Positions 1 through 64,000 of a DNA stretch of 64,000 bases are shown here, piece after piece. Source of the DNA: Oxalobacteraceae bacterium OTU3CAMAD1 (GTDB taxonomy: Bacteria > Pseudomonadota > Gammaproteobacteria > Burkholderiales > Burkholderiaceae_D). The position numbers were made by a program, and so were the translations under genes. Position 1 is the stretch's first letter; each line of letters starts with the position of its first letter. The stretch covers positions 2,232,001-2,296,000 of the forward strand of contig CP099650.1 of assembly GCA_024123915.1 (NCBI GenBank). The letters are read 5' to 3'. The notes beneath the pieces were generated by a model. That model had not been told where the DNA came from and made no database searches. It worked only from the letters and a program-made list of their open reading frames with translations.

Positions 1-1
1 G

Positions 2-82
2 GTGCTGACCTCCGACGCGCTGGCCGTGCTCGACGACGTCGAGATCAACAAGTACCACGACTATCCGGACACCTACAAGTAA
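2..82 (+). CDS. Family 2A encapsulin shell protein, C-terminal end only (5' part outside window)
   Basis: The open frame entering from the left edge encodes 26 residues ending in TAA at 80-82. They include VLTSDALAVLDDVEI followed by NKYHDYPDTYK. This resembles, from memory of the family, the C-terminus of SrpI-like family 2A encapsulins, the HK97-fold shell proteins of sulfur-storing nanocompartments. The identification is strengthened by the next gene, a cysteine desulfurase with the long disordered N-terminal extension typical of family 2A cargo, starting 9 bp downstream on the same strand. The visible fragment alone is too short to be decisive. The shell would assemble in the cytoplasm and enclose the desulfurase. 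Confidence 0.75.
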   Translation: MLTSDALAVLDDVEINKYHDYPDTYK

Positions 83-91
83 GCGCGCGAC

Positions 92-2110
92 GTGAGCCTC
101 CTTTCGCCCCCCATCTCCCTGCCGGCGGACCGCGCCGCCGGCGTTCCCGAACCGTCCGGCGCGCCGTTCGATCCGGCCGCGCTGGCGCGCCTGGCCAACG
201 AGTTCTTTTCGGCGCCGCCGTTCGCCCGGCAATTGAGCGTGCCCGGCGTGCAGGCGCCGGCCAATATCGCGCCACCCGGTTCGCCATTGGTCAGCCCGGC
301 CGGCTTCGGTCCCAGCGTGCCCGGCACGCCGATCCCGCAGGGACAGATTCCCGGCACCAACCTGATTCCGGCGTCGCCGACCCAGGTGCTGTCGCTGGGT
401 AATCGCGCGCCGGCGTTGTTGCCGGCCGCGCAGGCCGGCAACGGCGTGCCCGACAAGGCCTTCGGCGCGATCCCGGCGTACGAGCCGCGCAACGGCGGCG
501 CCGTGCTCGGCGTGCCGGAAGCGGCCGGCAACGCCGGCACGCCGGCCGAAGCGTCGTCGTATTATTTTCTGAGCGAGCGCTACGGCCAGCCGGGCGCCAC
601 CGCGCAGGCGCAGCAGGGCGCCGCACCGTCGTCGCCTTTGCCACAGGGCGCGCCGCCGTCGCCGCAGGGCTATGCGCCGTCGTTCCCGTCGCCCCAACTG
701 CCGGCGAGTCCTTCGTTGTCGCCGCCCGCCACCGGCTTGCCGGGCGCGTCCGCGCCGGCGGCGCCATCGCCATCGTCGGCGCCGCAGTATTACTTCGTCG
801 ACGCGGTGGTGCTGCCGAGCGGCTACGTCACCCCGGCCAAGCCGGCGCCGCACGGCATCGCGCCGCTGGCCGGCGGCGATCGCCATCCGCCGTTCGACGT
901 GCACGCCGTGCGGCGCGATTTTCCGATCCTTCAGGAAAAGGTCAACGGCCGCCAACTGGTGTGGTTCGACAACGCCGCCACCACCCACAAGCCGCAGTCG
1001 GTGATCGACCGCATCGCGTATTTCTACGCGCACGAGAACTCGAACATCCACCGTGCCGCGCATGAGCTCGCCGCCCGCGCGACCGACGCCTACGAGGGCG
1101 CCCGCGAGCGGGTGCGGCGCTTCCTCAACGCGCCCGACGTCAACGAGGTCATCTTCGTGCGCGGCACCACCGAGGCCATCAACCTGGTGGCCAAAAGCTG
1201 GGGCGGGCAACACGTGGGCGAGGGCGACGAGATCATCGTCTCCAACCTCGAGCACCACGCCAACATCGTGCCTTGGCAGCAGCTGGCCGCCGCCAAGGGC
1301 GCGCGCCTGCGCGTGATCCCGGTCGACGACACAGGCCAGGTGTTGCTCGACGAGTACCGCAAACTGCTCAACGACCGCACCAAAATCGTCGCCGTCACGC
1401 AGGTGTCGAACGCGCTGGGCACGGTCACGCCGGTCAAGGAAATCGTCGAGCTCGCCAAGCGCGCCGGCGCCAGGACGCTGGTTGACGGCGCGCAATCGGT
1501 CTCGCACATGCGCATCGACGTGCAGGACATCGGCGCCGACTTCTTCGTCTTCTCGGGCCACAAGCTGTTCGGCCCGACCGGCATCGGCGCGCTGTGGGGC
1601 AAGCGCGAAGTGCTCGAGGACATGCCGCCATGGCAGGGCGGCGGCAACATGATCGCCGACGTGACGTTCGAGAAAACCGTGTTCCAGCCCATTCCCAACA
1701 AGTTCGAAGCCGGCACGGGCAACATCGCCGACGCCGTCGGGCTGGGCGCGGCGATCGATTATGTAACGCGCATCGGCATCGAAAACATCGCCCGCTACGA
1801 GCACGATCTGCTGGTGTACGGCATGCGGGAGCTGGGCGCGATCAAGGGCGTGCGCCTGATCGGCACGGCGGCCGACAAGGCCAGCGTGATGTCGTTCGTG
1901 CTGGCCGGCTACACGACGGAGGAGGTCGGCCACGCGCTCAACGACGAGGGCATCGCCGTGCGCACCGGGCACCACTGCGCGCAGCCGATCCTGCGCCGTT
2001 TCGGCGTGGAAACGACAGTGCGGCCGTCGTTGGCCTTCTACAACACGTTTGACGAAATCGACCGTTTGATCGCGGTGGTGCGGCGCCTGGCTTCGGCCCG
2101 TCACGCATGA
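92..2110 (+). CDS. Encapsulin cargo cysteine desulfurase (SufS-like, long N-terminal extension)
   Basis: PLP enzyme of 672 aa that should release sulfane sulfur from L-cysteine. Residues about 267-672 are a SufS/CsdA-type class V aminotransferase domain: WFDNAATTHKP near its start, PLP lysine K491 in FSGHKLFGPTG, and active-site C629 in RTGHHCAQP. Residues 1-266 are absent from ordinary SufS (about 400 aa). They are Pro/Ala/Gly/Ser rich and probably disordered, with a possible short helix (DPAALARLANEFF) and two YYF-containing segments at 157 and 233. In family 2A encapsulin cargo such an extension directs loading into the shell. The start is a GTG without a clear ribosome binding site, 9 bp after the shell stop, so translational coupling is likely. 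No SufBCD/E genes are nearby, which argues against a housekeeping Fe-S role. Confidence 0.92.
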   Translation: MSLLSPPISLPADRAAGVPEPSGAPFDPAALARLANEFFSAPPFARQLSVPGVQAPANIAPPGSPLVSPAGFGPSVPGTPIPQGQIPGTNLIPASPTQVLSLGNRAPALLPAAQAGNGVPDKAFGAIPAYEPRNGGAVLGVPEAAGNAGTPAEASSYYFLSERYGQPGATAQAQQGAAPSSPLPQGAPPSPQGYAPSFPSPQLPASPSLSPPATGLPGASAPAAPSPSSAPQYYFVDAVVLPSGYVTPAKPAPHGIAPLAGGDRHPPFDVHAVRRDFPILQEKVNGRQLVWFDNAATTHKPQSVIDRIAYFYAHENSNIHRAAHELAARATDAYEGARERVRRFLNAPDVNEVIFVRGTTEAINLVAKSWGGQHVGEGDEIIVSNLEHHANIVPWQQLAAAKGARLRVIPVDDTGQVLLDEYRKLLNDRTKIVAVTQVSNALGTVTPVKEIVELAKRAGARTLVDGAQSVSHMRIDVQDIGADFFVFSGHKLFGPTGIGALWGKREVLEDMPPWQGGGNMIADVTFEKTVFQPIPNKFEAGTGNIADAVGLGAAIDYVTRIGIENIARYEHDLLVYGMRELGAIKGVRLIGTAADKASVMSFVLAGYTTEEVGHALNDEGIAVRTGHHCAQPILRRFGVETTVRPSLAFYNTFDEIDRLIAVVRRLASARHA

Positions 2111-2122
2111 TCCGATCTAAAA

Positions 2123-2219
2123 CACGTAGGGCGGATTAGCGAAGCGTAATCGGCCATGCGTGCGTCCCGTTGACGCATGCATGGCCGATTACGGCGTTCC
2201 GCCTAATCCGCCCTACGTG
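2123..2219 (+). repeat. Intergenic palindromic repeat, family 1 (full copy)
   Basis: A 97-bp element bounded by CACGTAGGGCGGATTA and its inverse TAATCCGCCCTACGTG. Each arm contains its own small hairpin: the left arm has GATTAGCGAAGCGTAATC, the right arm GATTACGGCGTTCCGCCTAATC. The two arms differ, so the element has an orientation; this copy is called plus. Further copies lie at 14429-14526 (inverted), 49668-49765 (plus), 61051-61147 (inverted), with a half copy at 49557-49589. Confidence 0.9.
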
Positions 2220-2334
2220 GTTTGCCTCAACGAAACAGCCAGCACGTTAGAAAACGCGACCAAACATCGCGGCGAAAATCCGGCAAAATACCCATACCAT
2301 TTTGTCGAGCCGCGCCGATCCGGCCGGGCAGCCT

Positions 2335-5268
2335 ATGCCGCAAACTCCCAAAGAATCGATACCGTTGCCGCACCAGGCGGCCGAGATGTTCTGCCTGATG
2401 GTGCAGGAGATCAAGGAATGCGCCATCTTCCTGATGGATACGCGCGGCATCATCACCAGCTGGAACCGCGCGGCCGAGGTCATGAAAGGCTACCGCGCCG
2501 ACGAGGCGATCGGCCAGCACCTGTCGCTGCTGTACCGTGACGAGGACAAGGCGCGCGGCTGGGCCGACCACAATCTGGGCGAGGCGGCCAAGCACGGCTT
2601 CTACAGCGAGGAAACCTGGCGCAGGAAAAAGGACGGCAGCCTGTTCTGGGCGCACATCGCCTTGACCGGCCTGCGCGACGAGCACGACCAACTGGTCGGC
2701 TTCTCCAAGGTCACGATGGACCTGACCCGGCACAAGCTGCTGGAGCAGTGCCTCGACGAGAAAGAGGAGAACCGCCGCATCATGACGGCCGCCAACGCCG
2801 GCACCTGGAAATGGGACGCCGCCAGCCGCCGGCTGGAGTTGTCGCCCGCGCTCAAGCAATTGCTCGGCTACGACGCCGGCGGCCCCGAGCCCGACGCCAG
2901 CGACTGGCGCACCCTGGTCGACCCACAGGACGTGCCGGCCGTGTGCGGCAGGTTGCGCACCATGATGACGGCCATGCCGGCGCAGCCGCTGACCCTGGAG
3001 GTGCGGCTGTGCCGCCAGGACGGCCATTGCCGCTGGTTCTTCGTGCGCGCGGACTGGACCCGCGATAGCGGGGAGCAGGGCGAGCTGAGCGGTGTCTGCG
3101 TCGACATCCACGATATGCGCCTGCTGGCCGAGGAACGCGAACGCCTGCTCAACGAGCTGCAAGTGATGCGCTTGCGCTTTCGCGCCATCATCGACCAGAT
3201 GCCGTCCGGCGTGTTCGTGGCGGACGTGCCGTCGGGCAAGCTGCTGTATCAAAACCTGAAGGCCGGGCGCATCTTCGGCGCCACGCTCGACGAGATCGCA
3301 AGCTATCACGACTACGTGCGCGTCGACGTCCGCGATCCCGATGGCCGGCCCCTGCTGGCGCACGAATTTCCGCTGGCCCAGGCCATCCTCACCGGACAGC
3401 CGGTGCCGGCGCGCGAGCTGGTGTTCCATCCGCCGGGCGCCGCGCCGCGCTATTTCCGCGTCGGCGCGACGCCGGTGCAGGCCGACGGCGACGAGCGCCG
3501 CATGGCCGTCGCCGTGGCCAACGACATCGACGACCTGAAGCGGGCGCAGGAATCGTTGCGGGCGGAAAAGGAGCGCGCCGAGGTGACCTTGCGGGCCATC
3601 AGCAACGGCGTCATCACCACCGGCCTGGACGGCCGGATCGACAGCATGAACACGGCCGCCGAACGGCTGACCGGCTGGAGCCAGCAGCAGGCTTGCGGCC
3701 TGTCGCTCGACCAGATACTGCAATTGGACCAGGAGCCGGCGGCCGATCCGGTCGATCCGGCCCAGCCCGGGGCGGGTACCACGCCGGCCATGGAGCCGGT
3801 GCTGCGCTGCATGCGCGAGAACCGGCCGGTGACGTCGGCCGCGCCGGCGGTGCTGCAGTCGCGCAACGGCAACCGGCATACGATCGAATACGCGGCCGCG
3901 CCGCTGCAATTGCCGGACAACCGCACCGGCGGCGCCGTGCTGGTGCTCAACGATGTCACCGAGTCGCGCGGGCTGCTCAAGAACCTGAGCTACCAGGCCA
4001 GCCACGACGTGCTGACCGGGCTGGTGAACCGGCGCGAGTTCGGCGTGCGCTTGCAGCGCGCGCTCGACCGCACCGCGAAGGCGGGCGTGAGCGACAGCGC
4101 GCTGCTGTACCTGGACCTGGACCAGTTCAAGATCGTCAACGACACCTGCGGCCACGCGGCCGGCGACGACCTGCTGCGCCAGCTGTCCGTGGCCTACGGT
4201 ACCCATGTGCGCGAGCGCGACACCTTGGCGCGCATCGGCGGCGACGAGTTCGCGCTGATCGTCGAGCACTGCACGGTGGACGAGGCCAAGGTGGTGGCCA
4301 ACAAGCTGCTCGAGACCACGCGCAACTTCCGCTACATTTGCAACAACCAGGTGTTCCGGCTGGGCGTGAGCATCGGCCTGACGCCGCTCGACGGCGGCAC
4401 AACGACGATGGAGGAGGCGCTGCGCCAGGCCGACCACGCCTGCTACATCGCCAAGGAGAGCGGACGCAACCGGGTGTTCCTGCAACAGCGCGGCGGCGCC
4501 GAGATCGCGCAGCGGCGCAACGACATGTACTGGGTCAAGCGGCTCGGCGACGCCTTCCGCAACGACGATTTGCAACTGTACTACCAGCCGATCCGCGCGC
4601 TCGGCGGCGCCGGCAACGGCGGCCTGCACTACGAGATACTGCTGCGCATGAAGGACGGCAGCGCCGGGCCGGTCGGGCCGACCAGCTTCCTGCCCGCCGC
4701 CGAGCGCTACGACATCATGCAGGAGGTCGACCGCTGGGTGCTGGACCGCAGCCTCGCCTGGCTGGAGGGTCATCCCGGACACGTCGACCGGCTTGAACTG
4801 TGCACCATCAACCTGTCGCAGCGGGCGCTGGCCGATCCGGGTTTCCAGCAGTACGCGGCCGGACGCATCCAGGCGGTGGCGGTGCCGGCCGACAAGCTGT
4901 GCTTCGAGATCACCGAGACCGGCGCCTTTGCCAACCTGCAGAACACGCTGTCGTTCGTGCTGGCGCTGCAGCAGCTGGGCTGCCGCTTCGCGCTCGACGA
5001 TTTCGGCACCGGCATGGCGTCGTTCGCCTACCTCAAGCAGTTGCCGGTCAACTACGTCAAGATCGACGGCTCGTTCATCCAGTTGATGACCAGCAGCACG
5101 GTGGACTTCGAGATGGTGCGCTTCACCAACGACATCAGCCACATCATGGGCCGGCGCACCATCGCCGAGTTCGTCAATGACCAGGACACGCTGGCCAAGC
5201 TGACCGAGATCGGCGTCGACTACGCCCAGGGTTTCATGCTGGGCGAGCCGCGGCCGCTGGAGGTGTGA
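2335..5268 (+). CDS. Multi-PAS diguanylate cyclase/phosphodiesterase (PAS-GGDEF-EAL)
   Basis: Soluble c-di-GMP turnover protein of about 977 aa. Four PAS-like sensor modules occupy roughly the first 540 residues. They are followed by a GGDEF domain with intact RIGGDEF (motif at 635-639) and an EAL domain whose signature reads E-I-L at 767, with DDFGTG at 888-893, the N of INLSQ, the E of FEITET and the K of YVKIDGS all present. Both activities therefore look possible. No transmembrane segment is visible, so signals are probably cytoplasmic (redox, ligand or heme/flavin in PAS). An in-frame TTG at 2302 would add 11 residues; ATG 2335 is preferred by codon, but neither has a strong ribosome binding site. 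It converges on the SDR gene, 7 bp apart. Confidence 0.93.
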   Translation: MPQTPKESIPLPHQAAEMFCLMVQEIKECAIFLMDTRGIITSWNRAAEVMKGYRADEAIGQHLSLLYRDEDKARGWADHNLGEAAKHGFYSEETWRRKKDGSLFWAHIALTGLRDEHDQLVGFSKVTMDLTRHKLLEQCLDEKEENRRIMTAANAGTWKWDAASRRLELSPALKQLLGYDAGGPEPDASDWRTLVDPQDVPAVCGRLRTMMTAMPAQPLTLEVRLCRQDGHCRWFFVRADWTRDSGEQGELSGVCVDIHDMRLLAEERERLLNELQVMRLRFRAIIDQMPSGVFVADVPSGKLLYQNLKAGRIFGATLDEIASYHDYVRVDVRDPDGRPLLAHEFPLAQAILTGQPVPARELVFHPPGAAPRYFRVGATPVQADGDERRMAVAVANDIDDLKRAQESLRAEKERAEVTLRAISNGVITTGLDGRIDSMNTAAERLTGWSQQQACGLSLDQILQLDQEPAADPVDPAQPGAGTTPAMEPVLRCMRENRPVTSAAPAVLQSRNGNRHTIEYAAAPLQLPDNRTGGAVLVLNDVTESRGLLKNLSYQASHDVLTGLVNRREFGVRLQRALDRTAKAGVSDSALLYLDLDQFKIVNDTCGHAAGDDLLRQLSVAYGTHVRERDTLARIGGDEFALIVEHCTVDEAKVVANKLLETTRNFRYICNNQVFRLGVSIGLTPLDGGTTTMEEALRQADHACYIAKESGRNRVFLQQRGGAEIAQRRNDMYWVKRLGDAFRNDDLQLYYQPIRALGGAGNGGLHYEILLRMKDGSAGPVGPTSFLPAAERYDIMQEVDRWVLDRSLAWLEGHPGHVDRLELCTINLSQRALADPGFQQYAAGRIQAVAVPADKLCFEITETGAFANLQNTLSFVLALQQLGCRFALDDFGTGMASFAYLKQLPVNYVKIDGSFIQLMTSSTVDFEMVRFTNDISHIMGRRTIAEFVNDQDTLAKLTEIGVDYAQGFMLGEPRPLEV

Positions 5269-5275
5269 CGGGCCT

Positions 5276-6031
5276 CTAGATTTGCGCCAGGCCGCCATCG
5301 ACGAACAGCTCGATGCCGTTGACGAAGCTGGCGTCGTCCGAGGCCAGGAAGACCGCCGCCTTGGCGATCTCGTCGGGCTCGCCGACGCGCCCCATCGGAA
5401 TCTGCGTGGCGAAGTAGTCGAGCAGGCCTTGCTGTTGGGCGGCGTCCGGCCCGGCCAGTTCCACCAGCCCGGGCGTTTTGATCGGACCGGGGCTGATCGT
5501 GTTGACCCGGATGCCGCGTCCCTTCAAGTCGAGGATCCAGTTGCGGGCGAACGAGCGCACCGCCGCCTTCGACGCCGCGTAGACGCTGAACGCCTCGGTG
5601 CCGGTGCTGGCGGCGGTCGAGCCGGTCAGTATCACCGACGCGCCCTGGCCCAGCAGCGGCAGCGCCGCCTGCACCGTGAACAAGGTGCCTTTGACGTTGC
5701 GGTTGAAGGTGTCGTCGAAGTGTTCCTCGGTGATCTGGCCGAGCGGCAGCATCGAGCCGCCGCCGGCGTTGGCCACCAGCACGTCGAGCTTGCCCTGTTC
5801 GGCCTTGACGCGGTCGAACAGCGCCGTCAACTGCGCCGCGTCGGCCGAATCGACGCGCGCGCCGATCGCGGCCGCGCCGATCGCTTCGACCGCCGCGTCC
5901 AGTTCCGGCTGGCGGCGCCCTGTGATGTAGACGCGCGCGCCCTCGTTGGCGAAACGCTTGGCGACGGCCAGGCCGATGCCGCTGGTGCCGCCGGTAACCA
6001 CTGCTACTTTTCCTTCGAGTTTCTGGGACAT
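5276..6031 (-). CDS. SDR family oxidoreductase
   Basis: Classical short-chain dehydrogenase of 251 aa. It has the nucleotide-binding TGGTSGIG at 13-20, NAGG at 88-91, catalytic S138, Y151 and K155 (YAASK), and a C-terminal [11 protein letters not shown] typical of glucose-1-dehydrogenase-like SDRs. It probably uses NAD(P)H on an alcohol or ketone; the substrate cannot be told. The start ATG at 6031 is preceded by AAAGGA at good spacing. The longer open frame to 6121 only adds unrelated residues. It is divergent from a LysR regulator, the usual arrangement for a LysR-controlled target. Confidence 0.93.
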
Positions 6032-6149
6032 GATGTTTTCCTTTGCGTTGGGTTCGGTCCGAAAGACCATGGAAGCAGTGTGCGGCCGAAACATCCCCGC
6101 GATAAGACAGGCTGGACGCATATGATTTATGCTTTAATCGCATATAACG
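6032..6149. promoter_or_regulatory. Divergent SDR/LysR intergenic region with inverted repeat
   Basis: 118 bp between the divergent starts. It is AT-rich near 6119-6146 and contains ATATG (6120-6124) and CATAT (6141-6145) as inverted half-sites. LysR regulators commonly bind such dyads between themselves and a divergent target. The operator role is inference only. Confidence 0.35.
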
Positions 6150-7073
6150 ATGAGCTTGGATCTGGGAATGAATAAATTGCTATGGATGCGCTGTTTTGTG
6201 CGGGTGGTCGAGACCGGCAGCTTTTCCGCCGTCGCGCGCGAGCTCGACATCGGCCAGCCGAACGTCAGCCGCCATATCGCCGCGCTGGAGGCCGATCTGG
6301 GGGCATTGCTGCTGCACCGTTCGACGCGCCAGCTGGTGGTCACGCCGGAGGGGCAGCGCTATTACGCGCAGGCGCGCCAGGCGCTCGACCTGATTTCCCA
6401 GGCGGAGGCCGACGTGCTGGGACAGCATAATCCGCGTGGCTTGCTGCGCGTGTCTTGCGCGCCCGCGCTGGGCACGGAAATCATCACCGGCACCTTGCCC
6501 GCCTTCCTGGAACGCTACCCCGACATCGAACTCGATCTGCGCATGGACGACGCCTATGTCGATCTGGTGGCCGGGGGCGTCGACGTGGCCATCCGGGGCG
6601 GTGAACTCAAGGACAGCGCCCTGCGCGCCCGCCGCCTGGGCAATTCGGAGCGCTTGTGCGTCGCCAGCGCCGGCTACGTGGCGCGCCACGGTATGCCGGC
6701 AACCACGGCTGACCTGGCGCGGTACCAGTGCATTGTCTACACTTTGTTGGGGGGGAGCGGCGCGTGGCGGTTAAGCGACGGCGAGGTCCACGTGCGCGGG
6801 CGGCTGCGGGTCAACAGTCTGGAGTGTGTGCGCCGCGCGGCGCTCGACGGCCTCGGCATCGGCTACCTGCCGAGGTGGATGGTGGACCGCCACCTGCGCT
6901 CCGGGGCACTGGTCGACGTCTTGGCCGGGCACGCCCCGACGTTCTCGCCGGTCAACGCCGTCTACTCGGCGGCGCGCCTGCTGCCGCTGCGCGCCAGCGT
7001 TTTCATCGACCACATCGCCGGGGTGTTCGCGCTCACGCCAGGGTTCGTGGACGTGGCGCCGGCGTCGCTGTAA
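6150..7073 (+). CDS. LysR family transcriptional regulator
   Basis: 307 aa. The N-terminal winged helix-turn-helix spans about residues 7-66 (MRCFVRVVETGSFSAVAREL, then a recognition helix in PNVSRHIAALE). It is followed by a periplasmic-binding-protein-like effector domain. Family and length are typical. It is divergent from the SDR gene at 5276-6031 and probably controls it. An internal ATG at 6168 (MNKLLWMRCF) is an alternative start that fits the usual LysR N-terminus equally well; no clear ribosome binding site decides between them. The inducer is unknown. Confidence 0.92.
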   Translation: MSLDLGMNKLLWMRCFVRVVETGSFSAVARELDIGQPNVSRHIAALEADLGALLLHRSTRQLVVTPEGQRYYAQARQALDLISQAEADVLGQHNPRGLLRVSCAPALGTEIITGTLPAFLERYPDIELDLRMDDAYVDLVAGGVDVAIRGGELKDSALRARRLGNSERLCVASAGYVARHGMPATTADLARYQCIVYTLLGGSGAWRLSDGEVHVRGRLRVNSLECVRRAALDGLGIGYLPRWMVDRHLRSGALVDVLAGHAPTFSPVNAVYSAARLLPLRASVFIDHIAGVFALTPGFVDVAPASL

Positions 7074-7140
7074 ACTGGGAACTCCCCACTTCGCGCGGGT
7101 GTCTGATGATTGTGTCTCATGAATTTATATGGAGAATGCG

Positions 7141-8187
7141 ATGCGAAATATGACGCTTGAAAGACGCCGTTTTCCCCGCACCGGCAGGCCGCGCTGGCGG
7201 GCGGCTGCGGTCGTAACTTTGGCAACCCTTGCCGCCTCCTGGCTGACCGTGCGCAACCGCACCGCCAAGGCCGAGCGCGACAATCCGCCGGCCGGCCGCT
7301 TTATCGAGGTCGAAGGCGTGCGCCTGCATTACATCGAACAAGGCGAAGGACCGGTGCTGCTGCTGTTGCACGGCACTGTCGTGACGGCCGACGATTTCCG
7401 CGCCAATGGGTTGATGGAGCAATTGTCACGTTCGTTCCGCGTCATCGCGATCGACCGCCCCGGCTTCGGCTACAGCGACCGGCCGCGCGGTACCAGTTGG
7501 ACCCCGGAGGCGCAGGCGCGCCTGATGCACCTGGCCTTGCGCCACCTTGGCGCGGATGAATACCTGGTGCTGGCACACTCGTGGGGCACGCTGGTGGCGG
7601 TGCACATGGCGCTGCAGGCGCCGGACAAGGTCCGCGGGCTGTTGCTGCTGGCTGGCTATTACTATCCCAGCGCGCGGCTCGATGTGCCGGTCGCGGCGCT
7701 GCCGGCAATCCCGGTGATCGGCGACCTGATGCGCTTTACCGTGTCGCCGCTGTTGGGCAGGCTGGCTTGGCCGTTGGCCGCCAAGGGCATGTTCAGTCCG
7801 CACGAGGTCACCGAAACCTTCCGGCGCGAGGACCCGTGGATGCTGCTGCGTCCCGGCCAGGTGCGCGCCACCGCCGACGAGGCCGGATTGATGGTGGAGG
7901 CGGCCGCCGCGCTGGAGAAACGCTACGGCGAGCTGCAAATGCCGCTGCTGCTGATGGCGGGCAAGAACGACCGCGTGATCGATCCGGAGAGCCATACGGC
8001 GCGGCTGCACAAGGACGTGCCGCACAGCGAGCTGACCTTGCTTCCCGACTTCGGCCACATGGTGCAGCATCTGGCGCAGGACGAGATCGTCGCCGCCGTC
8101 AACGACCTGGCCGAGCGGGCCAGCATGTCGTCGCCGATGGGGTTGAATGGCGCCACCCGCCACCGGCAGGAGGCGGCGCCGATGTGA
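7141..8187 (+). CDS. Alpha/beta hydrolase, membrane-anchored
   Basis: 348 aa. One N-terminal hydrophobic segment (about residues 20-36) follows an Arg-rich head, suggesting a signal anchor. Then comes an alpha/beta hydrolase fold with LLLLHGT, nucleophile S147 in AHSWGT (Ala replacing the first Gly of GxSxG), an acid in KNDRVID and the catalytic His in PDFGHMVQH. It is an esterase- or epoxide-hydrolase-like enzyme whose substrate cannot be read. GGAGA lies five bases before ATG 7141, which is why this start is preferred over ATG 7129. It is monocistronic. Confidence 0.85.
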   Translation: MRNMTLERRRFPRTGRPRWRAAAVVTLATLAASWLTVRNRTAKAERDNPPAGRFIEVEGVRLHYIEQGEGPVLLLLHGTVVTADDFRANGLMEQLSRSFRVIAIDRPGFGYSDRPRGTSWTPEAQARLMHLALRHLGADEYLVLAHSWGTLVAVHMALQAPDKVRGLLLLAGYYYPSARLDVPVAALPAIPVIGDLMRFTVSPLLGRLAWPLAAKGMFSPHEVTETFRREDPWMLLRPGQVRATADEAGLMVEAAAALEKRYGELQMPLLLMAGKNDRVIDPESHTARLHKDVPHSELTLLPDFGHMVQHLAQDEIVAAVNDLAERASMSSPMGLNGATRHRQEAAPM

Positions 8188-8234
8188 GGGCCGGACGGCG
8201 GCGGTGTGAGGGGGACGTGCGACGGGGGGCGAAC

Positions 8235-8252
8235 TGTAATCAGTTTGTAATC
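8235..8252 (+). promoter_or_regulatory. Direct repeat TGTAATC-N4-TGTAATC, candidate OmpR-type operator
   Basis: TGTAATC occurs at 8235-8241 and again at 8246-8252, an 11-bp repeat period that matches how OmpR/PhoB-family response regulators bind as tandem dimers. TATACT at 8285-8290 downstream could be the -10 of the hydrolase promoter. The same TTTGTAATCC string occurs just upstream of the response regulator gene at 9194, suggesting that regulator binds here. Confidence 0.5.
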
Positions 8253-8317
8253 CTGGCGTCATCTTCAAGTCATGGTGCGGTTTCTATACTGGGTTTTTAA
8301 CTTGTATGGAGCCCGTC

Positions 8318-9115
8318 ATGAAAAACCGTTCTTTAGCCGCCATCGCCGCCTTTGGCCTGGCTTCCGCGCTGGCCGCCGGCCACGCGGCCGCAGCGTCGTC
8401 CACCGCCGCCCCGGTTGTCCGCAACGTCGTGCTGGTGCACGGCGCCTACGCCGACGGCTCGGGGTGGAACGATGTCATCGCGCGCTTGCAGCAGGCCGGC
8501 ATGCACGTGACGTCGGTGCAGAACCCCCTGACGTCGCTGGCCGACGACGCCGCCGCCACGCGCCGCGCGCTGGCGCAGCAGGACGGCCCGACCATCCTGG
8601 TGGGCCACTCGTGGGCCGGCACCGTGATCAGCGAGACCGGCACCGACGAAAAGGTCGCCGCGCTGGTCTACCTGGCCGCGCGCGCGCCAGATGCCGGCGA
8701 GGACTACGGCGCGCTGGCGGCCAAGTTCCCGACGCCGCCGGCCGCCGCCGGCCTGGTCAAGACCGCCGACGGCTTCGCGCAATTGAGCGAAGAAGCCTTC
8801 GTGCGCGACTTCGCCGGCGATATCGACCCGGCCCGGGCGCGCGTGCTGTATGCCTCCCAGGGACGGGTGGCGCAAACCCTGTTCGGCAGCCGCACCACCC
8901 AGGCGGCCTGGAAGGTCAAGCCGACCTACTACGCCGTGTCGACCAACGACCGCACCACGTCACCGGAGCTGGAGCGCTTTGTCGCCAAGCGCATGGGCGC
9001 CAAGACCATCGAGCTCGAATCGAGCCACGTGGCGATGCTCTCGCACCCGGACGAAGTGGCCAACCTGATCCTGGAAGCGGCCCGCTCGACCAGTTCGGCC
9101 AGTTCGGCCAGATGA
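8318..9115 (+). CDS. Exported alpha/beta hydrolase
   Basis: 265 aa with a clear Sec signal peptide (MKNRSLAAIAAFGLASALAA, cleavage near residue 25-26), so it is probably periplasmic. The mature part is an alpha/beta hydrolase: VVLVHGAYADGSGW, nucleophile S98 in GHSWAG, and a late His in ESSHVAMLSHPDEV. This pattern is common in the plant-esterase-like family of small soluble hydrolases. GGAG at 8308-8311 supports ATG 8318 over the in-frame ATG at 8306. It lies 78 bp before a two-component system and carries a candidate site for that regulator upstream, so it may be part of the same stress regulon. Confidence 0.88.
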   Translation: MKNRSLAAIAAFGLASALAAGHAAAASSTAAPVVRNVVLVHGAYADGSGWNDVIARLQQAGMHVTSVQNPLTSLADDAAATRRALAQQDGPTILVGHSWAGTVISETGTDEKVAALVYLAARAPDAGEDYGALAAKFPTPPAAAGLVKTADGFAQLSEEAFVRDFAGDIDPARARVLYASQGRVAQTLFGSRTTQAAWKVKPTYYAVSTNDRTTSPELERFVAKRMGAKTIELESSHVAMLSHPDEVANLILEAARSTSSASSAR

Positions 9116-9161
9116 GGCGCGCGCCGGCCATCCTGTATCCTTGACGGTCGAATGACGGATT

Positions 9162-9169
9162 TGTAATCC
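9162..9169 (+). promoter_or_regulatory. TGTAATCC half-site upstream of response regulator
   Basis: TGTAATCC at 9162-9169 repeats the motif found upstream of the exported hydrolase. A weaker partner, TGACGGA, starts at 9153. This would fit autoregulation of the two-component system. The claim rests on motif sharing within this window only. Confidence 0.35.
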
Positions 9170-9193
9170 ACAACGGCCCTCAAACCCGGGACA

Positions 9194-9874
9194 ATGGACA
9201 GCATGAAAATACTGGTGGTGGAAGACGAGCCCAAGGCGGGCGATTACCTGGTCAAGGGCTTGCGCGAGTCCGGCTACGTGGCGGACCTGGCGCGCAACGG
9301 CGTCGACGGCCTGGCGCTGGCGCTGGAGCACGACTACGACCTGATCGTGCTGGACGTGATGCTGCCGCAAATGGACGGCTGGTCGGTGCTGTCCAAGCTG
9401 CGCGAGCGCAAGCACACGCCGGTGCTGTTCCTGACCGCGCGCGACGATGTGGCCGACCGGGTCAAGGGGCTGGAGCTGGGCGCCGACGACTATCTGGTCA
9501 AGCCGTTCGCCTTCGCCGAGCTGCTGGCCCGCATCAAGACCTTGATGCGGCGCGGTCCGGTGCGCGAGGCCGACGTGCTGCGCGTGGCCGATCTGGAGAT
9601 CGACGTGCTGCGCCGCCGCGTCACGCGCCAGGCCCAGCGCATCGAGCTGACGGCCAAGGAGTTCGCGCTGCTGCACCTGCTGGCCAAGCGCCAGGGCGAG
9701 GTGCTGTCGCGTACGCAAATCGCGTCGATGGTGTGGGACATGAACTTCGATTCCGACACCAACGTCGTCGATGTCGCCATCCGCCGCCTGCGCGCCAAGA
9801 TCGACGATCCGTATCCGCTCAAGCTGATCCAGACGGTGCGCGGCATCGGCTACCTGGTCGAGGAGCGCGCGTGA
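9194..9874 (+). CDS. OmpR-family (heavy-metal type) response regulator
   Basis: 226 aa. The receiver domain has acidic residues VVEDE, phosphoacceptor D54 in LIVLDVMLP and KPF at the switch lysine. A C-terminal winged helix includes [18 protein letters not shown], characteristic of the CusR/IrlR/CopR heavy-metal branch. ATG at 9203 (MKILVVEDE) is an equally plausible start. Its last four bases overlap the sensor kinase start, so the pair is translationally coupled. The signal (metal or envelope stress) is inferred from subfamily only; no efflux genes are adjacent. Confidence 0.93.
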
Positions 9875-11316
9875 CGGTGGCGCCGGCCACGCCGACCGCC
9901 AAGGCGCGCAGGCCGCGTCCGCTCTCGCTGACCCTGCGGGTGGCGCTGCTGCTGTCGGCGGTGGCGGTGGCGACCTTCCTCGCCGTCGGCGCCTATCTGT
10001 ACCAGACCCTGGCCAGCCAGATGGCCGAGCGCGACGACATCGAGTTGATCGGCAAGGTGGCGCAGATCCGCCGCATCCTGGCCGAGCTGCCGTCGCCCCA
10101 GGCGATCGTGCAAAATCCCCGTCCGCTGACGGACGCGCTGTTCGGCCATGACGACTTCATGCTCAGCGTCAAAGGCCTGGACGGCGCGCCGCTGCTGCGC
10201 ACCTCGCTCACCTCGCGGCCGCTGCCGCAGGTGGCGCGCGTGCCGCCACGGCAGGCGCTGACGCTGGCCGACGTGCACGACTGGACGCCGGCCATGGGCA
10301 CCGGCCGGATGGTCAGCGCGGTCGGGCTGGTGGGCGCGGACGGCCTGCCGGTGCAGATCACGCTGGCGCGCGAGCGCTCGGACCGGCTGCGCATCATGCG
10401 CAACTACGCGGTCGACCTGTTCGTCGCCTTGTGCGTGGGCGCCACCCTGGCCGCCTTGTTCGGCTACGCCATCGTGCGCCACAGCATGCGGCGCCTGCGC
10501 TCGGTCATCGGCAAGGCCAACGACATCAACACCAGCCGCCTGAACACGCGGCTGTCGGTGGAGGACGCGCCGGTCGAGCTGCGCGAGATGGGCCAGGCCT
10601 TCAACGCCATGCTCGACCGGCTGGAGGATGGCGTGCAGCGCCTGTCGGGCTTTGCCGCCGACCTCGCGCACGACCTGCGCACGCCGGTCAACACCTTGAT
10701 GATGGAGACCCAGGTGGCGCTGTCGCGCCCGCGCACGGTGCAGGAGTACCAGGCGCTGCTGGCCTCCAACTCCGAGGAGTACGAGCGGCTGGCGCGCATG
10801 ATCGAGAACACGCTGTTCCTGGCGCGGGTGGACAACGCCCAGCTGGGCTTGCGGCGCGAATCGGTCGATCTGAGCGCCGAGCTGCAACGCATCCACGACT
10901 ATTTCGAGATCCTCGCCGACGATGTCGGCGTGCGGCTGACGGTCGACGCACCGCCGCTGCGGATCGACGTCGATCCGGTGCTGCTGCAGCGCGCGGTGGG
11001 CAACCTGGTGTCGAACGCGATCCGCCACACGCCGGCCGGCGGCCAGGTGGCCATGTCGGCGCGCGAAACGGCCGACGGCGTCGAATTGGCCGTCAGCAAC
11101 ACCGGTCCCGGCATCGCCGCCGAACACTTGCCGCACATCTTCGACCGTTACTACCGGGCCGATCCGGCCCGCTCGGACCACGCGCACTCGGCGGGCCTGG
11201 GCCTGTCCATCGTGCGCGCCATCATGGAATTGCATGATGGCAAGATCAGGGTCGACAGTGTGCCGGGCGCCGAGACGGTTTTTTACCTGTCGTTTGAAAA
11301 AACTCAAAATATTTAA
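9871..11316 (+). CDS. Heavy-metal-type sensor histidine kinase
   Basis: 481 aa inner-membrane kinase paired with the preceding regulator. TM1 is near residues 25-47, a periplasmic sensor loop runs to about residue 175, and TM2 lies near 180-200. HAMP follows, then the H-box [14 protein letters not shown] with H267, and an ATPase with N-box [14 protein letters not shown] and [11 protein letters not shown] 9871 overlaps the regulator stop (GTGA) and has GAGGAG upstream inside the regulator gene. The longer frame from 9733 is a shadow of the regulator gene. Confidence 0.93.
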
Positions 11317-11323
11317 AAAAAGC

Positions 11324-11350
11324 TGTCGATTTGGTTTGTGCTGCTTCGTC
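11324..11350 (+). promoter_or_regulatory. Candidate ECF-type promoter (TGTCGA-N17-CGTC)
   Basis: TGTCGA at 11324-11329 and CGTC at 11347-11350, 17 bp apart, lie 52 bp before the first gene of the VOC/YCII/sigma operon. ECF42 sigma factors are known to recognise a TGTCGA -35 with a CGA/TC-type -10, so this could be the autoregulated promoter of the downstream sigma factor. An imperfect dyad, GAGTGGGA/TCTCACTC, follows at 11360-11377. Confidence 0.55.
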
Positions 11351-11401
11351 GTGGAGGTAGAGTGGGATGTCTCACTCGGTTCAACCACTTAGGAGATCAC
11401 C

Positions 11402-11893
11402 ATGACTGCACAAGTAGAACCCATCCCCAAGCACATGCACTCGGTCACCCCGCATCTGGTGTGCGACGGCGCGGCCGAAGCCATCGAATTCTATAAGAAA
11501 GCCTTCGGCGCTGTGGAAGGCGGACGCATGCAGACGCCGGACGGCAAGATCATGCACGCCGAAGTGCGCATCGGCGATTCGACCGTGATGCTGGTCGACG
11601 AGTTTCCCGACTATGGCAGCGTCGGCCCCAGAAAGCTCAACGGCAGCCCCGTGACCATCCACCTGTACGTGCCGGACGTGGACCGGGTGTTCGAACAGGC
11701 GCTCGCCGCCGGCGCCACCGTGCGCATGCCGCTGGAAGACCAATTCTGGGGCGACCGCTACGGCCAGGTCGTCGATCCGTTCGGCCACAACTGGTCGATC
11801 GCCACCCATGTCAAGGACATGACGCAGGAAGAGATGATGGCGGCGATGAACGAGATGCAGCCCGACCAAGCCAACTGCGGGCCACAATCATGA
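11402..11893 (+). CDS. VOC family protein (PhnB/glyoxalase-like)
   Basis: 163 aa vicinal-oxygen-chelate fold protein. It has HSVTPHLVCDGAAEAIEFYKKAFGA at its start (split here only by description) and VVDPFGHNWSIATH near the end, typical of PhnB-like proteins. The chemistry is unknown. AGGAG sits just before the ATG. It is the first gene of an apparent four-gene unit with two YCII-domain proteins and an ECF sigma factor; VOC/PhnB and YCII proteins often accompany this sigma group. Its stop overlaps the next start (ATGA). Confidence 0.85.
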   Translation: MTAQVEPIPKHMHSVTPHLVCDGAAEAIEFYKKAFGAVEGGRMQTPDGKIMHAEVRIGDSTVMLVDEFPDYGSVGPRKLNGSPVTIHLYVPDVDRVFEQALAAGATVRMPLEDQFWGDRYGQVVDPFGHNWSIATHVKDMTQEEMMAAMNEMQPDQANCGPQS

Positions 11894-12303
11894 GATTCAT
11901 GATCATCGTCAAAGCCACCGAGGACTCGGAAGCGGGCAAGATGCCGAGCACCGAATTGCTGACGGCCATGGGCAAGTTCAACGAGGAACTGGTCAACGCC
12001 GGCGTGCTGCTGGCCGGCGAGGGCCTGCAACCCAGTTCCAAGGGTGCGCGCATCCGCTATGAGGGCACACAGCGCACCGTCATCGACGGCCCGTTCCCCG
12101 AGACCCGGGAGCTGGTGGCCGGCTTCTGGCTGATCCAGGTCAAGTCGAAGGAGGAGGCCATCGAATGGATGAAGCGTTGCCCGAATCCGTCCGACGGCCC
12201 GTCCGAGATCGAGATCCGCCAGGTGTTCGAGCTGGAGGATTTCGGCGACGCCGCCACGCCCGAGGTCGTGGCGCAGGAAGAGGCCTTGCGCGCACGCTTG
12301 TGA
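11890..12303 (+). CDS. YCII (DGPF) domain protein
   Basis: 137 aa single YCII/DGPF domain. It has FMIIVKATEDSEAG at the N-terminus and the diagnostic VIDGPFPETRELVAGFWLI with the D-G-P-F core. Family members are small ferredoxin-like barrels encoded next to ECF42 sigma factors. Whether they are enzymes or signal binders is not settled. It overlaps the VOC gene by 4 bp. Confidence 0.88.
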   Translation: MRFMIIVKATEDSEAGKMPSTELLTAMGKFNEELVNAGVLLAGEGLQPSSKGARIRYEGTQRTVIDGPFPETRELVAGFWLIQVKSKEEAIEWMKRCPNPSDGPSEIEIRQVFELEDFGDAATPEVVAQEEALRARL

Positions 12304-12343
12304 AGCTGCTACCTTTACGCTAAATCTTTTTCAGGAGCAATCA

Positions 12344-13156
12344 ATGGAATTCATGGTACTGCGCCGCGCAAACCAGAGCACGGAGCGGGGCGAACAGCCG
12401 CCGGCGCTCGAGCCGGGCGTTTTCCTGCGTCCCAGCACCGAGGCGGTGCGCCTGACGCGCCGTGACGGCGAGTGGTTGCAGAGCACCGGCCCGTTTTCGC
12501 CGAAGGAGCTGGTCGCCGGCTTCACCCTGGTCGAGGCGGCCTCGCGCGAGGACGTCATCGAACAGGTGCGCTGGTGGCCGCTGTTCGACAGCGGCGCGGT
12601 CTATGAAATCCGCGATCCCGGTTGCGTCGGTGGCTGCCACAGCATCGACGAGCGCGGCACGGTGCTGGGCAACATGCCACAGCGCGACGTCGCGCTCAAG
12701 CGCTTCGTCGTGTTCCTGCGCTCGGACGTCGAGGCGGAGGCCGACCTGGCGCCGCCGCCGGAAGTCATCGACCGTATGAACGAGAGCAACGAGGCGGCCG
12801 TGCGCGAGCGCGTGCTGCTGGCCGGCGCCGGCCTGCGCGGCACCGGCACCGGCGCGCGCGTGCATTTCGCCAATTCGAAGACCACGGTGGTCGACGGGCC
12901 CTTCACGGAAGTGAAGGAACTGATCGCCGGCTACTGGATGGTGCAGGCGGCCACGCTCGAGCAGGCCATCGCCTGGGCCAAGGCCTATCCGTATCCGCAC
13001 CGGGGCGACCTGACCCTGGAGATACGCGAGGCGTGCGAGCGCATCGAGCACCAGGAATTCACCCCGGAGATGCGCGCTGCCGAAGAGCGCCTGCGCGCCG
13101 AACTGCTGGAAGCGGGCCTGCGCGGCGCCTTCGGCAAGAAGAACCGTGGCCTCTGA
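12344..13156 (+). CDS. Tandem YCII-domain protein
   Basis: 270 aa containing two YCII-like halves. The C-terminal half (about 122-245) is canonical: VVFLRSDVEAEA and TTVVDGPFTEVKELIAGYWMV. The N-terminal half (1-105) is degenerate: it keeps TGPFSPKELVAGFTLVEA but has T-G-P-F instead of D-G-P-F. It looks like a fusion or duplication of the upstream single-domain gene. AGGAG at 12332-12336 supports the start. It overlaps the sigma factor gene by 11 bp, so expression is coupled. Confidence 0.85.
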   Translation: MEFMVLRRANQSTERGEQPPALEPGVFLRPSTEAVRLTRRDGEWLQSTGPFSPKELVAGFTLVEAASREDVIEQVRWWPLFDSGAVYEIRDPGCVGGCHSIDERGTVLGNMPQRDVALKRFVVFLRSDVEAEADLAPPPEVIDRMNESNEAAVRERVLLAGAGLRGTGTGARVHFANSKTTVVDGPFTEVKELIAGYWMVQAATLEQAIAWAKAYPYPHRGDLTLEIREACERIEHQEFTPEMRAAEERLRAELLEAGLRGAFGKKNRGL

Positions 13157-14435
13157 CGTCGCCCGGATCGTCGAGGCGGTGTGGCGGATGGAATCCGCCA
13201 AGATCATCGCTGTGCTGGCGCGCATGCTGCGCGATGTCGGCCAGGCCGAGGAACTGGCGCAGGACGCGCTGGTGCTGGCGCTGGAGCGCTGGCCCGAAAC
13301 CGGCGTGCCCGAGCAGCCGGCCGCCTGGCTGACCACGGTCGCCAAGAACCGCGCGCTGGACGTGCTGCGGCGGCGCCAGCTGCATCAGGAGAAGGAAGCG
13401 GCGCTCAGCTACGAGATCGAGGGCATGTTGCAGGACGCCGCGCCGGACCTGGAGGTGGCGGTGGCCGACGCGCTGGAAAACGATATCGGCGACGATTTGC
13501 TGCGGCTGGTGTTCGTGGCCTGCCATCCGGTGCTGCCGACCGACGGCCGGGTGGCGCTGACGTTGCGCCTGCTGGGCGGCCTGAGCACCGAGGAGATCGC
13601 CCGCGCCTTCCTGGTGCCGGAATCGACGGTGGCGCAGCGCATCGTGCGCGCCAAGCGCACCCTGGCCGAGGCCAAGGTGCCGTTCGAGGCGCCGCGCGCG
13701 CACGAGCTCGTCGAGCGGCTGGCGTCGGTGCTTCAGGTGGTCTATCTGATTTATAACGAGGGCTATTCGGCCAGCGCCGGCGCCGACTGGATGCGGCCGG
13801 CGTTGTGCGAGGAGGCGCTGCGGCTGGGGCGCATCCTGGCCGAGCTGGCGCCGCAGGAGCCCGAGGTGCACGGGCTGGTGGCGCTGATGGAGATCCAGTC
13901 GTCGCGCGCCCGCGCAAGGGTGGGGCCGGGTGGCGAGCCGATCCTGTTGCTGGAGCAGGATCGTTCGCGCTGGGACCAGTTGTTAATACGGCGCGGTTTG
14001 TCGGCGCTGGCGCGGGCCGAGCGCACCGGCCGGGGACTGGGGCCGTATGGCGTGCAGGCCGCGATCGCCGCCTGTCATGCGCGGGCGCGGCTGGCGTCGG
14101 ATACGGACTGGGGACGGATCGCCGCGCTGTACGACGCGTTGTCGCAGCTGGCGCCGTCGCCGGTGGTCGAGCTTAACCGGGCGGTGGCGGTGTCGATGGC
14201 GTTCGGGCCGGAGGCGGGGCTGGAGGTGGTGGACGGCTTGCTGGACGTGGCGGCGCTGAAGAACTACCATCTGCTGCCGAGCGTGCGGGGGGATTTTCTC
14301 GCCAAGCTGGGGCGCAACGAGGAGGCCAGGGCGGAGCTGGAGCGCGCCGCGCAATTGACGCAGAACGAGCGCGAGCGGACGTTGTTGCTGGCCCGAGCCG
14401 GCCAGCTAAGCATGCATCGCCACGGAGACACGTAG
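13146..14435 (+). CDS. ECF42-type RNA polymerase sigma factor with C-terminal extension
   Basis: 429 aa, far longer than a minimal ECF sigma (about 180 aa). Sigma region 2 lies at about 10-80 (EELAQDALVLALERWP, PAAWLTTVAKNRALDVLRRR). Region 4 lies at about 130-180 (LSTEEIARAFLVPESTVAQR). A roughly 240-residue C-terminal helical, TPR-like extension (DUF6596-type: LQVVYLIYNEGYSAS, then VVELNRAVAVSMAFGPEAGL) follows. No anti-sigma gene is present. In ECF42 the extension controls activity and YCII proteins are encoded alongside, as here. The GTG start overlaps the preceding gene. The stop codon TAG (14433-14435) is supplied by a family 1 repeat. Confidence 0.92.
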   Translation: MASDVARIVEAVWRMESAKIIAVLARMLRDVGQAEELAQDALVLALERWPETGVPEQPAAWLTTVAKNRALDVLRRRQLHQEKEAALSYEIEGMLQDAAPDLEVAVADALENDIGDDLLRLVFVACHPVLPTDGRVALTLRLLGGLSTEEIARAFLVPESTVAQRIVRAKRTLAEAKVPFEAPRAHELVERLASVLQVVYLIYNEGYSASAGADWMRPALCEEALRLGRILAELAPQEPEVHGLVALMEIQSSRARARVGPGGEPILLLEQDRSRWDQLLIRRGLSALARAERTGRGLGPYGVQAAIAACHARARLASDTDWGRIAALYDALSQLAPSPVVELNRAVAVSMAFGPEAGLEVVDGLLDVAALKNYHLLPSVRGDFLAKLGRNEEARAELERAAQLTQNERERTLLLARAGQLSMHRHGDT

Positions 14436-14526
14436 GGGGGATTAGGCGGAACGCCGTAATCCACCATTGTATGCGCCGCCGCGACGCATGCATGGCCGAT
14501 TACGCTTCGCTAATCCGCCCTACGTG
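14429..14526 (-). repeat. Intergenic palindromic repeat, family 1 (inverted copy overlapping sigma gene end)
   Basis: A 98-bp copy in reverse orientation to the one at 2123. It starts CACGTAGGGG and ends CCGCCCTACGTG. Its first bases encode the last codons and the TAG stop of the ECF sigma gene. The outer arm pairing is slightly imperfect here (GTAGGGGGGATT against AATCCGCCCTAC). Confidence 0.88.
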
Positions 14527-14559
14527 TGCCCGAGGTTTTTCCACCGCCATGGCGCGGGA

Positions 14560-15072
14560 TTACGCAGCCACCAGCGTCGCTTCCAGCACCTTGACCAGCG
14601 CCTCGATGCCATCGGCATCGGTCTGATCGAAACGGTTCGGCAGCGGGCTGTCCAGATCGAACACGCCGACGATTTCGCCGTTGGCGCCGCGCACCGGCAC
14701 CACCAGCTCGGAACGCGAATTCACATCGCAGGCGATATGTCCCGGGAACGCATGCACATCCGGGACGACAATCGATTTACCCTCCACCACCGTGGTGCCG
14801 CACACCCCGCGGCCCTTCTTGATGCGGATGCAGGCCGGCTTGCCCTGGAACGGTCCGAGCACCAGTTCGTCGCCCTTGAGGAAGTAGAACCCGGCCCAGT
14901 TCAAGCCCGGCATGCTGTTGAACACCAGCGAGCTGAAGTTGGCGGTGTTGGCGATCAAGTCGCTCTCGCCGTGCACCAGGCCCGTCAATTGCGAGCGCAG
15001 GTCGTCGAACATGGCGAGCTTGGCTTCCGGGGTGTCGGTGCTGTAGGCGGTGTCGCTGAGGGTAAAGGTCAT
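14560..15072 (-). CDS. msrC: Free methionine-(R)-sulfoxide reductase (GAF-type)
   Basis: 170 aa single GAF domain. Three cysteines fit the fRMsr family: C81 (GKPAC), C91 (GRGVCGTT) and C115 (HIACDVNSRSELVVPV), matching the C84/C94/C118 set of the E. coli enzyme. It reduces free methionine-R-sulfoxide with thioredoxin in the cytoplasm, an oxidative-damage repair role. Length and motif order are typical. It converges with the ECF sigma operon across a palindromic repeat. Confidence 0.92.
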   Translation of the reverse strand: MTFTLSDTAYSTDTPEAKLAMFDDLRSQLTGLVHGESDLIANTANFSSLVFNSMPGLNWAGFYFLKGDELVLGPFQGKPACIRIKKGRGVCGTTVVEGKSIVVPDVHAFPGHIACDVNSRSELVVPVRGANGEIVGVFDLDSPLPNRFDQTDADGIEALVKVLEATLVAA

Positions 15073-15192
15073 AATATTCTTAATATCTATTAATCAATTT
15101 TGTCGATTGAGGGTACGCGAAGCGCGGGTGGGCTTCGGCCAAGCCGCTATGGTAGCCCAAGCGTGCCTGACGTGCAGCGGCAAGGAGATTAA

Positions 15193-15345
15193 GTCCCCCG
15201 CTTTGCCGATGAGAATCTCCAAACTAACCGGCGCATGGCCGATATTGTGCAGCGCATCGCGCGCGCCAAGGGCTGCCCGCCGGCCCAGCTGGCGCTGGCC
15301 TGGCTGCGTGAACGCCTGACTGGGCCCACGTCCCTCCTACGGTAA
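15193..15345 (+). pseudogene. Aldo/keto reductase C-terminal remnant
   Basis: In the frame starting at 15193 the translation includes RFADENLQTNRRMADIVQR followed by ARAKGCPPAQLALAWLRERL. This is the conserved C-terminal part of YajO/AKR11-13-type aldo/keto reductases. A stop (TAA 15190-15192) lies directly upstream, and residues resembling TGKEIKSP appear in a different frame just before. The homology ends at about 15320. The rest of the 379-bp gap between msrC and the next gene (15073-15451) shows no other gene. Confidence 0.65.
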
Positions 15346-15451
15346 ATGTAGGCAGTCTCCGATGGCGCGCGCCTGCCATGCAGGCTACTCTTGTCGCAGT
15401 GCGTCACGACTTGTATGGGACGCGTCTTTGACCAATCCAAACGGAAAATTT

Positions 15452-15685
15452 ATGTCGACCAGAAAAAAGAACGCCGACTCACAGCGTCAGGGCAAGCCAA
15501 AAAATAATGATAAGCAAGAACAAGAACAACGACACACCGGCAGCGAGGGCGGGCCTGCACAGCCAAGCCCAACTGTAAGAGGCCTCGACCTCGCCGCCAT
15601 GCTGATGATAGGTGACGAACACGTCGTCATCAACGGCCAGGAAGACGATAACAACAGCTTCATGGCGGAGTTCGTCGATCCCTGA
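15452..15685 (+). CDS. Small hydrophilic hypothetical protein
   Basis: 77 aa, not recognised. The first half is Lys/Gln/Asn/Glu rich and probably disordered. The second half (GLDLAAMLMIGDEHVVINGQ, then DDNNSFMAEFVDP) could form a small fold. GC content is visibly lower than in the neighbours, suggesting recent acquisition. ATG 15452 has only a weak CGGAAA upstream. An in-frame extension to 15362 adds residues of different character. It is possibly not expressed. Confidence 0.45.
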   Translation: MSTRKKNADSQRQGKPKNNDKQEQEQRHTGSEGGPAQPSPTVRGLDLAAMLMIGDEHVVINGQEDDNNSFMAEFVDP

Positions 15686-15772
15686 TGAAGGTGCGCTGCC
15701 TGACAGACGGAGGCATATGACGGGCGACAGAATCGGCTATCGTGGCTAAAAGCCGTTTTCTGAAAGCTGTTC

Positions 15773-16870
15773 ATGTCCACACCCCCATCGACTCCATCCG
15801 ACCTGGTGGTCGTCCGCAAGGAAGGCCTGTACTGCGTGCCCGGCCAGTTCTACATCGACCCCTGGCGGCCGGTGGAACGCGCCGTGATTACGCACGCCCA
15901 CGGCGATCACGCGCGGGGCGGCCATCAGCACTATCTGACGGCCGAGACCGGTGTGAACGTGGTCAAGTCGCGCCTGGGACCGATCCACATCGAGGGCCTG
16001 GCCTATGGCGAGCGGGTGGTGCACAACGGCGTGACGATCTCGCTGCACCCGGCCGGTCACGTGCTGGGTTCGGCACAGGTGCGCATGGAGTACCAAGGCC
16101 AGGTGTGGGTGGCGTCCGGCGACTACAAGGTCGAGGCGGACAGCACCTGCACGCCGTTCGAGCCGGTGCGCTGCGATACCTTCATCACCGAATCGACCTT
16201 CGGCCTGCCGATCTACCAATGGCAGCCGCAGCAGGAGGTGTATGACGACATCAACGACTGGTGGCGCTCCAACGCCGAGCAGGGGCGCGCCAGCGTCATG
16301 CAGTGCTACAGCTTCGGCAAGGCGCAGCGCATCCTGAGCGGCCTGGACCCGGACATCGGCCCGATCATCTGCCACGGCGCGGTGCAGACGCTGAACCAGG
16401 TCTACCGCGACGACGGCGTGTGGCTGCCGCCGACCGTCATGGTGGGCGAGGTCGACAAGCAGGACATCGGCCGCGCCATGGTCATCGCGCCGCCGTCGGC
16501 CGCCGGTTCGCCATGGATCAAGCGCTTCGGCGACTTCAGCGACGCCTTCGCCAGCGGCTGGATGCAGTTGCGCGGCGCGCGCCGCCGGCGCGGCGTCGAT
16601 CGCGGCTTCGTGCTGTCCGACCACGCCGACTGGCCGGGGCTGATGCAGGCGATCACCGCCACCGGCGCCGAGCGCGTGATCGTCACCCACGGCTCGATCC
16701 CGGTGCTGGTGCGCTGGTTGCAGCAGCAGGGCTTGCAGGCCAGCGGCTTCGACACCGAGTACGGCGACGACGAGGCCGACGAGGTCGCCGCCGCAGGCGT
16801 TGCGGCGGACCCCGTGGCGACAGCGGCGGCCGGCCGCGCCACCGAAACGGAAGGAGCCGCCGATGCGTGA
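15773..16870 (+). CDS. Ligase-associated DNA exonuclease (metallo-beta-lactamase/CPSF-like)
   Basis: 365 aa, first gene of the four-gene ligase/Lhr repair cluster. It is a metallo-beta-lactamase fold nuclease with the metal-binding ITHAHGDHARGG, downstream HPAGHVLGSAQV, ASGDYKVE and SDHADWPG, and late VTHGS motifs of the beta-CASP/SNM1 group. It is predicted to trim DNA ends before ligation. It overlaps the ligase gene by 8 bp. Confidence 0.9.
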   Translation: MSTPPSTPSDLVVVRKEGLYCVPGQFYIDPWRPVERAVITHAHGDHARGGHQHYLTAETGVNVVKSRLGPIHIEGLAYGERVVHNGVTISLHPAGHVLGSAQVRMEYQGQVWVASGDYKVEADSTCTPFEPVRCDTFITESTFGLPIYQWQPQQEVYDDINDWWRSNAEQGRASVMQCYSFGKAQRILSGLDPDIGPIICHGAVQTLNQVYRDDGVWLPPTVMVGEVDKQDIGRAMVIAPPSAAGSPWIKRFGDFSDAFASGWMQLRGARRRRGVDRGFVLSDHADWPGLMQAITATGAERVIVTHGSIPVLVRWLQQQGLQASGFDTEYGDDEADEVAAAGVAADPVATAAAGRATETEGAADA

Positions 16871-18506
16871 TTTCGCCCGCCTTTACGCGGAACTCGACGA
16901 AACGACCTCCACCAGCCGCAAGCTGGCGGCGCTGCAAGCCTACTTCAGCAGCGCGGCGCCGCAGGATGCGGCGTGGGCGGTGTACTTCCTGGCCGGCGGC
17001 AAGCCGCGCCAGGCGGTGCCGACCAAGCTGCTGCGCCAGTTCGCCATCGAATACTCGGGCCTGGACGACTGGCTGTTCGACGAGTGCTACCACGCGGTCG
17101 GCGACCTGGCCGAGACCATCGCCCACATCCTGCCGCCGCCCAGCCAGCCGAGCGACATCGGCCTGGCCGACTGGATCGAGCTGGGCATCGCGCCCTTGCG
17201 CGGCGCCGCGCCGGAGGCGGTGCGGTCGGCGCTGCTGCTGTACTGGGACCAGCTCGACACCCGCGAGCGCTTCCTGCTGACCAAGCTGATCGGCGGGGGC
17301 TTCCGCGTCGGCGTGTCGCGGCTGCTGGTGACGCGCGCGCTCAGCGCCATCGCCAACCTCGACAGCAAGCTGATCGCGCAGCGCCTGATGGGCTGGACCG
17401 ACGGCAGCGTCAGTCCGACGGCGGCCGGTTTCCTGCAACTGATCGCCGCCCATACGCCGGAGGAGCACGCCCAGCGCGGCGGCCAGCCGTATCCCTTCTT
17501 CCTGGCGCACGCGCTGCTGGACCGCGAACCGGCCTCGCTGGGGGAACTGTCGGACTGGCAGGTCGAATGGAAATACGACGGCATGCGCGCGCAGCTGGTC
17601 AGCCGCGAAGGCCAGAACTGGCTGTGGTCGCGCGGCGAGGATTTGATCACCGAGCGCTTCCCGGAACTGGCGGCGCTGCGCCTGCCGGACGGCGTGGTGA
17701 TCGACGGCGAGATTTTGATCTGGCACGGCGGCAACGCGCCGGCGCCGTTCGCCGATCTGCAAAAACGCATGGGCCGCAAGCAGGTGTCGGCGCGTCTGCT
17801 GGGCGAAATGCCGGCCGTGCTGGTGGCGTACGACCTGCTGGAGATGGACGGCCGCGACCTGCGCGAGCTGCCGCAGTCGGAACGGCGGCGCATGCTCGAA
17901 CAACTGGTGAACATGCTGCGCGCGCAGCAGGCGGCGCCGCAGCTGCGCCTGTCGCCGCTGATCGTCGCCGACAGCTGGGAGCACCTGGCGCAAATCCGCG
18001 AGGAGTCGCGCGAGCGCGGCGTCGAGGGCATGATGCTCAAGGCGAACGACGCCAGGTATGGCGTCGGCCGCACCAAGAACGTCGGCACGTGGTGGAAGTG
18101 GAAGATCGACCCGTACAGCGTCGACGCGGTGCTGATCTACGCGCAGAGCGGCCATGGGCGGCGGGCGTCGCTGTACACCGACTACACCTTCGCCGTGTGG
18201 GAGAAGGAAGACGGCGGCGAGCGCAAGCTGGTGCCGTTCGCCAAGGCCTACTCGGGGTTGACCGACGCCGAGATCGCCAAGGTGGACCAGGCCATCCGCA
18301 AGACCACGGTGGAAAAATTCGGGCCGGTGCGCAGCGTCACGCCCAGCATGGTGTTCGAGATCGGCTTCGAGGGCATCGCCAGCTCGCCGCGCCACAAGTC
18401 CGGCATCGCCGTGCGCTTTCCCCGCATCCTGCGCCAGCGCGACGATAAATCGATCGACGAAGCGGACACGCTCGATACGCTGAAAAGCCTGCTGGCGACG
18501 TCATGA
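16863..18506 (+). CDS. ATP-dependent DNA ligase
   Basis: 547 aa LigD/LigB-like ATP-dependent ligase. An N-terminal DNA-binding domain occupies about 1-200. Adenylation follows, with nucleotidyl-lysine K237 in [21 protein letters not shown] and WWKWK, and then an OB-fold region. GGAGC before ATG 16863 and the 8-bp overlap with the exonuclease support this start. It would seal nicks in a repair pathway with the adjacent nuclease and helicase, separately from replicative NAD-dependent LigA. Confidence 0.93.
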
Positions 18507-21013
18507 GCGGGCCGCCCGGCCCCTTGCCAGCGAAGCTCAAGACCACGGCGGCGGTCACGCAAACGAAGGCCTGGTTCGCCGCGCGCGGCTGGAGCGTGTT
18601 CCCGTTCCAGCGCGAGGTGTGGGCGGCGGCGGCGGCCGGCCACTCGGGGCTGCTGCACGCCAGCACCGGCGCCGGCAAGACCTACGCCGTGTGGTTTGCC
18701 GCCTTGCAGCGCGCGGCGGCAGTGGCGAAACCCAGGGCGGGTCTGAAGGTGCTGTGGATCACGCCGATGCGGGCGCTGGCCGCCGACACCTTGCGGGCGC
18801 TGCAGGAGTCGCTCGAGGCCATGGAGGGACTGGCGACCGGCGGCAAAAGCGCCTGGCAAATCGAGGCGCGCACCGGCGACACCAGTTCCGCCCAGCGCGC
18901 CCGCCAAAACAAGAAGCTGCCCGACACGCTGATCACCACGCCCGAAAGCCTGACCCTGCTGCTGAGCAAGGCGGAGGCGGCCACCCAGTTCGCCCAGCTC
19001 GACATGATCATCATCGACGAATGGCATGAGCTGATGGGCAACAAGCGCGGCGTGCAGACGCAGCTGGCGCTGGCGCGCTTGCGCATGTGGAATCCGGCGC
19101 TGCTGGTGTGGGGCCTGTCGGCCACGCTGGGCAACCTCGAGCAGGCCAAGCAGGCGCTGATGCCGGACGGCGTGACCGTCGAAGGCCACGTGGCCAAGGA
19201 GATCCAGGTCGACACCCTGATCCCGGCCAACCCGTCGCGTTTTCCGTGGGGCGGCCACCTGGGCATCCAGATGCTCGGGCCGGTCATCGCGGAGATCGAA
19301 AAGCACGCCACCACCTTGGTGTTCACCAACACGCGTTCGCAGGCGGAGCTGTGGTACCAGCACATGCTGGAAGCGCGCCCCGACTGGGCCGGGCTGATCG
19401 CGTTGCACCACGGCTCGCTCGACAAGGAGGTGCGCGACTGGGTCGAGCAGGGCTTGAAACAAGGACAGTTGAAAGCGGTCATCTGCACCTCCAGCCTGGA
19501 CCTGGGCGTGGACTTCCTGCCGGTCGAGCGCGTGCTGCAGATCGGCAGCGCCAAGGGCATCGCGCGGCTGCTGCAGCGGGCCGGCCGCAGCGGCCACGCG
19601 CCGGGCAGGATCTCGCGCCTGACCCTGGTGCCGACGCAAAGCATGGAACTGCTGGAGGCGGCCGGCGCCCGGCAGGCGGTGGCCGCGCGCGACATCGAGG
19701 CGCGGCCGGTGCCCGACAAGCCGCTCGACGTGCTGGTGCAGCATCTGGTGACGATGGCGCTGGGCGGCGGCTTCCGTTCCGAGGCGCTGTATGCGGAGGT
19801 GCGCACCGCCTGGTCGTACCGCAACCTGGGCCCGGAGGAATGGCAGTGGGCGCTCGACTTTGTCGCGCGCGGCGGCCAGACCCTGGCCGTGTATCCGGAA
19901 TACCGGCGCGTGCTGCCGGACGAGGAGGGCGTCTACCGCGTGCCGGATGTGGCGCTGGGACGGCGCCACCGCATGGGCATCGGCACCATCGTGTCCGACA
20001 GTTCGCTGCAGGTCAAATACCTCAGCGGCGGGCGCATCGGCAGCGTCGAGGAATCGTTCATTTCGCGCCTGCGCAAGGGCGACCATTTCCTGTTCGGCGG
20101 CCGCATCCTGGAATTCGTCCGCCTGCACGAAATGACCGCCTACGTGCGGCGCGCCACCGGCGTCAAGAAAGGCGCGGTGCCGCGCTGGCAGGGCGGCAAG
20201 ATGCCGATGTCGTCGGAGCTGGCGCACGCGGCGCTGGAGCAATTGCGGCTCGCCACCCTGGACCGCTACGAGGGACCGGAGATGCAGGCGATCAAGCCGC
20301 TGCTGGAAATCCAGCGGCGCTGGTCGGCGCTGCCGACGCCGGACACCACCGTGGTCGAGAGCATGCAGAGCCGCGAGGGCCGCCACCTGTTCATGTTCCC
20401 GTTCGCCGGGCGCTCGGTGCACATCGGCTTGGCGTCCTTGCTGGCGTGGCGGGTCGGCCGGGTGACGCCGGTGACGTTCTCGATCGCCGTCAACGACTAC
20501 GGCTTCGAGCTGCTGGCGCCGCAGGAGATCGACTGGGAGGCGCTGATCGGTCCGGGCGATGGGGCGCGCGTCGGCCTGTTCAGCACCGACCATTTGCTGG
20601 AGGACGTGCTGGCCAGCCTGAACGCGACCGAGCTGTCGCAGCGGCGCTTCCGCGAGATCGCCCGCATCGCCGGGCTGGTGTTCCAGGGCTATCCCGGACA
20701 GCCCAAAAGCGCGCGCCAGTTGCAGGCGTCGTCGTCGCTGTTCTATGCGGTGTTCACCCAGCACGACGCTGGCAATTTGCTACTCACCCAGGCCCAGCGC
20801 GAGGTGCTCGAGCAGGAACTGGAATTGAACCGCCTGCGCGTTACATTAGAGGCGTTGCAAACGCGTCAAGTCAGTTATCATGGAACCAAGCGGGCGACGC
20901 CGTTCGGCTTCGCGCTGATGGTCGAGCGCTTCCGCGAAAAGCTCAGTACCGAAAAACTGTCGGATCGCGTCGCCAGGCTGGTGCGCGAACTTGAAAAGGC
21001 GGCCGGACCATGA
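18503..21013 (+). CDS. Ligase-associated DEXH-box helicase (Lhr core type)
   Basis: 836 aa superfamily 2 helicase. It has Walker A STGAGKT with K59, motif II IIDEWHE, motif [31 protein letters not shown] and motif [11 protein letters not shown] winged-helix/beta-barrel C-terminal part, as in Lhr-core proteins, follows. It translocates on ssDNA and unwinds duplexes. It overlaps the ligase (ATGA) and the phosphoesterase gene (4 bp each), so the cluster is one transcription unit. Confidence 0.94.
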
Positions 21014-21741
21014 CAATTGCAATCAGCAAGGCACAACAGATGGAGGAAGCCGGCGTCGCCGGTATGGCGGGCACTTTGGCCATCGAGCTGGCGGGCGAGC
21101 AGGTGCTGCTGTTGCCGGAGAAGGCGCTGTACTGGCCGCGCGAGAAAATGTTGATCATCGCCGATATCCACTTCGGCAAGGCGGCCTCGTTCCGCGCGCT
21201 GGGGGTGCCGGTGCCGGGCGGGACGACGTCGGCCAATCTGCGCGCGCTCGACGGTTTGCTGGCGCGGCACGCGGTGCGCGAGATACTGTTCCTGGGCGAC
21301 TTCCTGCATGCCAAGGCGGCCCACGCCGAGGCGACGATGACCGCGATCCACGGCTGGCGCCTGGCGCGGCCGGCGCTGAAGCTGACGGTCGTGCGCGGCA
21401 ACCACGACGCCCACGCCGGCGATCCGCCGGCCCGCCTTGCCATCGACATGGTCGACGAGCCGTTGCGGCAGGCGCCGTTCGCGTTTTGCCACCATCCGGA
21501 CCTGCTGGTGTCCGGCTACCTGATGGCCGGCCACGTGCATCCCGTGTACCGCTTGCGCGCCGGTTGGGACTCGCTGCTGCTGCCGTGCTTTCTGGTCGGC
21601 GAGGGCAGGGTCGTGCTGCCCGCGTTCGGCGCCTTCACCGGCGGCCATCCGGTGCTGCCGGAGCCGGGCGAGCGGCTGTTCGTCACCAGCGGCGATACCG
21701 TGGTCGAGGTGCCTGTCAAACCGCATGTCGCGCCGACGTAG
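21010..21741 (+). CDS. pdeM: Ligase-associated endonuclease/phosphoesterase PdeM
   Basis: 243 aa calcineurin-like metallophosphoesterase. The metal-ligand motifs are [28 protein letters not shown] and AGHVHPV in order. PdeM proteins are the fourth partner of the ligase-exonuclease-Lhr cluster and are thought to act as a nuclease in damage repair. ATG 21010 overlaps the helicase stop. The N-terminal about 20 residues are poorly conserved. Confidence 0.92.
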
Positions 21742-21901
21742 CAACGGCCAGGGCTTAAGCGGCGGGCCGCGCCGCTGTACAGGGAATGGTCCTACATTCT
21801 CTGCTGCGCATGTCCTATATTCCGCCGCTGGGCCGTGCACTACGATTGACTCCACCTGTGAAGCAAGCGGGAATGACAGCGATTCATTCAAGGAGACGAT
21901 C

Positions 21902-22318
21902 ATGGCTACTAGCGAGAGAGGTGGGAATAACGGCGGTGGAAATCAAGGCGGCAGTCGAGGCAGTAAGCAGGGCGGCAAATCCGGTAACGAGCAGAGCGAA
22001 CCAAAAAAACGCGGCTTCGCATCGATGGACCCGGAACAGCAGCGCCAGATCGCCGCCGAGGGCGGCCGCGCGGCCCATCAAAAAGGGACGGCCCACGAAT
22101 TCACTTCCGAAGAAGCGCGCCGCGCCGGCGCGATGAGCCACAAGAACGATTCGAACAGCCAAAGCAGCACTAGCGCCTCGCGCGGCGGTTCGGGTGGCGG
22201 CAACAAGGGCAGCGCGCGGGACGAGGATGACGATGAAGGCCGGGGTGGCGCCGGTGGCAAGGCAAGCCGCGGCGGCAGCCGTTCCGGTTCCTCCGGCAGC
22301 TCGGGCTCGAAATCCTGA
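21902..22318 (+). CDS. KGG domain stress-induced protein
   Basis: 138 aa, Gly/Ser rich. The central part carries the con-10/KGG motif: KKRGFASMDPEQQRQIAAEGGR followed shortly by KGTAHEFTSEEARRAGAMSHK (two related G-x-AHEF/EEA-type units). It is flanked by low-complexity Gly-Ser-Lys tails that are probably disordered. Family members are induced by stress or stationary phase; the molecular role is unknown. AAGGAG precedes ATG 21902. The longer frame from 21725 lacks family similarity. It is followed by a strong terminator. Confidence 0.88.
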   Translation: MATSERGGNNGGGNQGGSRGSKQGGKSGNEQSEPKKRGFASMDPEQQRQIAAEGGRAAHQKGTAHEFTSEEARRAGAMSHKNDSNSQSSTSASRGGSGGGNKGSARDEDDDEGRGGAGGKASRGGSRSGSSGSSGSKS

Positions 22319-22368
22319 TCTATAGTTGATGTGCGGCCGCGCCTTCTCCTCTGGGTCCGGCCGTTTAG

Positions 22369-22401
22369 GCCTGCGGGCGTCGCGCCCGCAGGCTTTTTTT
22401 T
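22369..22401. terminator. Rho-independent terminator between KGG gene and dnaK copy
   Basis: Perfect 11-bp stem GCCTGCGGGCG/CGCCCGCAGGC with a 3-nt loop followed by eight T. It terminates the KGG transcript. The convergent dnaK copy ends 10 bp away, and the hairpin is also read from that side, though without a comparable T run. Confidence 0.92.
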
Positions 22402-22411
22402 GCCTGCCAAC

Positions 22412-24183
<1,772 letters not shown>

Positions 24184-24237
24184 TCAGACCATGGAGCGCC
24201 GGCTTGGTTCCGGCGTCGAGCGGGTGGTGCGGCTGTC

Positions 24238-24735
24238 TTACAGGCAGATCGTCGTGTGGCGCCCCATGGCAGTCGGGGGGCGGCCGCTGATCGCGGCCGT
24301 GGCGATCTGCACCAGCTGTTTCATCTTGGTCGAGCCCGCGTCCCAGTACTCGGCCGACTCGATGCGCACGCGGATCAGGGTCAGGTGCGGATCGTCGACG
24401 CCCTCGGGGAACCAGCTGCGCGCCGCCGCGTTCCACAGTTCGCGCGCTTTGGCGCGGTCCTTGAGCACGTAGGCGCGCCCGGAAATGGACAGGTAAAGGT
24501 TGCGCTCGGGGTCGGAGTAGCTGATATTAACGCCTGGATGTTGCGGCAAGTCGAGCATGAAGGCCGCCTCGTCCGAGGCGAAGAACCACAGGTTGCCCTC
24601 GTTGTCGAGCTGCTGGGTGGTCAGCGGACGGCTGGTGAGCACGTGTTCCGCGTCGAAGGTGGTGAACATGCCGAAACGCACATCCTTGATCTTGGCGGAG
24701 ATGGTGTTGATCTGGTCTTGCGAATACAGCGGCAT
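24238..24735 (-). CDS. Pyridoxamine 5'-phosphate oxidase-like general stress protein
   Basis: 165 aa split-barrel flavin-binding protein. It has VRFGMFTTFDAEHVLTSRPL and NLWFFASDEAAFMLDL near the start and WFPEGVDDPHLTLIRV near the end, the pattern of the general stress protein 26 group. It probably binds FMN, F420 or heme; true PNPOx activity is unlikely. GGAGG six bases before ATG 24735 fixes the start over ATG 24753. It lies upstream of the broken dnaK on the same strand. Confidence 0.88.
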   Translation of the reverse strand: MPLYSQDQINTISAKIKDVRFGMFTTFDAEHVLTSRPLTTQQLDNEGNLWFFASDEAAFMLDLPQHPGVNISYSDPERNLYLSISGRAYVLKDRAKARELWNAAARSWFPEGVDDPHLTLIRVRIESAEYWDAGSTKMKQLVQIATAAISGRPPTAMGRHTTICL

Positions 24736-24857
24736 GATGCGCCTCCATGACATAAGGATGATTTCGGCCCAGCATACGTGTCGCCCGGGCCACAGTCTGT
24801 ACGCGTTCTCACGCTAGCTTACTTGACTAACTTTACACAGGCGTTACATTGGACAGG

Positions 24858-24888
24858 TTGACAACGTAAATGATAATAATTATCATTT
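24858..24888 (+). promoter_or_regulatory. Promoter with perfect Fur box
   Basis: TTGACA at 24858-24863, 17 bp, then TATCAT at 24881-24886, a near-consensus sigma-70 promoter. Across the spacer and -10 lies a perfect 21-bp palindrome at 24868-24888: AAATGATAAT, A, ATTATCATTT. This is close to the canonical Fur operator. Fur-Fe2+ binding would occlude the -10, so the five genes from 24971 to 29438 should be induced by iron limitation. Confidence 0.88.
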
Positions 24889-24970
24889 GTGTTTGTGCCT
24901 GCCTAAGGGCAACTATTTGGCAACTATTTCGGCGAACCAGGGACATGAATTAAGGACATGAGGACATGAA

Positions 24971-25609
24971 GTGAGCGCTCCACAAGCCAGCAATGCCAGC
25001 CGCGCGGTATGGCTGAAGAACCTGCACCAGTGGCACTGGATCAGCTCGGCTTTATGCCTGCTCGGCATGTTTTTGTTCAGCATTACCGGCATCACCCTGA
25101 ACCATGCCTCGCAGATCGAGGCCAAGCCGACCATCGTGCGCCAGCAGGCCACCGTGCCGGCGGCGCTGACGGCGCAGTTGCGCGCCTACGCCGCCGATCA
25201 CGACGGCGCCAAGGAGCCGCTGCCGGTGGCGGCCGAACAATGGTTGAGCGACACCTGGAAGGTGCAGGCCGGCGGCCGCGCCGCCGAATGGGCCGCCGAC
25301 GAGGTCTACCTGCCGATGCCCAAGGCCGGCGGCGACGCCTGGGTGCGCATCGCGCTGGAGGACGGCGCGGCCGAATTCGAGAAAACCGACCGTGGCTGGA
25401 TCTCCTGGCTCAACGACGTCCACAAGGGCCGCAACACGGGCGCCGCGTGGAACTGGTTCATCGACATCTTCGCCGGCGCCTGCCTGGTGTTTTGCATCAC
25501 CGGCTTGCTGATCCTGAAGTTCCACGCCGCCAACCGGCCGTTCACCTGGCCGATGGTCGGCCTGGGTATCTTGATTCCGTTTGTCATCGCTTTGCTGTTC
25601 ATACACTAA
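24971..25609 (+). CDS. PepSY-associated TM helix protein
   Basis: 212 aa inner-membrane protein. TM1 lies at about 22-44 (HQWHWISSALCLLGMFLFSITG), then a periplasmic domain of about 110 residues, then TM2 (WNWFIDIFAGACLVFCITGLLILK) and TM3 near the C-terminus (MVGLGILIPFVIALLF). HQWHW near TM1 and the H of DVHKGRN before TM2 could ligate heme. PepSY-TM proteins accompany siderophore uptake and ferric reductase systems. It starts with GTG 24971 preceded by GAGGA. It is the first gene behind the Fur box and probably passes electrons across the membrane to the flavoprotein encoded next. Confidence 0.9.
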   Translation: MSAPQASNASRAVWLKNLHQWHWISSALCLLGMFLFSITGITLNHASQIEAKPTIVRQQATVPAALTAQLRAYAADHDGAKEPLPVAAEQWLSDTWKVQAGGRAAEWAADEVYLPMPKAGGDAWVRIALEDGAAEFEKTDRGWISWLNDVHKGRNTGAAWNWFIDIFAGACLVFCITGLLILKFHAANRPFTWPMVGLGILIPFVIALLFIH

Positions 25610-25643
25610 TTTTCCAACCTCCTTCACCTCGCACGGGTACTCC

Positions 25644-26159
25644 ATGAAATTACGTTATTCCATCGCACTGAGCCTGCCGCTGGCCAGCGCCTCGGCCATG
25701 GGCGCCGATCTGGCCCTCAAACTCGACGTGCCGCAATTGAACGTTGCCGAATACCACCGCCCTTACATCGCCGCGTGGCTGGAGAACGCCGACCAGAAAG
25801 TGGTGACCAACCTGGCCGTTCTGTATGACACCAAGAAAAAGGACAACGCCGGCACCAAGTGGCTCAAGGACATGCGGCAGTGGTGGCGCAAGACCGGGCG
25901 CGACGTCGAGATGCCGATGGACGGCGTCAGCGGTGCGACCAAGGCGCCGGGCGAAGTGTCGCTGACCTTCCCGGGCGCCAAGGCTGCTTTGGACAAACTG
26001 CCGGCCGGTAATTACACCTTGCTGGTGGAAGCGGCGCGCGAGGCGGGCGGACGCGAAGTGGTCAAGGTGCCGCTGCAGTGGCCGCCGAAGACCAAGCAGG
26101 ACCTCAAAGGCCAGGGCAAGGAAGAGCTGGGCGCCGTGGTTGTACAACTGAAACCATAA
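25644..26159 (+). CDS. DUF2271 periplasmic protein with flavinylation motif
   Basis: 171 aa with a signal peptide (MKLRYSIALSLPLASASAMG, cleavage about residue 21). It matches DUF2271: PYIAAWLENAD and a WLKDMRQWWRKTG segment. It contains D93-G-V-S-G-A-T99, the Dxx(S/T)GAT motif on which ApbE attaches FMN covalently to Thr. ApbE is encoded two genes downstream. The protein is therefore predicted to be a covalent periplasmic flavoprotein taking electrons from the PepSY partner. ATG 25644 is chosen because the signal peptide begins there. Confidence 0.88.
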   Translation: MKLRYSIALSLPLASASAMGADLALKLDVPQLNVAEYHRPYIAAWLENADQKVVTNLAVLYDTKKKDNAGTKWLKDMRQWWRKTGRDVEMPMDGVSGATKAPGEVSLTFPGAKAALDKLPAGNYTLLVEAAREAGGREVVKVPLQWPPKTKQDLKGQGKEELGAVVVQLKP

Positions 26160-26172
26160 GAAAGCAGGGGAC

Positions 26173-26997
26173 ATGTCTACACTGAATAAATCACTGGTCG
26201 CGCTGGCGCTGGCCGGCATGGCGCTGAGCGCGCACGCCCACAAGCCGTGGCTGCTGCCGACGTCGACCCTGGTCGAAGGCAAGGAAGCCTGGGTCACGAT
26301 CGACGCCGCCATCTCGGAAGGCCTGTTCGACGTCGACCACCAGCCGCTCAAAGTCGACACCGTCGTCATCACCGGCCCGGACGGCGCCAAGCTGGAAAAG
26401 CAGAACGTCGCCAACGGCAAGATGCGCAACAGCTTCGACCTCAAGCTGCCCAAGCCGGGCACCTATAAGATCGAGCTGGTGTCGAAGAACGTGTTCGGCA
26501 GCTACAAGAACGCGGCCGGCGAAATGAAGCGCTTCCGTGGCACCGAGGAAACCCTGGCCAAGGACGTGCCGGCCGACGCGACCGAGGTCAAGCTCACCCG
26601 CACCGACAGCCGCCTGGAGACCTTCGTCTCGACCGGCGAGCCGGACATGGCAGTCTTCAAGACCACCGGCGTGGGCCTTGAGATGGTGCCCGTCACCCAT
26701 CCGAACGACCTGCGCGCCGGCGAGAAGGCGACCTGGCGTTTCCTGCTCGACGGTAAGCCTGCGGCCAACCAGGGCGTGAGCCTGATCCCGGGCGGCGTGC
26801 GCTATCGCGGCACCCTGGGCGAGATCCGCCAGAACACCGACGCCAAGGGCGAGCTCACGTTCACCGTGCCGGCGGCCGGCATGTACATGGTCAGCAGCAG
26901 CTGGCCGGCGGCCGCGCCGCAGGTGCAGGGCCAGCCGCCGCAGATGGCGCCGCGCCGCGCCACCTACGCGGCGACCGTGGAAATCCTGCCGGAGTAA
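26173..26997 (+). CDS. DUF4198 periplasmic protein
   Basis: 274 aa. Signal peptide SLVALALAGMALSAHA is followed at once by HKPWLLPTSTLVEG, so the mature N-terminus should begin with or near a His, as in many DUF4198/NikK-type metal-binding proteins. Beta-sandwich modules follow (ITGPDGAKLEKQNVANG, LKLPKPGTYKIEL, NTDAKGELTFTVPAAGMYMV). It is probably a periplasmic metal or ligand binder. It sits 13 bp after the DUF2271 gene in the Fur-controlled operon, which suggests a role in iron handling. Confidence 0.87.
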   Translation: MSTLNKSLVALALAGMALSAHAHKPWLLPTSTLVEGKEAWVTIDAAISEGLFDVDHQPLKVDTVVITGPDGAKLEKQNVANGKMRNSFDLKLPKPGTYKIELVSKNVFGSYKNAAGEMKRFRGTEETLAKDVPADATEVKLTRTDSRLETFVSTGEPDMAVFKTTGVGLEMVPVTHPNDLRAGEKATWRFLLDGKPAANQGVSLIPGGVRYRGTLGEIRQNTDAKGELTFTVPAAGMYMVSSSWPAAAPQVQGQPPQMAPRRATYAATVEILPE

Positions 26998-27033
26998 TCC
27001 GGCATTCCATCGCCACACGTCGACAAGGTTCGC

Positions 27034-28071
27034 ATGCGCCGGGTTCTCCTGCCTCATCATATTTCCGAAGACCCGGCGCCGGCGGGCGGCGCCATCCGCG
27101 ATTTTGCCGGCCGCAGCATGGGCACCAGCTGGTCGGTGCGGCTGGTGGCCGCGCCGGAAGGCTCGCCCGGCCACCTTGCGCTCGACCATCTCCAAGATGG
27201 GCTGCAACAGCAGCTCGATTCCATCGTGGCCGAAATGAGCCACTGGGAAACCGATTCCGACCTCGGGCGCTTCAACCGCGCCGGGGCCGGTAGCTGGCTG
27301 GCCTTGCCGCCAGCCTTTTTTGACGTGCTGTCGTTCGCGATGGACGTGGCGCGCGATTCCGGCGGCGCCTACGATCCGTGCGCCGGCACCCTGGTCAACC
27401 TGTGGGGCTTCGGGCCCTACGGGCGCTTCGACCAGCCTGGATTCATTCCCCCTTCACCGGACGAGATCGCCGTCGCGCGCACCCAGCTTGCCGCCGCCGG
27501 CGTGCGGCTGGAGCGCGAAGGGCGCAAGGCCCTGCAGCCGGGCGGCGTTCAGCTCGATTTGTCGGCCGTGGCCAAGGGCTACAGCGTCGACCGGCTGGCC
27601 TACTATTTGAAAACCCAGGGCATCGAACACTACCTGGTCGAGGTCGGCGGCGAGCTGCGTGGCGCCGGCGTCAAGCCGGACGGCCAGCCGTGGTGGGTGG
27701 CGCTGGAGGAGGCGACGGATGCCTCCGCCGTGGAGGAACCCGCTTCGCTGGTGCTGGCGCTACATGGCCTGGCGGTGGCCACCTCGGGCGACTACCGGCG
27801 CTACTTCGAGCTCGACGGCAGGCGCTATTCGCACACCATCGATCCGCGCAGCGGCATGCCGATCGCCAACGACCTGGCCTCGGTCACCGTGGTGCACGGC
27901 CAGTGCATGGCGGCCGACGCCTGGTCGACCGCGCTGACGGTGCTGGGCGCCGAACAGGGCCTGGCGCTGGCTGAACGCCAGGGGCTGGCGGCGCGCTTCG
28001 TCGCCCGCGACGCCGGCGGCGGCTACACCGAACACATGAGTTCCCATTTACGCGGCATGCTAAACGAATAA
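27034..28071 (+). CDS. apbE: FAD:protein FMN transferase (ApbE family)
   Basis: 345 aa. The family motifs are FAGRSMGTSWSVRL near the N-terminus, DPCAGTLVNLWGFGP, DLSAVAKGYSVDRLA, VEVGGELRGAG, HTIDPRSGMPI and AADAWSTALTVLG. It transfers FMN from FAD to Thr/Ser in Dxx(S/T)GAT motifs, and the DUF2271 protein in this operon has one. Oddly, no signal peptide or lipobox is visible (it starts MRRVLLPHHISEDPAP), whereas most ApbE proteins act in the periplasm. Either this enzyme works in the cytoplasm or the true start differs. Confidence 0.92.
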   Translation: MRRVLLPHHISEDPAPAGGAIRDFAGRSMGTSWSVRLVAAPEGSPGHLALDHLQDGLQQQLDSIVAEMSHWETDSDLGRFNRAGAGSWLALPPAFFDVLSFAMDVARDSGGAYDPCAGTLVNLWGFGPYGRFDQPGFIPPSPDEIAVARTQLAAAGVRLEREGRKALQPGGVQLDLSAVAKGYSVDRLAYYLKTQGIEHYLVEVGGELRGAGVKPDGQPWWVALEEATDASAVEEPASLVLALHGLAVATSGDYRRYFELDGRRYSHTIDPRSGMPIANDLASVTVVHGQCMAADAWSTALTVLGAEQGLALAERQGLAARFVARDAGGGYTEHMSSHLRGMLNE

Positions 28072-28076
28072 GCTGA

Positions 28077-29438
28077 ATGATCTGGACCGACGACCCTACC
28101 CGATTGCTGCTGGTGGCAGGCCTGGGCGCCAGCTATGGCCTGGTGTGCCTGATGCCGTACCTGCGCCATCGCCGCAAGCGCCAAGCGGCGCTGCGCGCCA
28201 GGGCCGAGGCGGCCGCTTCGCCCGGCTGGATCGTCGCCTATGCCAGCCAGACCGGCAACGCCGAGGCGCTGGCGCAGCAAACCCTGGCGACCTTGCGGCT
28301 GGCCGGCATCGCCGCCCAATTGAGCGAGCTGTCCGAACTGGACGCCGACGACCTGCGCCGCGCCGAGCGCATCCTGTTCCTGGTCAGCACCTACGGCGAA
28401 GGCGACGCGCCCGATGCCGCCGCCGCCTTCGCCGGCCGCCTGATGACCACCGAACTGCCGCTGGCGCACCTGCACTACGCGGTGCTGGCGCTGGGCGACA
28501 GCGCCTACGCCCAATTCTGCGGCTTCGGTCGGGCGCTGGACGCCTGGCTCGCCGCGCGCGGCGCGCACAGCCTGTTCCCGCGCATCGACGTCGACCGTAG
28601 CGCCGACGCCGCCATCGCGCAATGGCGGCAGCAATTGAGCCACCTGGCCGGCACCAGCGACGCGCCGGACTGGAGCGCGCCGGACTTCGAGGACTGGACA
28701 TTGCGCACCCGCGTGGCGCTCAACCCGGGCAGCGCCGGGGCGCCGGTCTACCACCTGGAGCTGACGCCGCCGGGCGGCGTGTTGCCGGACTGGCAGTCGG
28801 GCGACCTGGTGCAGATCGCCGCGCCGGCCGAGCCGTCGCGTCCGCGCGAATACTCGATCGCCTCGATTCCGGCCGACGGCAGGGTGCACTTGCTGGTGCG
28901 CCTGCACAGCCACGACGACGGCAGCCACGGCGTGGCCTCGGGCTGGCTGACCCGCCAGGCCGAGCCGGGCCGGACGGTGCGGCTGCGGCTGCGCCAGCAC
29001 CGCCGCTTCCGGCTGGAGGACAACGCGGGGCGGCCGTTGATCCTGATCGGCAACGGCAGCGGCATCGCCGGCCTGCGCGGCCACCTCAAGGCGCGCGCGC
29101 TGGCAGGGCAGGGGCGCAACTGGCTGTTGTTCGGCGAACGCAACAGCGCCCACGACTTCCATTACCGGGACGAGCTGGAGGCGATGCACCTGGCGGGACG
29201 GCTCGACCTGGACCTGGCCTGGTCGCGCGACGGCGGGGAGGCGCGCTATGTGCAGGACCTGCTGCCGGCCCGGGCCGACAAGTTGCGGGCCTGGGTGGCC
29301 GACGGCGCCGCGATCTATGTCTGCGGCAGCCTGCAGGGCATGGCGGCCGGCGTTCATCAGGCGCTCGAGGCGATACTGGGGAGTGTGCAATTGGCTGGGT
29401 TGGTCGACGAAAAGCGTTACCAACGGGATGTGTACTAA
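28077..29438 (+). CDS. Membrane-anchored flavodoxin-FNR reductase (sulfite reductase flavoprotein-like)
   Basis: 453 aa. An N-terminal TM anchor spans about 10-28 (LLLVAGLGASYGLVCLMPYL) and is followed by a basic stretch. Next is a flavodoxin domain binding FMN (YASQTGNAEALAQQT, STYGEGDAPD, LALGDSAYAQFCGFG). Then comes an FAD/NADP-reductase module (PREYSIAS, IGNGSGIAGLRGHL, LLFGERNSAHDF, IYVCGSLQGMA) ending EKRYQRDVY like CysJ. It should move electrons from NADPH via FAD and FMN on the cytoplasmic face to the PepSY membrane protein. It is the last gene of the Fur operon, 5 bp after apbE. Confidence 0.92.
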   Translation: MIWTDDPTRLLLVAGLGASYGLVCLMPYLRHRRKRQAALRARAEAAASPGWIVAYASQTGNAEALAQQTLATLRLAGIAAQLSELSELDADDLRRAERILFLVSTYGEGDAPDAAAAFAGRLMTTELPLAHLHYAVLALGDSAYAQFCGFGRALDAWLAARGAHSLFPRIDVDRSADAAIAQWRQQLSHLAGTSDAPDWSAPDFEDWTLRTRVALNPGSAGAPVYHLELTPPGGVLPDWQSGDLVQIAAPAEPSRPREYSIASIPADGRVHLLVRLHSHDDGSHGVASGWLTRQAEPGRTVRLRLRQHRRFRLEDNAGRPLILIGNGSGIAGLRGHLKARALAGQGRNWLLFGERNSAHDFHYRDELEAMHLAGRLDLDLAWSRDGGEARYVQDLLPARADKLRAWVADGAAIYVCGSLQGMAAGVHQALEAILGSVQLAGLVDEKRYQRDVY

Positions 29439-29450
29439 CGATGCGCGGTA

Positions 29451-29474
29451 GCTCGCGGGTCATGACCCGCGAGC
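29451..29474. repeat. Perfect 24-bp palindrome between convergent genes
   Basis: GCTCGCGGGTCA followed directly by its exact reverse complement TGACCCGCGAGC, between the flavoreductase stop (29438) and the convergent hypothetical gene stop (29487). It has no loop and no T run, so it is not a standard intrinsic terminator; it may form a cruciform or act as a protein site. Confidence 0.7.
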
Positions 29475-29486
29475 CGGTGTCCTGCC

Positions 29487-30383
29487 TTAGGAGACATACA
29501 CCCATGGTACGCCCACGTAGTTGGCGGCGCCGTCGTTGAAGTTCACCTGCGCGTGCGAGTTGGCGCCGCGGGCATAGACGTAGTTGGAGGAGGAAACCCT
29601 CAAGTACGCCGTGCCGGGGGCCAGCAGGTCCGAATAGTACATGGTGCGCCAGCCGTCGAAGCGATAGTTGGCGTTGATATTCCGGCCACGCAGGTTCATC
29701 AGGTTGAGGCTGCCCGTGGGCTTGTAGCCGGATTGGTAGCCGGCGGCCGACAAATCGATCCTTGCGTGCGCTTCCTTATCGGTAAAGAAATCGTCGAAGG
29801 CCCGGACGATGTAAAAGCCGTGATAGGGCACGGAGATGGTGTGGTAGTAATAGCGGCTTTCGGTCGGTGTATAAGTGAACCACCAGTCCATGATCAGCGT
29901 CCTGGATGCGGCGCCGGTGCCGGAATTGCCGGTGCCGGCGCCCTGGGCCCAGACCCACATGTCGATGTTGCCGGGATAGTAGCCTTCCCAGACCACCGTG
30001 CCGTCCGACCAGTGCAGTACGCCATAGTACGGGGTGAGCCAGCCCACCGCGCTGGGCGCGACCAACTGGCCGCCGGCCAGGCCCGGGTGCACGGCGGTTT
30101 CTTCTTCGGCAGGGATGGCCGTGGCGATGAGTCTGTTCTTGATGTCCTCCACCTCGCCATTGGTGTCGTCGCTGGCGTCGTCGTCCGCCTTGCCCTGCTT
30201 GTCCATGAACGCGACGAATTCCGCCGGCAAGCCGTCACGCATGGCTTTGACGCGGTCCGCGCCCCTTTGTTCGATGTCCTGCAGGTGCAGCGCTTCGGAT
30301 TGCTGTAGTCGCAGCACCTCGTCGCGTCGCGCGCTGACTAGTTGTTGCAATTCTTCGTCGCCGGGTTTGAATGCGGTAGCCAT
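29487..30383 (-). CDS. Hypothetical protein, helical N-terminus and aromatic beta-rich C-terminus
   Basis: 298 aa, not recognised. Residues 1-100 are charged and helical (DEELQQLVSARRDEVLRLQQ). Residues about 105-298 are rich in Tyr, Trp, Gly and Asn (VLHWSDGTVVWEGYYPGNID, ESRYYYHTISVPYHGFYIV, YLRVSSSNYVYARG), suggesting a beta-sandwich or lectin-like fold. There is no signal peptide or TM segment. AAGGAG before ATG 30383 indicates real translation. It is a lone gene facing the Fur operon, possibly an effector- or toxin-like binding protein, but this is a guess. Confidence 0.7.
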   Translation of the reverse strand: MATAFKPGDEELQQLVSARRDEVLRLQQSEALHLQDIEQRGADRVKAMRDGLPAEFVAFMDKQGKADDDASDDTNGEVEDIKNRLIATAIPAEEETAVHPGLAGGQLVAPSAVGWLTPYYGVLHWSDGTVVWEGYYPGNIDMWVWAQGAGTGNSGTGAASRTLIMDWWFTYTPTESRYYYHTISVPYHGFYIVRAFDDFFTDKEAHARIDLSAAGYQSGYKPTGSLNLMNLRGRNINANYRFDGWRTMYYSDLLAPGTAYLRVSSSNYVYARGANSHAQVNFNDGAANYVGVPWVYVS

Positions 30384-30550
30384 GATTATCTCCTTGAAAG
30401 GTGCGAGATCCTTATCTCGCAGCGGGCGCCGTCCGGCCCGCTCAAGTCATCGTAGGCTGGTGAATTCGACGCCGTTTGACCACGCACAATCCAACCGCCG
30501 AGGCCGCATACCATTCCTGGCGGCACCTGGGGGGCCGCATACAATTCGAT

Positions 30551-30604
30551 ACTTTGGTGACTGAAAAGCGTTATCGGCGCGACGTTTATCCGCTCAAACC
30601 GTGA
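30551..30604 (+). pseudogene. Fragment matching the C-terminus of a flavoreductase
   Basis: An in-frame stretch ending in TGA encodes TLVTEKRYRRDVYPLKP. The EKRYxRDVY part matches the end of the flavodoxin-FNR gene at 28077-29438 (DEKRYQRDVY) and of CysJ-like proteins generally. Only about a dozen residues are recognisable, so it is probably the 3' scar of a lost duplicate. Confidence 0.5.
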
Positions 30605-30978
30605 TATGTGACGATGCGTTATATATATCGATGTGGTAAAAACGCCACGCTTGCATATGGTGAAAGCATGGTTTTGCAAAATAAAGTTTATTCAGGGTAG
30701 TTCACTTCTAAATAATCCACATTTCTCGCGGATTTGCCTTCTTGTTTCGTAAAATTGCCTTAAAACATCCCCTGTTTGTGACAAAGCCGTTACATAATCC
30801 CCGGTTGATGAGCAAGGATAGTCCTTACGTACTCGTCGCTTAGCCTGTTCCTTTTCCGTCCTGCGTTGCGGCCCCCAGCGGCCGATTCCGCGCCAGGCCG
30901 TCTTGGCCGCCAGAGCGCGAAGCGCACGCATTCACCTTGCTCATGTAGTTTAAATAACCACATTACAGGGAGTAGTGA
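30605..30978. other. Intergenic region upstream of TonB receptor
   Basis: 374 bp, AT-rich in its first half (a run of alternating TA near 30616-30626). It must hold the receptor promoter, but no convincing -35/-10 pair and no Fur palindrome was found. CATAAT at 30793-30798 is a possible -10 without a good partner. No gene is seen. Confidence 0.5.
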
Positions 30979-33747
30979 ATGATTTTGCAAGAGAAAGTCG
31001 GCGCCCGATCCGTGCGCCTGGCACTCGCAGTCCTGGCCGGTACCACCATGTTCGCAGGTCAGGCGTCGGCACAAGAGCAAGCCATCCAGAAAGTGGAAAT
31101 CACCGGCTCGGCCATCAAGCGTATCAATGTTGAGGGCGCCCTGCCGGTGCAGCGCCTGAGCTCGGAGCAGATCGCCAAGACCGGCGCTACTTCGGTCGCC
31201 GAACTGATCCAGGCCCTGCCTTCGATGCAAGGTTTCACCGTCGCCGCCATCGCGGCCGGCACCAACTCCGGTGGCCGCGTGTCCGCGTCCATCCACGACA
31301 TCGGCGAAAGCTATACCCTGGTGCTGCTGAACGGCCGCCGCATCGCCCCGCAAGGCTCGGGTTCCGCGATCAACCTGAACGCCATTCCGATGAGCGCGGT
31401 TGAACGTGTCGAGATCCTCACCGACGGCGCTTCGGCCCTGTACGGTTCGGACGCCATCGCCGGCGTGATCAACTTCATCCTGAAGAAAAACCTGCAAGGC
31501 GGCAGCATCGAAGCGACCGCCAGCCAGCCTGGCCAAAGCCGCGCCGGCCAGTCGAGCAACTTCAGCGCCACCTACGGTTTCGGCGATCTGGACACGAACC
31601 GCTACAACGTCTTGCTGTCGGCCCGCCACGACGAGAACAGCCGCGTCAAAGCCACCGACCGCGATTTCGCCAACAGCTCGTTCCTGCCATTCAGCTGGAA
31701 CGGCCAGAACTACATCCACGACCGTTCGAGCACCTCGGCCGTTCCGGCCAACGTGGGCGTGGCCTACCGCGACGGCCGCACGCCGACGTCGACCTCGTCG
31801 ATCGGCTTCAACCCGTACCGCAACATCAACGGCCAATGCGGCCCGATGAACCAGCCTTCGAAGAACAACACGGCCACCGTGCAGAACTGCGGCTTCGATT
31901 CCGCCGCCACCGTCGAGATCGTCCCCGCAAGCAAGCGCGACACCGTGTTCCTCAAAGGCACCGCCAAAGTCGGCGAGACCTTCGAAGTCTTTGCCGAGGC
32001 CGCGTACTCGCGCATGGACTTGACCGCCCGCATCGCGCCGAACACCGCCTCGATCGCGCTGGCCAAAGGCTCGCAGCTGTACAACAACTACGTGCGTCCG
32101 TACCTGACCACCGCGCAAGACGCCAACCTGTCGAGCGCCACGGCCACCTACCGCACCTACGACTGGGGCACCCGTGACAGCCAGACCATCACCGAAGCGA
32201 AGCACCTGGTGCTGGGCACCGAGGGCGAGATCGGCGCCTGGAGCGTCGGCGCCGGCCTGACCTGGTCCGAGAACTCGATCGACGAGCGCTATGAAGGCGG
32301 CTACGTCAAGAACGCCGAGTTCCGCAGCATGCTGGCCAACAACCAGTTCAACCCGTTCCTGGCCGCCGGCGAGCAAAGCGCCGCCACCAAGCAACTGATC
32401 GCCAACTCGGTGTTCAAGGGTTCGATCCGCGAAGCGTCGACCACGCTCAAGGGCATCGACTTCCGCGGTTCGCGCGAACTGTTCCAGCTGCCGGCCGGCG
32501 CGGCCAGCATCGGTCTGGGCGGCGACTTCCGCAACTACCACTACAAGCAAACCCCGAACGCGACCTCGTCGGACATCTACGGCTTCAGCGCTTCGCCGGC
32601 CTACGACATGGAACGTGACAACTACGGCGCCTTCGCCGAGATGATCATCCCGGTCATCAAGACCGTCGAAGTGACCGCCGGCGCGCGTTACGACACGATC
32701 GCAGCGGTCAAGAACCACATCGCCAACCGCGAAATGGGCAACAAGGAATCGGCCAGCACCTACAAGGTGTCTGCCCGTTGGCAGCCGACCCAGTCGTTCC
32801 TGATGCGCGGTTCTTACGGCACCGGCTTCAAGGCGCCGTCGATGCTCGACATCGGCCAGCCATTGGTGGCGGCAGGCTTCACCGCCTCGCCATGGGAATG
32901 CCCGCCCAACCTGGCGGCGGAAAACTCGTCCTACTGCCGCGTTGGCAAGAGCCAATACAACGTCATCTCCGGCGGCAACGAGAACCTCAAGCCTGAGAAG
33001 TCGAAGCAGTTCACCGTAGGCTTCCGTTTCGAGCCGACCAGCTCGTTCTACGTCCAGGCCGACCTGTGGGACGTGAAGATCCGTGACGCCGTCTCGGCGG
33101 TGTCGGAAGCTCAAATCTTCGCCGATCCGGTCCAGTTCCGCGACCTGTTCACCACCTTCGTGGAACCAGGCAGCGGCCAGACCCTGTGGGCCAAGAAAAC
33201 GCTGTCGGTCAACATCGGCCAGACCCACAACCAGGGTATCGACTGGGAAACGACCTACCGTCACCGCTTCGGTTTCGGCAACCTGAGCACCACGCTGAAC
33301 GGCACCTACCTGCTCAAGTCGGACTACACCCGTCCGGGCACGAGCAACGACTGGGTCAACAGCATGAACTTCTTCGGTATCAATGACCAGGTATCGTTCC
33401 GCCACGTGATCCGTCTGGCCACCACGCTTGACACCGGCGCGTTCTCGAACTCGCTGATCGCCAACTACCGCAACGGTTACACCGACGCGTCGGCGACGTC
33501 GTTCAACCTGGGGCTGAACAAGAACGAAACGTTCCGCATCGAAGTGCCGTCGTACATGACCTTCGACTGGCAGGGCAAATGGCAAGCGACCAAGCAGTTC
33601 GGTCTGCGCGCTGGCATCAAGAACATCGCCGACCGCAATCCACCGCTGTCGCTGCGCGCTTCGTCCGGCCACCAGATCGGCTACGACGCACGCTACGCCG
33701 ATCCGATGGGCCGTACGTTCTACCTGACCGGCAACTACACCTTCTAA
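30979..33747 (+). CDS. TonB-dependent outer membrane receptor
   Basis: 922 aa. The signal peptide ends near ASAQE. A plug domain follows (VEITGSAIKRINVEGALPVQ, VLLNGRRIAPQG, VERVEILTDGASALYGSDAI, AGVINFILKKN), then a 22-strand barrel ending in the outer-membrane signature GNYTF with terminal Phe. It resembles the large Oxalobacteraceae/Xanthomonas receptor group, whose ligands include sugars, peptides and siderophores; specificity cannot be told. GGGAG lies before the ATG. It is adjacent to Fur-controlled genes, but its own upstream region has no visible Fur box. An intrinsic terminator follows. Confidence 0.94.
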   Translation: MILQEKVGARSVRLALAVLAGTTMFAGQASAQEQAIQKVEITGSAIKRINVEGALPVQRLSSEQIAKTGATSVAELIQALPSMQGFTVAAIAAGTNSGGRVSASIHDIGESYTLVLLNGRRIAPQGSGSAINLNAIPMSAVERVEILTDGASALYGSDAIAGVINFILKKNLQGGSIEATASQPGQSRAGQSSNFSATYGFGDLDTNRYNVLLSARHDENSRVKATDRDFANSSFLPFSWNGQNYIHDRSSTSAVPANVGVAYRDGRTPTSTSSIGFNPYRNINGQCGPMNQPSKNNTATVQNCGFDSAATVEIVPASKRDTVFLKGTAKVGETFEVFAEAAYSRMDLTARIAPNTASIALAKGSQLYNNYVRPYLTTAQDANLSSATATYRTYDWGTRDSQTITEAKHLVLGTEGEIGAWSVGAGLTWSENSIDERYEGGYVKNAEFRSMLANNQFNPFLAAGEQSAATKQLIANSVFKGSIREASTTLKGIDFRGSRELFQLPAGAASIGLGGDFRNYHYKQTPNATSSDIYGFSASPAYDMERDNYGAFAEMIIPVIKTVEVTAGARYDTIAAVKNHIANREMGNKESASTYKVSARWQPTQSFLMRGSYGTGFKAPSMLDIGQPLVAAGFTASPWECPPNLAAENSSYCRVGKSQYNVISGGNENLKPEKSKQFTVGFRFEPTSSFYVQADLWDVKIRDAVSAVSEAQIFADPVQFRDLFTTFVEPGSGQTLWAKKTLSVNIGQTHNQGIDWETTYRHRFGFGNLSTTLNGTYLLKSDYTRPGTSNDWVNSMNFFGINDQVSFRHVIRLATTLDTGAFSNSLIANYRNGYTDASATSFNLGLNKNETFRIEVPSYMTFDWQGKWQATKQFGLRAGIKNIADRNPPLSLRASSGHQIGYDARYADPMGRTFYLTGNYTF

Positions 33748-33770
33748 GCCGACCTGTCGCTTAGCAAGCA

Positions 33771-33811
33771 AAAGCCCCCACCGGCGTTCAGCGCGGGTGG
33801 GGGCTTTTTTT
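33771..33811 (+). terminator. Rho-independent terminator after TonB receptor
   Basis: AAGCCCCCACC and GGTGGGGGCTT form the stem, with an interior GGCG/GCGC section around a TTCA loop, followed by a run of T (33805-33811). It lies 24 bp after the receptor stop. The A run on the left side may also serve the convergent DUF2325 gene. Confidence 0.9.
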
Positions 33812-33853
33812 ATGGCGGGCAGGAACCACGCGGAAGTGTCGCGCCGGGTGGCG

Positions 33854-35161
33854 TTACGGTTCGGCGCCGGCCTGCTCCAGGCCGCGCGCCAGGCTCGAAA
33901 TGCTGGGGTTGTCGATGAACACGCAGCGCGTGCCCGTGCGCTTGCAATAGTCCTTGACCCGCCAGTAGGCGCTGTGGCTGATGCAGCCGGTCTGGCAGAT
34001 CACCAGGTCGGCCGCCGCCAGGCTGGCGTCGAGCCGGTTGGCGTTGTCCTCCAGGCCGCCGTCGTGGTGGGCGAACTGCGCGCCTTGCTGCTCGATCAGC
34101 TCGCGGTAGGTGGCGACGTTGCCCGAGCGTCCGCCCACGCACAGCACGGCCCGGTCGCTGAGGCGCAGCGGCATTTTCATGACGTGCTCGACCACCTGGC
34201 GCGTTTCCTCGTGGATCGGCGCCGGCGGTTCGACCGCGCGCAGCGCTTCGGTTTTGAGCTCGGTGATCTGCTGGCGCAGCGCGCGCTCGCGCTCGTCCAT
34301 CTGGGCCAGACGCTCGGCCAGCTTGGCGCGCGTCTCCAGGCCCGGGATCGATTCGCGCAATTGTTCAAGCTCGGTGCGCAGCGAGTCGATCATGCTGTCC
34401 TTGCCCACCAGTTGCGCGCGCAGCTGCATCAGTTGCGTCGCGTGGCGCTCGGCGTCGGCGCTCTTGTCGGCCAGCAGGGCGGCGGCGCGTTGCTGGGCCT
34501 TGCCCAGGTCGTGCGTCAGGCGCGCGTTCTCGGCCAGGGTGGCGTTGAACTTGCTGATGTCGGCGCGCACGCAGGCGCCAGCCTGGTGTTGCACCATGTG
34601 CAGGTCGCGGCACATTTGCTCTTCGAGCTCGCTGCTGCAGCGCGGATGCGTCAGGCCGGCCCAGAAGGCGCCGGCGACGTCGCCGTTGGCCACTGCGGTA
34701 CGCCACAGCTCGCCCACCTGCTCGGTCGTCTTGGCGCCACGGAAGCGCAGCAGCACGGCCGCGTAGCGCCGTTCCAGTTCCTTTTGCAGCGCTTCGGACA
34801 GGCGGTTGCGGTTGGCGCATTCGGTGACCGCGCCCACGTGCACCTCGTAATCGTCGGCCACGACTTTTCCGCTAGTAACCTTGTCGACCAGCTTGCGCAG
34901 CACGCCCAGCGGGAAGCCGACGCCGACCAGCGGGCAATGGCAGGCGTGGCCCAGCTCCCACAGCCGGCGGCGGCGCGAGGTTTGCGCCTCCGGCTCGCCG
35001 GCGAGGATGCTGGCGATGTTGCTGATGACCGGCTTGACGACTTGGCGGGCAGTTTGCAGGTCGGCGCCGGGCTGCGCTTGGGCCTGGACCGGATTGGCAG
35101 TGCCCAGGCGTGGCATGGCGGCGGCGACGATGGCCGCCAGCGGATCGTGTTTTTCGCACAT
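33854..35161 (-). CDS. DUF2325 domain protein with central coiled coil
   Basis: 435 aa. The N-terminal 200 residues contain several Cys/His pairs (LGHACHCPL, ECANRNRL, HPRCSSELEEQMC) that could bind metal or heme. Residues about 205-320 are a long coiled coil (LRTELEQLRESIPGLETRAK). The C-terminal about 100 residues are the DUF2325 domain: VLCVGGRSGNVATYRELIEQ and DLVICQTGCISHSAYWRVKD. The function is unknown. It is the last gene of the hemP operon behind a Fur box, pointing to iron or heme metabolism. Confidence 0.88.
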   Translation of the reverse strand: MCEKHDPLAAIVAAAMPRLGTANPVQAQAQPGADLQTARQVVKPVISNIASILAGEPEAQTSRRRRLWELGHACHCPLVGVGFPLGVLRKLVDKVTSGKVVADDYEVHVGAVTECANRNRLSEALQKELERRYAAVLLRFRGAKTTEQVGELWRTAVANGDVAGAFWAGLTHPRCSSELEEQMCRDLHMVQHQAGACVRADISKFNATLAENARLTHDLGKAQQRAAALLADKSADAERHATQLMQLRAQLVGKDSMIDSLRTELEQLRESIPGLETRAKLAERLAQMDERERALRQQITELKTEALRAVEPPAPIHEETRQVVEHVMKMPLRLSDRAVLCVGGRSGNVATYRELIEQQGAQFAHHDGGLEDNANRLDASLAAADLVICQTGCISHSAYWRVKDYCKRTGTRCVFIDNPSISSLARGLEQAGAEP

Positions 35162-35173
35162 CTGGTCGTCTCC

Positions 35174-35512
35174 TCAGGCGGTGGCCGGCGTGCTGCGCGC
35201 GCGCGCCATGATGCGGCTGAGGAAGTTGGTCTTCTCCTGCTCGTGCATATTGCGTTCGACCACCGTGGCCCACTGCTCGGACAGCTGCTGGCAGGTGGCG
35301 CTGAGCACCGGCGCCAGGTCCGGCAGGCTGGCCAGCGCCTTCAGGTGGCGTTCGATCACCGAGGCCAGCTTGACGCAGCCGCCGGCCGCGTCGCCGCCGG
35401 CCGTGTAGTGCGACATCAGATGCAGCACGGCGGACAGCATCAGTTCGGGATTGTGTCCACCCGATCCCTGTGGCGGGGCGAGAAAAATCGGATTGCTACG
35501 GTCTATGGCCAT
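35174..35512 (-). CDS. Hypothetical protein in hemP operon
   Basis: 112 aa, helical and cytoplasmic, not recognised. It has MLSAVLHLMSHYTAGGDAAG in the middle and a basic C-terminus. Three internal His and two Cys might matter for heme or iron, but this is speculation. AGGAG before ATG 35512 supports the start; the frame extends to 35617 without a ribosome binding site. It lies between hemP and the DUF2325 gene, 12 bp from the latter. Confidence 0.75.
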   Translation of the reverse strand: MAIDRSNPIFLAPPQGSGGHNPELMLSAVLHLMSHYTAGGDAAGGCVKLASVIERHLKALASLPDLAPVLSATCQQLSEQWATVVERNMHEQEKTNFLSRIMARARSTPATA

Positions 35513-35617
35513 CAAACGCTCCTGGGTCGAATTGGGAGTGCGGCTGGCGTGTGGCTGGCGACTCGGGGAGTGGGCGCGGCGGCGCCCGGGGCAAGCAAAA
35601 GGGTTGAACGGACGCAA

Positions 35618-35821
35618 TCAGGCGGTCAGGATCAGCTTGTTGAGCTGGGTGACGCGCAGGCGGTAGACGCGGCCGGCGTGTTCGATCTCGAGTTCGCGGC
35701 CGCCCTCCATCAGGCCGGCGCTGTTGACGCGCTTGACGGGCGAGACCGCCGAGGACACCACGGCGTGGGAAGGGCGGGCTGGCTGCGCGAGGGGCATGGA
35801 CATCGGCAAGGTCGTGGTCAT
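35618..35821 (-). CDS. hemP: Hemin uptake protein HemP/HmuP
   Basis: 67 aa. The C-terminal half, GGRELEIEHAGRVYRLRVTQ then LNKLILTA, is the HemP signature (GGRELxIxHxGxxYxLRxTxxNKLILTK). HemP proteins activate heme-receptor expression under iron starvation. AAAGGAG precedes ATG 35821, and a Fur palindrome lies directly upstream of that. It is first of three minus-strand genes; no heme receptor or hmu transport genes are adjacent. Confidence 0.92.
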   Translation of the reverse strand: MTTTLPMSMPLAQPARPSHAVVSSAVSPVKRVNSAGLMEGGRELEIEHAGRVYRLRVTQLNKLILTA

Positions 35822-35836
35822 CGTCGTTTCTCCTTT

Positions 35837-35857
35837 AAATAAGAATGATTCGTATTT
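35837..35857 (-). promoter_or_regulatory. Fur box upstream of hemP
   Basis: A 21-bp imperfect palindrome: plus strand AAATAAGAAT, G, ATTCGTATTT, with 9 of 10 arm positions pairing. It sits immediately upstream of the hemP ribosome binding site, 16 bp from the ATG, where bound Fur would block transcription. It is the second Fur-type operator in the window. Confidence 0.8.
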
Positions 35858-35981
35858 GCATTCATTATTGTGGAAGGCGGGACGGAATGCAAGCCTTATT
35901 TGAAATGAAAGTGAGGTACGGTTTGCGGCGGCGCGCGGTGCGACCCATGTGCTGTCAGCGATACGCCGGCGTGACCACTGA

Positions 35982-36026
35982 GGGGTCGTACCCCAAGGGG
36001 TACGACCCCGGCTGGCAGTGCGGGTT
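35982..36026. repeat. Intergenic palindrome, family 2 (copy A)
   Basis: Core 28-bp palindrome at 35982-36009: GGGGTCGTACCCC, AA, GGGGTACGACCCC. The right flank is GCAGTGCGGGTT. The left flank is degenerate here. The core is identical to that of copy B at 41639-41666. Confidence 0.9.
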
Positions 36027-36033
36027 GGCAGGC

Positions 36034-36061
36034 AAAAAAAAGCCCGGCGGGGAGGCCGGGC
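36034..36061 (-). terminator. Rho-independent terminator for the Crp/Fnr gene
   Basis: Read on the minus strand: stem GCCCGGC/GCCGGGC around a 6-nt loop, followed by eight T. It lies 28 bp after the Crp/Fnr gene stop at 36090. Confidence 0.88.
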
Positions 36062-36089
36062 CCAAGGCTGGGTGATTGCCTGGTGCGGC

Positions 36090-36950
36090 CTACAGCGCGG
36101 CGAGCAGCTGGCCGGGCGTGACCGCCTCGCCCGCCTTGCTCTTGGCCGCGGCCAGTTGTTTGGCGCGGGTGCGCGACGGCGGCAGGCGCCGCAAGGTCTT
36201 GAGCGCCTCCGGGTCCTTGATGCCGATGGTGCGCTGGTCCACGCTGATGAGGCCGATTTCGTTGAAGGCCGACAGGGTGCGGCTGACCGTCTCCAGGGTC
36301 AGGCCCAGGTAGCTGCCGATCTCGTGGCGGGTCATGCGCAGGTTGAACAGCTTGCTCGAATAGCCCATCTGCGCGAAACGGTCCGCCAGCGACACCAGGA
36401 AACGCGCCACGCGCGCCTCGGCGCTGAGCGCGCCGAGCATGCCGATCATGGCCTGCTCGCGCACCAGCTCGCGGCTCATGACGCCGTACATCATGTTTTC
36501 CAGCTCCAGGTGCACGCGGCCGAGGGCGGTGAGCTTCTTGAACGGCAGCAGGATCAGGTCGCAGTCCGACAGCGCCACCGCCTCTGACGAGTAGTGGCGG
36601 GTGTGGATGCCGTCGACGCCGAGCATGTCGCCCTTCATCGGGAAGCTGAGCACCTGTTCGTTGCCGAACTCGTCGATCAGCACGGTCTTGAGGAAGCCCG
36701 AGTTGACGATGTACAAGGTGTCGAACGGCTGGCCGATCGTGTGGATGCGTTGGCCGGTCTTGAACTGCACATGCTGGAACAGCAGTTCCTCGGTCGAGAC
36801 CGAGACGGCTGCGGGAATGTGCAGCAGGTCGCAGACCTCCTTCAGGTTCGACCAGAGCCGCCCCTGACGCTGGCGGCCTGCTTCCATCGACGAGGATTGC
36901 ATCGTCGTGGTGGTGACTGGGCGAATTTCAGACGTTTGCGTTGACAGCAT
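36090..36950 (-). CDS. Crp/Fnr family transcriptional regulator
   Basis: 286 aa. It has a cyclic-nucleotide-binding-like sensor domain (HTIGQPFDTLYIVNSGFLKT, FPMKGDMLGVDGI), a dimer helix and a helix-turn-helix reading MTRHEIGSYLGLTLETVSRT. The recognition helix E-T-V-S-R is FNR-like and would fit TTGAT-N4-ATCAA. Only two Cys are visible (in EVCDLL and SDCDLI), so the N-terminal cysteine cluster of the oxygen-sensing 4Fe-4S FNR is missing. A Lys/Ala-rich tail extends the C-terminus. AGGAG precedes ATG 36950. It lies beside a NarL-type regulator and a UspA gene with a perfect FNR box. Confidence 0.93.
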   Translation of the reverse strand: MLSTQTSEIRPVTTTTMQSSSMEAGRQRQGRLWSNLKEVCDLLHIPAAVSVSTEELLFQHVQFKTGQRIHTIGQPFDTLYIVNSGFLKTVLIDEFGNEQVLSFPMKGDMLGVDGIHTRHYSSEAVALSDCDLILLPFKKLTALGRVHLELENMMYGVMSRELVREQAMIGMLGALSAEARVARFLVSLADRFAQMGYSSKLFNLRMTRHEIGSYLGLTLETVSRTLSAFNEIGLISVDQRTIGIKDPEALKTLRRLPPSRTRAKQLAAAKSKAGEAVTPGQLLAAL

Positions 36951-37183
36951 GTTGATCTCCTGATCAGGTAACTCTGTTCGTTAGGCCGGGGCGGTTGATT
37001 GCTTGGCATTTTGTACAGCAACTGTGCCGTACGGCATCTCGCTGCTTGCATGTAGCCTTGCAGCATCAATCGTGTGGTTTCAGTATGCCAACAGAGGGAG
37101 GAGATAGATATCAGCAATGGCTGAATATGGGAGTAGGCGTCAGCGCACGGATGTAGGAGGACTCCTACTGATCCGTTCGCCTG

Positions 37184-37828
37184 TCAGGTTTTGAAGGGGG
37201 ACAACAAACGATGCGCCACGGCATATTGGACCATCTCCGAGAGCGAGTTCATGCCCATCTTCTGCATGATGCGGGTTTTATGGGTGCTCACGGTCTTGAC
37301 GCTCAGGTGCAGGCTGTTGGCGATCTCGGTGATGGATTTTCCGGCGACTAACAAAGAAAATACCTCGAATTCCCGGTCCGACAGCTGTTTATGCAACAGC
37401 GACTCGTTGGGCATCATGATATTGAGCGCCAATTGCTCGGCCACCTCGGTGCTGATGTAGGGGCGGCCGGAGGCGACCTTGCGGATCGCGCCCACCAGCT
37501 GGGTGCCGGCGCTCTCCTTGGTCAGGTAGCCTTGGGCGCCGGCGCGGATGGCGCGCACGGCGTACTGTTCCTCTTCGTGCATGGTGAGGATCAGGATGGC
37601 CAGCTTGGGCGCCTCGGCCTTGATCTGGCGGATCAGGTCGACGCCGCTGCGCCCGGGCATCGACAGGTCCAGCAGCAGCAGGTCGAAGCCGCCCTGGCGC
37701 ACGTGGCCGAGCACTTCGAAGCCGTCGATCGCCTCGCCCACGATGTCGATGTCGGGGGCGCCGTCGAGGATGCGCTTAAGCCCCTCACGCATGATGGTGT
37801 GGTCGTCCGCGATGACTATTCGAATCAT
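37184..37828 (-). CDS. NarL/FixJ-type response regulator
   Basis: 214 aa. Receiver domain: IADDHTIMREG, phosphoacceptor D54 in LLLLDLSMPG, LTMHEEEQ and the switch Lys in YLTKES. LuxR-type helix-turn-helix: LSDREFEVFSLLVAGKSITE and LSVKTVSTHKTRIMQKMG. No sensor kinase is adjacent, so its partner is elsewhere. Its position between a Crp/Fnr regulator and UspA suggests respiratory or redox control. Confidence 0.93.
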   Translation of the reverse strand: MIRIVIADDHTIMREGLKRILDGAPDIDIVGEAIDGFEVLGHVRQGGFDLLLLDLSMPGRSGVDLIRQIKAEAPKLAILILTMHEEEQYAVRAIRAGAQGYLTKESAGTQLVGAIRKVASGRPYISTEVAEQLALNIMMPNESLLHKQLSDREFEVFSLLVAGKSITEIANSLHLSVKTVSTHKTRIMQKMGMNSLSEMVQYAVAHRLLSPFKT

Positions 37829-37916
37829 AAAGAAGCTATCTCAAGTGACCTAAAGTAAATACTGTTGTGTTTGAATTAATCTTGCGATCTTACTACAGAT
37901 GCGCATCGGCCGCCTA

Positions 37917-38384
37917 TTATTTGTGGTCCGGCTCTTTGATCAAGCGGTGCACCAGCACCGGGATCCGCGAGTGCGACAAGACCTTGTTGGTTACGCTGCC
38001 CAACAGCAGTTGACCCCAGCCGCTGCGCCCGTGCGAGCCCATGAAGATCAGGTCGCAGGCGTGGTTTTCCGCCACGTCGACGATCTTGAGCGCCGCGCTC
38101 TCGGAAAACGTCGTCAGCGCCTCGCAACGGACGTTGCGCCGCGCGCAGGAGGCCACCACATCCTTTGTGTGCTCCTTGCCGGCGCGCAGCATGGCGGCGC
38201 GGTATTCGTCCTCGCTCGGATAGCTGGGCGGGATGATTTCCACGTAGATCGGGTACTGGTACTCGGGCGCGACGAACAGGGCCAGCACTTCGGCGCCGAG
38301 CTGTTCGGCCAACGCCACGCCGGCGCAGGCGGTCTTGCTCGACACGGCCGAGCCGTCGGTGGTGATCAGGATTTTGCGGTACAT
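37917..38384 (-). CDS. Universal stress protein UspA family
   Basis: 155 aa single Usp domain. It starts MYRKILITTDGSAVSSKTA and has the ATP-binding signature GSHGRSGWGQLLLGSVTNKV (G-x2-G-x9-GS). It is therefore an ATP-binding Usp. AAGGAGG before ATG 38384 fixes the start; the longer frame to 38420 adds an Arg-rich shadow. A perfect FNR box centred about 81 bp upstream indicates induction by an FNR/Crp-type regulator, probably under low oxygen. Confidence 0.92.
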   Translation of the reverse strand: MYRKILITTDGSAVSSKTACAGVALAEQLGAEVLALFVAPEYQYPIYVEIIPPSYPSEDEYRAAMLRAGKEHTKDVVASCARRNVRCEALTTFSESAALKIVDVAENHACDLIFMGSHGRSGWGQLLLGSVTNKVLSHSRIPVLVHRLIKEPDHK

Positions 38385-38458
38385 GGCGAGCCTCCTTGTT
38401 CGACGCGGCCTACTTCTCATTGTAGTCGCGAATTACAGTATTGTTAGTAAGGAAAGAC

Positions 38459-38472
38459 TTGATGTTGATCAA
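38459..38472 (-). promoter_or_regulatory. Perfect FNR-type box upstream of uspA
   Basis: TTGAT-GTTG-ATCAA, an exact match to the FNR/ANR consensus TTGAT-N4-ATCAA. If it acts at -41.5, the uspA start would be near 38424, leaving a leader of about 40 nt. TGTAAT on the minus strand near 38433-38438 could be the -10. The 330 bp between the box and cheZ are AT-rich and show no other gene. Confidence 0.8.
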
Positions 38473-38801
38473 ATAAAATCGCAAATAAAAGCTGTTTCCG
38501 TGACCGCCGGCGGCCGTTTTAACACTTGTTCACAGTTGCTTGGCGGCTTATTTGCACAGAAGCACTACCTATGCTCTTCGTTTGTGTCTTTTATGCTCCC
38601 TTTGGCAATGTATCCGATGATAGTATCTCCAAATACAACGAAACAAGGCTTTGAGACGGAGAACAGGGCAACCGACCGACGCCGGGATTGAATAATTCCA
38701 TGTTGCCCTGCTACACTCGCATAAGTGCTTTTTATTGCCGAGCGTCATCAATACGCAGGGTTGAGGGCAGCAATTTTACAAATTATGGAGAAGCAGGGAT
38801 T

Positions 38802-39638
38802 ATGACCAACGCCGCTGATGATTTCGACGCATTATTTGAAGAAGTGTCCGCTCAGAGCAAGACCGCAGCGCCCGCTCCAGCGCCTGCCCCCGCACCCGCC
38901 GCCGCGGAAGACGACCTGGAAAGCCTGTTCGACCAAGTGTCGTCGACGGCCGCCGCGGCGCCCGCCCCAGCACCCGCCGCCGTGCCCGCTCCCGCGCCGG
39001 CAGCCGCCGCTGCCGAAGGTGGCGAGGCCGAGGAGGGCGGCGACAAGCCGATGTTCGAGCGCCTCGGCGGCATCGTGCGCCTGCTGCACGATTCGCTGCG
39101 CGAGCTGGGCTACGACAAGGCGCTGACCGAGGCCTCGTCGCAGATCAACGACGCCCAGGACCGCCTGGAATACGTCGCCACCCTGACCGAGCAGGCCGCC
39201 AACAAGGTGCTCAACACGCTCGACGAGGGCATGCCCGAGCAGGACACCTTGTCGAAGAAATCGAAGGAAATGGAAAACCGCTGGGCCGACCTGTTCGCGG
39301 GCAAGCTCAGCCTGGACCAGTTCAAGCAGCTCGCCGGCGACTCGCAAGCCTTCGCCGTGGCCGTGTCGGCCGCCACCGAGGCCGAAAAAGCCCGTTTGCT
39401 CGAAATTATGATGGCCCAGGACTTCCAGGACATCACTGGTCAACTGATCAAGAAGGTCGTGAACATCACCAAGACGGTGGAGCACGAACTGGCAGAACTG
39501 CTGCGCGACAACGCGCCGCCGGCGGTACGCGAGAAAATCGCGCAAAAAGAAGTGTCCCTGATGTCCGGCCCTTCGGCTCCGGCCGTGGCGCTGAACCAGG
39601 ACAATGTCGACGACCTGCTTGCTGATCTGGGATTCTAA
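38802..39638 (+). CDS. cheZ: CheZ-family protein phosphatase
   Basis: 278 aa. The N-terminal 85 residues are a low-complexity Ala/Pro linker with two acidic F-D-x-L-F-E/D-x-V/VS pieces (FDALFEEVSAQ, LESLFDQVSS). The CheZ helical domain follows: DAQDRLEYVATLTEQAANKV, then the catalytic MMAQDFQDITGQLIKKVVN with conserved Asp and Gln. The CheY-binding tail NQDNVDDLLADLGF closes the protein. It dephosphorylates CheY-P. GCAGGGA lies before ATG 38802. Its stop overlaps the cheA start by one base. Confidence 0.92.
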   Translation: MTNAADDFDALFEEVSAQSKTAAPAPAPAPAPAAAEDDLESLFDQVSSTAAAAPAPAPAAVPAPAPAAAAAEGGEAEEGGDKPMFERLGGIVRLLHDSLRELGYDKALTEASSQINDAQDRLEYVATLTEQAANKVLNTLDEGMPEQDTLSKKSKEMENRWADLFAGKLSLDQFKQLAGDSQAFAVAVSAATEAEKARLLEIMMAQDFQDITGQLIKKVVNITKTVEHELAELLRDNAPPAVREKIAQKEVSLMSGPSAPAVALNQDNVDDLLADLGF

Positions 39639-41548
39639 TGGACGATATGCTGAAGGATTTCGTCGTCGAGGCGATGGATCTGGCGGTCAACGTTGAAGAG
39701 CACTTGCTGCGGCTCGAACGCGACCCCGACAACAAAGAGACACTGAACGCGGTGTTCCGTTCCTTCCATACCATCAAGGGCGGCGCCGGTTTCATGGGCC
39801 TGCCGGCGATGGTCGCGGCCTGCCACCTGACCGAAAACCTGTTCGACGCGCTGCGCACCGGCGCCGCGCCGGTGACGCCGATCGCGATCGAGGCGGCGCT
39901 GCAGGCGTCCGGCTTCGTGGCCGACCAGCTCGCCGAACTGAACAACGGCGCCGAGCCGCACAGCCTGGCGCCGATGCCGCACGACCTGGAAGTGATCCTG
40001 ACCGACGCCATCGAAGGCAAGACCGGCGCCTCCGCCCCGGCCCCGGCCGCCGCGCCGGCGCCGGCGCCCGCCCCCGTGGCCGCGCCAGCCGCCGCGCCGG
40101 TGGCTGCCGCCGCCGTGTCGATCACCTCCGAGGACGGCCTCGACTGGGAAGGCATGTATGAAACCGTGATGCCGGCCGGCAGCTACACCCGTCCGGCCGT
40201 TTCGGCCGCGCCTGTGGCTGCCACGCCTGTCGCCGCCGCAGCGGCTGCTCCGGCGCCAGCCCCGGCCGCCGCAGCGCCCGCCGCCGTCGCCGGCACCGCC
40301 GTGGCCGCCCCGGCCAAGCGCGACGCGCCGGAAAAACGCGAAGAGCGTCCACATGCCGCCCCGGCCAAAGAAGAGTCGATCCGCGTCGATGCTGTTAAAC
40401 TGGATGCCTTGCTGGAAGTGGCGGGCGAATCGGTGCAGGCCGCCAACCAGGCCGCCGTGCTGCTCGAGCGCCTGCTGCAATTCAAATTCGAGGGCCAGGC
40501 CCAGACCCTGATGGCCACCCTGGCGGAAACGCTGGAGCGGGCGTCGCGTTATTCGACCGAACTGCAGCGCGCCACCCTGGCGACGCGCATGCAGCCGGTC
40601 GGCCGCCTGTTCCAGAAGTTCCCGCGCCTGGTGCGTGAGCTGGCCAAGGACCTGGGCAAGGACGTCGAACTGACCATCGAGGGCGCCGAGACCGAAGTGG
40701 ACCGCGTGGTCGTCGACAGCCTGTACGATCCGCTGGTGCACATGCTGCGCAACTCGCTGGACCATGGCGTCGAGTCGCCGGAAGATCGCCTGGCGGCGGG
40801 CAAGCCGGCCAAGTCGTTCATCTCGCTCAAGGCATGGCAGGAAGCCAACAGCGTCATGATCGTGCTGCAGGACGACGGCAAGGGCATGGACCCGGTGGTG
40901 TTGCGCGCCAAGGCCCAGCAGAAGGGCTTGATCAGCGAGTCGGCCAATTTGACCAACGACGAATGCTTCCAGCTGGTGTTCCTGCCGGGCTTCTCGACCA
41001 AGGAAGTGGCCTCGAGCGTGTCGGGCCGCGGCGTCGGCATGGACGTGGTGAAGACCGCCGTGGAGAAGAACCGCGGCGCCATCCACATCGAATCGGCGCT
41101 GGGCAAGGGCACCAAGTTCGCCATCCGTCTGCCGATCGAGTTGTCGATCGTGCCGACCATGCTGGTTTCGACCTCGGGCGCCGCGCTGGCGCTGCCGATG
41201 GCCGTGGTGCAGCGCGTGGTGGAATTGCCGGACGTGTTCATGGAAGTGGGCGGCGCCCCGGTCCTCAAGGACCAGGGCCGTCCGCTGCCGGTGCGCTCGC
41301 TGGCCGATTCGCTCGGCTACGAGAGCTGCCGCGAGAAGGTCGGTATTGTTGTCGCCGCGCCACAGCCGTATATTCTGGCGGTGGAAGCGGTCGACGGTAC
41401 CGCCGACCTGGTCATCAAACCGATGACCGCGATTACGGTCGAGGGCATCACCGGCACCGCGCGCTCGGCCGAGGGCGAACTGGTGCTAGTGGTGGGCCTA
41501 TCGTTCCTAATGGACGGATGCAGGGGAAGTGTACGCATGGCGGCCTAG
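39638..41548 (+). CDS. cheA: CheA-type chemotaxis histidine kinase
   Basis: 636 aa. It has an Hpt/P1 domain with phosphoacceptor H44 in FHTIKGGAGFMG, then a long Ala/Pro linker (about 130-245) with no CheY-binding P2 domain. Dimerisation P3 and ATPase P4 follow (LRNSLDHGVE, DDGKGMD, FLPGFSTKE, SGRGVGMDVVK). A CheW-like P5 domain (ELSIVPTMLVSTSGAALALP) ends the protein. It is coupled to cheZ (TAATG). No cheW, cheY, cheR, cheB or receptor gene is next to it, so it either serves the main chemotaxis system or a separate CheA output. An intrinsic terminator follows. Confidence 0.93.
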   Translation: MDDMLKDFVVEAMDLAVNVEEHLLRLERDPDNKETLNAVFRSFHTIKGGAGFMGLPAMVAACHLTENLFDALRTGAAPVTPIAIEAALQASGFVADQLAELNNGAEPHSLAPMPHDLEVILTDAIEGKTGASAPAPAAAPAPAPAPVAAPAAAPVAAAAVSITSEDGLDWEGMYETVMPAGSYTRPAVSAAPVAATPVAAAAAAPAPAPAAAAPAAVAGTAVAAPAKRDAPEKREERPHAAPAKEESIRVDAVKLDALLEVAGESVQAANQAAVLLERLLQFKFEGQAQTLMATLAETLERASRYSTELQRATLATRMQPVGRLFQKFPRLVRELAKDLGKDVELTIEGAETEVDRVVVDSLYDPLVHMLRNSLDHGVESPEDRLAAGKPAKSFISLKAWQEANSVMIVLQDDGKGMDPVVLRAKAQQKGLISESANLTNDECFQLVFLPGFSTKEVASSVSGRGVGMDVVKTAVEKNRGAIHIESALGKGTKFAIRLPIELSIVPTMLVSTSGAALALPMAVVQRVVELPDVFMEVGGAPVLKDQGRPLPVRSLADSLGYESCREKVGIVVAAPQPYILAVEAVDGTADLVIKPMTAITVEGITGTARSAEGELVLVVGLSFLMDGCRGSVRMAA

Positions 41549-41575
41549 TCCGAAGACTAGACCACAGACACCAAA

Positions 41576-41602
41576 AGCCTGCGTTCACGCAGGCTTTTTT
41601 TT
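41576..41602 (+). terminator. Rho-independent terminator after cheA
   Basis: Stem AGCCTGCG/CGCAGGCT with a TTCA loop and eight T, 28 bp after the cheA stop. Confidence 0.93.
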
Positions 41603-41616
41603 CGTGATTTTTTAGT

Positions 41617-41684
41617 ACCCCGCACGGCGATCCGTCGCGGGGTCGTACCCCAAGGGGTACGACCCCTTTTACGGTGTGCGGGTT
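41617..41684. repeat. Intergenic palindrome, family 2 (copy B)
   Basis: Core at 41639-41666 is identical to copy A. The outer flanks ACCCCGCAC and GTGTGCGGGTT form a second, outer inverted repeat around the core, giving a nested palindrome of about 68 bp. Confidence 0.9.
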
Positions 41685-41789
41685 GAATGCAACAATTTTC
41701 TAAAAGGAGTCATAAAACGTGTATCGGTAGGCGGAACCGCATCGGCTCACGAGGCCAGATGGCGGCGGTCGCTATCGCATTGCACAATA

Positions 41790-41798
41790 TGGCATAAT
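41790..41798 (+). promoter_or_regulatory. Candidate extended -10 promoter for leuC
   Basis: TGGCATAAT is an extended -10 (TG-N-CATAAT) 44 bp before the leuC ATG. No good -35 is present. No Leu-rich leader peptide is visible upstream. Confidence 0.4.
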
Positions 41799-41841
41799 CG
41801 AAGTGGATCACTCACACAGGCAGCCGCAGTCAGCACACATC

Positions 41842-43245
41842 ATGATGAAGACGCTTTACGACAAACTCTGGGAATCGCACGTGGTCAAGGCCGAGGAAGA
41901 CGGCACCACCATCCTCTATATCGACCGCCACCTGGTGCACGAAGTGACCAGCCCGCAGGCCTTCGACGGCCTGCGCGCCGCCAACCGCCAGCCGTGGCGC
42001 CTGTCGGCCAACCTGGCCGTGGCCGACCACAACGTGCCGACCACCTCGCGCGCCGACGGCATCGCCGACCCGGTCTCGCGCCTGCAGGTCGAAACCTTGG
42101 ACAACAATGCCAAGTCCTACGGCATGACCTATTTCAACATGAACGACAAGCGCCAGGGCATCGTCCACGTGATCGGGCCGGAGCAGGGCGCCACCCTGCC
42201 GGGCATGACCGTCGTCTGCGGCGACTCGCACACGTCGACCCACGGCGCCTTCGGCGCGCTGGCGCACGGCATCGGCACCTCCGAGGTCGAGCACGTGCTG
42301 GCCACGCAAACCCTGCTGCAAAAGAAATCCAAGGCGATGCTGGTGCAGGTCGACGGCCCGCTGCCGACCGGCGTCACCGCCAAGGACGTCGTGCTGGCCA
42401 TCATCGGCAAGATCGGCACGGCCGGCGGCACCGGTTACTGTATCGAATTCGGCGGCTCGACCATCCGCGCGCTGTCGATGGAAGGCCGCATGACCGTCTG
42501 TAACATGGCGATCGAGGCGGGCGCGCGCGCCGGCATCATCGGCGTCGACGACACCACGATCAACTATGTCAAGGGCCGTCCGTTCTCGCCGGCGGGCCCG
42601 CACTGGGACCGCGCGGTCGACTACTGGCGCACCTTGCATTCGGACGCCGGCGCCAGGTTCGACCTGGTCGTCACGCTCGACGCCGCCGAGATCAAGCCGC
42701 AGGTCACCTGGGGCACGTCGCCGGAGATGGTGACGTCGATCGACGGCCGCGTGCCGGACCCGGACCAGGAAAAAGACAGCGTCAAGCGCGACGCGATGGA
42801 AAAGGCGCTGGTCTACATGAACCTCAAGCCGAACACGGCCATCGAGGACATCCGCATCGACAAGGTCTTCATCGGCTCGTGCACCAACTCGCGCATCGAG
42901 GATTTGCGCGCGGCCGCCGCCGTCGTGCGCGGCAAGCAGCGGGCGTCGAACGTCAAGCTGGCGATGGTGGTGCCGGGTTCGGGACTGGTCAAGGACCAGG
43001 CCGAGCGCGAAGGCTTGGACCGCATCTTCAAGGACGCCGGTTTCGAATGGCGCGAGCCGGGCTGCTCGATGTGCCTGGCGATGAACGCCGACCGCCTGGA
43101 ACCGGGCGAGCGCTGCGCATCGACCTCCAACCGTAATTTCGAAGGACGCCAAGGTCAGGGCGGACGCACCCATCTGGTGTCGCCCGCGATGGCCGCCGCC
43201 GCCGGTATCGCCGGTCACTTTGTGGATGTGCGGGCTTTGCGCTGA
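41842..43245 (+). CDS. leuC: 3-isopropylmalate dehydratase large subunit
   Basis: 467 aa aconitase-family subunit of leucine biosynthesis; with LeuD it converts 2- to 3-isopropylmalate. The 4Fe-4S ligands are in IGSCTNSR and [11 protein letters not shown]. It starts [15 protein letters not shown] with [16 protein letters not shown], typical of the bacterial long form. The ATG at 41842 (or 41845) matches the family N-terminus; the upstream extension to 41803 does not. A palindromic repeat begins three bases after its stop, before the entericidin gene and leuD. Confidence 0.96.
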
Positions 43246-43247
43246 GT

Positions 43248-43305
43248 AACCCGCACTGCCGGGCGGGGTCTGACCCCTCGGGGTCAGACCCCAGGTTTAC
43301 GGGTT
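43248..43305. repeat. Intergenic palindrome, family 2 (copy C)
   Basis: Core at 43265-43292: GGGGTCTGACCCC, TC, GGGGTCAGACCCC. The inner bases differ from copies A and B, but both arms changed together, so pairing is kept. The outer flanks AACCCGCACTGCC and TTTACGGGTT pair partly. Confidence 0.88.
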
Positions 43306-43362
43306 TAGCGTGATCCGCGAATCCGGTGACGATAACAATAACTGTCCAGACGAGAGTCCAAC

Positions 43363-43488
43363 ATGAAAAAACTATTCGCCCTGTCCATCATCGCGTTGAT
43401 CCTGACTGGCTGCAACACAGTCAACGGCTTCGGCAAGGACGTGAAAAAAGTCGGTGAGTCGCTGGAAGGCGCTTCGACCAAAAAATAA
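43363..43488 (+). CDS. Entericidin-family small lipoprotein
   Basis: 41 aa. [17 protein letters not shown] has a lipobox (L-T-G-C17) and is followed by [19 protein letters not shown], the entericidin A/B signature. It is predicted to be a lipid-anchored envelope peptide of unknown role; E. coli entericidins form an antidote/toxin-like pair but here it is single. It sits between leuC and leuD on the same strand, an arrangement also common in Burkholderiales. Confidence 0.9.
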
Positions 43489-43540
43489 CCGCAGTACGGC
43501 GGGCCGCGACGGTCCGCCGTCGCACAACCCGAACGAGATC

Positions 43541-44188
43541 ATGGATAAATTTACGATATACGAAGGCCTGGTGGCCCCGCTCGACCGCGCCAACGTCGAC
43601 ACCGACGCCATCATTCCGAAGCAATTCCTGAAGTCCATCCATCGCACCGGCTTCGGCCCCAACCTGTTCGACGAGTGGCGCTACCTCGACCACGGCGAGC
43701 CCGGCATGGACAACAGCGTGCGTCCGCTCAATCCGGATTTCGTGCTCAACGAGCCGCGCTACCAGGGCGCCTCGATCCTGCTGACCCGCAAGAACTTCGG
43801 CTGCGGCTCCTCGCGCGAGCACGCGCCGTGGGCGCTTGACCAGTACGGCTTCCGCGCCATCATCGCGCCGTCGTTCGCCGACATCTTCTTCAACAACTGC
43901 TACAAGAGCGGCTTGCTGCCCATCGTGATTCCTGAAGCGCAGATCGATCATCTGTTCAACGAAGTCAAGGCCTTCCCCGGATACCGTCTGGTGGTCGACC
44001 TTGAGCAGCAGCGCATTTCCACCAGCAATGGCAGCGTCTCCTATCCCTTCGAGATCGACGCCTTCCGCAAATACTGCCTGATGAACGGACTCGACGATAT
44101 CGGCCTGACCCTGCGCCACGCCGACACCATCCGCGAATTCGAAGAGCGCCATCTGGCAAACCAACCTTGGTTGGCTAACGTCATCTAA
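43541..44188 (+). CDS. leuD: 3-isopropylmalate dehydratase small subunit
   Basis: 215 aa swivel-domain partner of LeuC. It starts [20 protein letters not shown] then [12 protein letters not shown], with the substrate-binding [13 protein letters not shown]. Length is normal. GAGATC before ATG 43541 is a weak ribosome binding site. leuB follows 14 bp later. Confidence 0.96.
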
Positions 44189-44202
44189 TCTCGAAAATCA
44201 CC

Positions 44203-45273
44203 ATGAAAATCGCAATCCTCCCGGGCGACGGTATCGGCCCGGAAATCGTCGCCCAAGCCGTCAAGGTCCTCAATGTGCTGGGCGAATCGTTCGAGCTGGA
44301 GACCGCCCCCGTCGGCGGCGCCGGCTACGCCGCCCACGGCCATCCGCTGCCGGACGCCACCCTGGCGCTGGCCAAGGCCTCCGACGCGGTCCTGTTCGGC
44401 GCCGTCGGCGACTACCAGTACGACACGCTGGAACGCGCGCTGCGTCCGGAACAGGCCATCCTCGGCCTGCGCAAGAACCTGGGCCTGTTCGGCAACCTGC
44501 GTCCGGCGATTTTGTATCCGGAACTGGCCGGCGCCTCGACCCTGAAGCCTGAAGTGGTCTCCGGCCTGGACATCCTGATCGTGCGCGAACTGACCGGCGA
44601 CATCTACTTCGGCCAGCCGCGCGGCGTGCGCGAGTGCCCGGACGGTCCGTTCAAGGGCCAGCGCGAGGGTTTCGACACGATGCGCTACGCCGAAGGCGAA
44701 ATCCGCCGCATCGCCCACGTGGCGTTCCAGGCCGCGCAAAAGCGCGGCAAGCGCCTGACCAGCGTCGACAAGGCCAACGTGCTGGAGACGTTCCAGTTCT
44801 GGAAGGACATCGTCACCGACGTCCATAAGGAATATCCGGACGTCGCGCTCGACCACATGTATGTCGACAACGCCGCCATGCAACTGGTGCGCGCGCCGAA
44901 GAAATTCGACGTCATCGTCACCGGCAACATGTTCGGCGACATCCTGAGCGATTGCGCGGCGATGCTGACCGGTTCGATCGGCATGCTGCCGTCGGCCTCG
45001 CTCGACGCCAACAACAAGGGCCTGTACGAGCCGTCGCACGGTTCGGCGCCGGACATCGCCGGCAAGGGCATCGCCAATCCGCTGGCGACGATTTTGTCGG
45101 CCGCGATGATGCTGCGCTACACCTTCAACAAGAACGAGCAGGCCGACCGCATCGAGACCGCCGTCAAGTCCGTGCTGGCGCAGGGCCTGCGCACCGCCGA
45201 CATCTTCGAACCGGGCACCAGCAAGGTGGGCACCGAGGAGATGGGCAACGCGGTCGTCAAGGCTCTGGCTTAA
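44203..45273 (+). CDS. leuB: 3-isopropylmalate dehydrogenase
   Basis: 356 aa NAD-dependent decarboxylating dehydrogenase, the third leucine-pathway step. Motifs: [16 protein letters not shown] at the N-terminus, [47 protein letters not shown] and [18 protein letters not shown]. It is co-directional with leuD and asd with short gaps. Confidence 0.97.
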
Positions 45274-45292
45274 ACAATTCAAAGGATAAAAA

Positions 45293-46420
45293 ATGAAACT
45301 CGTAGGCTTGGTAGGTTGGCGCGGTATGGTCGGTTCGGTCCTGATGCAGCGCATGCAGGAAGAGGGCGATTTCGCCCACATCGAACCGGTGTTCTTCACG
45401 ACGTCGAACCCGGGCGGCGACGCCCCGAAGATGGCGAAGAATGAAACCAAACTGAAAAGCGCGACCGATATCGACGAACTGAAAAAGTGCGAGATCATCA
45501 TCTCGTGCCAGGGCGGCGACTACACCACCGAGGTGTTCCCGAAATTGCGCGCGGCCGGCTGGAACGGCTACTGGATCGACGCCGCGTCGACCCTGCGCAT
45601 GGAAAAAGACGCTGTCATCGTGCTCGACCCGGTCAACCTGCACGTCATCAAGGACGCGCTGGGCAAGGGCGTGAAGAACTACATCGGCGGCAATTGCACC
45701 GTGTCGTGCATGCTGATGGGCCTGGGCGGCCTGTTCCAGCACAATCTGGTCGAGTGGATGACCTCGATGACGTACCAGGCGGCCTCTGGCGGCGGCGCGC
45801 AGCACATGCGCGAGCTGCTGACCCAGTTCGGCACGATCAACTCGTCGGTCAAGGCGCTGCTGGACAATCCGGCTTCCGCCATCCTGGAAATCGACCGCCA
45901 GGTGCTGGCGACGCAACACGGCCTGTCGGCCGAAGAGACCAAGCAGTTCGGCGCCCCGCTGGCCGGCAACCTGATCCCTTGGATCGACAAGGACCTGGGC
46001 AACGGCCAGTCGAAGGAAGAGTGGAAGGGCGGCGCCGAGACCAACAAGATCCTCGGCCTGGGCGCGGACTTCGGCTCGAAGGCTATCCCTGTCGACGGCC
46101 TGTGCGTGCGCATCGGCGCAATGCGCAGCCACTCGCAGGCGTTGACCATCAAGCTGAAAAAGGACGTGCCGATCGACGAGATCCACGACATCATCGCTTC
46201 CAACAACCAGTGGGTCAAAGTGGTGCCGAACACGCGCGAAGCGTCGGTCACGGACCTGTCGCCGGCCGCCGCCACCGGCAGCCTGACGATTCCGGTCGGC
46301 CGCCTGCGCAAGATGAGCATGGGCGACGATTACCTGTCGGCCTTCACCGTCGGCGACCAGCTGCTGTGGGGCGCGGCCGAACCGCTGCGCCGGATGCTGC
46401 GTATCGTGCTGGACAAGTAA
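45293..46420 (+). CDS. asd: Aspartate-semialdehyde dehydrogenase
   Basis: 375 aa gammaproteobacterial-type Asd, making aspartate semialdehyde for Lys, Thr, Met and diaminopimelate. NADP-binding [15 protein letters not shown] lies at 7-21, catalytic C135 in [12 protein letters not shown], and a late His in [17 protein letters not shown] precedes the ATG. It is last in the leu operon, followed by a family 2 palindrome and a terminator. Confidence 0.97.
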
Positions 46421-46478
46421 CCCGCAAAGCGTGGCAGGGGTCGTACCCAAGAGGGTACGACCCCACACCACGCTTGCG
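46419..46478. repeat. Intergenic palindrome, family 2 (copy D)
   Basis: Core at 46437-46464: GGGGTCGTACCC, AAGA, GGGTACGACCCC. The outer arms GCAAAGCGTGG and CCACGCTTGC pair around it. It begins at the last bases of the asd stop codon. Confidence 0.88.
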
Positions 46479-46494
46479 CCGCAGTGTTGGCGAG

Positions 46495-46538
46495 AAGGGG
46501 TTTTCTCTATGTGCTCTCATAGGGAAAACCCCTTTTTT
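46495..46538 (+). terminator. Rho-independent terminator after asd
   Basis: Stem AAGGGGTTTTC/GAAAACCCCTT, a loop with additional weak pairing, then six T (46533-46538). Confidence 0.92.
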
Positions 46539-46682
46539 GCTCCAAATTAGGCACAGACCTGACAACTCCTCATGTATCACTTGAGAAACGGCGTGCAAAG
46601 CTTGCATGCTCATGTGCATGGTGATATGTTGATATATCCGGGAAAGTAACATTTTCCCTCTGATAACCTACTGCCGCCCACT

Positions 46683-49535
46683 ATGCCCTTCACCCATCGC
46701 ACCAGCATCGTTTCGTTCGCGTTGAAAACACTCACCAGCGCGGTCGCCGGTGCGGTGTTGTTGTCCGCCGCCGCGAACGCCGCCGGACTTGGCAAGCTGA
46801 CCGTCCTGTCGTCGCTGGGCCAGCCGCTGCGGGCGGAAATCGAGCTGACCGCCGTCACGCCCGAGGAAGCCAGCGGCCTGGTCGCCCAACTGGCATCGGC
46901 CGATGCGTTCCGCACCGCCAATATCGATTTCAATCCGGCGCTGACGTCGCTGCGCTTCGAGGTGGAACAGCGCAACGGCCGTCAATTGATCCGCGTTTCG
47001 TCCACCCAGCCGGTCAACGAACCCTTCGTCGACATGCTGTTGGAACTGAAGTGGAACGGCGGCCGCATGGTGCGCGAATACACCTTCCTGCTCGACCCGC
47101 CGGACATGCGCTCGGCCAATTCGCCGCAAGTGGCCGCGCCGGTCGATCTGAGCCGCCAGGCCAATGCCCCGGCCGCGACAGCGCCGAACGCGCCGGTCGC
47201 CTCCGCGCCGGCCGCAAGCACGAGCGCAAATCCGGCGCCGGCCGCCCCGGCGGCGGCCAGGCCGCAGCCCGCCAAAAAGTCGACCGAGCAGTACGTCGTG
47301 AAAAAAGGCGACAACCTGAGCCGCATCGCCAGCCAGGTCAAGCCGGGCGACATTTCGCTGGACATGATGCTGGTGGCGCTGTACCGCGCCAACCCGGAGG
47401 CGTTCTCCGGCAATAACATGAACCGCCTGAAGTCGGGCCAGATCCTGAAGGTGCCCGATTCGGGCGCCGTGCGCTCCATCGTCCCCGACGGCGAGGCGCG
47501 CGGCGTGGTGGTCGCGCACGCGGTCGATTTCAACGCCTACCGCGCCAAGCTGGCCGGCCAGGTCGCCAACAGCACGCCGGCCAAGGAAGCGGAGACGACG
47601 CAAAACGTCAAGGGCAAGATCACCGCCAAGGTCGAGGAAAAACCGAACGCCGTCAACGAGGCCAGGGACAAGCTGACCTTGTCCAAATCGACGGCCACCG
47701 CGCCGGCCGCGGGCAAGACGGGCGTGGCGGCGGAAGAAAACATCGCCAAGCAAAAGCAGGTGGATGAAGCGGCCGCCCGCGTCAAGGAATTGGAAAAGAA
47801 CGTCAACGACCTTGAAAAGCTGATGGCGGTGAAGAACAAGACGGTCGCCGAGAAGCCGCCCGTCGCTGCAGCGCCGGTCGCTCCGCCGGCCGCCGCGCCG
47901 GCTCCGGCCCCTGTCGCCACGCCGGCCGAGGCGCCGAAACCGAAGCGCACCCTGGCCGTGCCGCCGAGGAAGCCGGTCGAGCCGAGCTGGTACGAAGTGA
48001 TGATGGATAACATCCAGCTGGTCGGCCTGGCTGTCGCCGCGTTGCTGGCGCTGGTCTACGGCATCATCCTGGCGCGCCGCCGCAAGAGCAAGAAATTCGT
48101 CGTGGTGCCGGGCGAGATCGTCATGCCGCCCGACCCGACCACGCCGATACAGCCGTTCATCACCGAGGCCGGCGCCCAGAACGTCGATACCAACAACAGC
48201 GTATTCAACTCCAACTTCGCGCCATCGGCCAGCCAGCTCGACACCAACGAGGTCGATCCGGTCGCCGAAGCCGACGTCTACATCGCCTACGGCCGCGACG
48301 CGCAGGCCGAGGACATCCTCAAGGAAGCGCTGCGCACGCACCCCGAGCGCCATCCCGTGCGCCTGAAGCTGCTGGAAATCTACGCCACCCGCAAGGACGC
48401 GCGCGCCTTCGAAAGCCAGGCGTCCGAGCTGTATTCGATGACGCGCGGCCAAGGCGACGAGTGGGCGCAAGCGTCGGCCATGGGCCAGTCGATCGATCCG
48501 ACCAATCCGCTGTATTCGGCGGCGCCCGACGGCGCCGGCGGCGCGGCCATGTCGGCCGCCGCAGTGCCGGTCGCGGCCGGCGCGGTGGCCGCCGCTGCCG
48601 CCGCCTCGGCGTATTCGGCCAACGATTTTGGCACCGGCGACGATTTCGGCGCCGAGCGGCCGGCCGCCGAGCCCGGCGCCGGCGGCCTCGATCTGGACTT
48701 GGGCCTGGATGCGCCCGCCACGTCGGCCCGCGACAACGCCATGGACTTCGGCAGCGATCTGAACGACATGGAAACGGCGCTGCCGCAACCGGCCGACGCG
48801 TCGGTATCTCCGGCCTCGGTGGCCGCGCAATCGGACAACCTGATGGACTTCGACCTGGGCGACATGAGCTTCGAACCGGTCGCCAGCGCCAAGGCGCCGA
48901 TCGAGATGCCGGCGCCGGCCCGTGAAGAGCCGGCCGACGATCCGTTCGATCTGGCCTTCGATGCGCCTGCCGCCTCCGCGCCGGCGGCCGCTGCGGCGCC
49001 GGCCGACGACCCGAGCATGGACTTCAGCCTGGATCTGCCGGAGGATACGGCCGAGACCGCCAAGCCGGCGGAGCGCGTGCCGGCGGCCGGCACCGATCCG
49101 CTGGACATGGACATCATGGGCTTCGACATTCCCGAAGTGCCGGCCCTGACCGAGCCGCCGAAGGTCGATCCGAAGGCCATGGACTTCGATGAGCCGCTGG
49201 AGTTGCCGGAAGACGCGGAAACGATCACGGCCGCGCCAGCCCCGGCGCGCGAATTCGACCTGTCTGACATCAACCTCGATCTGGACAATGAGTTCACCGG
49301 CGCGGCGGCGGGGGCGGCGGCAGGCGCTGCAGCGGCTGAGCCGGCTGCCGCTTCCGGCCGCGACGACACCCTGTCGGCGCACCACATGGAGATGGACACC
49401 AAGCTCGACCTGGCCATCGCCTACCAGGAAATCGGCGACAAGGAAGGTGCGCGCGAGCTGCTGGACGAAGTGCTGCGCGGCGGCAGCGACGACCAGATCG
49501 CCAAAGCCAACGCCATGAAAGCGCAACTGGGGTAA
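46683..49535 (+). CDS. fimV: FimV/HubP-like polar motility protein
   Basis: 950 aa. A signal peptide ends near ANAAG, then the conserved N-terminal FimV domain (GLGKLTVLSSLGQPLRAEIE) follows. A LysM module lies near 200-262 (YVVKKGDNLSRIASQVKPGD). One TM segment (LVGLAVAALLALVYGIILAR) precedes a cytoplasmic acidic Ala/Asp-rich stretch. The C-terminal TPR-like FimV domain (MEMDTKLDLAIAYQEIGDKE, GARELLDEVLRGG) closes it. It organises cell poles and type IV pilus/flagellar function through peptidoglycan binding. Its place between asd and truA is the standard Burkholderiales/Pseudomonas location. Confidence 0.95.
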   Translation: MPFTHRTSIVSFALKTLTSAVAGAVLLSAAANAAGLGKLTVLSSLGQPLRAEIELTAVTPEEASGLVAQLASADAFRTANIDFNPALTSLRFEVEQRNGRQLIRVSSTQPVNEPFVDMLLELKWNGGRMVREYTFLLDPPDMRSANSPQVAAPVDLSRQANAPAATAPNAPVASAPAASTSANPAPAAPAAARPQPAKKSTEQYVVKKGDNLSRIASQVKPGDISLDMMLVALYRANPEAFSGNNMNRLKSGQILKVPDSGAVRSIVPDGEARGVVVAHAVDFNAYRAKLAGQVANSTPAKEAETTQNVKGKITAKVEEKPNAVNEARDKLTLSKSTATAPAAGKTGVAAEENIAKQKQVDEAAARVKELEKNVNDLEKLMAVKNKTVAEKPPVAAAPVAPPAAAPAPAPVATPAEAPKPKRTLAVPPRKPVEPSWYEVMMDNIQLVGLAVAALLALVYGIILARRRKSKKFVVVPGEIVMPPDPTTPIQPFITEAGAQNVDTNNSVFNSNFAPSASQLDTNEVDPVAEADVYIAYGRDAQAEDILKEALRTHPERHPVRLKLLEIYATRKDARAFESQASELYSMTRGQGDEWAQASAMGQSIDPTNPLYSAAPDGAGGAAMSAAAVPVAAGAVAAAAAASAYSANDFGTGDDFGAERPAAEPGAGGLDLDLGLDAPATSARDNAMDFGSDLNDMETALPQPADASVSPASVAAQSDNLMDFDLGDMSFEPVASAKAPIEMPAPAREEPADDPFDLAFDAPAASAPAAAAAPADDPSMDFSLDLPEDTAETAKPAERVPAAGTDPLDMDIMGFDIPEVPALTEPPKVDPKAMDFDEPLELPEDAETITAAPAPAREFDLSDINLDLDNEFTGAAAGAAAGAAAAEPAAASGRDDTLSAHHMEMDTKLDLAIAYQEIGDKEGARELLDEVLRGGSDDQIAKANAMKAQLG

Positions 49536-49556
49536 GCCGGCTGTTACGGCGTGGCG

Positions 49557-49589
49557 GATTACGGCGTTCCGCCTAATCCGCCCTACGTG
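49557..49589 (+). repeat. Half copy of palindromic repeat, family 1
   Basis: Only the right arm is present: GATTACGGCGTTCC followed by GCCTAATCCGCCCTACGTG, 21 bp after the fimV stop and 79 bp before a full copy. Confidence 0.85.
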
Positions 49590-49667
49590 ATCCCGGACGA
49601 TGCCGCCCGCAATGGCCGAAATCCGCACAAACCATTGTGTGCGTCGACGTCAAAATGAACACGGAGG

Positions 49668-49765
49668 CACGTAGGGCGGATTAGCGCAGCGTAATCGGCC
49701 ATGGGTGAGCCGTCGGCGGCGCATGCATGGCCGATTACGGCGTTCCGCCTAATCCGCCCTACGTG
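49668..49765 (+). repeat. Intergenic palindromic repeat, family 1 (full copy)
   Basis: 98-bp copy oriented as at 2123, with GATTAGCGCAGCGTAATC in the left arm (one base different from the first copy, AAGC to CAGC). With the half copy it fills most of the 340-bp fimV-truA gap. Confidence 0.9.
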
Positions 49766-49839
49766 ATCATCGACGGCGCTGACGCCGGTTTGAACACCGG
49801 GGCGCGCGGCCGCACCGAATGCCGCGACCGCCCCTACGA

Positions 49840-49845
49840 TATAAT
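49840..49845 (+). promoter_or_regulatory. Consensus -10 (TATAAT) for truA-trp operon
   Basis: TATAAT at 49840-49845, 31 bp before the preferred TTG start of truA. No convincing -35. It lies inside the longer truA reading frame from ATG 49819, which argues against that start. Confidence 0.5.
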
Positions 49846-49875
49846 GCCAGCCTCAAACATCACCTCGGGCAGCAA

Positions 49876-50679
49876 TTGAAACGGATAGCAATCGGCGTCC
49901 AGTACGACGGCACCGCCTGGCACGGCTACCAGAAACAGGAAGACGGCCACACGGTCCAGGACAAGCTGGAACAGGCGCTGGAAAAATTTGCCACGGTGCG
50001 CCTGGCCACCACCTGCGCCGGCCGCACCGACACCGGCGTGCACGCGCTCGAACAAGTGGTCCATTTCGACACCGACCTAACCCGCGACGCCCATTCCTGG
50101 GTGCGCGGCGTCAACGCCTTCCTGCCGCCGTCGATTGCCGTGCGCTGGGCCAAGGAACTGCCGGGCGACCCGACGGTTAACGACTTCTTCCACGCCCGTT
50201 TCAGCGCCCGCGCCCGCACCTACCACTACGTGCTGTACAACAATCCGACCCGCTCGCCGTTGCTGGAAGGCCGTGCCGGCTTCTGCTTCCGCCCGCTCGA
50301 CGTCGAACTGATGCAGCAAGCCGTCCAGCCGCTGATCGGCTGGCACGACTTCACCGCCTTCCGCGCCGCGCAATGCCAGGCGAAGTCGCCGGTCAAGCTG
50401 ATGCACGACATCCAGATCAAGCGCGTCGGCGAGCTGGTGGTGTTCACCATCACCGCCAACGCCTTCCTGCACCACATGGTGCGCAACCTGGTCGGTTCGC
50501 TGGTCTACATCGGCACCGGACGCGAACAGCCGGAATGGCTGGGCCACCTACTGGAAACCAAGGACCGCCACGCCGCCGCGCCCACCTTCATGCCGGACGG
50601 CCTATATTTGGCTAAAATCGACTACGACCCGAAATGGGAACTGCCGCTGGAAACCACCAGCGCGCTTCCTTGGTTCTAA
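49876..50679 (+). CDS. truA: tRNA pseudouridine(38-40) synthase
   Basis: 267 aa from TTG 49876, giving the standard N-terminus (M)KRIAIGVQYDGTAWHG. Catalytic D52 lies in CAGRTDTGVHA. Also present are FHARFSARARTYHYVLYN and HHMVRNLVGSLVYIGTG. It modifies U38-U40 in tRNA anticodon stems. An ATG at 49819 would add 19 unrelated residues and overlap the putative -10, so TTG is preferred, though its ribosome binding site is weak. It heads the trpF-B-A-accD-folC-cvpA-purF unit. Confidence 0.95.
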   Translation: MKRIAIGVQYDGTAWHGYQKQEDGHTVQDKLEQALEKFATVRLATTCAGRTDTGVHALEQVVHFDTDLTRDAHSWVRGVNAFLPPSIAVRWAKELPGDPTVNDFFHARFSARARTYHYVLYNNPTRSPLLEGRAGFCFRPLDVELMQQAVQPLIGWHDFTAFRAAQCQAKSPVKLMHDIQIKRVGELVVFTITANAFLHHMVRNLVGSLVYIGTGREQPEWLGHLLETKDRHAAAPTFMPDGLYLAKIDYDPKWELPLETTSALPWF

Positions 50680-50693
50680 AAAGGAAACATTGC

Positions 50694-51386
50694 ATGCCAC
50701 GCACCCGTATCAAGATCTGCGGCCTGACCCGCGTGGAAGACGTGCAGGCCGTGGTGGCCGCCGGCGCCGACGCGATCGGTTTCGTGTTCTATCCCCAAAG
50801 CCCGCGCTACGTCACGCCCGAGCAGGCCGCCGCGCTGATCGCCGCCGTACCGCCGTTCATCACCTGCACCGGGCTGTTCGTCAACGCCCCTCCGGAGGAG
50901 GTTGCCGCCGTCGTCAAAGTGGCGCCGGTCTCGCTGATCCAGCTGCACGGCGACGAGACGGTGGAACAGTCGGCCGCTATCGCCGCCGCCTGCGGGCGAC
51001 AGTTCATGCGGGTGTTTCGCGTCAAACCCGACACCTCGCCGTCCGATTTGCTAGAATACGAACAACTATGCCGCGCCGCCAGTCCCTTGTTCACCAGTTT
51101 GTTGCTGGATACATATGTGGACGCCTACGGTGGCGCAGGAAAGGGTTTTGATTGGTCTCTCATTCCAAAAGATCTCGCGCCTCGGGTCGTTTTAAGTGGT
51201 GGCTTGAGCGTACACAACGCGACTGACGCGGTGGTCGGTGTACGCCCCTACGCCGTCGACATCAGCAGTGGTGTCGAAGCGTCAAAGGGGATCAAGGACG
51301 CCCGCAAGATCGCCGCCTTCGTCGCGGCGGTGCGGGCCGGAGATGACATGATTGAAAGCGAAACCCACCATGAAAGCACTACCTGA
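50694..51386 (+). CDS. trpF: Phosphoribosylanthranilate isomerase
   Basis: 230 aa TIM barrel, third step of tryptophan synthesis. Catalytic Cys lies in [12 protein letters not shown], Asp in [14 protein letters not shown], phosphate loop VVLSGGL, then [22 protein letters not shown] before ATG 50694. It overlaps trpB by 17 bp. Confidence 0.96.
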
Positions 51387-52617
51387 GATCGGCGCAGCCG
51401 CGCCCCTGTTCCACGCCAAAGACTACGAACTGCCCAACGCCAGCGGCCACTTTGGCCCGTATGGGGGCTCCTTCGTCGCCGAAACCTTGACCTACGCGCT
51501 GGCCGAGCTGAACGAAGCCTACGAGCGCTACAGCAAGGACCAGGAATTCCTCGAAGAATTCCGCTATGAACTGAAGCACTTCGTCGGCCGTCCGTCGCCG
51601 ATCTACCACGCCAAGCGTTGGTCCGAGCTGGCCGGCGGCGCGCAGATCTACTTCAAGCGTGAAGACCTGAACCACACCGGCGCCCACAAGATCAACAACG
51701 TCATTGGCCAGGCCTTGCTGGCCAAGCGCATGGGCAAGCCGCGCGTCATCGCCGAAACCGGCGCTGGACAGCACGGCGTCGCCACCGCCACCATCTGCGC
51801 CCGTTTCGGCCTCGAATGCGTGGTCTACATGGGCAGCGAGGACGTCAAGCGCCAGGCGCAGAACGTCTACCGCATGAAGCTGCTGGGCGCGACGGTCGTT
51901 CCGGTCGAGTCCGGCTCCAAAACGCTCAAGGACGCGCTCAACGAGGCGATGCGCGACTGGGTCACCAACATCGAGAACACCTTCTACATCATCGGCACCG
52001 TGGCCGGCCCGCATCCGTATCCGATGCTGGTGCGCGACTTCCAGTCGGTGATCGGCGAGGAATGCCTGGTGCAGATGCCGGAAATGACCGGCCGCCAGCC
52101 GGACTACGTGATGGCCTGCATCGGCGGCGGTTCCAACGCGATGGGCATTTTCTATCCCTACATCGACCAGAAGCAGGTGCGCCTGATCGGCGTCGAGGCG
52201 GCGGGCGAGGGGCTGGACGGCGTCAAGCACGCGGCGTCGCTGACCAAGGGCTATCCGGGCGTGTTGCACGGCAACCGCACATACCTGCTGCAGGACGAGA
52301 ACGGCCAGATCATCGAAACGCATTCGGTCTCGGCGGGCCTGGATTATCCGGGCGTGGGACCGGAGCACGCGTACCTGAAGGATATCGGCCGCGCCGAGTA
52401 CGTCTCCATCACCGACGACGAGGCGCTCAAGGCCTTCCACGATTGCTGCCATATCGAGGGCATCATCCCGGCGCTGGAGTCGTCGCACGCGCTGGCGTAC
52501 GCGGTGAAGCTGGCGGCGACCTTGCCGAAAGATCAGATCATTCTGGCCAACCTGTCGGGCCGTGGCGACAAGGACATGCACACCGTGGCGGAGCGGATGG
52601 GACTCAACTTCAGCTGA
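51370..52617 (+). CDS. trpB: Tryptophan synthase beta chain
   Basis: 415 aa PLP enzyme joining indole and serine. Lysine K107 in [11 protein letters not shown] carries PLP. Also [23 protein letters not shown] for phosphate binding, and [16 protein letters not shown]. It starts inside trpF. A family 2 palindrome separates it from trpA. Confidence 0.97.
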
Positions 52618-52623
52618 GCCGCC

Positions 52624-52687
52624 AACCCGCAACCCGTGGCCCGGGGTCGTACCCGCAGGGTACGACCCCTGTTTGGCAGTGCGGGTT
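52624..52687. repeat. Intergenic palindrome, family 2 (copy E), inside trp operon
   Basis: Core at 52643-52669: GGGGTCGTACCC, GCA, GGGTACGACCCC. Outer flanks AACCCGC and GCAGTGCGGGTT pair. It lies between trpB stop and trpA start, so it is transcribed within the operon. Confidence 0.9.
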
Positions 52688-52716
52688 TCAACTCCACATT
52701 GAGAATAGAGAAAACC

Positions 52717-53514
52717 ATGTCCAGAATCGCACCAACCTTTGCCGCCCTGAAGGCGGCCAATAAAACCGCGCTCGTCACCTTCATCACCGCCGGCGATCCC
52801 GGCCCCGAGCAGACCGTTCCACTGATGCACGCGCTGGTCGCGGGCGGCGCCGACATCCTTGAACTCGGCGTGCCGTTCTCCGATCCGATGGCCGAAGGCC
52901 CGGTCATCCAGCGCGCCTGCGAGCGTGCGCTGGCGTTCGGCGTCGGCATCCGCGACGTGTTCGAGTACGTCGCCGAATTCCGCAAGACCAACCAGACCAC
53001 GCCGGTGGTGCTGATGGGCTATGCGAATCCGATCGAGCGCATCGGCGCGGCCGCCTTCATCGCCAAATCGAAGGAAGTGGGCGCCGACGGCGCCATCGTG
53101 GTCGATTACCCGCCGGAGGAGTGCGAAGAATTCGCCGCCGCGATGCGCGCGGCCGAGCTCGATCTGATCTTCCTGCTGGCGCCGACCTCGACCGAAGAAC
53201 GCATCCAGCAGGTGGCCAAGGTCGGTGGCGGCTTCAGCTATTACGTTTCGCTCAAGGGGGTCACCGGTGCCGGCAATATCGACACGGTGCAGGTGGCCGA
53301 GCGCCTGAAGGAAATCCGCAAGCACGTGAGCTTGCCGATCGGCGTGGGCTTCGGCATCCGCGACGGCGCCACCGCGCGCGCCGTGGCCGAGGTGGCCGAC
53401 GCGGTCGTCATCGGCAGCCGCATCGTGCAGGAGATCGAAAAGCACGGCAAGGAAGGTTCCGTCGCCGCCGTGCAAGCCTTCGTGAGCGACATCCGCAGCG
53501 CCCTCGACGCCTGA
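52717..53514 (+). CDS. trpA: Tryptophan synthase alpha chain
   Basis: 265 aa TIM barrel that cleaves indole-glycerol phosphate. Catalytic Glu lies in [18 protein letters not shown] (with catalytic Asp later in [11 protein letters not shown]). Also [21 protein letters not shown] and VGFGIRDGA. It starts at ATG 52717 after GAGAA. It is 99 bp from trpB because of the repeat. Confidence 0.97.
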
Positions 53515-53561
53515 TCAGGCGACCGTTACACCCTCCGGCCGCTTGGCCATCATCAAATTAC

Positions 53562-53615
53562 GACCGCTCACCTTGATACATAGTTAAGTACTGACTATGT
53601 TGAAGGGGAGCGGTC
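53562..53615 (+). promoter_or_regulatory. Long inverted repeat at brnT start (operator and/or translational hairpin)
   Basis: The left arm 53562-53584 (GACCGCTC then ACCTTGATACATAGT) pairs with the right arm 53594-53615 (ACTATGTTGAAGG then GGAGCGGTC), with about 18 pairs and a 9-nt loop. The right arm contains the GGGGAG ribosome binding site, and the GTG of brnT follows at once. In mRNA the hairpin would hide that site. The inner ACATAGT/ACTATGT dyad is also a plausible operator for the antitoxin. Confidence 0.75.
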
Positions 53616-53885
53616 GTGCGCTTTGAATGGGATGAGCAGAAGGCCAAATCCAACCTTCGTAAACATGGCGTCACTTTTGACGAGGCCACGACTGTTTTTT
53701 ACGACTTTGCAATGAAACTGCGACTGGACCTCGCACATTCGGACGACGAACCCAGATACCTCGCGCTAGGAATAAGTTACCGTGGACGGCTGTTGCTGGT
53801 AAGTCATTGTTATCGAGGCGCTGATGTCGTACGCCTCATATCAGCTCGTAAGGCGAACAAAGCTGAACTGAAAATTTATCAATGA
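53616..53885 (+). CDS. brnT: BrnT family toxin
   Basis: 89 aa. RFEWDEQKAKSNLRKHGVTF then DEATTVFYD is the BrnT signature (FEWDxxKxxxNxxKHGVxFxEA). The rest is RYLALGISYRGRLLLVSHCY and a closing RLISARKANKAE. BrnT is a RelE-fold ribonuclease that arrests translation. GTG start with GGGGAG upstream. AT content is higher than in the flanking trp and acc genes. The antitoxin follows 7 bp later. Confidence 0.92.
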   Translation: MRFEWDEQKAKSNLRKHGVTFDEATTVFYDFAMKLRLDLAHSDDEPRYLALGISYRGRLLLVSHCYRGADVVRLISARKANKAELKIYQ

Positions 53886-53892
53886 GGAAACT

Positions 53893-54156
53893 ATGTGTAA
53901 CGACGAGTTGGATCTATCAAAAAGTGTTCCTGTCGCCAACCATATCGCCAGGCAGATCGGACGCGAGCTGACTATCGGTTTGTCTAACGATGCCATCAAT
54001 TATTTCAAGCAAATTGGAGATGAGGTTGGACTGCCGCCTGAACGTGTAATCGAAACATATCTGCGTCATATCGCTCGCGCGAAGTACAAAGTGACGATAG
54101 AGATGCCTGCGACCGACGATGAAACCGAGACGATGGCAGTAGGGGATTCCCTCTAA
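53893..54156 (+). CDS. brnA: BrnA-like ribbon-helix-helix antitoxin
   Basis: 87 aa. The middle, ELTIGLSNDAINYFKQIGDE then VGLPPERVIETYLRHIAR, fits a ribbon-helix-helix DNA-binding fold, as in BrnA. The acidic C-terminus (EMPATDDETETMA) could bind the basic toxin. Sequence divergence from typical BrnA lowers certainty, but the operon position is decisive. It probably autoregulates via the inverted repeat at 53562-53615. Confidence 0.8.
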   Translation: MCNDELDLSKSVPVANHIARQIGRELTIGLSNDAINYFKQIGDEVGLPPERVIETYLRHIARAKYKVTIEMPATDDETETMAVGDSL

Positions 54157-54204
54157 ATCCCCGCGAATTCCATGACGAAAGCTAAAAATTATTGTATTGC
54201 AATG

Positions 54205-54234
54205 TTCGACAGGCGTACAAGAAACGGCTACACT
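54205..54234 (+). promoter_or_regulatory. Candidate accD promoter
   Basis: TTCGAC (54205-54210), 18 bp, TACACT (54229-54234), 31 bp before the accD ATG. It would give accD its own promoter downstream of the toxin-antitoxin module. Confidence 0.4.
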
Positions 54235-54264
54235 TCGGCCACAAGTTAGCTGCAAGGAGAATTT

Positions 54265-55137
54265 ATGAGTTGGTTGGAAAAACTGCTGCCCCCAAGAATC
54301 CAGCGTTCCGACGTTGCCGCCCGCAAGACGATGCCAGAGGGCCTGTGGGTCAAATGCCCATCGTGCGAAGCCGTCCTGTACCGCACCGATCTGGAATCGA
54401 ACCTGCATGTTTGCCCTAAATGCGACCACCACATGCGCATCCGCGCCCGCGAACGCCTCGACAGCCTGTTCGACGCCGGCGGACGTTATGAAATCGGCAT
54501 GGACACGCTGCCGGTCGATACGCTGAAGTTCAAAGATAGCAAGAAATACCCCGACCGCCTCAAGCAGGCCATGGAAGCCACCGGCGAGACCGACGCCATG
54601 ATCGTCATGGGCGGCGCCATCATGAGCATGCCCGTCGTCGTGGCCTGCTTCGAATTCGAATTCATGGGCGGCTCGATGGGCTCCGTGGTCGGCGAGCGCT
54701 TCGTGCGCGGCGCGCAAGTGGCGCTGGAACAGAAAGTGCCGTTCATCTGCATCACCGCCACCGGCGGCGCCCGTATGCAAGAGGGCCTGCTGTCGCTGAT
54801 GCAAATGGCGAAAACCACCGCCATGCTGACCAAGCTGTCCGAGAAGAAGCTGCCGTTCATCAGCGTGCTGACCGATCCGACCATGGGCGGCGTGTCCGCC
54901 TCGTTCGCCTTCATGGGCGACGTCGTCATCGCCGAGCCGAAGGCGCTGATCGGCTTCGCCGGCCCGCGCGTGATCGAAAACACCGTGCGCGAGAAGCTGC
55001 CGGAAGGTTTCCAGCGCTCCGAGTTCCTGGTCACCAAGGGCGCCGTCGACATGATCGTCGACCGCCGCAAGATGCGCGAAGAAATCGCCCGCCTGATGGC
55101 CTTGCTGCAAAACCAGCCGGCCGAAGTTATCGCTTAA
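54265..55137 (+). CDS. accD: Acetyl-CoA carboxylase carboxyltransferase subunit beta
   Basis: 290 aa. The zinc ribbon is CPSC...CPKC at about residues 31-53, followed by the crotonase-like carboxyltransferase core ([56 protein letters not shown]). With AccA it makes malonyl-CoA. AAGGAG precedes the ATG. It precedes folC, as in most Proteobacteria. Confidence 0.97.
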
Positions 55138-55226
55138 GAAATATTGCCAGCTTCAATGCCCGGCAGAGCGGCGCGCAATCGGATATCATCCGGCCTGCGC
55201 GCCGTTGCCATTTTCAGAGTCACATC

Positions 55227-56516
55227 ATGTCGAACCTCCCAACCACTTTGCCCGCCTGGCTTGCGCTGATCGAATCGCGCCATGCCGAAACCGTCATCAA
55301 CATGGGCCTGGACCGCGTCCTCGCCGTCAAGGAACGCTTGCAGCTGAGCTTTAGCTGCCCCGTCATCATGGTGGCCGGCACCAACGGCAAGGGCTCGACC
55401 TGCGCCATGCTCGAATCGGTGCTGCTGCGCGCCGGCTACAAGGTCGGCCTGTACATCAAGCCGCACTTCCTCGACTTCAACGAGCGCGCGCGGATCAACG
55501 GCGACCTGGCCAGCGACGAGGTGCTGGTCGACGCCTTCAACGCCGTCGAGGCGGCGCGCGGCGACACCCCGCTGACCTACTTCGAATTCACCACGCTGGC
55601 CATCATGAAGCTGCTGGCCGGCGCGGGCATGGATGTCGTCATCCTCGAGGTTGGCCTTGGCGGGCGCCTTGACGCCGTCAACATCGTCGACGCCGACGTC
55701 GCCATCGTCACCAGCGTCGATATCGACCACACCGACTACCTGGGCGACACGCGCGAGAAGATCGGCTTCGAGAAGGCCGGCATTTTCCGCGCCGGCAAGA
55801 CGGCGATCTGCTCCGATCCGGTGCCGCCGCAGTCGCTGATCGACCACGCCGAGGCCATCGGCGCCGACCTGTGGCTGATGGGCCGCGATTTTAATTACTC
55901 CGGTGACAAGCAGCAGTGGAACTACGGCGGCCGCTCGCAACGCCGCAATTCGCTGGCCTATCCGAGCCTGCGCGGCGCCAACCAGATCCTCAACGCCAGC
56001 GCCGTGCTGGCCGCGCTGGAGGCGCTCAAGCTGGAGTTGCCGGTGGGCGCGCAGGAAGTGCGCACCGGCCTGGTCACGGTGGAGCTGCCGGGCCGCTTCC
56101 AGGTCCTGCCGGGCCGCCCGACGGTGATCCTGGACGTCGCCCACAATCCGCACGCGGCTTCGGCGCTGAACCAGAACCTGGGCAATATGGGCTTCCACCC
56201 GTACACGTACGCCGTGTTCGGCTCCATGCACGACAAGGATATCGACGGCGTCATCGCCGCCATGTCCGAGCATGTGGACCACTGGTGCCTGGCGAATCTG
56301 CCGTCGCCGCGCGCGGCCAGCGCCTCGGAACTGGCGGCGAAGGTGCAAATTGTGCAAGCTGAAAAGTCTGAACGCACCATCAATATCTTCGACGATCCGG
56401 CCGCCGCCTTTGCAAATGCGATGAGCCGGGCCGGGGAGAATGATAGAATTGTGGTCTTTGGATCTTTCCTCACGGTCGCAGGCGTCATGGCGGCGAGAAA
56501 ATCCTCACTCCATTGA
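55227..56516 (+). CDS. folC: Dihydrofolate synthase/folylpolyglutamate synthase
   Basis: 429 aa Mur-ligase family enzyme. ATP-binding VAGTNGKGSTCAMLES, substrate motifs LYIKPHFLDFNERARING and LEVGLGGRLDAVNIVD, then DIDHTDYLGDTREKIGFEK and DVAHNPHAA. It adds glutamate to dihydropteroate and folates. One expected feature differs slightly: YIKPHF replaces the usual Y(T/S)SPHL. Confidence 0.96.
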   Translation: MSNLPTTLPAWLALIESRHAETVINMGLDRVLAVKERLQLSFSCPVIMVAGTNGKGSTCAMLESVLLRAGYKVGLYIKPHFLDFNERARINGDLASDEVLVDAFNAVEAARGDTPLTYFEFTTLAIMKLLAGAGMDVVILEVGLGGRLDAVNIVDADVAIVTSVDIDHTDYLGDTREKIGFEKAGIFRAGKTAICSDPVPPQSLIDHAEAIGADLWLMGRDFNYSGDKQQWNYGGRSQRRNSLAYPSLRGANQILNASAVLAALEALKLELPVGAQEVRTGLVTVELPGRFQVLPGRPTVILDVAHNPHAASALNQNLGNMGFHPYTYAVFGSMHDKDIDGVIAAMSEHVDHWCLANLPSPRAASASELAAKVQIVQAEKSERTINIFDDPAAAFANAMSRAGENDRIVVFGSFLTVAGVMAARKSSLH

Positions 56517-56538
56517 ACGCACAGGACTGAAATCACGC

Positions 56539-57582
56539 ATGGGCTTGTTCTCGAAATTCGGTAAAAACAAGCAAGAGACCGCCGGTCAGGACAGCGGCTA
56601 TTACACCAGCGCGGATGATCAGGCCGCCGCCGAACGCGCGCGCTCCAAGCGCGCCTCGTCGGCCGACGGTCCGGCCAAGTCGCGCCGCGCCAAGGACCGC
56701 GAGGCGGACGATCCGGTGTTGCCGGAAAAGAAACGCGCGCGCCGCCGCCTGGTCGGCGCCATCGCGCTGGCGCTGGCCGTCGCCGTCGGCTTGCCGATGG
56801 TGCTCGATTCGGAGCCCCGTCCGCTGGCATCCGACATAGAAATCAAGATTCCGGCCAAGGATAAGCCGTCCGCCGCCGTCCGCGCGCCCGCCGCCGCCGT
56901 CCCCGCCAGCGCCGCCCTCGATAGCAAGGAAGAAATCGTCGATGACGTCAAGCCGGGCAAACCCGCTGTCGCGGCCGCGCCGTCCGCCGAGGAGGTCATC
57001 AAGGCCGACAACGCCCGGCAGGAAGCCGAAGCCCAGGCCGATCTGAAGGCAGAAGCCAAGGCCAAGGCGGAAGCCAAGGCCGAGGCGCTGGCCAAAGCCA
57101 AGGCCGAGCATGAGTCCAAAGCCCGGGCCGAGACTGAGGCCAAAGCCAAGCTGGATGCCGAGCGCAAGCGCGAAGGCGAACGCAAACTGGCCGAGGCCAA
57201 GGCCGAAGCAAAAGCCAAGGCCGATGCCGAGCGCAAACTGGCCGACGCGAAGGCGGCGGCCAAGCCGGCGTCCGACAAGACATCCGAAGACGCGCGCGCG
57301 CTGGCCATCCTGGAAGGCAAGGGCGCCGCCAAGCCGGCCGCCGCCACAGCGGAGTCCGGCCAGAAATTCGTGCTGCAAGTGGCCGCGCTGAGCGACCAGG
57401 GCAAGGTGGACGAGCTGCGCAAAAAGCTGAAGGACGCAGGAATCAGCTCGTTCACGCAGAAAACACCTTCCGGCGAGATCACCCGCGTGCGCGTGGGGCC
57501 GTTCACGAACAAGGAAGAGGCGGAAAAGGTGCGCGCAAAGCTGAGCGGCATGGGCCTGAGCGGCCGCCTGGAAACGGTTTGA
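56539..57582 (+). CDS. SPOR domain protein with coiled periplasmic linker
   Basis: 347 aa. The cytoplasmic head is basic. A TM segment lies at about 73-92 (LVGAIALALAVAVGLPMVLD). A Lys/Ala/Glu-rich helical linker (about 155-250) is built of KAEAKAKAE-type repeats. A C-terminal SPOR domain (KFVLQVAALSDQGKVDELRK, RVRVGPFTNKEEAEKVRAKL) completes the DedD-like layout. SPOR domains bind denuded septal peptidoglycan, so it likely acts in division. ATG 56539 follows folC by 22 bp. Confidence 0.92.
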   Translation: MGLFSKFGKNKQETAGQDSGYYTSADDQAAAERARSKRASSADGPAKSRRAKDREADDPVLPEKKRARRRLVGAIALALAVAVGLPMVLDSEPRPLASDIEIKIPAKDKPSAAVRAPAAAVPASAALDSKEEIVDDVKPGKPAVAAAPSAEEVIKADNARQEAEAQADLKAEAKAKAEAKAEALAKAKAEHESKARAETEAKAKLDAERKREGERKLAEAKAEAKAKADAERKLADAKAAAKPASDKTSEDARALAILEGKGAAKPAAATAESGQKFVLQVAALSDQGKVDELRKKLKDAGISSFTQKTPSGEITRVRVGPFTNKEEAEKVRAKLSGMGLSGRLETV

Positions 57583-57597
57583 TCCAGGCCGCCTGAC

Positions 57598-58086
57598 GTG
57601 ACGATTTTCGATTATCTGGTGATCTTCGTGATGGTCACGTCGGTCATCATCAGCATGCTGCGCGGGCTGGTCAAGGAAGTGCTGTCGCTGGCCGGCTGGG
57701 TGGTTGCCTTCGTCGTGGCCAACGCCTACGCCGCCGCGCTGGCCGTGATGTTGCCGGCCGTGGTGCCGGGCGAGGTGTTGCGCCTGATCCTGGCCTTTAT
57801 CGCCTTGTTCATCGGCGTGCGCATTTTGATGGGGCTGCTGTCGATGGCGCTGGGCGCCTTGCTCGACGCGGGCGGCCTCAGCCTGTTCGACCGCCTGCTC
57901 GGCGCCGTGTTCGGCGTCGGCCGTGGCCTTGTAATCGTGCTGACCGCCGTCATCTTGTGTGGGATGACGTCGCTCCCACAACAGGATTTCTGGAAGGAGG
58001 CGTTGCTCAGCCCGTATGCCGAGACCGGCGCCCGGCTCGTCAAGACCTTCCTTCCCGCTGCGATGGCGCAGCATGTGAACTTTTAA
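57598..58086 (+). CDS. cvpA: CvpA family membrane protein
   Basis: 162 aa, four predicted TM helices. It starts MTIFDYLVIFVMVTSVIISM, with LRGLVKEVLSLAGWVVAFVV and a glycine-rich segment (GALLDAGGLSLFDRLLGAVF) before the last helix. Required for colicin V production and envelope homeostasis in E. coli, and conserved upstream of purF, as here. GTG start. Confidence 0.94.
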   Translation: MTIFDYLVIFVMVTSVIISMLRGLVKEVLSLAGWVVAFVVANAYAAALAVMLPAVVPGEVLRLILAFIALFIGVRILMGLLSMALGALLDAGGLSLFDRLLGAVFGVGRGLVIVLTAVILCGMTSLPQQDFWKEALLSPYAETGARLVKTFLPAAMAQHVNF

Positions 58087-58146
58087 TTGCATCACCGTTT
58101 TTAATCTGCGTCTTTAATCTGTATTACCCAGTCCAGGAGCACCATC

Positions 58147-59673
58147 ATGTGTGGCATCGTCGGCGTCGTTTCCCATCAACCTGTCAATCAACTGCTGTAT
58201 GACGCCTTGCTGCTGCTGCAGCACCGCGGCCAGGATGCAGCGGGTATCGCGACCAATCACAGCAGCATGTTCGCCATGCACAAGGCCAATGGCCTGGTGC
58301 GTGACGTCTTCCGCACGCGCAATATGCGCACCCTGCAAGGCAACTCGGGCATCGGCCACTGCCGCTATCCGACCGCCGGCTCGTCGAGCGAGGAAGAGGC
58401 GCAACCGTTCTACGTCAACGCCCCGTTCGGCATCACGCTGGCGCACAACGGCAACCTGACCAACTGGGAACAGCTCAAGCAAGAGATGTTCAAGAACGAC
58501 CGCCGCCACATCAACACCGACTCCGATTCGGAAGTGCTGCTCAACGTGCTGGCCCATGAAATCCATATGGCCACCACCGGCATCTCGATCGACGCCGACA
58601 CCATCTTCGACGCCGTCACCGTGCTGCACCGTCGTGTGAAGGGCGGTTACGCCGCCGTGGCGCAAATCGCCGGCGTTGGCCTGCTGGCCTTCCGCGATCC
58701 GTTCGGCATCCGTCCGCTGTGCCTGGGAATCAACGAAACCGAGCAGGGCGCCGAGTACCTGGTCGCCTCCGAATCGGTGGCGCTCGAAGGCATGGGCTTC
58801 CGCTTCCTGCGCGACATCGCGCCGGGCGAGTGCGTCTTCGTCGACGCCGACATGCAGCTGCACAGCCGCCAGTGCGCCGACAATCCGTCGCTCAACCCGT
58901 GCGTGTTCGAATTCGTCTACCTGGCCCGTCCGGACTCCGTCATCGACGGCGCCTCGGTCTACGCCACCCGCCTGAAAATGGGCGAGTACCTGGCCGAGAA
59001 GATCAAGCGCGAATTCAAGGACGGCGAGATCGACGTCGTCATGCCGATTCCGGATTCGTCGCGTCCGGCCGCGATCCAGCTGGCGCTGGCGCTCAACGTC
59101 GAATACCGCGAAGGCTTCATCAAGAACCGCTACATCGGCCGCACCTTCATCATGCCGGGCCAGGCTGCGCGCAAGAAGTCCGTGCGCCAGAAGCTGAACG
59201 CAATCGCCTCTGAATTCAAGGACAAGGTTGTGCTGCTGGTCGACGACTCGATCGTGCGCGGCACCACTAGCCGCGAGATCGTGCAGATGGCGCGCGAAGC
59301 GGGCGCGAAGAAAGTCATCTTCGCCTCGGCCGCGCCGCCGGTGATCTACCCGAACGTGTACGGCATCGACATGCCGACCCGCGACGAGCTGATCGCCTAC
59401 GGCCGCACCACCGAGGAAGTGTGCCGCGAAATCACCGCCGACCACCTGGTGTACCAGGACATCGAGTCGTTGAAGCGTGCCATCTCCGATGTGAATCCGG
59501 AGTTGAAGAACTTCGAGGCGTCGTGCTTCGACGGCGTCTACGTCACCGGCGACGTGTCGAAAGAGTACCTCGACAAGCTGGAGTACGCGCGCCACCACCC
59601 GAAGGCCAAGACCACGCATGAGGACGCCGGCCGCTCGCAACTGAATCTGAATCTCGCGACCGCCGAAGGCTGA
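58147..59673 (+). CDS. purF: Amidophosphoribosyltransferase
   Basis: 508 aa, first committed purine step. N-terminal Ntn glutaminase with nucleophile Cys2 (MCGIVGVV), HRGQDAAGI and GHCRYPTAG; C-terminal PRPP-binding VVLLVDDSIVRGTTSREI. Length and order are normal; there is no propeptide. CAGGAG precedes the ATG. Confidence 0.97.
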   Translation: MCGIVGVVSHQPVNQLLYDALLLLQHRGQDAAGIATNHSSMFAMHKANGLVRDVFRTRNMRTLQGNSGIGHCRYPTAGSSSEEEAQPFYVNAPFGITLAHNGNLTNWEQLKQEMFKNDRRHINTDSDSEVLLNVLAHEIHMATTGISIDADTIFDAVTVLHRRVKGGYAAVAQIAGVGLLAFRDPFGIRPLCLGINETEQGAEYLVASESVALEGMGFRFLRDIAPGECVFVDADMQLHSRQCADNPSLNPCVFEFVYLARPDSVIDGASVYATRLKMGEYLAEKIKREFKDGEIDVVMPIPDSSRPAAIQLALALNVEYREGFIKNRYIGRTFIMPGQAARKKSVRQKLNAIASEFKDKVVLLVDDSIVRGTTSREIVQMAREAGAKKVIFASAAPPVIYPNVYGIDMPTRDELIAYGRTTEEVCREITADHLVYQDIESLKRAISDVNPELKNFEASCFDGVYVTGDVSKEYLDKLEYARHHPKAKTTHEDAGRSQLNLNLATAEG

Positions 59674-59684
59674 TTGAGACGTCG

Positions 59685-59749
59685 ACCCGCACCCCGGACG
59701 CCGGGGTCGGACCCTGCGGGTCCGACCCCTTTTGGCCGCCGTGCGGGTT
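59685..59749. repeat. Intergenic palindrome, family 2 (copy F)
   Basis: Core at 59703-59729: GGGGTCGGACCC, TGC, GGGTCCGACCCC. The inner base pair again differs from other copies on both arms. Outer flanks ACCCGCAC and GTGCGGGTT pair exactly. Confidence 0.9.
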
Positions 59750-59795
59750 AAAAGCCGGCGTCTGGCCGGCGCTGAATAATTCCGGGTCCCGTCCA

Positions 59796-61040
59796 ATGAA
59801 CGATAAGAAGAACTACGGTTTCACCACCACCATCCTGCACAACGACCGCCTGAAGGGCATCGAGCACGGCTCGCTGCACAAGCCGATCCACACCTCGGTC
59901 GCGTTTGGTTATGGCGACGCGCGCCAGCTGGCGTCGGTATTCCAGGGCAAGGAGCCGGGCTTCCGCTACGGCCGCCAGGGCAACCCGACCATCTCCGCGC
60001 TCGAGGACAAGGTCAACAAGATGGAGCAGGGCGTCGGCACCTTGTGCTTCGCCACCGGCATGGGCGCCATCGGCGCCGTGTTCCAGGCGCTGCTGCGCGC
60101 GGGCGACCACGTCGTTTCGTCGGCCTTCCTGTTCGGTAACACCAACAGCCTGTGGCAGACCACGATGGCGCAGGGTGTCGGCGTCTCCTTCGTCGACGCC
60201 ACCGACGTCGCCAACGTCGAAGCCGCGATCACCGACCAGACCCGCATGGTATTTGTCGAAACCATCGCCAACCCGCGCACGCAGGTGGCGGACCTCAAGC
60301 GCATCGGCGAGCTGTGCAAGGCGCGCGGCATCCTCTACATCGTCGACAACACGATGACCACGCCGTATCTGTTCCGGCCGAAGTCGGTCGGCGCCGGGCT
60401 GGTGGTCAACGCGCTGACCAAATCGATCGGCGGCCACGGCAACGCGCTGGGCGGCAGCCTGACCGACACCGGCGAATACGACTGGACCAAGTTCCCGAAT
60501 ATCTACGAGAACTACAAGAAGGCCGCGCCGCTGCAATGGGGGCTGGCGCAGATCCGCGCCAAGGGGCTGCGCGACTTCGGCGCCTCGCTGGGGCCGGAGG
60601 CGGCGCACCACATCGCCGTCGGCGCCGAAACGCTGGCGCTGCGCATGGAGCGCACCAGTGCCAACGCGCTGGCGCTGGCCGAGATGCTGGAGGCGGACGA
60701 GCGCGTGGCCGCCGTGCACTATCCGGGCCTGGCATCGCATCCACAGCACGGCATCTCGAGCGAGCTGTTCCGCAAGCATGGCTCGTTGCTGAGCTTTGAA
60801 TTGAAGGAGGGGATAGACTGCTTCGACTTCCTGAATCGCCTCAAGCTGGCGATCCCGGCATCGAACCTGGGCGACACGCGCACCTTGGTGATTCCGGTCG
60901 CGCACACGATCTTCTACGAGATGGGCGCCGAGCGCCGCGCCTCGATGGGCATCGCCGAATCGTTGATCCGCGTCTCGGTCGGCATCGAAGACACCGACGA
61001 TCTGCTCGACGACTTCGCGTGCGCCCTGGAAGGTTGCTAA
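59796..61040 (+). CDS. metZ: O-succinylhomoserine sulfhydrylase-like Cys/Met PLP enzyme
   Basis: 414 aa trans-sulfuration family enzyme. YGRQGNPTISALEDKVNKME, CFATGMGAIGAVFQAL, VDNTMTTPYLFRP and the PLP lysine in NALTKSIGGHGNALGG are seen. In Burkholderiales the gene after purF is annotated MetZ, making homocysteine from O-succinylhomoserine and sulfide. Cystathionine gamma-synthase activity cannot be excluded from sequence alone. Confidence 0.88.
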   Translation: MNDKKNYGFTTTILHNDRLKGIEHGSLHKPIHTSVAFGYGDARQLASVFQGKEPGFRYGRQGNPTISALEDKVNKMEQGVGTLCFATGMGAIGAVFQALLRAGDHVVSSAFLFGNTNSLWQTTMAQGVGVSFVDATDVANVEAAITDQTRMVFVETIANPRTQVADLKRIGELCKARGILYIVDNTMTTPYLFRPKSVGAGLVVNALTKSIGGHGNALGGSLTDTGEYDWTKFPNIYENYKKAAPLQWGLAQIRAKGLRDFGASLGPEAAHHIAVGAETLALRMERTSANALALAEMLEADERVAAVHYPGLASHPQHGISSELFRKHGSLLSFELKEGIDCFDFLNRLKLAIPASNLGDTRTLVIPVAHTIFYEMGAERRASMGIAESLIRVSVGIEDTDDLLDDFACALEGC

Positions 61041-61050
61041 ACCACAAAGA

Positions 61051-61147
61051 CACGTAGGGCGGATTAGGCGGAACGCCGTAATCGGCCATGCATGCGTCAA
61101 CGAGGCGCATACCTGGCCGATTACGCTGCGCTAATCCGCCCTACGTG
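61051..61147 (-). repeat. Intergenic palindromic repeat, family 1 (inverted copy)
   Basis: 97-bp copy in reverse orientation, between the convergent metZ (stop 61040) and lexA (stop 61181) genes. The right arm contains GATTACGCTGCGCTAATC. Confidence 0.9.
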
Positions 61148-61180
61148 TCTCCACGGTTCATCGAGGGTCCGAGGGCTGGC

Positions 61181-61819
61181 TTAGTGCCAGCTGCGCATCA
61201 GGCCGACGGCCAGGCCTTCCAGCGCGAACTCGTCCGCCTCCGGATCGACCTTGATGATCTTGAAGTCCGGGTTCTCCGGCAGCAGCTCGACCAGGGTGCC
61301 GGTCTTGCGGTAGCGCTTGACCGTGACGTCGTTGCCGATCCGCGCGACGACGATCTGGCCGTTCTTGGCGCTGTCGACTTTCTTCACCGCCAGCAGGTCG
61401 CCGTCCATGATGCCGGCGTCGCGCATCGATTCGCCGCGCACCTTGAGCAGGTAGTCCGGCTTGGACGAGAACATCGCCGGGTCCACGCTGTAGCTCGTCT
61501 CCAGGTTTTCCTGCGCCAAAATCGGCGAGCCGGCGGCCACGCGGCCGATCAGCGGCAGCGACATCATCAACGACACCGGCACCTTCGGCGTGGCCGGTTC
61601 GGCGTGCACGCCCAACAAACGGATGCCGCGCGACGTGCCGGCGGCGATCTCGATGGCGCCCTTGCGCGCCAGCGCCTGCAAATGCTCCTCGGCCGCGTTG
61701 GCGGATTTGAAGCCCAGTTCGTTGGCGATCTCGGCGCGCGTCGGCGGGAAGCCGGTGTTTTCGATGGCATCCTTGATCAGATTGAGAATTTGTTCCTGAC
61801 GTGCGGTGAGCTTGATCAT
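61181..61819 (-). CDS. lexA: SOS response repressor LexA
   Basis: 212 aa. The N-terminal winged helix-turn-helix reads [20 protein letters not shown] then [20 protein letters not shown]. The self-cleavage bond is A96-G97 in VAAGSP. Catalytic S131 is in RGESMRDAG and K168 in DVTVKRYRK. RecA-stimulated cleavage derepresses DNA repair genes. ATG 61819 gives the family N-terminus MIKLTARQ; the frame to 61930 reads through the operator. Two LexA boxes lie directly upstream. Confidence 0.97.
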
Positions 61820-61833
61820 GAGTGCAGTTGGGC

Positions 61834-61866
61834 CTGTGTATATAGACAGTCTGTATTTTTGTACAG
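61834..61866 (-). promoter_or_regulatory. Two tandem LexA (SOS) boxes
   Basis: CTG-N10-CAG occurs at 61834-61849 (CTGTGTATATAGACAG) and again at 61851-61866 (CTGTATTTTTGTACAG), one base apart. This matches the CTGT-N8-ACAG consensus and the double-operator design of autoregulated lexA genes. Confidence 0.92.
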
Positions 61867-61936
61867 TATGGCCCGCAATGCAAGGAAATTTGTTGTGTTC
61901 AGCGAAATAAAATGAAAAAAGTTCGTTCAACCACCC

Positions 61937-64000
61937 TCATCGTGGCTTCAACAGCACGCGCGTGGTCGTCGCCGTCAGCGGAATCTGGTAGCCGCCACGC
62001 TCGGCGACCAGGCCCTGCGGCTTGAATTTGCCGCCCGGACTCTCGACCAGCAGCCGTCCCACCGGCGTCGCGGCGGTGGCGGCCGCCAGCTCCAAGGTAA
62101 TGGCGCGGCTTTTCGGATCGTAGGTCGCGGTGTCGATCTTGCCCGCTTCCAAAGTGATCCACGCGCGCGCTGGCGCCACGAACAGGCGCGTGCGCGCGCT
62201 GTCCTTGGGCGTGATCTGGACTACGCCATTATTAGCCACTTTCATGTTGCCGCCGAAGCTGAGCCAGCCGAAGGTCGGGTCTTTGAGCACATAGGTGGCG
62301 GTCGCGTAGGCGTGGCCGTAGAAGCCCATGCCATAGTCGCCGCTGTAGGCGTCCCAGCGCATCATGTCGGGCCAGGCGTGGAAGGCGGCCGACGAGAAAC
62401 CGTCGCGGTCGATGTTGGTGATGCCGCCCAGCAGGCCGCCGTAGGCCACGCGCAGCAGGTGCAGGTCTGACGGATTGGCGCGGTAGGCATCGAACAGCGG
62501 TACCGCGTTCAAGGTCGAGCCGTAGTGGTGGATCTGGCGCTCGATGCGCGCGGTCTTGCCGCCATACAGGAAGTCCCAGTAGCGGCGGGCGTTGCCGTTG
62601 TAGCCCCAGCTCGGCATCGCCGGGTCATAGCCCAGGATCACTTCGCGCGTGATGTCGGCCTGCTTGGTGTAGCCGAAGTGGCGCATCCACGCATAGACCT
62701 CGGCCTGGCCGGTCGAGTCCCACGCCATCTCGCTGCCGAACGGGTAGGCCAGGGTGCGCCAGTGGTCGGCGCGCCGCTTCATCATGCTTTCCATGTCGGC
62801 CGCCTCGGCCGTCATGCCCTCGCGCTTCAGGTCCTTCAGGATATCGAGGAAGACGTCGCCCTCCATCAGGCCGAACTGCGCGTACTCGGGCGCGTCGCGC
62901 ACCATCGCCACCGTGGTCTGGTAGGCGCGCTGCAAGTACCAGCGCCAGTCGTGCGCGGCGACCAGGCCCACGTGGTTGCGCGCCAGCCGGTACAGCACCC
63001 AGTGGCCGATGGCCACGTGCGGATAGTTGTATGCACGGCCGAGGTCGTCCGCGTCCTTCTTCGGCCACGAGGCCCAGGTGCCCCAGTTGGCTTTCTGGTT
63101 GTAGTAGCTGGGGAAAGCTTTCGGGTCGTAATAGAACAGGCTCTTGCGCACGGCGCCGGCCTGCGGGCCGTCGGCCACCTGCAACTTGCCGACCACCGTT
63201 TCGTTGACCAGCCGTTCCAGCTTGGCCACCTCGGCCGCGTCCGGGTTGTCGAGCTGCTTGCTCATGGCCGCTACCCAGCTGCCGCCGCCGCCTTCGTCGC
63301 TCATGCCGGAGATCCACACGCGCGGGTCGTCGGTGACGATGCGCTTGGCGTCGCGGTCGTAGGTGAGGATGGCCGGCCCGCGCTTGAACGGGTCTTTCTT
63401 GTCGTCGAACCATTGCTGCGTGGTGGAGAACTTGCCGAGGTCGGCTACCGTTTGCTCCAGCGGCTTGGTGACGAAATAGCTGACCGTTTGCACGCTGCCG
63501 TCGGCGTAGGCGATCGACAGGCGCGCCGGCCCCCAGCCGTTGCCGCGCACCGTGTAGCGCGCCCAGCCTTTGGCGGTGGACTTGTCCGGCGTGACCGCCA
63601 GCGCGTTCTCGGGCGAGCTGGTGATGCCGACCACTTTCTGCGGGCTCTTGAGGAACAAGGTTGCCTCCAGATCGGTCGGCACCACGTAGCCCGGGATGCC
63701 GACGGCGACCGGCCGCTTTTGCGCGATCAGCGCGGCTTCGATGGCGCGGATCGACGGCGCCGTGGCGAAGCGCACGCCGATGTCGCGCCGCGCGCCTGCT
63801 TCCAGCATGATGCTGGTCGGCGTGTTCCACTGTTCGCCGGCATTCTTCCATTCGTTCTCGGCATAGGCCTTGCTGGCGACGGTCCAGTCGTAGAAGCCTT
63901 CCGAGGTTTGCGCGCGCGGGCTGCGGTCGGTCAGCGGACGCCACGCCTCCAGCGGCGTGCGCCCGTCCGGCGTGACGATCAGCGCCGGGCCCTGGCCGTT
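61937..64000 (-). CDS. DUF5695 domain protein (5' end beyond window)
   Basis: The frame runs open from the right edge for 687 codons and stops at 61937; the N-terminus is outside. The visible protein has repeated aromatic motifs (WGTWASWPKKDADDLGRAYN, VAAHDWRWYLQRAYQTTVAM, DYGMGFYGHAYATATYVL) and an (alpha/alpha)-barrel look. A beta-rich C-terminus follows (WITLEAGKIDTATYDPKSRA). I recall this pattern as DUF5695, a family suspected to act on carbohydrates, but no catalytic residues can be assigned. Probably secreted; the signal peptide is not visible. Confidence 0.7.
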   Translation of the reverse strand, partial: NGQGPALIVTPDGRTPLEAWRPLTDRSPRAQTSEGFYDWTVASKAYAENEWKNAGEQWNTPTSIMLEAGARRDIGVRFATAPSIRAIEAALIAQKRPVAVGIPGYVVPTDLEATLFLKSPQKVVGITSSPENALAVTPDKSTAKGWARYTVRGNGWGPARLSIAYADGSVQTVSYFVTKPLEQTVADLGKFSTTQQWFDDKKDPFKRGPAILTYDRDAKRIVTDDPRVWISGMSDEGGGGSWVAAMSKQLDNPDAAEVAKLERLVNETVVGKLQVADGPQAGAVRKSLFYYDPKAFPSYYNQKANWGTWASWPKKDADDLGRAYNYPHVAIGHWVLYRLARNHVGLVAAHDWRWYLQRAYQTTVAMVRDAPEYAQFGLMEGDVFLDILKDLKREGMTAEAADMESMMKRRADHWRTLAYPFGSEMAWDSTGQAEVYAWMRHFGYTKQADITREVILGYDPAMPSWGYNGNARRYWDFLYGGKTARIERQIHHYGSTLNAVPLFDAYRANPSDLHLLRVAYGGLLGGITNIDRDGFSSAAFHAWPDMMRWDAYSGDYGMGFYGHAYATATYVLKDPTFGWLSFGGNMKVANNGVVQITPKDSARTRLFVAPARAWITLEAGKIDTATYDPKSRAITLELAAATAATPVGRLLVESPGGKFKPQGLVAERGGYQIPLTATTTRVLLKPR

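Follow-up and report, generated by a model that had tools for sequence, protein, structure and literature searches.

The five-gene operon described here is probably an iron-starvation system for metal reduction in the periplasm, the metal most likely being ferric iron. It lies within a window of 64,000 nucleotides (the whole stretch of DNA that was analysed), in which an earlier note, made from the letters alone, had recognised a perfect Fur palindrome over a promoter followed by five genes. Pfam, the promoter matches and the genome scan presented below all bear this out. In order, the products are PepSY_TM, DUF2271, DUF4198, ApbE and a membrane-anchored flavodoxin/FNR reductase, with successive intergenic gaps of 34, 13, 36 and 5 bases. 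Gene content and order, the Fur box, the flavinylation motif, the gene fusions and the predicted fold of DUF4198 all come from computation. The features are as follows:

24858..24863, plus strand: promoter -35 element TTGACA (TTGACA-17-TATCAT, 11/12 matches)
24868..24888, no strand assigned: Fur box, a 21-base perfect palindrome with a 19-base core at 24869-24887, covering the -10 element
24881..24886, plus strand: promoter -10 element TATCAT, inside the Fur box
24971..25609, plus strand: PepSY_TM_like_2 membrane protein, 212 aa, GTG start (Pfam E 1.9e-80)
25644..26159, plus strand: DUF2271 protein, 171 aa, Sec-like signal (Pfam E 5.5e-49)
26173..26997, plus strand: DUF4198 protein, 274 aa, Sec-like signal (Pfam E 5.3e-50)
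27034..28071, plus strand: ApbE FAD:protein FMN transferase, 345 aa, no recognisable signal peptide (Pfam E 9.4e-83)
28077..29438, plus strand: flavodoxin/FNR diflavin reductase, 453 aa (Flavodoxin_1 E 2.1e-27, NAD_binding_1 E 5.8e-08)

At up to three mismatches, the 19-base Fur core is found at a single site in the window and at none in 100 shuffles. The genome, 7.48 Mb in size, has no perfect copy other than the operon's box; eight further sites have two mismatches, and a control scan with the reversed pattern yields no sites. Four of these eight lie 29-92 bases before TonB receptors. Of the remaining four, the first is found 29 bases ahead of a Fur-family gene, and the second, at a distance of 163 bases, is divergent to FeoA. 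The third precedes by 31 bases an ORF that combines sigma-factor and FecR domains, and the fourth lies between genes for a sigma factor and a rhamnogalacturonan lyase. The Fur-type box and its further copies at TonB receptors, the Fur-family gene and FeoA argue against an operon devoted to another metal (Ni, Co, Zn or Cu), in which DUF4198 would be a metal carrier and the electrons would reduce copper or free a non-iron metal from its chelate; we judge this alternative unlikely. Among relatives, a box with at most three mismatches precedes the operon in 55/84 upstream regions, of which 54 belong to the 80 family loci, while the same scan gives 1 in 4,200 Markov shuffles and 0/84 with the reversed pattern. 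The corresponding count for the named loci, made without a shuffle control, is 50/80. The box has at least five mismatches in 10 of the 84 regions and in 22 of the 80 named ones, and this counts against the iron reading.

The earlier note had called for a survey of co-occurrence. All five genes stand in the same order in 79 of the 91 DUF2271 loci of the family sample and in 75/80 named loci, two sets that share genomes and overlap, and are not independent. Phylum-wide the full order is found in a minority of loci (21/74), which counts against the iron reading, and a class-wide sample gave few matches (13 of 185 at E 0.001, five of them above cut-off). Within the family, the recurrence of both gene set and Fur box indicates that the arrangement is not due to chance. 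Natural fusions join the same partners as the operon does: PepSY_TM is fused to flavodoxin/NAD-binding domains in all 11 long ORFs tested, and ApbE to DUF2271 in 6/6. The TonB receptor gene downstream (30979-33747) was considered as a further member of the operon and rejected, since it has no Fur box at three mismatches or fewer and an ORF on the opposite strand intervenes. The lack of such a box at this receptor is also a point against the iron reading. TonB receptors do occur in the flanks of 35/80 named loci, so a loose link between receptor and operon is possible.

Such a system is not new, for an operon of this kind is already known in Caulobacter, which belongs to a different class of Proteobacteria from the window organism. 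In Caulobacter crescentus, CC3059-3063 (CCNA_03155-03159) shows iron- and Fur-dependent expression, being Fur-repressed and Fur-bound (PMC3751524), and its disruption lowers fitness in EDTA (PMC12004947). It has in common with the window operon the five gene types, their order and a Fur site over the promoter; the gene order is that of the paper's table, and the families are those of matches in a Caulobacter vibrioides control genome. The five-gene version had been called poorly characterised, which is thus only partly right. Periplasmic ferric reduction by CC3059-3063 has been proposed (PMC3751524, PMC12004947), and no ferric reductase activity was found reported in the portions of them available to us. 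The strong iron and Fur control of the Caulobacter operon (PMC3751524) speaks against the service of another metal. In favour of such a metal, CC3060-3061 appear in a list as reduced in a zur mutant of Caulobacter.

Flavinylated systems were said to be recognised in outline. Meheust et al. (2021) counted 3220 clusters of PepSY-like flavinylation systems, 2833 with DUF2271 and 1500 with DUF4198 (PMC8238504). These share with the window operon a PepSY-like protein (PF16357), a DUF2271 with the [S/T]GA[S/T] motif, ApbE and DUF4198, and the window's PepSY-like protein (PF03929/PF16357) is indeed clustered with ApbE and DUF2271. As flavinylated systems have been linked to several kinds of acceptor (PMC8238504), DUF2271 and PepSY could also form a general periplasmic supply of electrons, for instance to protein repair or under oxidative stress, whose level simply goes up when iron is low. 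The absence of any detected DUF4198 from loci of the fused PepSY-FNR type fits this idea, but the lower fitness under EDTA of transposon insertions in the Caulobacter operon (PMC12004947) and the conservation of a predicted N-terminal histidine in DUF4198 do not, and we hold it to be quite improbable.

Ferric reduction linked to iron starvation is the preferred reading. Low iron would make Fur leave the promoter and so turn the operon on. NAD(P)H would then feed electrons into the membrane-anchored flavodoxin/FNR protein; from there they would traverse the inner membrane via haem carried on PepSY_TM histidines and reach FMN that ApbE would have loaded covalently onto Thr99 of DUF2271. The flavinylated DUF2271 would reduce Fe(III) or a ferric chelate to Fe(II) for uptake, with DUF4198 most likely binding the metal or metal chelate beside it. 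Fur control and the electron route, both proposed in the earlier note, fit the conserved box, the conserved order and the fusions; haem binding, the direction of the electrons, the ferric substrate and the role of DUF4198 are parts that we infer.

The reductase has one TM-like stretch at its N-terminus and is CysJ-like, but scores under the cut-off of the CysJ model. TM-like stretches of the PepSY_TM protein lie near residues 23, 158 and 190, and its His 22, 151 and 185 are kept in 84/84 aligned proteins. FoxB and HiuB, haem-carrying PepSY_TM proteins of the inner membrane, have been linked to the reduction of ferrisiderophores in the periplasm (PMC13038864, PMC13001220). They are encoded beside their own TonB receptor, and compared with them the window protein is short, with 212 aa and three TM-like stretches. 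In DUF2271, the predicted flavinylation site is Thr99 (codon 25938-25940) within DGVSGAT; apart from this SGAT, at residue 96, none of the five proteins has an [ST]GA[ST] motif. The pattern D[GASK]..G.[TS] fits 200 of 243 DUF2271 relatives and fails in 43, eight of which were inspected: seven have TSAT, SSAT or SAAT, and one has SGAT without the Asp. For A. ursilacus it has been shown that ApbE flavinylates the cognate DUF2271 (PMC8238504). A PDB sequence search with PepSY and DUF2271 returned nothing useful.

The earlier note missed two aspects of the operon, the first being that DUF4198 likely carries a metal site. Its predicted fold resembles those of solved metal-binding proteins, namely IsDUF4198 (9GCB), which binds Ni with a Kd of 18 nM, and Zcp (9MHI-9MHO), which binds Zn/Cu/Co according to its structure titles; identity is 17-20 percent. 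PDB chains named phosphoribosylglycinamide formyltransferase, matched by the window protein, are Zcp by entry title, and no paper on Zcp was among the literature matches listed. These characterised relatives count against iron and favour another metal, as does the link of CrpH, a PepSY_TM protein, to copper; against such a metal, no sequence match to the Ni-binding 9GCB was obtained up to E 10, either with the window DUF4198 or with its profiles. A predicted AxA|H cleavage would make His23 (codon 26239-26241) the mature N-terminus, and cleavage after Ala20 would place His21 first. His23 is present in 83/87 and 79/80 aligned proteins, with the window protein counted in both. His56 (74/87 and 70/80) is a candidate second ligand; in the solved proteins the second ligands are His18 in IsDUF4198 and, in Zcp, a histidine named in the triple mutant H29A, H31A, H142A.

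The second aspect is ApbE, which by a home-made rule lacks an export signal in the cluster while DUF2271 has one. From the upstream stop to the MGT motif, the same rule finds no hydrophobic stretch, signal peptide or lipobox. The frame extends 12 codons further upstream, as far as the stop codon of DUF4198, and because these codons hold no hydrophobic stretch, a misplaced start masking a signal was rejected. Under a lenient rule, 43/218 ApbE, 220/226 DUF2271 and 220/220 DUF4198 are positive, many of the ApbE positives being N-termini such as RRVLVPLAIAPAL, judged by eye as non-signals. A strict proline-free rule retains 2/212 stand-alone ApbE, 6/6 ApbE-DUF2271 fusions, 206/220 DUF4198 and 71/226 DUF2271, and misses two N-termini read by eye as Tat-like (L363 and L364). 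The two stand-alone ApbE are L063, with an unlikely upstream start, and the lipoprotein L259. The proteins counted under both rules come from overlapping sets of loci and are not independent samples. Twin-arginine export of DUF2271 was rejected, RR occurring in the N-terminal stretch of one protein (167 submitted, anchor located in 117).

In-cluster ApbE is signal-less in 12/12 hand-picked genomes, six belonging to the genus of the window organism and the other six drawn from the phylum sample. Ten of the twelve resemble the window genome in lacking any further ApbE that looks exported. By comparison, a lipoprotein-type ApbE is found elsewhere in 18/18 genomes without in-cluster apbE. This split suggests that FMN attachment may take place in the cytosol, ahead of export, but genomes with and without in-cluster apbE belong to different taxonomic families, and shared ancestry could explain it. 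On the basis of these sequences we tentatively propose, at somewhat less than even confidence, that signal-less co-operonic ApbE places FMN from cytosolic FAD on the DUF2271 preprotein, which would then be exported, probably by Sec, and that in other lineages a periplasmic lipoprotein ApbE serves the same substrate family. Two cases count against cytosolic attachment: L259, an in-cluster ApbE outside the twelve, has a lipobox, and the A. ursilacus enzyme is described with a signal peptide, truncated for expression (PMC8238504), whereas the window ApbE has no recognisable signal at all. No description of a signal-less ApbE paired with an exported substrate was found in the accessible literature, including the available text of PMC12052999, PMC11334425 and PMC8238504, subscription papers being mostly outside reach.

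A Fur-controlled periplasmic reduction system appears here as a clear set of genes, strongly conserved across the window's family, with DUF4198, a solved metal-binding fold, tied to a flavin carrier. Could a covalent flavin be carried through the export machinery, as an ApbE without export signal leads one to ask? If so, some bacteria may thereby avoid the need for FAD export.

The operon occupies positions 24858-29438, where a promoter is followed by five co-directional genes separated by gaps of 34, 13, 36 and 5 bases. Each product exceeds the curated cut-off of its Pfam match (PepSY_TM_like_2, DUF2271, DUF4198, ApbE and Flavodoxin_1/NAD_binding_1), and the last, a membrane-anchored reductase (FNR), also resembles the CysJ flavoprotein, at a score below the cut-off of that NCBIfam model. 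A 21-base perfect palindrome (24868-24888) contains the -10 element of the promoter TTGACA-17-TATCAT. The earlier note had described exactly this, a Fur palindrome over a promoter and the five genes behind it, and its observation is borne out by the Pfam families, by the position of the palindrome on the promoter and by the recurrence of the set in relatives; its interpretation, electron export for periplasmic ferric iron reduction, is mostly plausible. The surroundings of the operon are as follows.

23395-24141, minus strand: HSP70 part, profile positions 2-183
22412-23842, minus strand: HSP70 part, profile positions 248-598
29487-30383, minus strand: 298-aa ORF without a hit in Pfam or NCBIfam at E 0.01
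30979-33747, plus strand: TonB-dependent receptor, 922 aa, downstream of the operon

The HSP70 (DnaK-like) gene (22412-24141) is thus split over two frames, as if frameshifted, and the 298-aa ORF sits between the operon and the TonB receptor, for which the window scan gave no Fur box at up to three mismatches.

The 19-base core of the palindrome occurs once in the window at up to three mismatches, vs. no site in 100 shuffles. Throughout the host genome (G000, one contig of 7.48 Mb, with four FUR-family matches), the palindrome core has no perfect copy apart from the window site; a further eight places have two mismatches, and the reversed pattern used as a control has no site. All eight were inspected for neighbouring genes: four boxes have TonB-dependent receptors 29-92 bases 3′, one a Fur-family gene 29 bases 3′, one is divergent to FeoA at a distance of 163 bases, one precedes by 31 bases an ORF that carries both sigma-factor and FecR domains, and the last stands between genes for a sigma factor and a rhamnogalacturonan lyase. 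Because of these neighbours, the pattern is a mark of an iron regulon in this genome.

The co-occurrence of the five families across genomes, a check proposed in the earlier note, was surveyed in 195 same-family genomes evenly drawn out of a larger group. DUF2271 is present in 86, and of the 91 regions taken (one weak match, E 2.7e-5, being omitted), 79 display the full five-gene order. Three of these (L055, L056 and L058) carry an extra DUF2271-DUF4198 pair, a duplicated unit, ahead of the operon. Among the remaining 12, one (L125) is cut at a contig end, and 11 are of a divergent type or unresolved by the profiles used. By hand count, strong PF16357 matches (E < 1e-70) fall in 81 genomes, the same figure as the window added to the 80 PepSY-bearing family loci. 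Adding three class loci gives 84 upstream regions, which share kinship, so that their boxes are not independent counts: a box lies 5′ of PepSY in 55/84 at up to three mismatches and in 74/84 at up to four (54 and 72 for the 80 family loci alone), vs. 1 and 11 in 4,200 Markov shuffles and 0 and 1 of 84 for the reversed pattern. A set of named relatives, among them Duganella, Massilia, Janthinobacterium, Achromobacter and Variovorax, partly coincides with the family sample. Its best 80 of at least 575 candidate loci keep the full order in 75, the exceptions being three without ApbE, one without detected DUF4198 and one at a contig edge, while the box, counted without shuffle comparison, has up to three mismatches in 50/80 and five or more in 22/80. 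The operon is also found in a MAG labelled Verrucomicrobiaceae (locus L199, PepSY 63% identical to the window's), through either contamination or transfer.

Across the phylum, DUF2271 was detected at E 1e-15 in 75 of 397 genomes. Among the 74 loci fetched (places in five genomes already sampled being omitted), 21 have the full order and one more has it with FNR inverted; the rest are subsets of the five genes, including 14 of the type DUF2271-FNR-ApbE. The FNR of this type is a long protein, and all 11 long ORFs tested (L137 plus ten of 23 other candidates) are PepSY_TM-Flavodoxin-NAD_binding fusions. Six ApbE-DUF2271 fusion ORFs were also confirmed (6/6). These fusions provide the best evidence from sequence that the reductase feeds the PepSY protein and that ApbE serves DUF2271.

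The operon is of an already described type, the same as Caulobacter CC3059-3063, which is controlled by iron and Fur with demonstrated Fur binding (PMC3751524), and in which Tn insertions reduce fitness in EDTA (PMC12004947). Alteromonas DUF4198/DUF2271 pairs are up under iron limitation (PMC7190382), and PepSY-like clusters with DUF2271, DUF4198 and ApbE have been reported, with DUF2271 flavinylation demonstrated and the ApbE termed signal-peptide-truncated (Meheust et al., 2021; PMC8238504). The words iron, flavin and PepSY are absent from the main text of the DUF4198 metalloprotein paper, which therefore leaves the metalloprotein and flavinylation work unconnected. The host genome has a second DUF4198 gene directly 3′ of a TonB receptor (L149:3984-6916), whose product matches the Ni-binding IsDUF4198 in sequence.

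The window's PepSY protein has TM-like stretches around residues 23, 158 and 190. His 22, 151 and 185 are kept in 84/84 aligned proteins and His 45 in 79/84; judging by topology, these would lie close to the two membrane faces in a manner resembling FoxB, a two-haem PepSY protein (PMC11334425). The putative acceptor Thr of DUF2271 is conserved in 88/88 aligned proteins. The motif D[GASK]..G.[TS] fits 200 of 243 DUF2271 proteins and not the other 43, of which eight were viewed: seven have TSAT, SSAT or SAAT, and one SGAT without the preceding Asp.

Does ApbE reach the same compartment as its expected substrate? The window's ApbE starts 28 residues ahead of its MGT motif, a span that lacks any hydrophobic stretch, and its frame opens just 12 codons 5′, at the stop of DUF4198. 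No signal was recognised on reading the N-termini of the host genome's two other ApbE genes; an ApbE gene there without recognisable signal (L318:4775-7500) adjoins a DsbD gene. ApbE was inventoried in 30 genomes. The first group comprised 18 of 22 distinct phylum-sample genomes with an ApbE-less DUF2271 locus (G493, G721, G527 and G585 were excluded beforehand), and all 18 encode, away from that locus, a predicted lipoprotein-type ApbE (recognised by rule in 17 and by eye in G646, which has VQGC), some with additional ApbE both with and without signals. In the second, 12 hand-picked genomes with an in-cluster ApbE (six belonging to the window's genus and six to the phylum sample), that ApbE is without hydrophobic core in 12/12; it is the sole ApbE in six, four (G273, G224, G251 and G304) have a second, signal-less one, and in G638 and G699 the second has a Tat-like N-terminus overlooked by the signal rule. 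The split is tied to ancestry, since the two groups represent separate taxonomic families (8 and 6). Four more genomes without in-cluster ApbE (G162, G755, G756 and G757) each have a lipoprotein-type ApbE by eye, the Acidovorax genome of L190 has a single ApbE whose N-terminus is ambiguous, and one in-cluster ApbE outside the 12 (locus L259) has a lipobox. In the available part of its text, a review of ApbE places the enzyme in the cytosol only where the substrate is itself cytosolic or fused to it (PMC12052999). The predicted mismatch in compartment between ApbE and DUF2271 is the part of this system worth an experiment.
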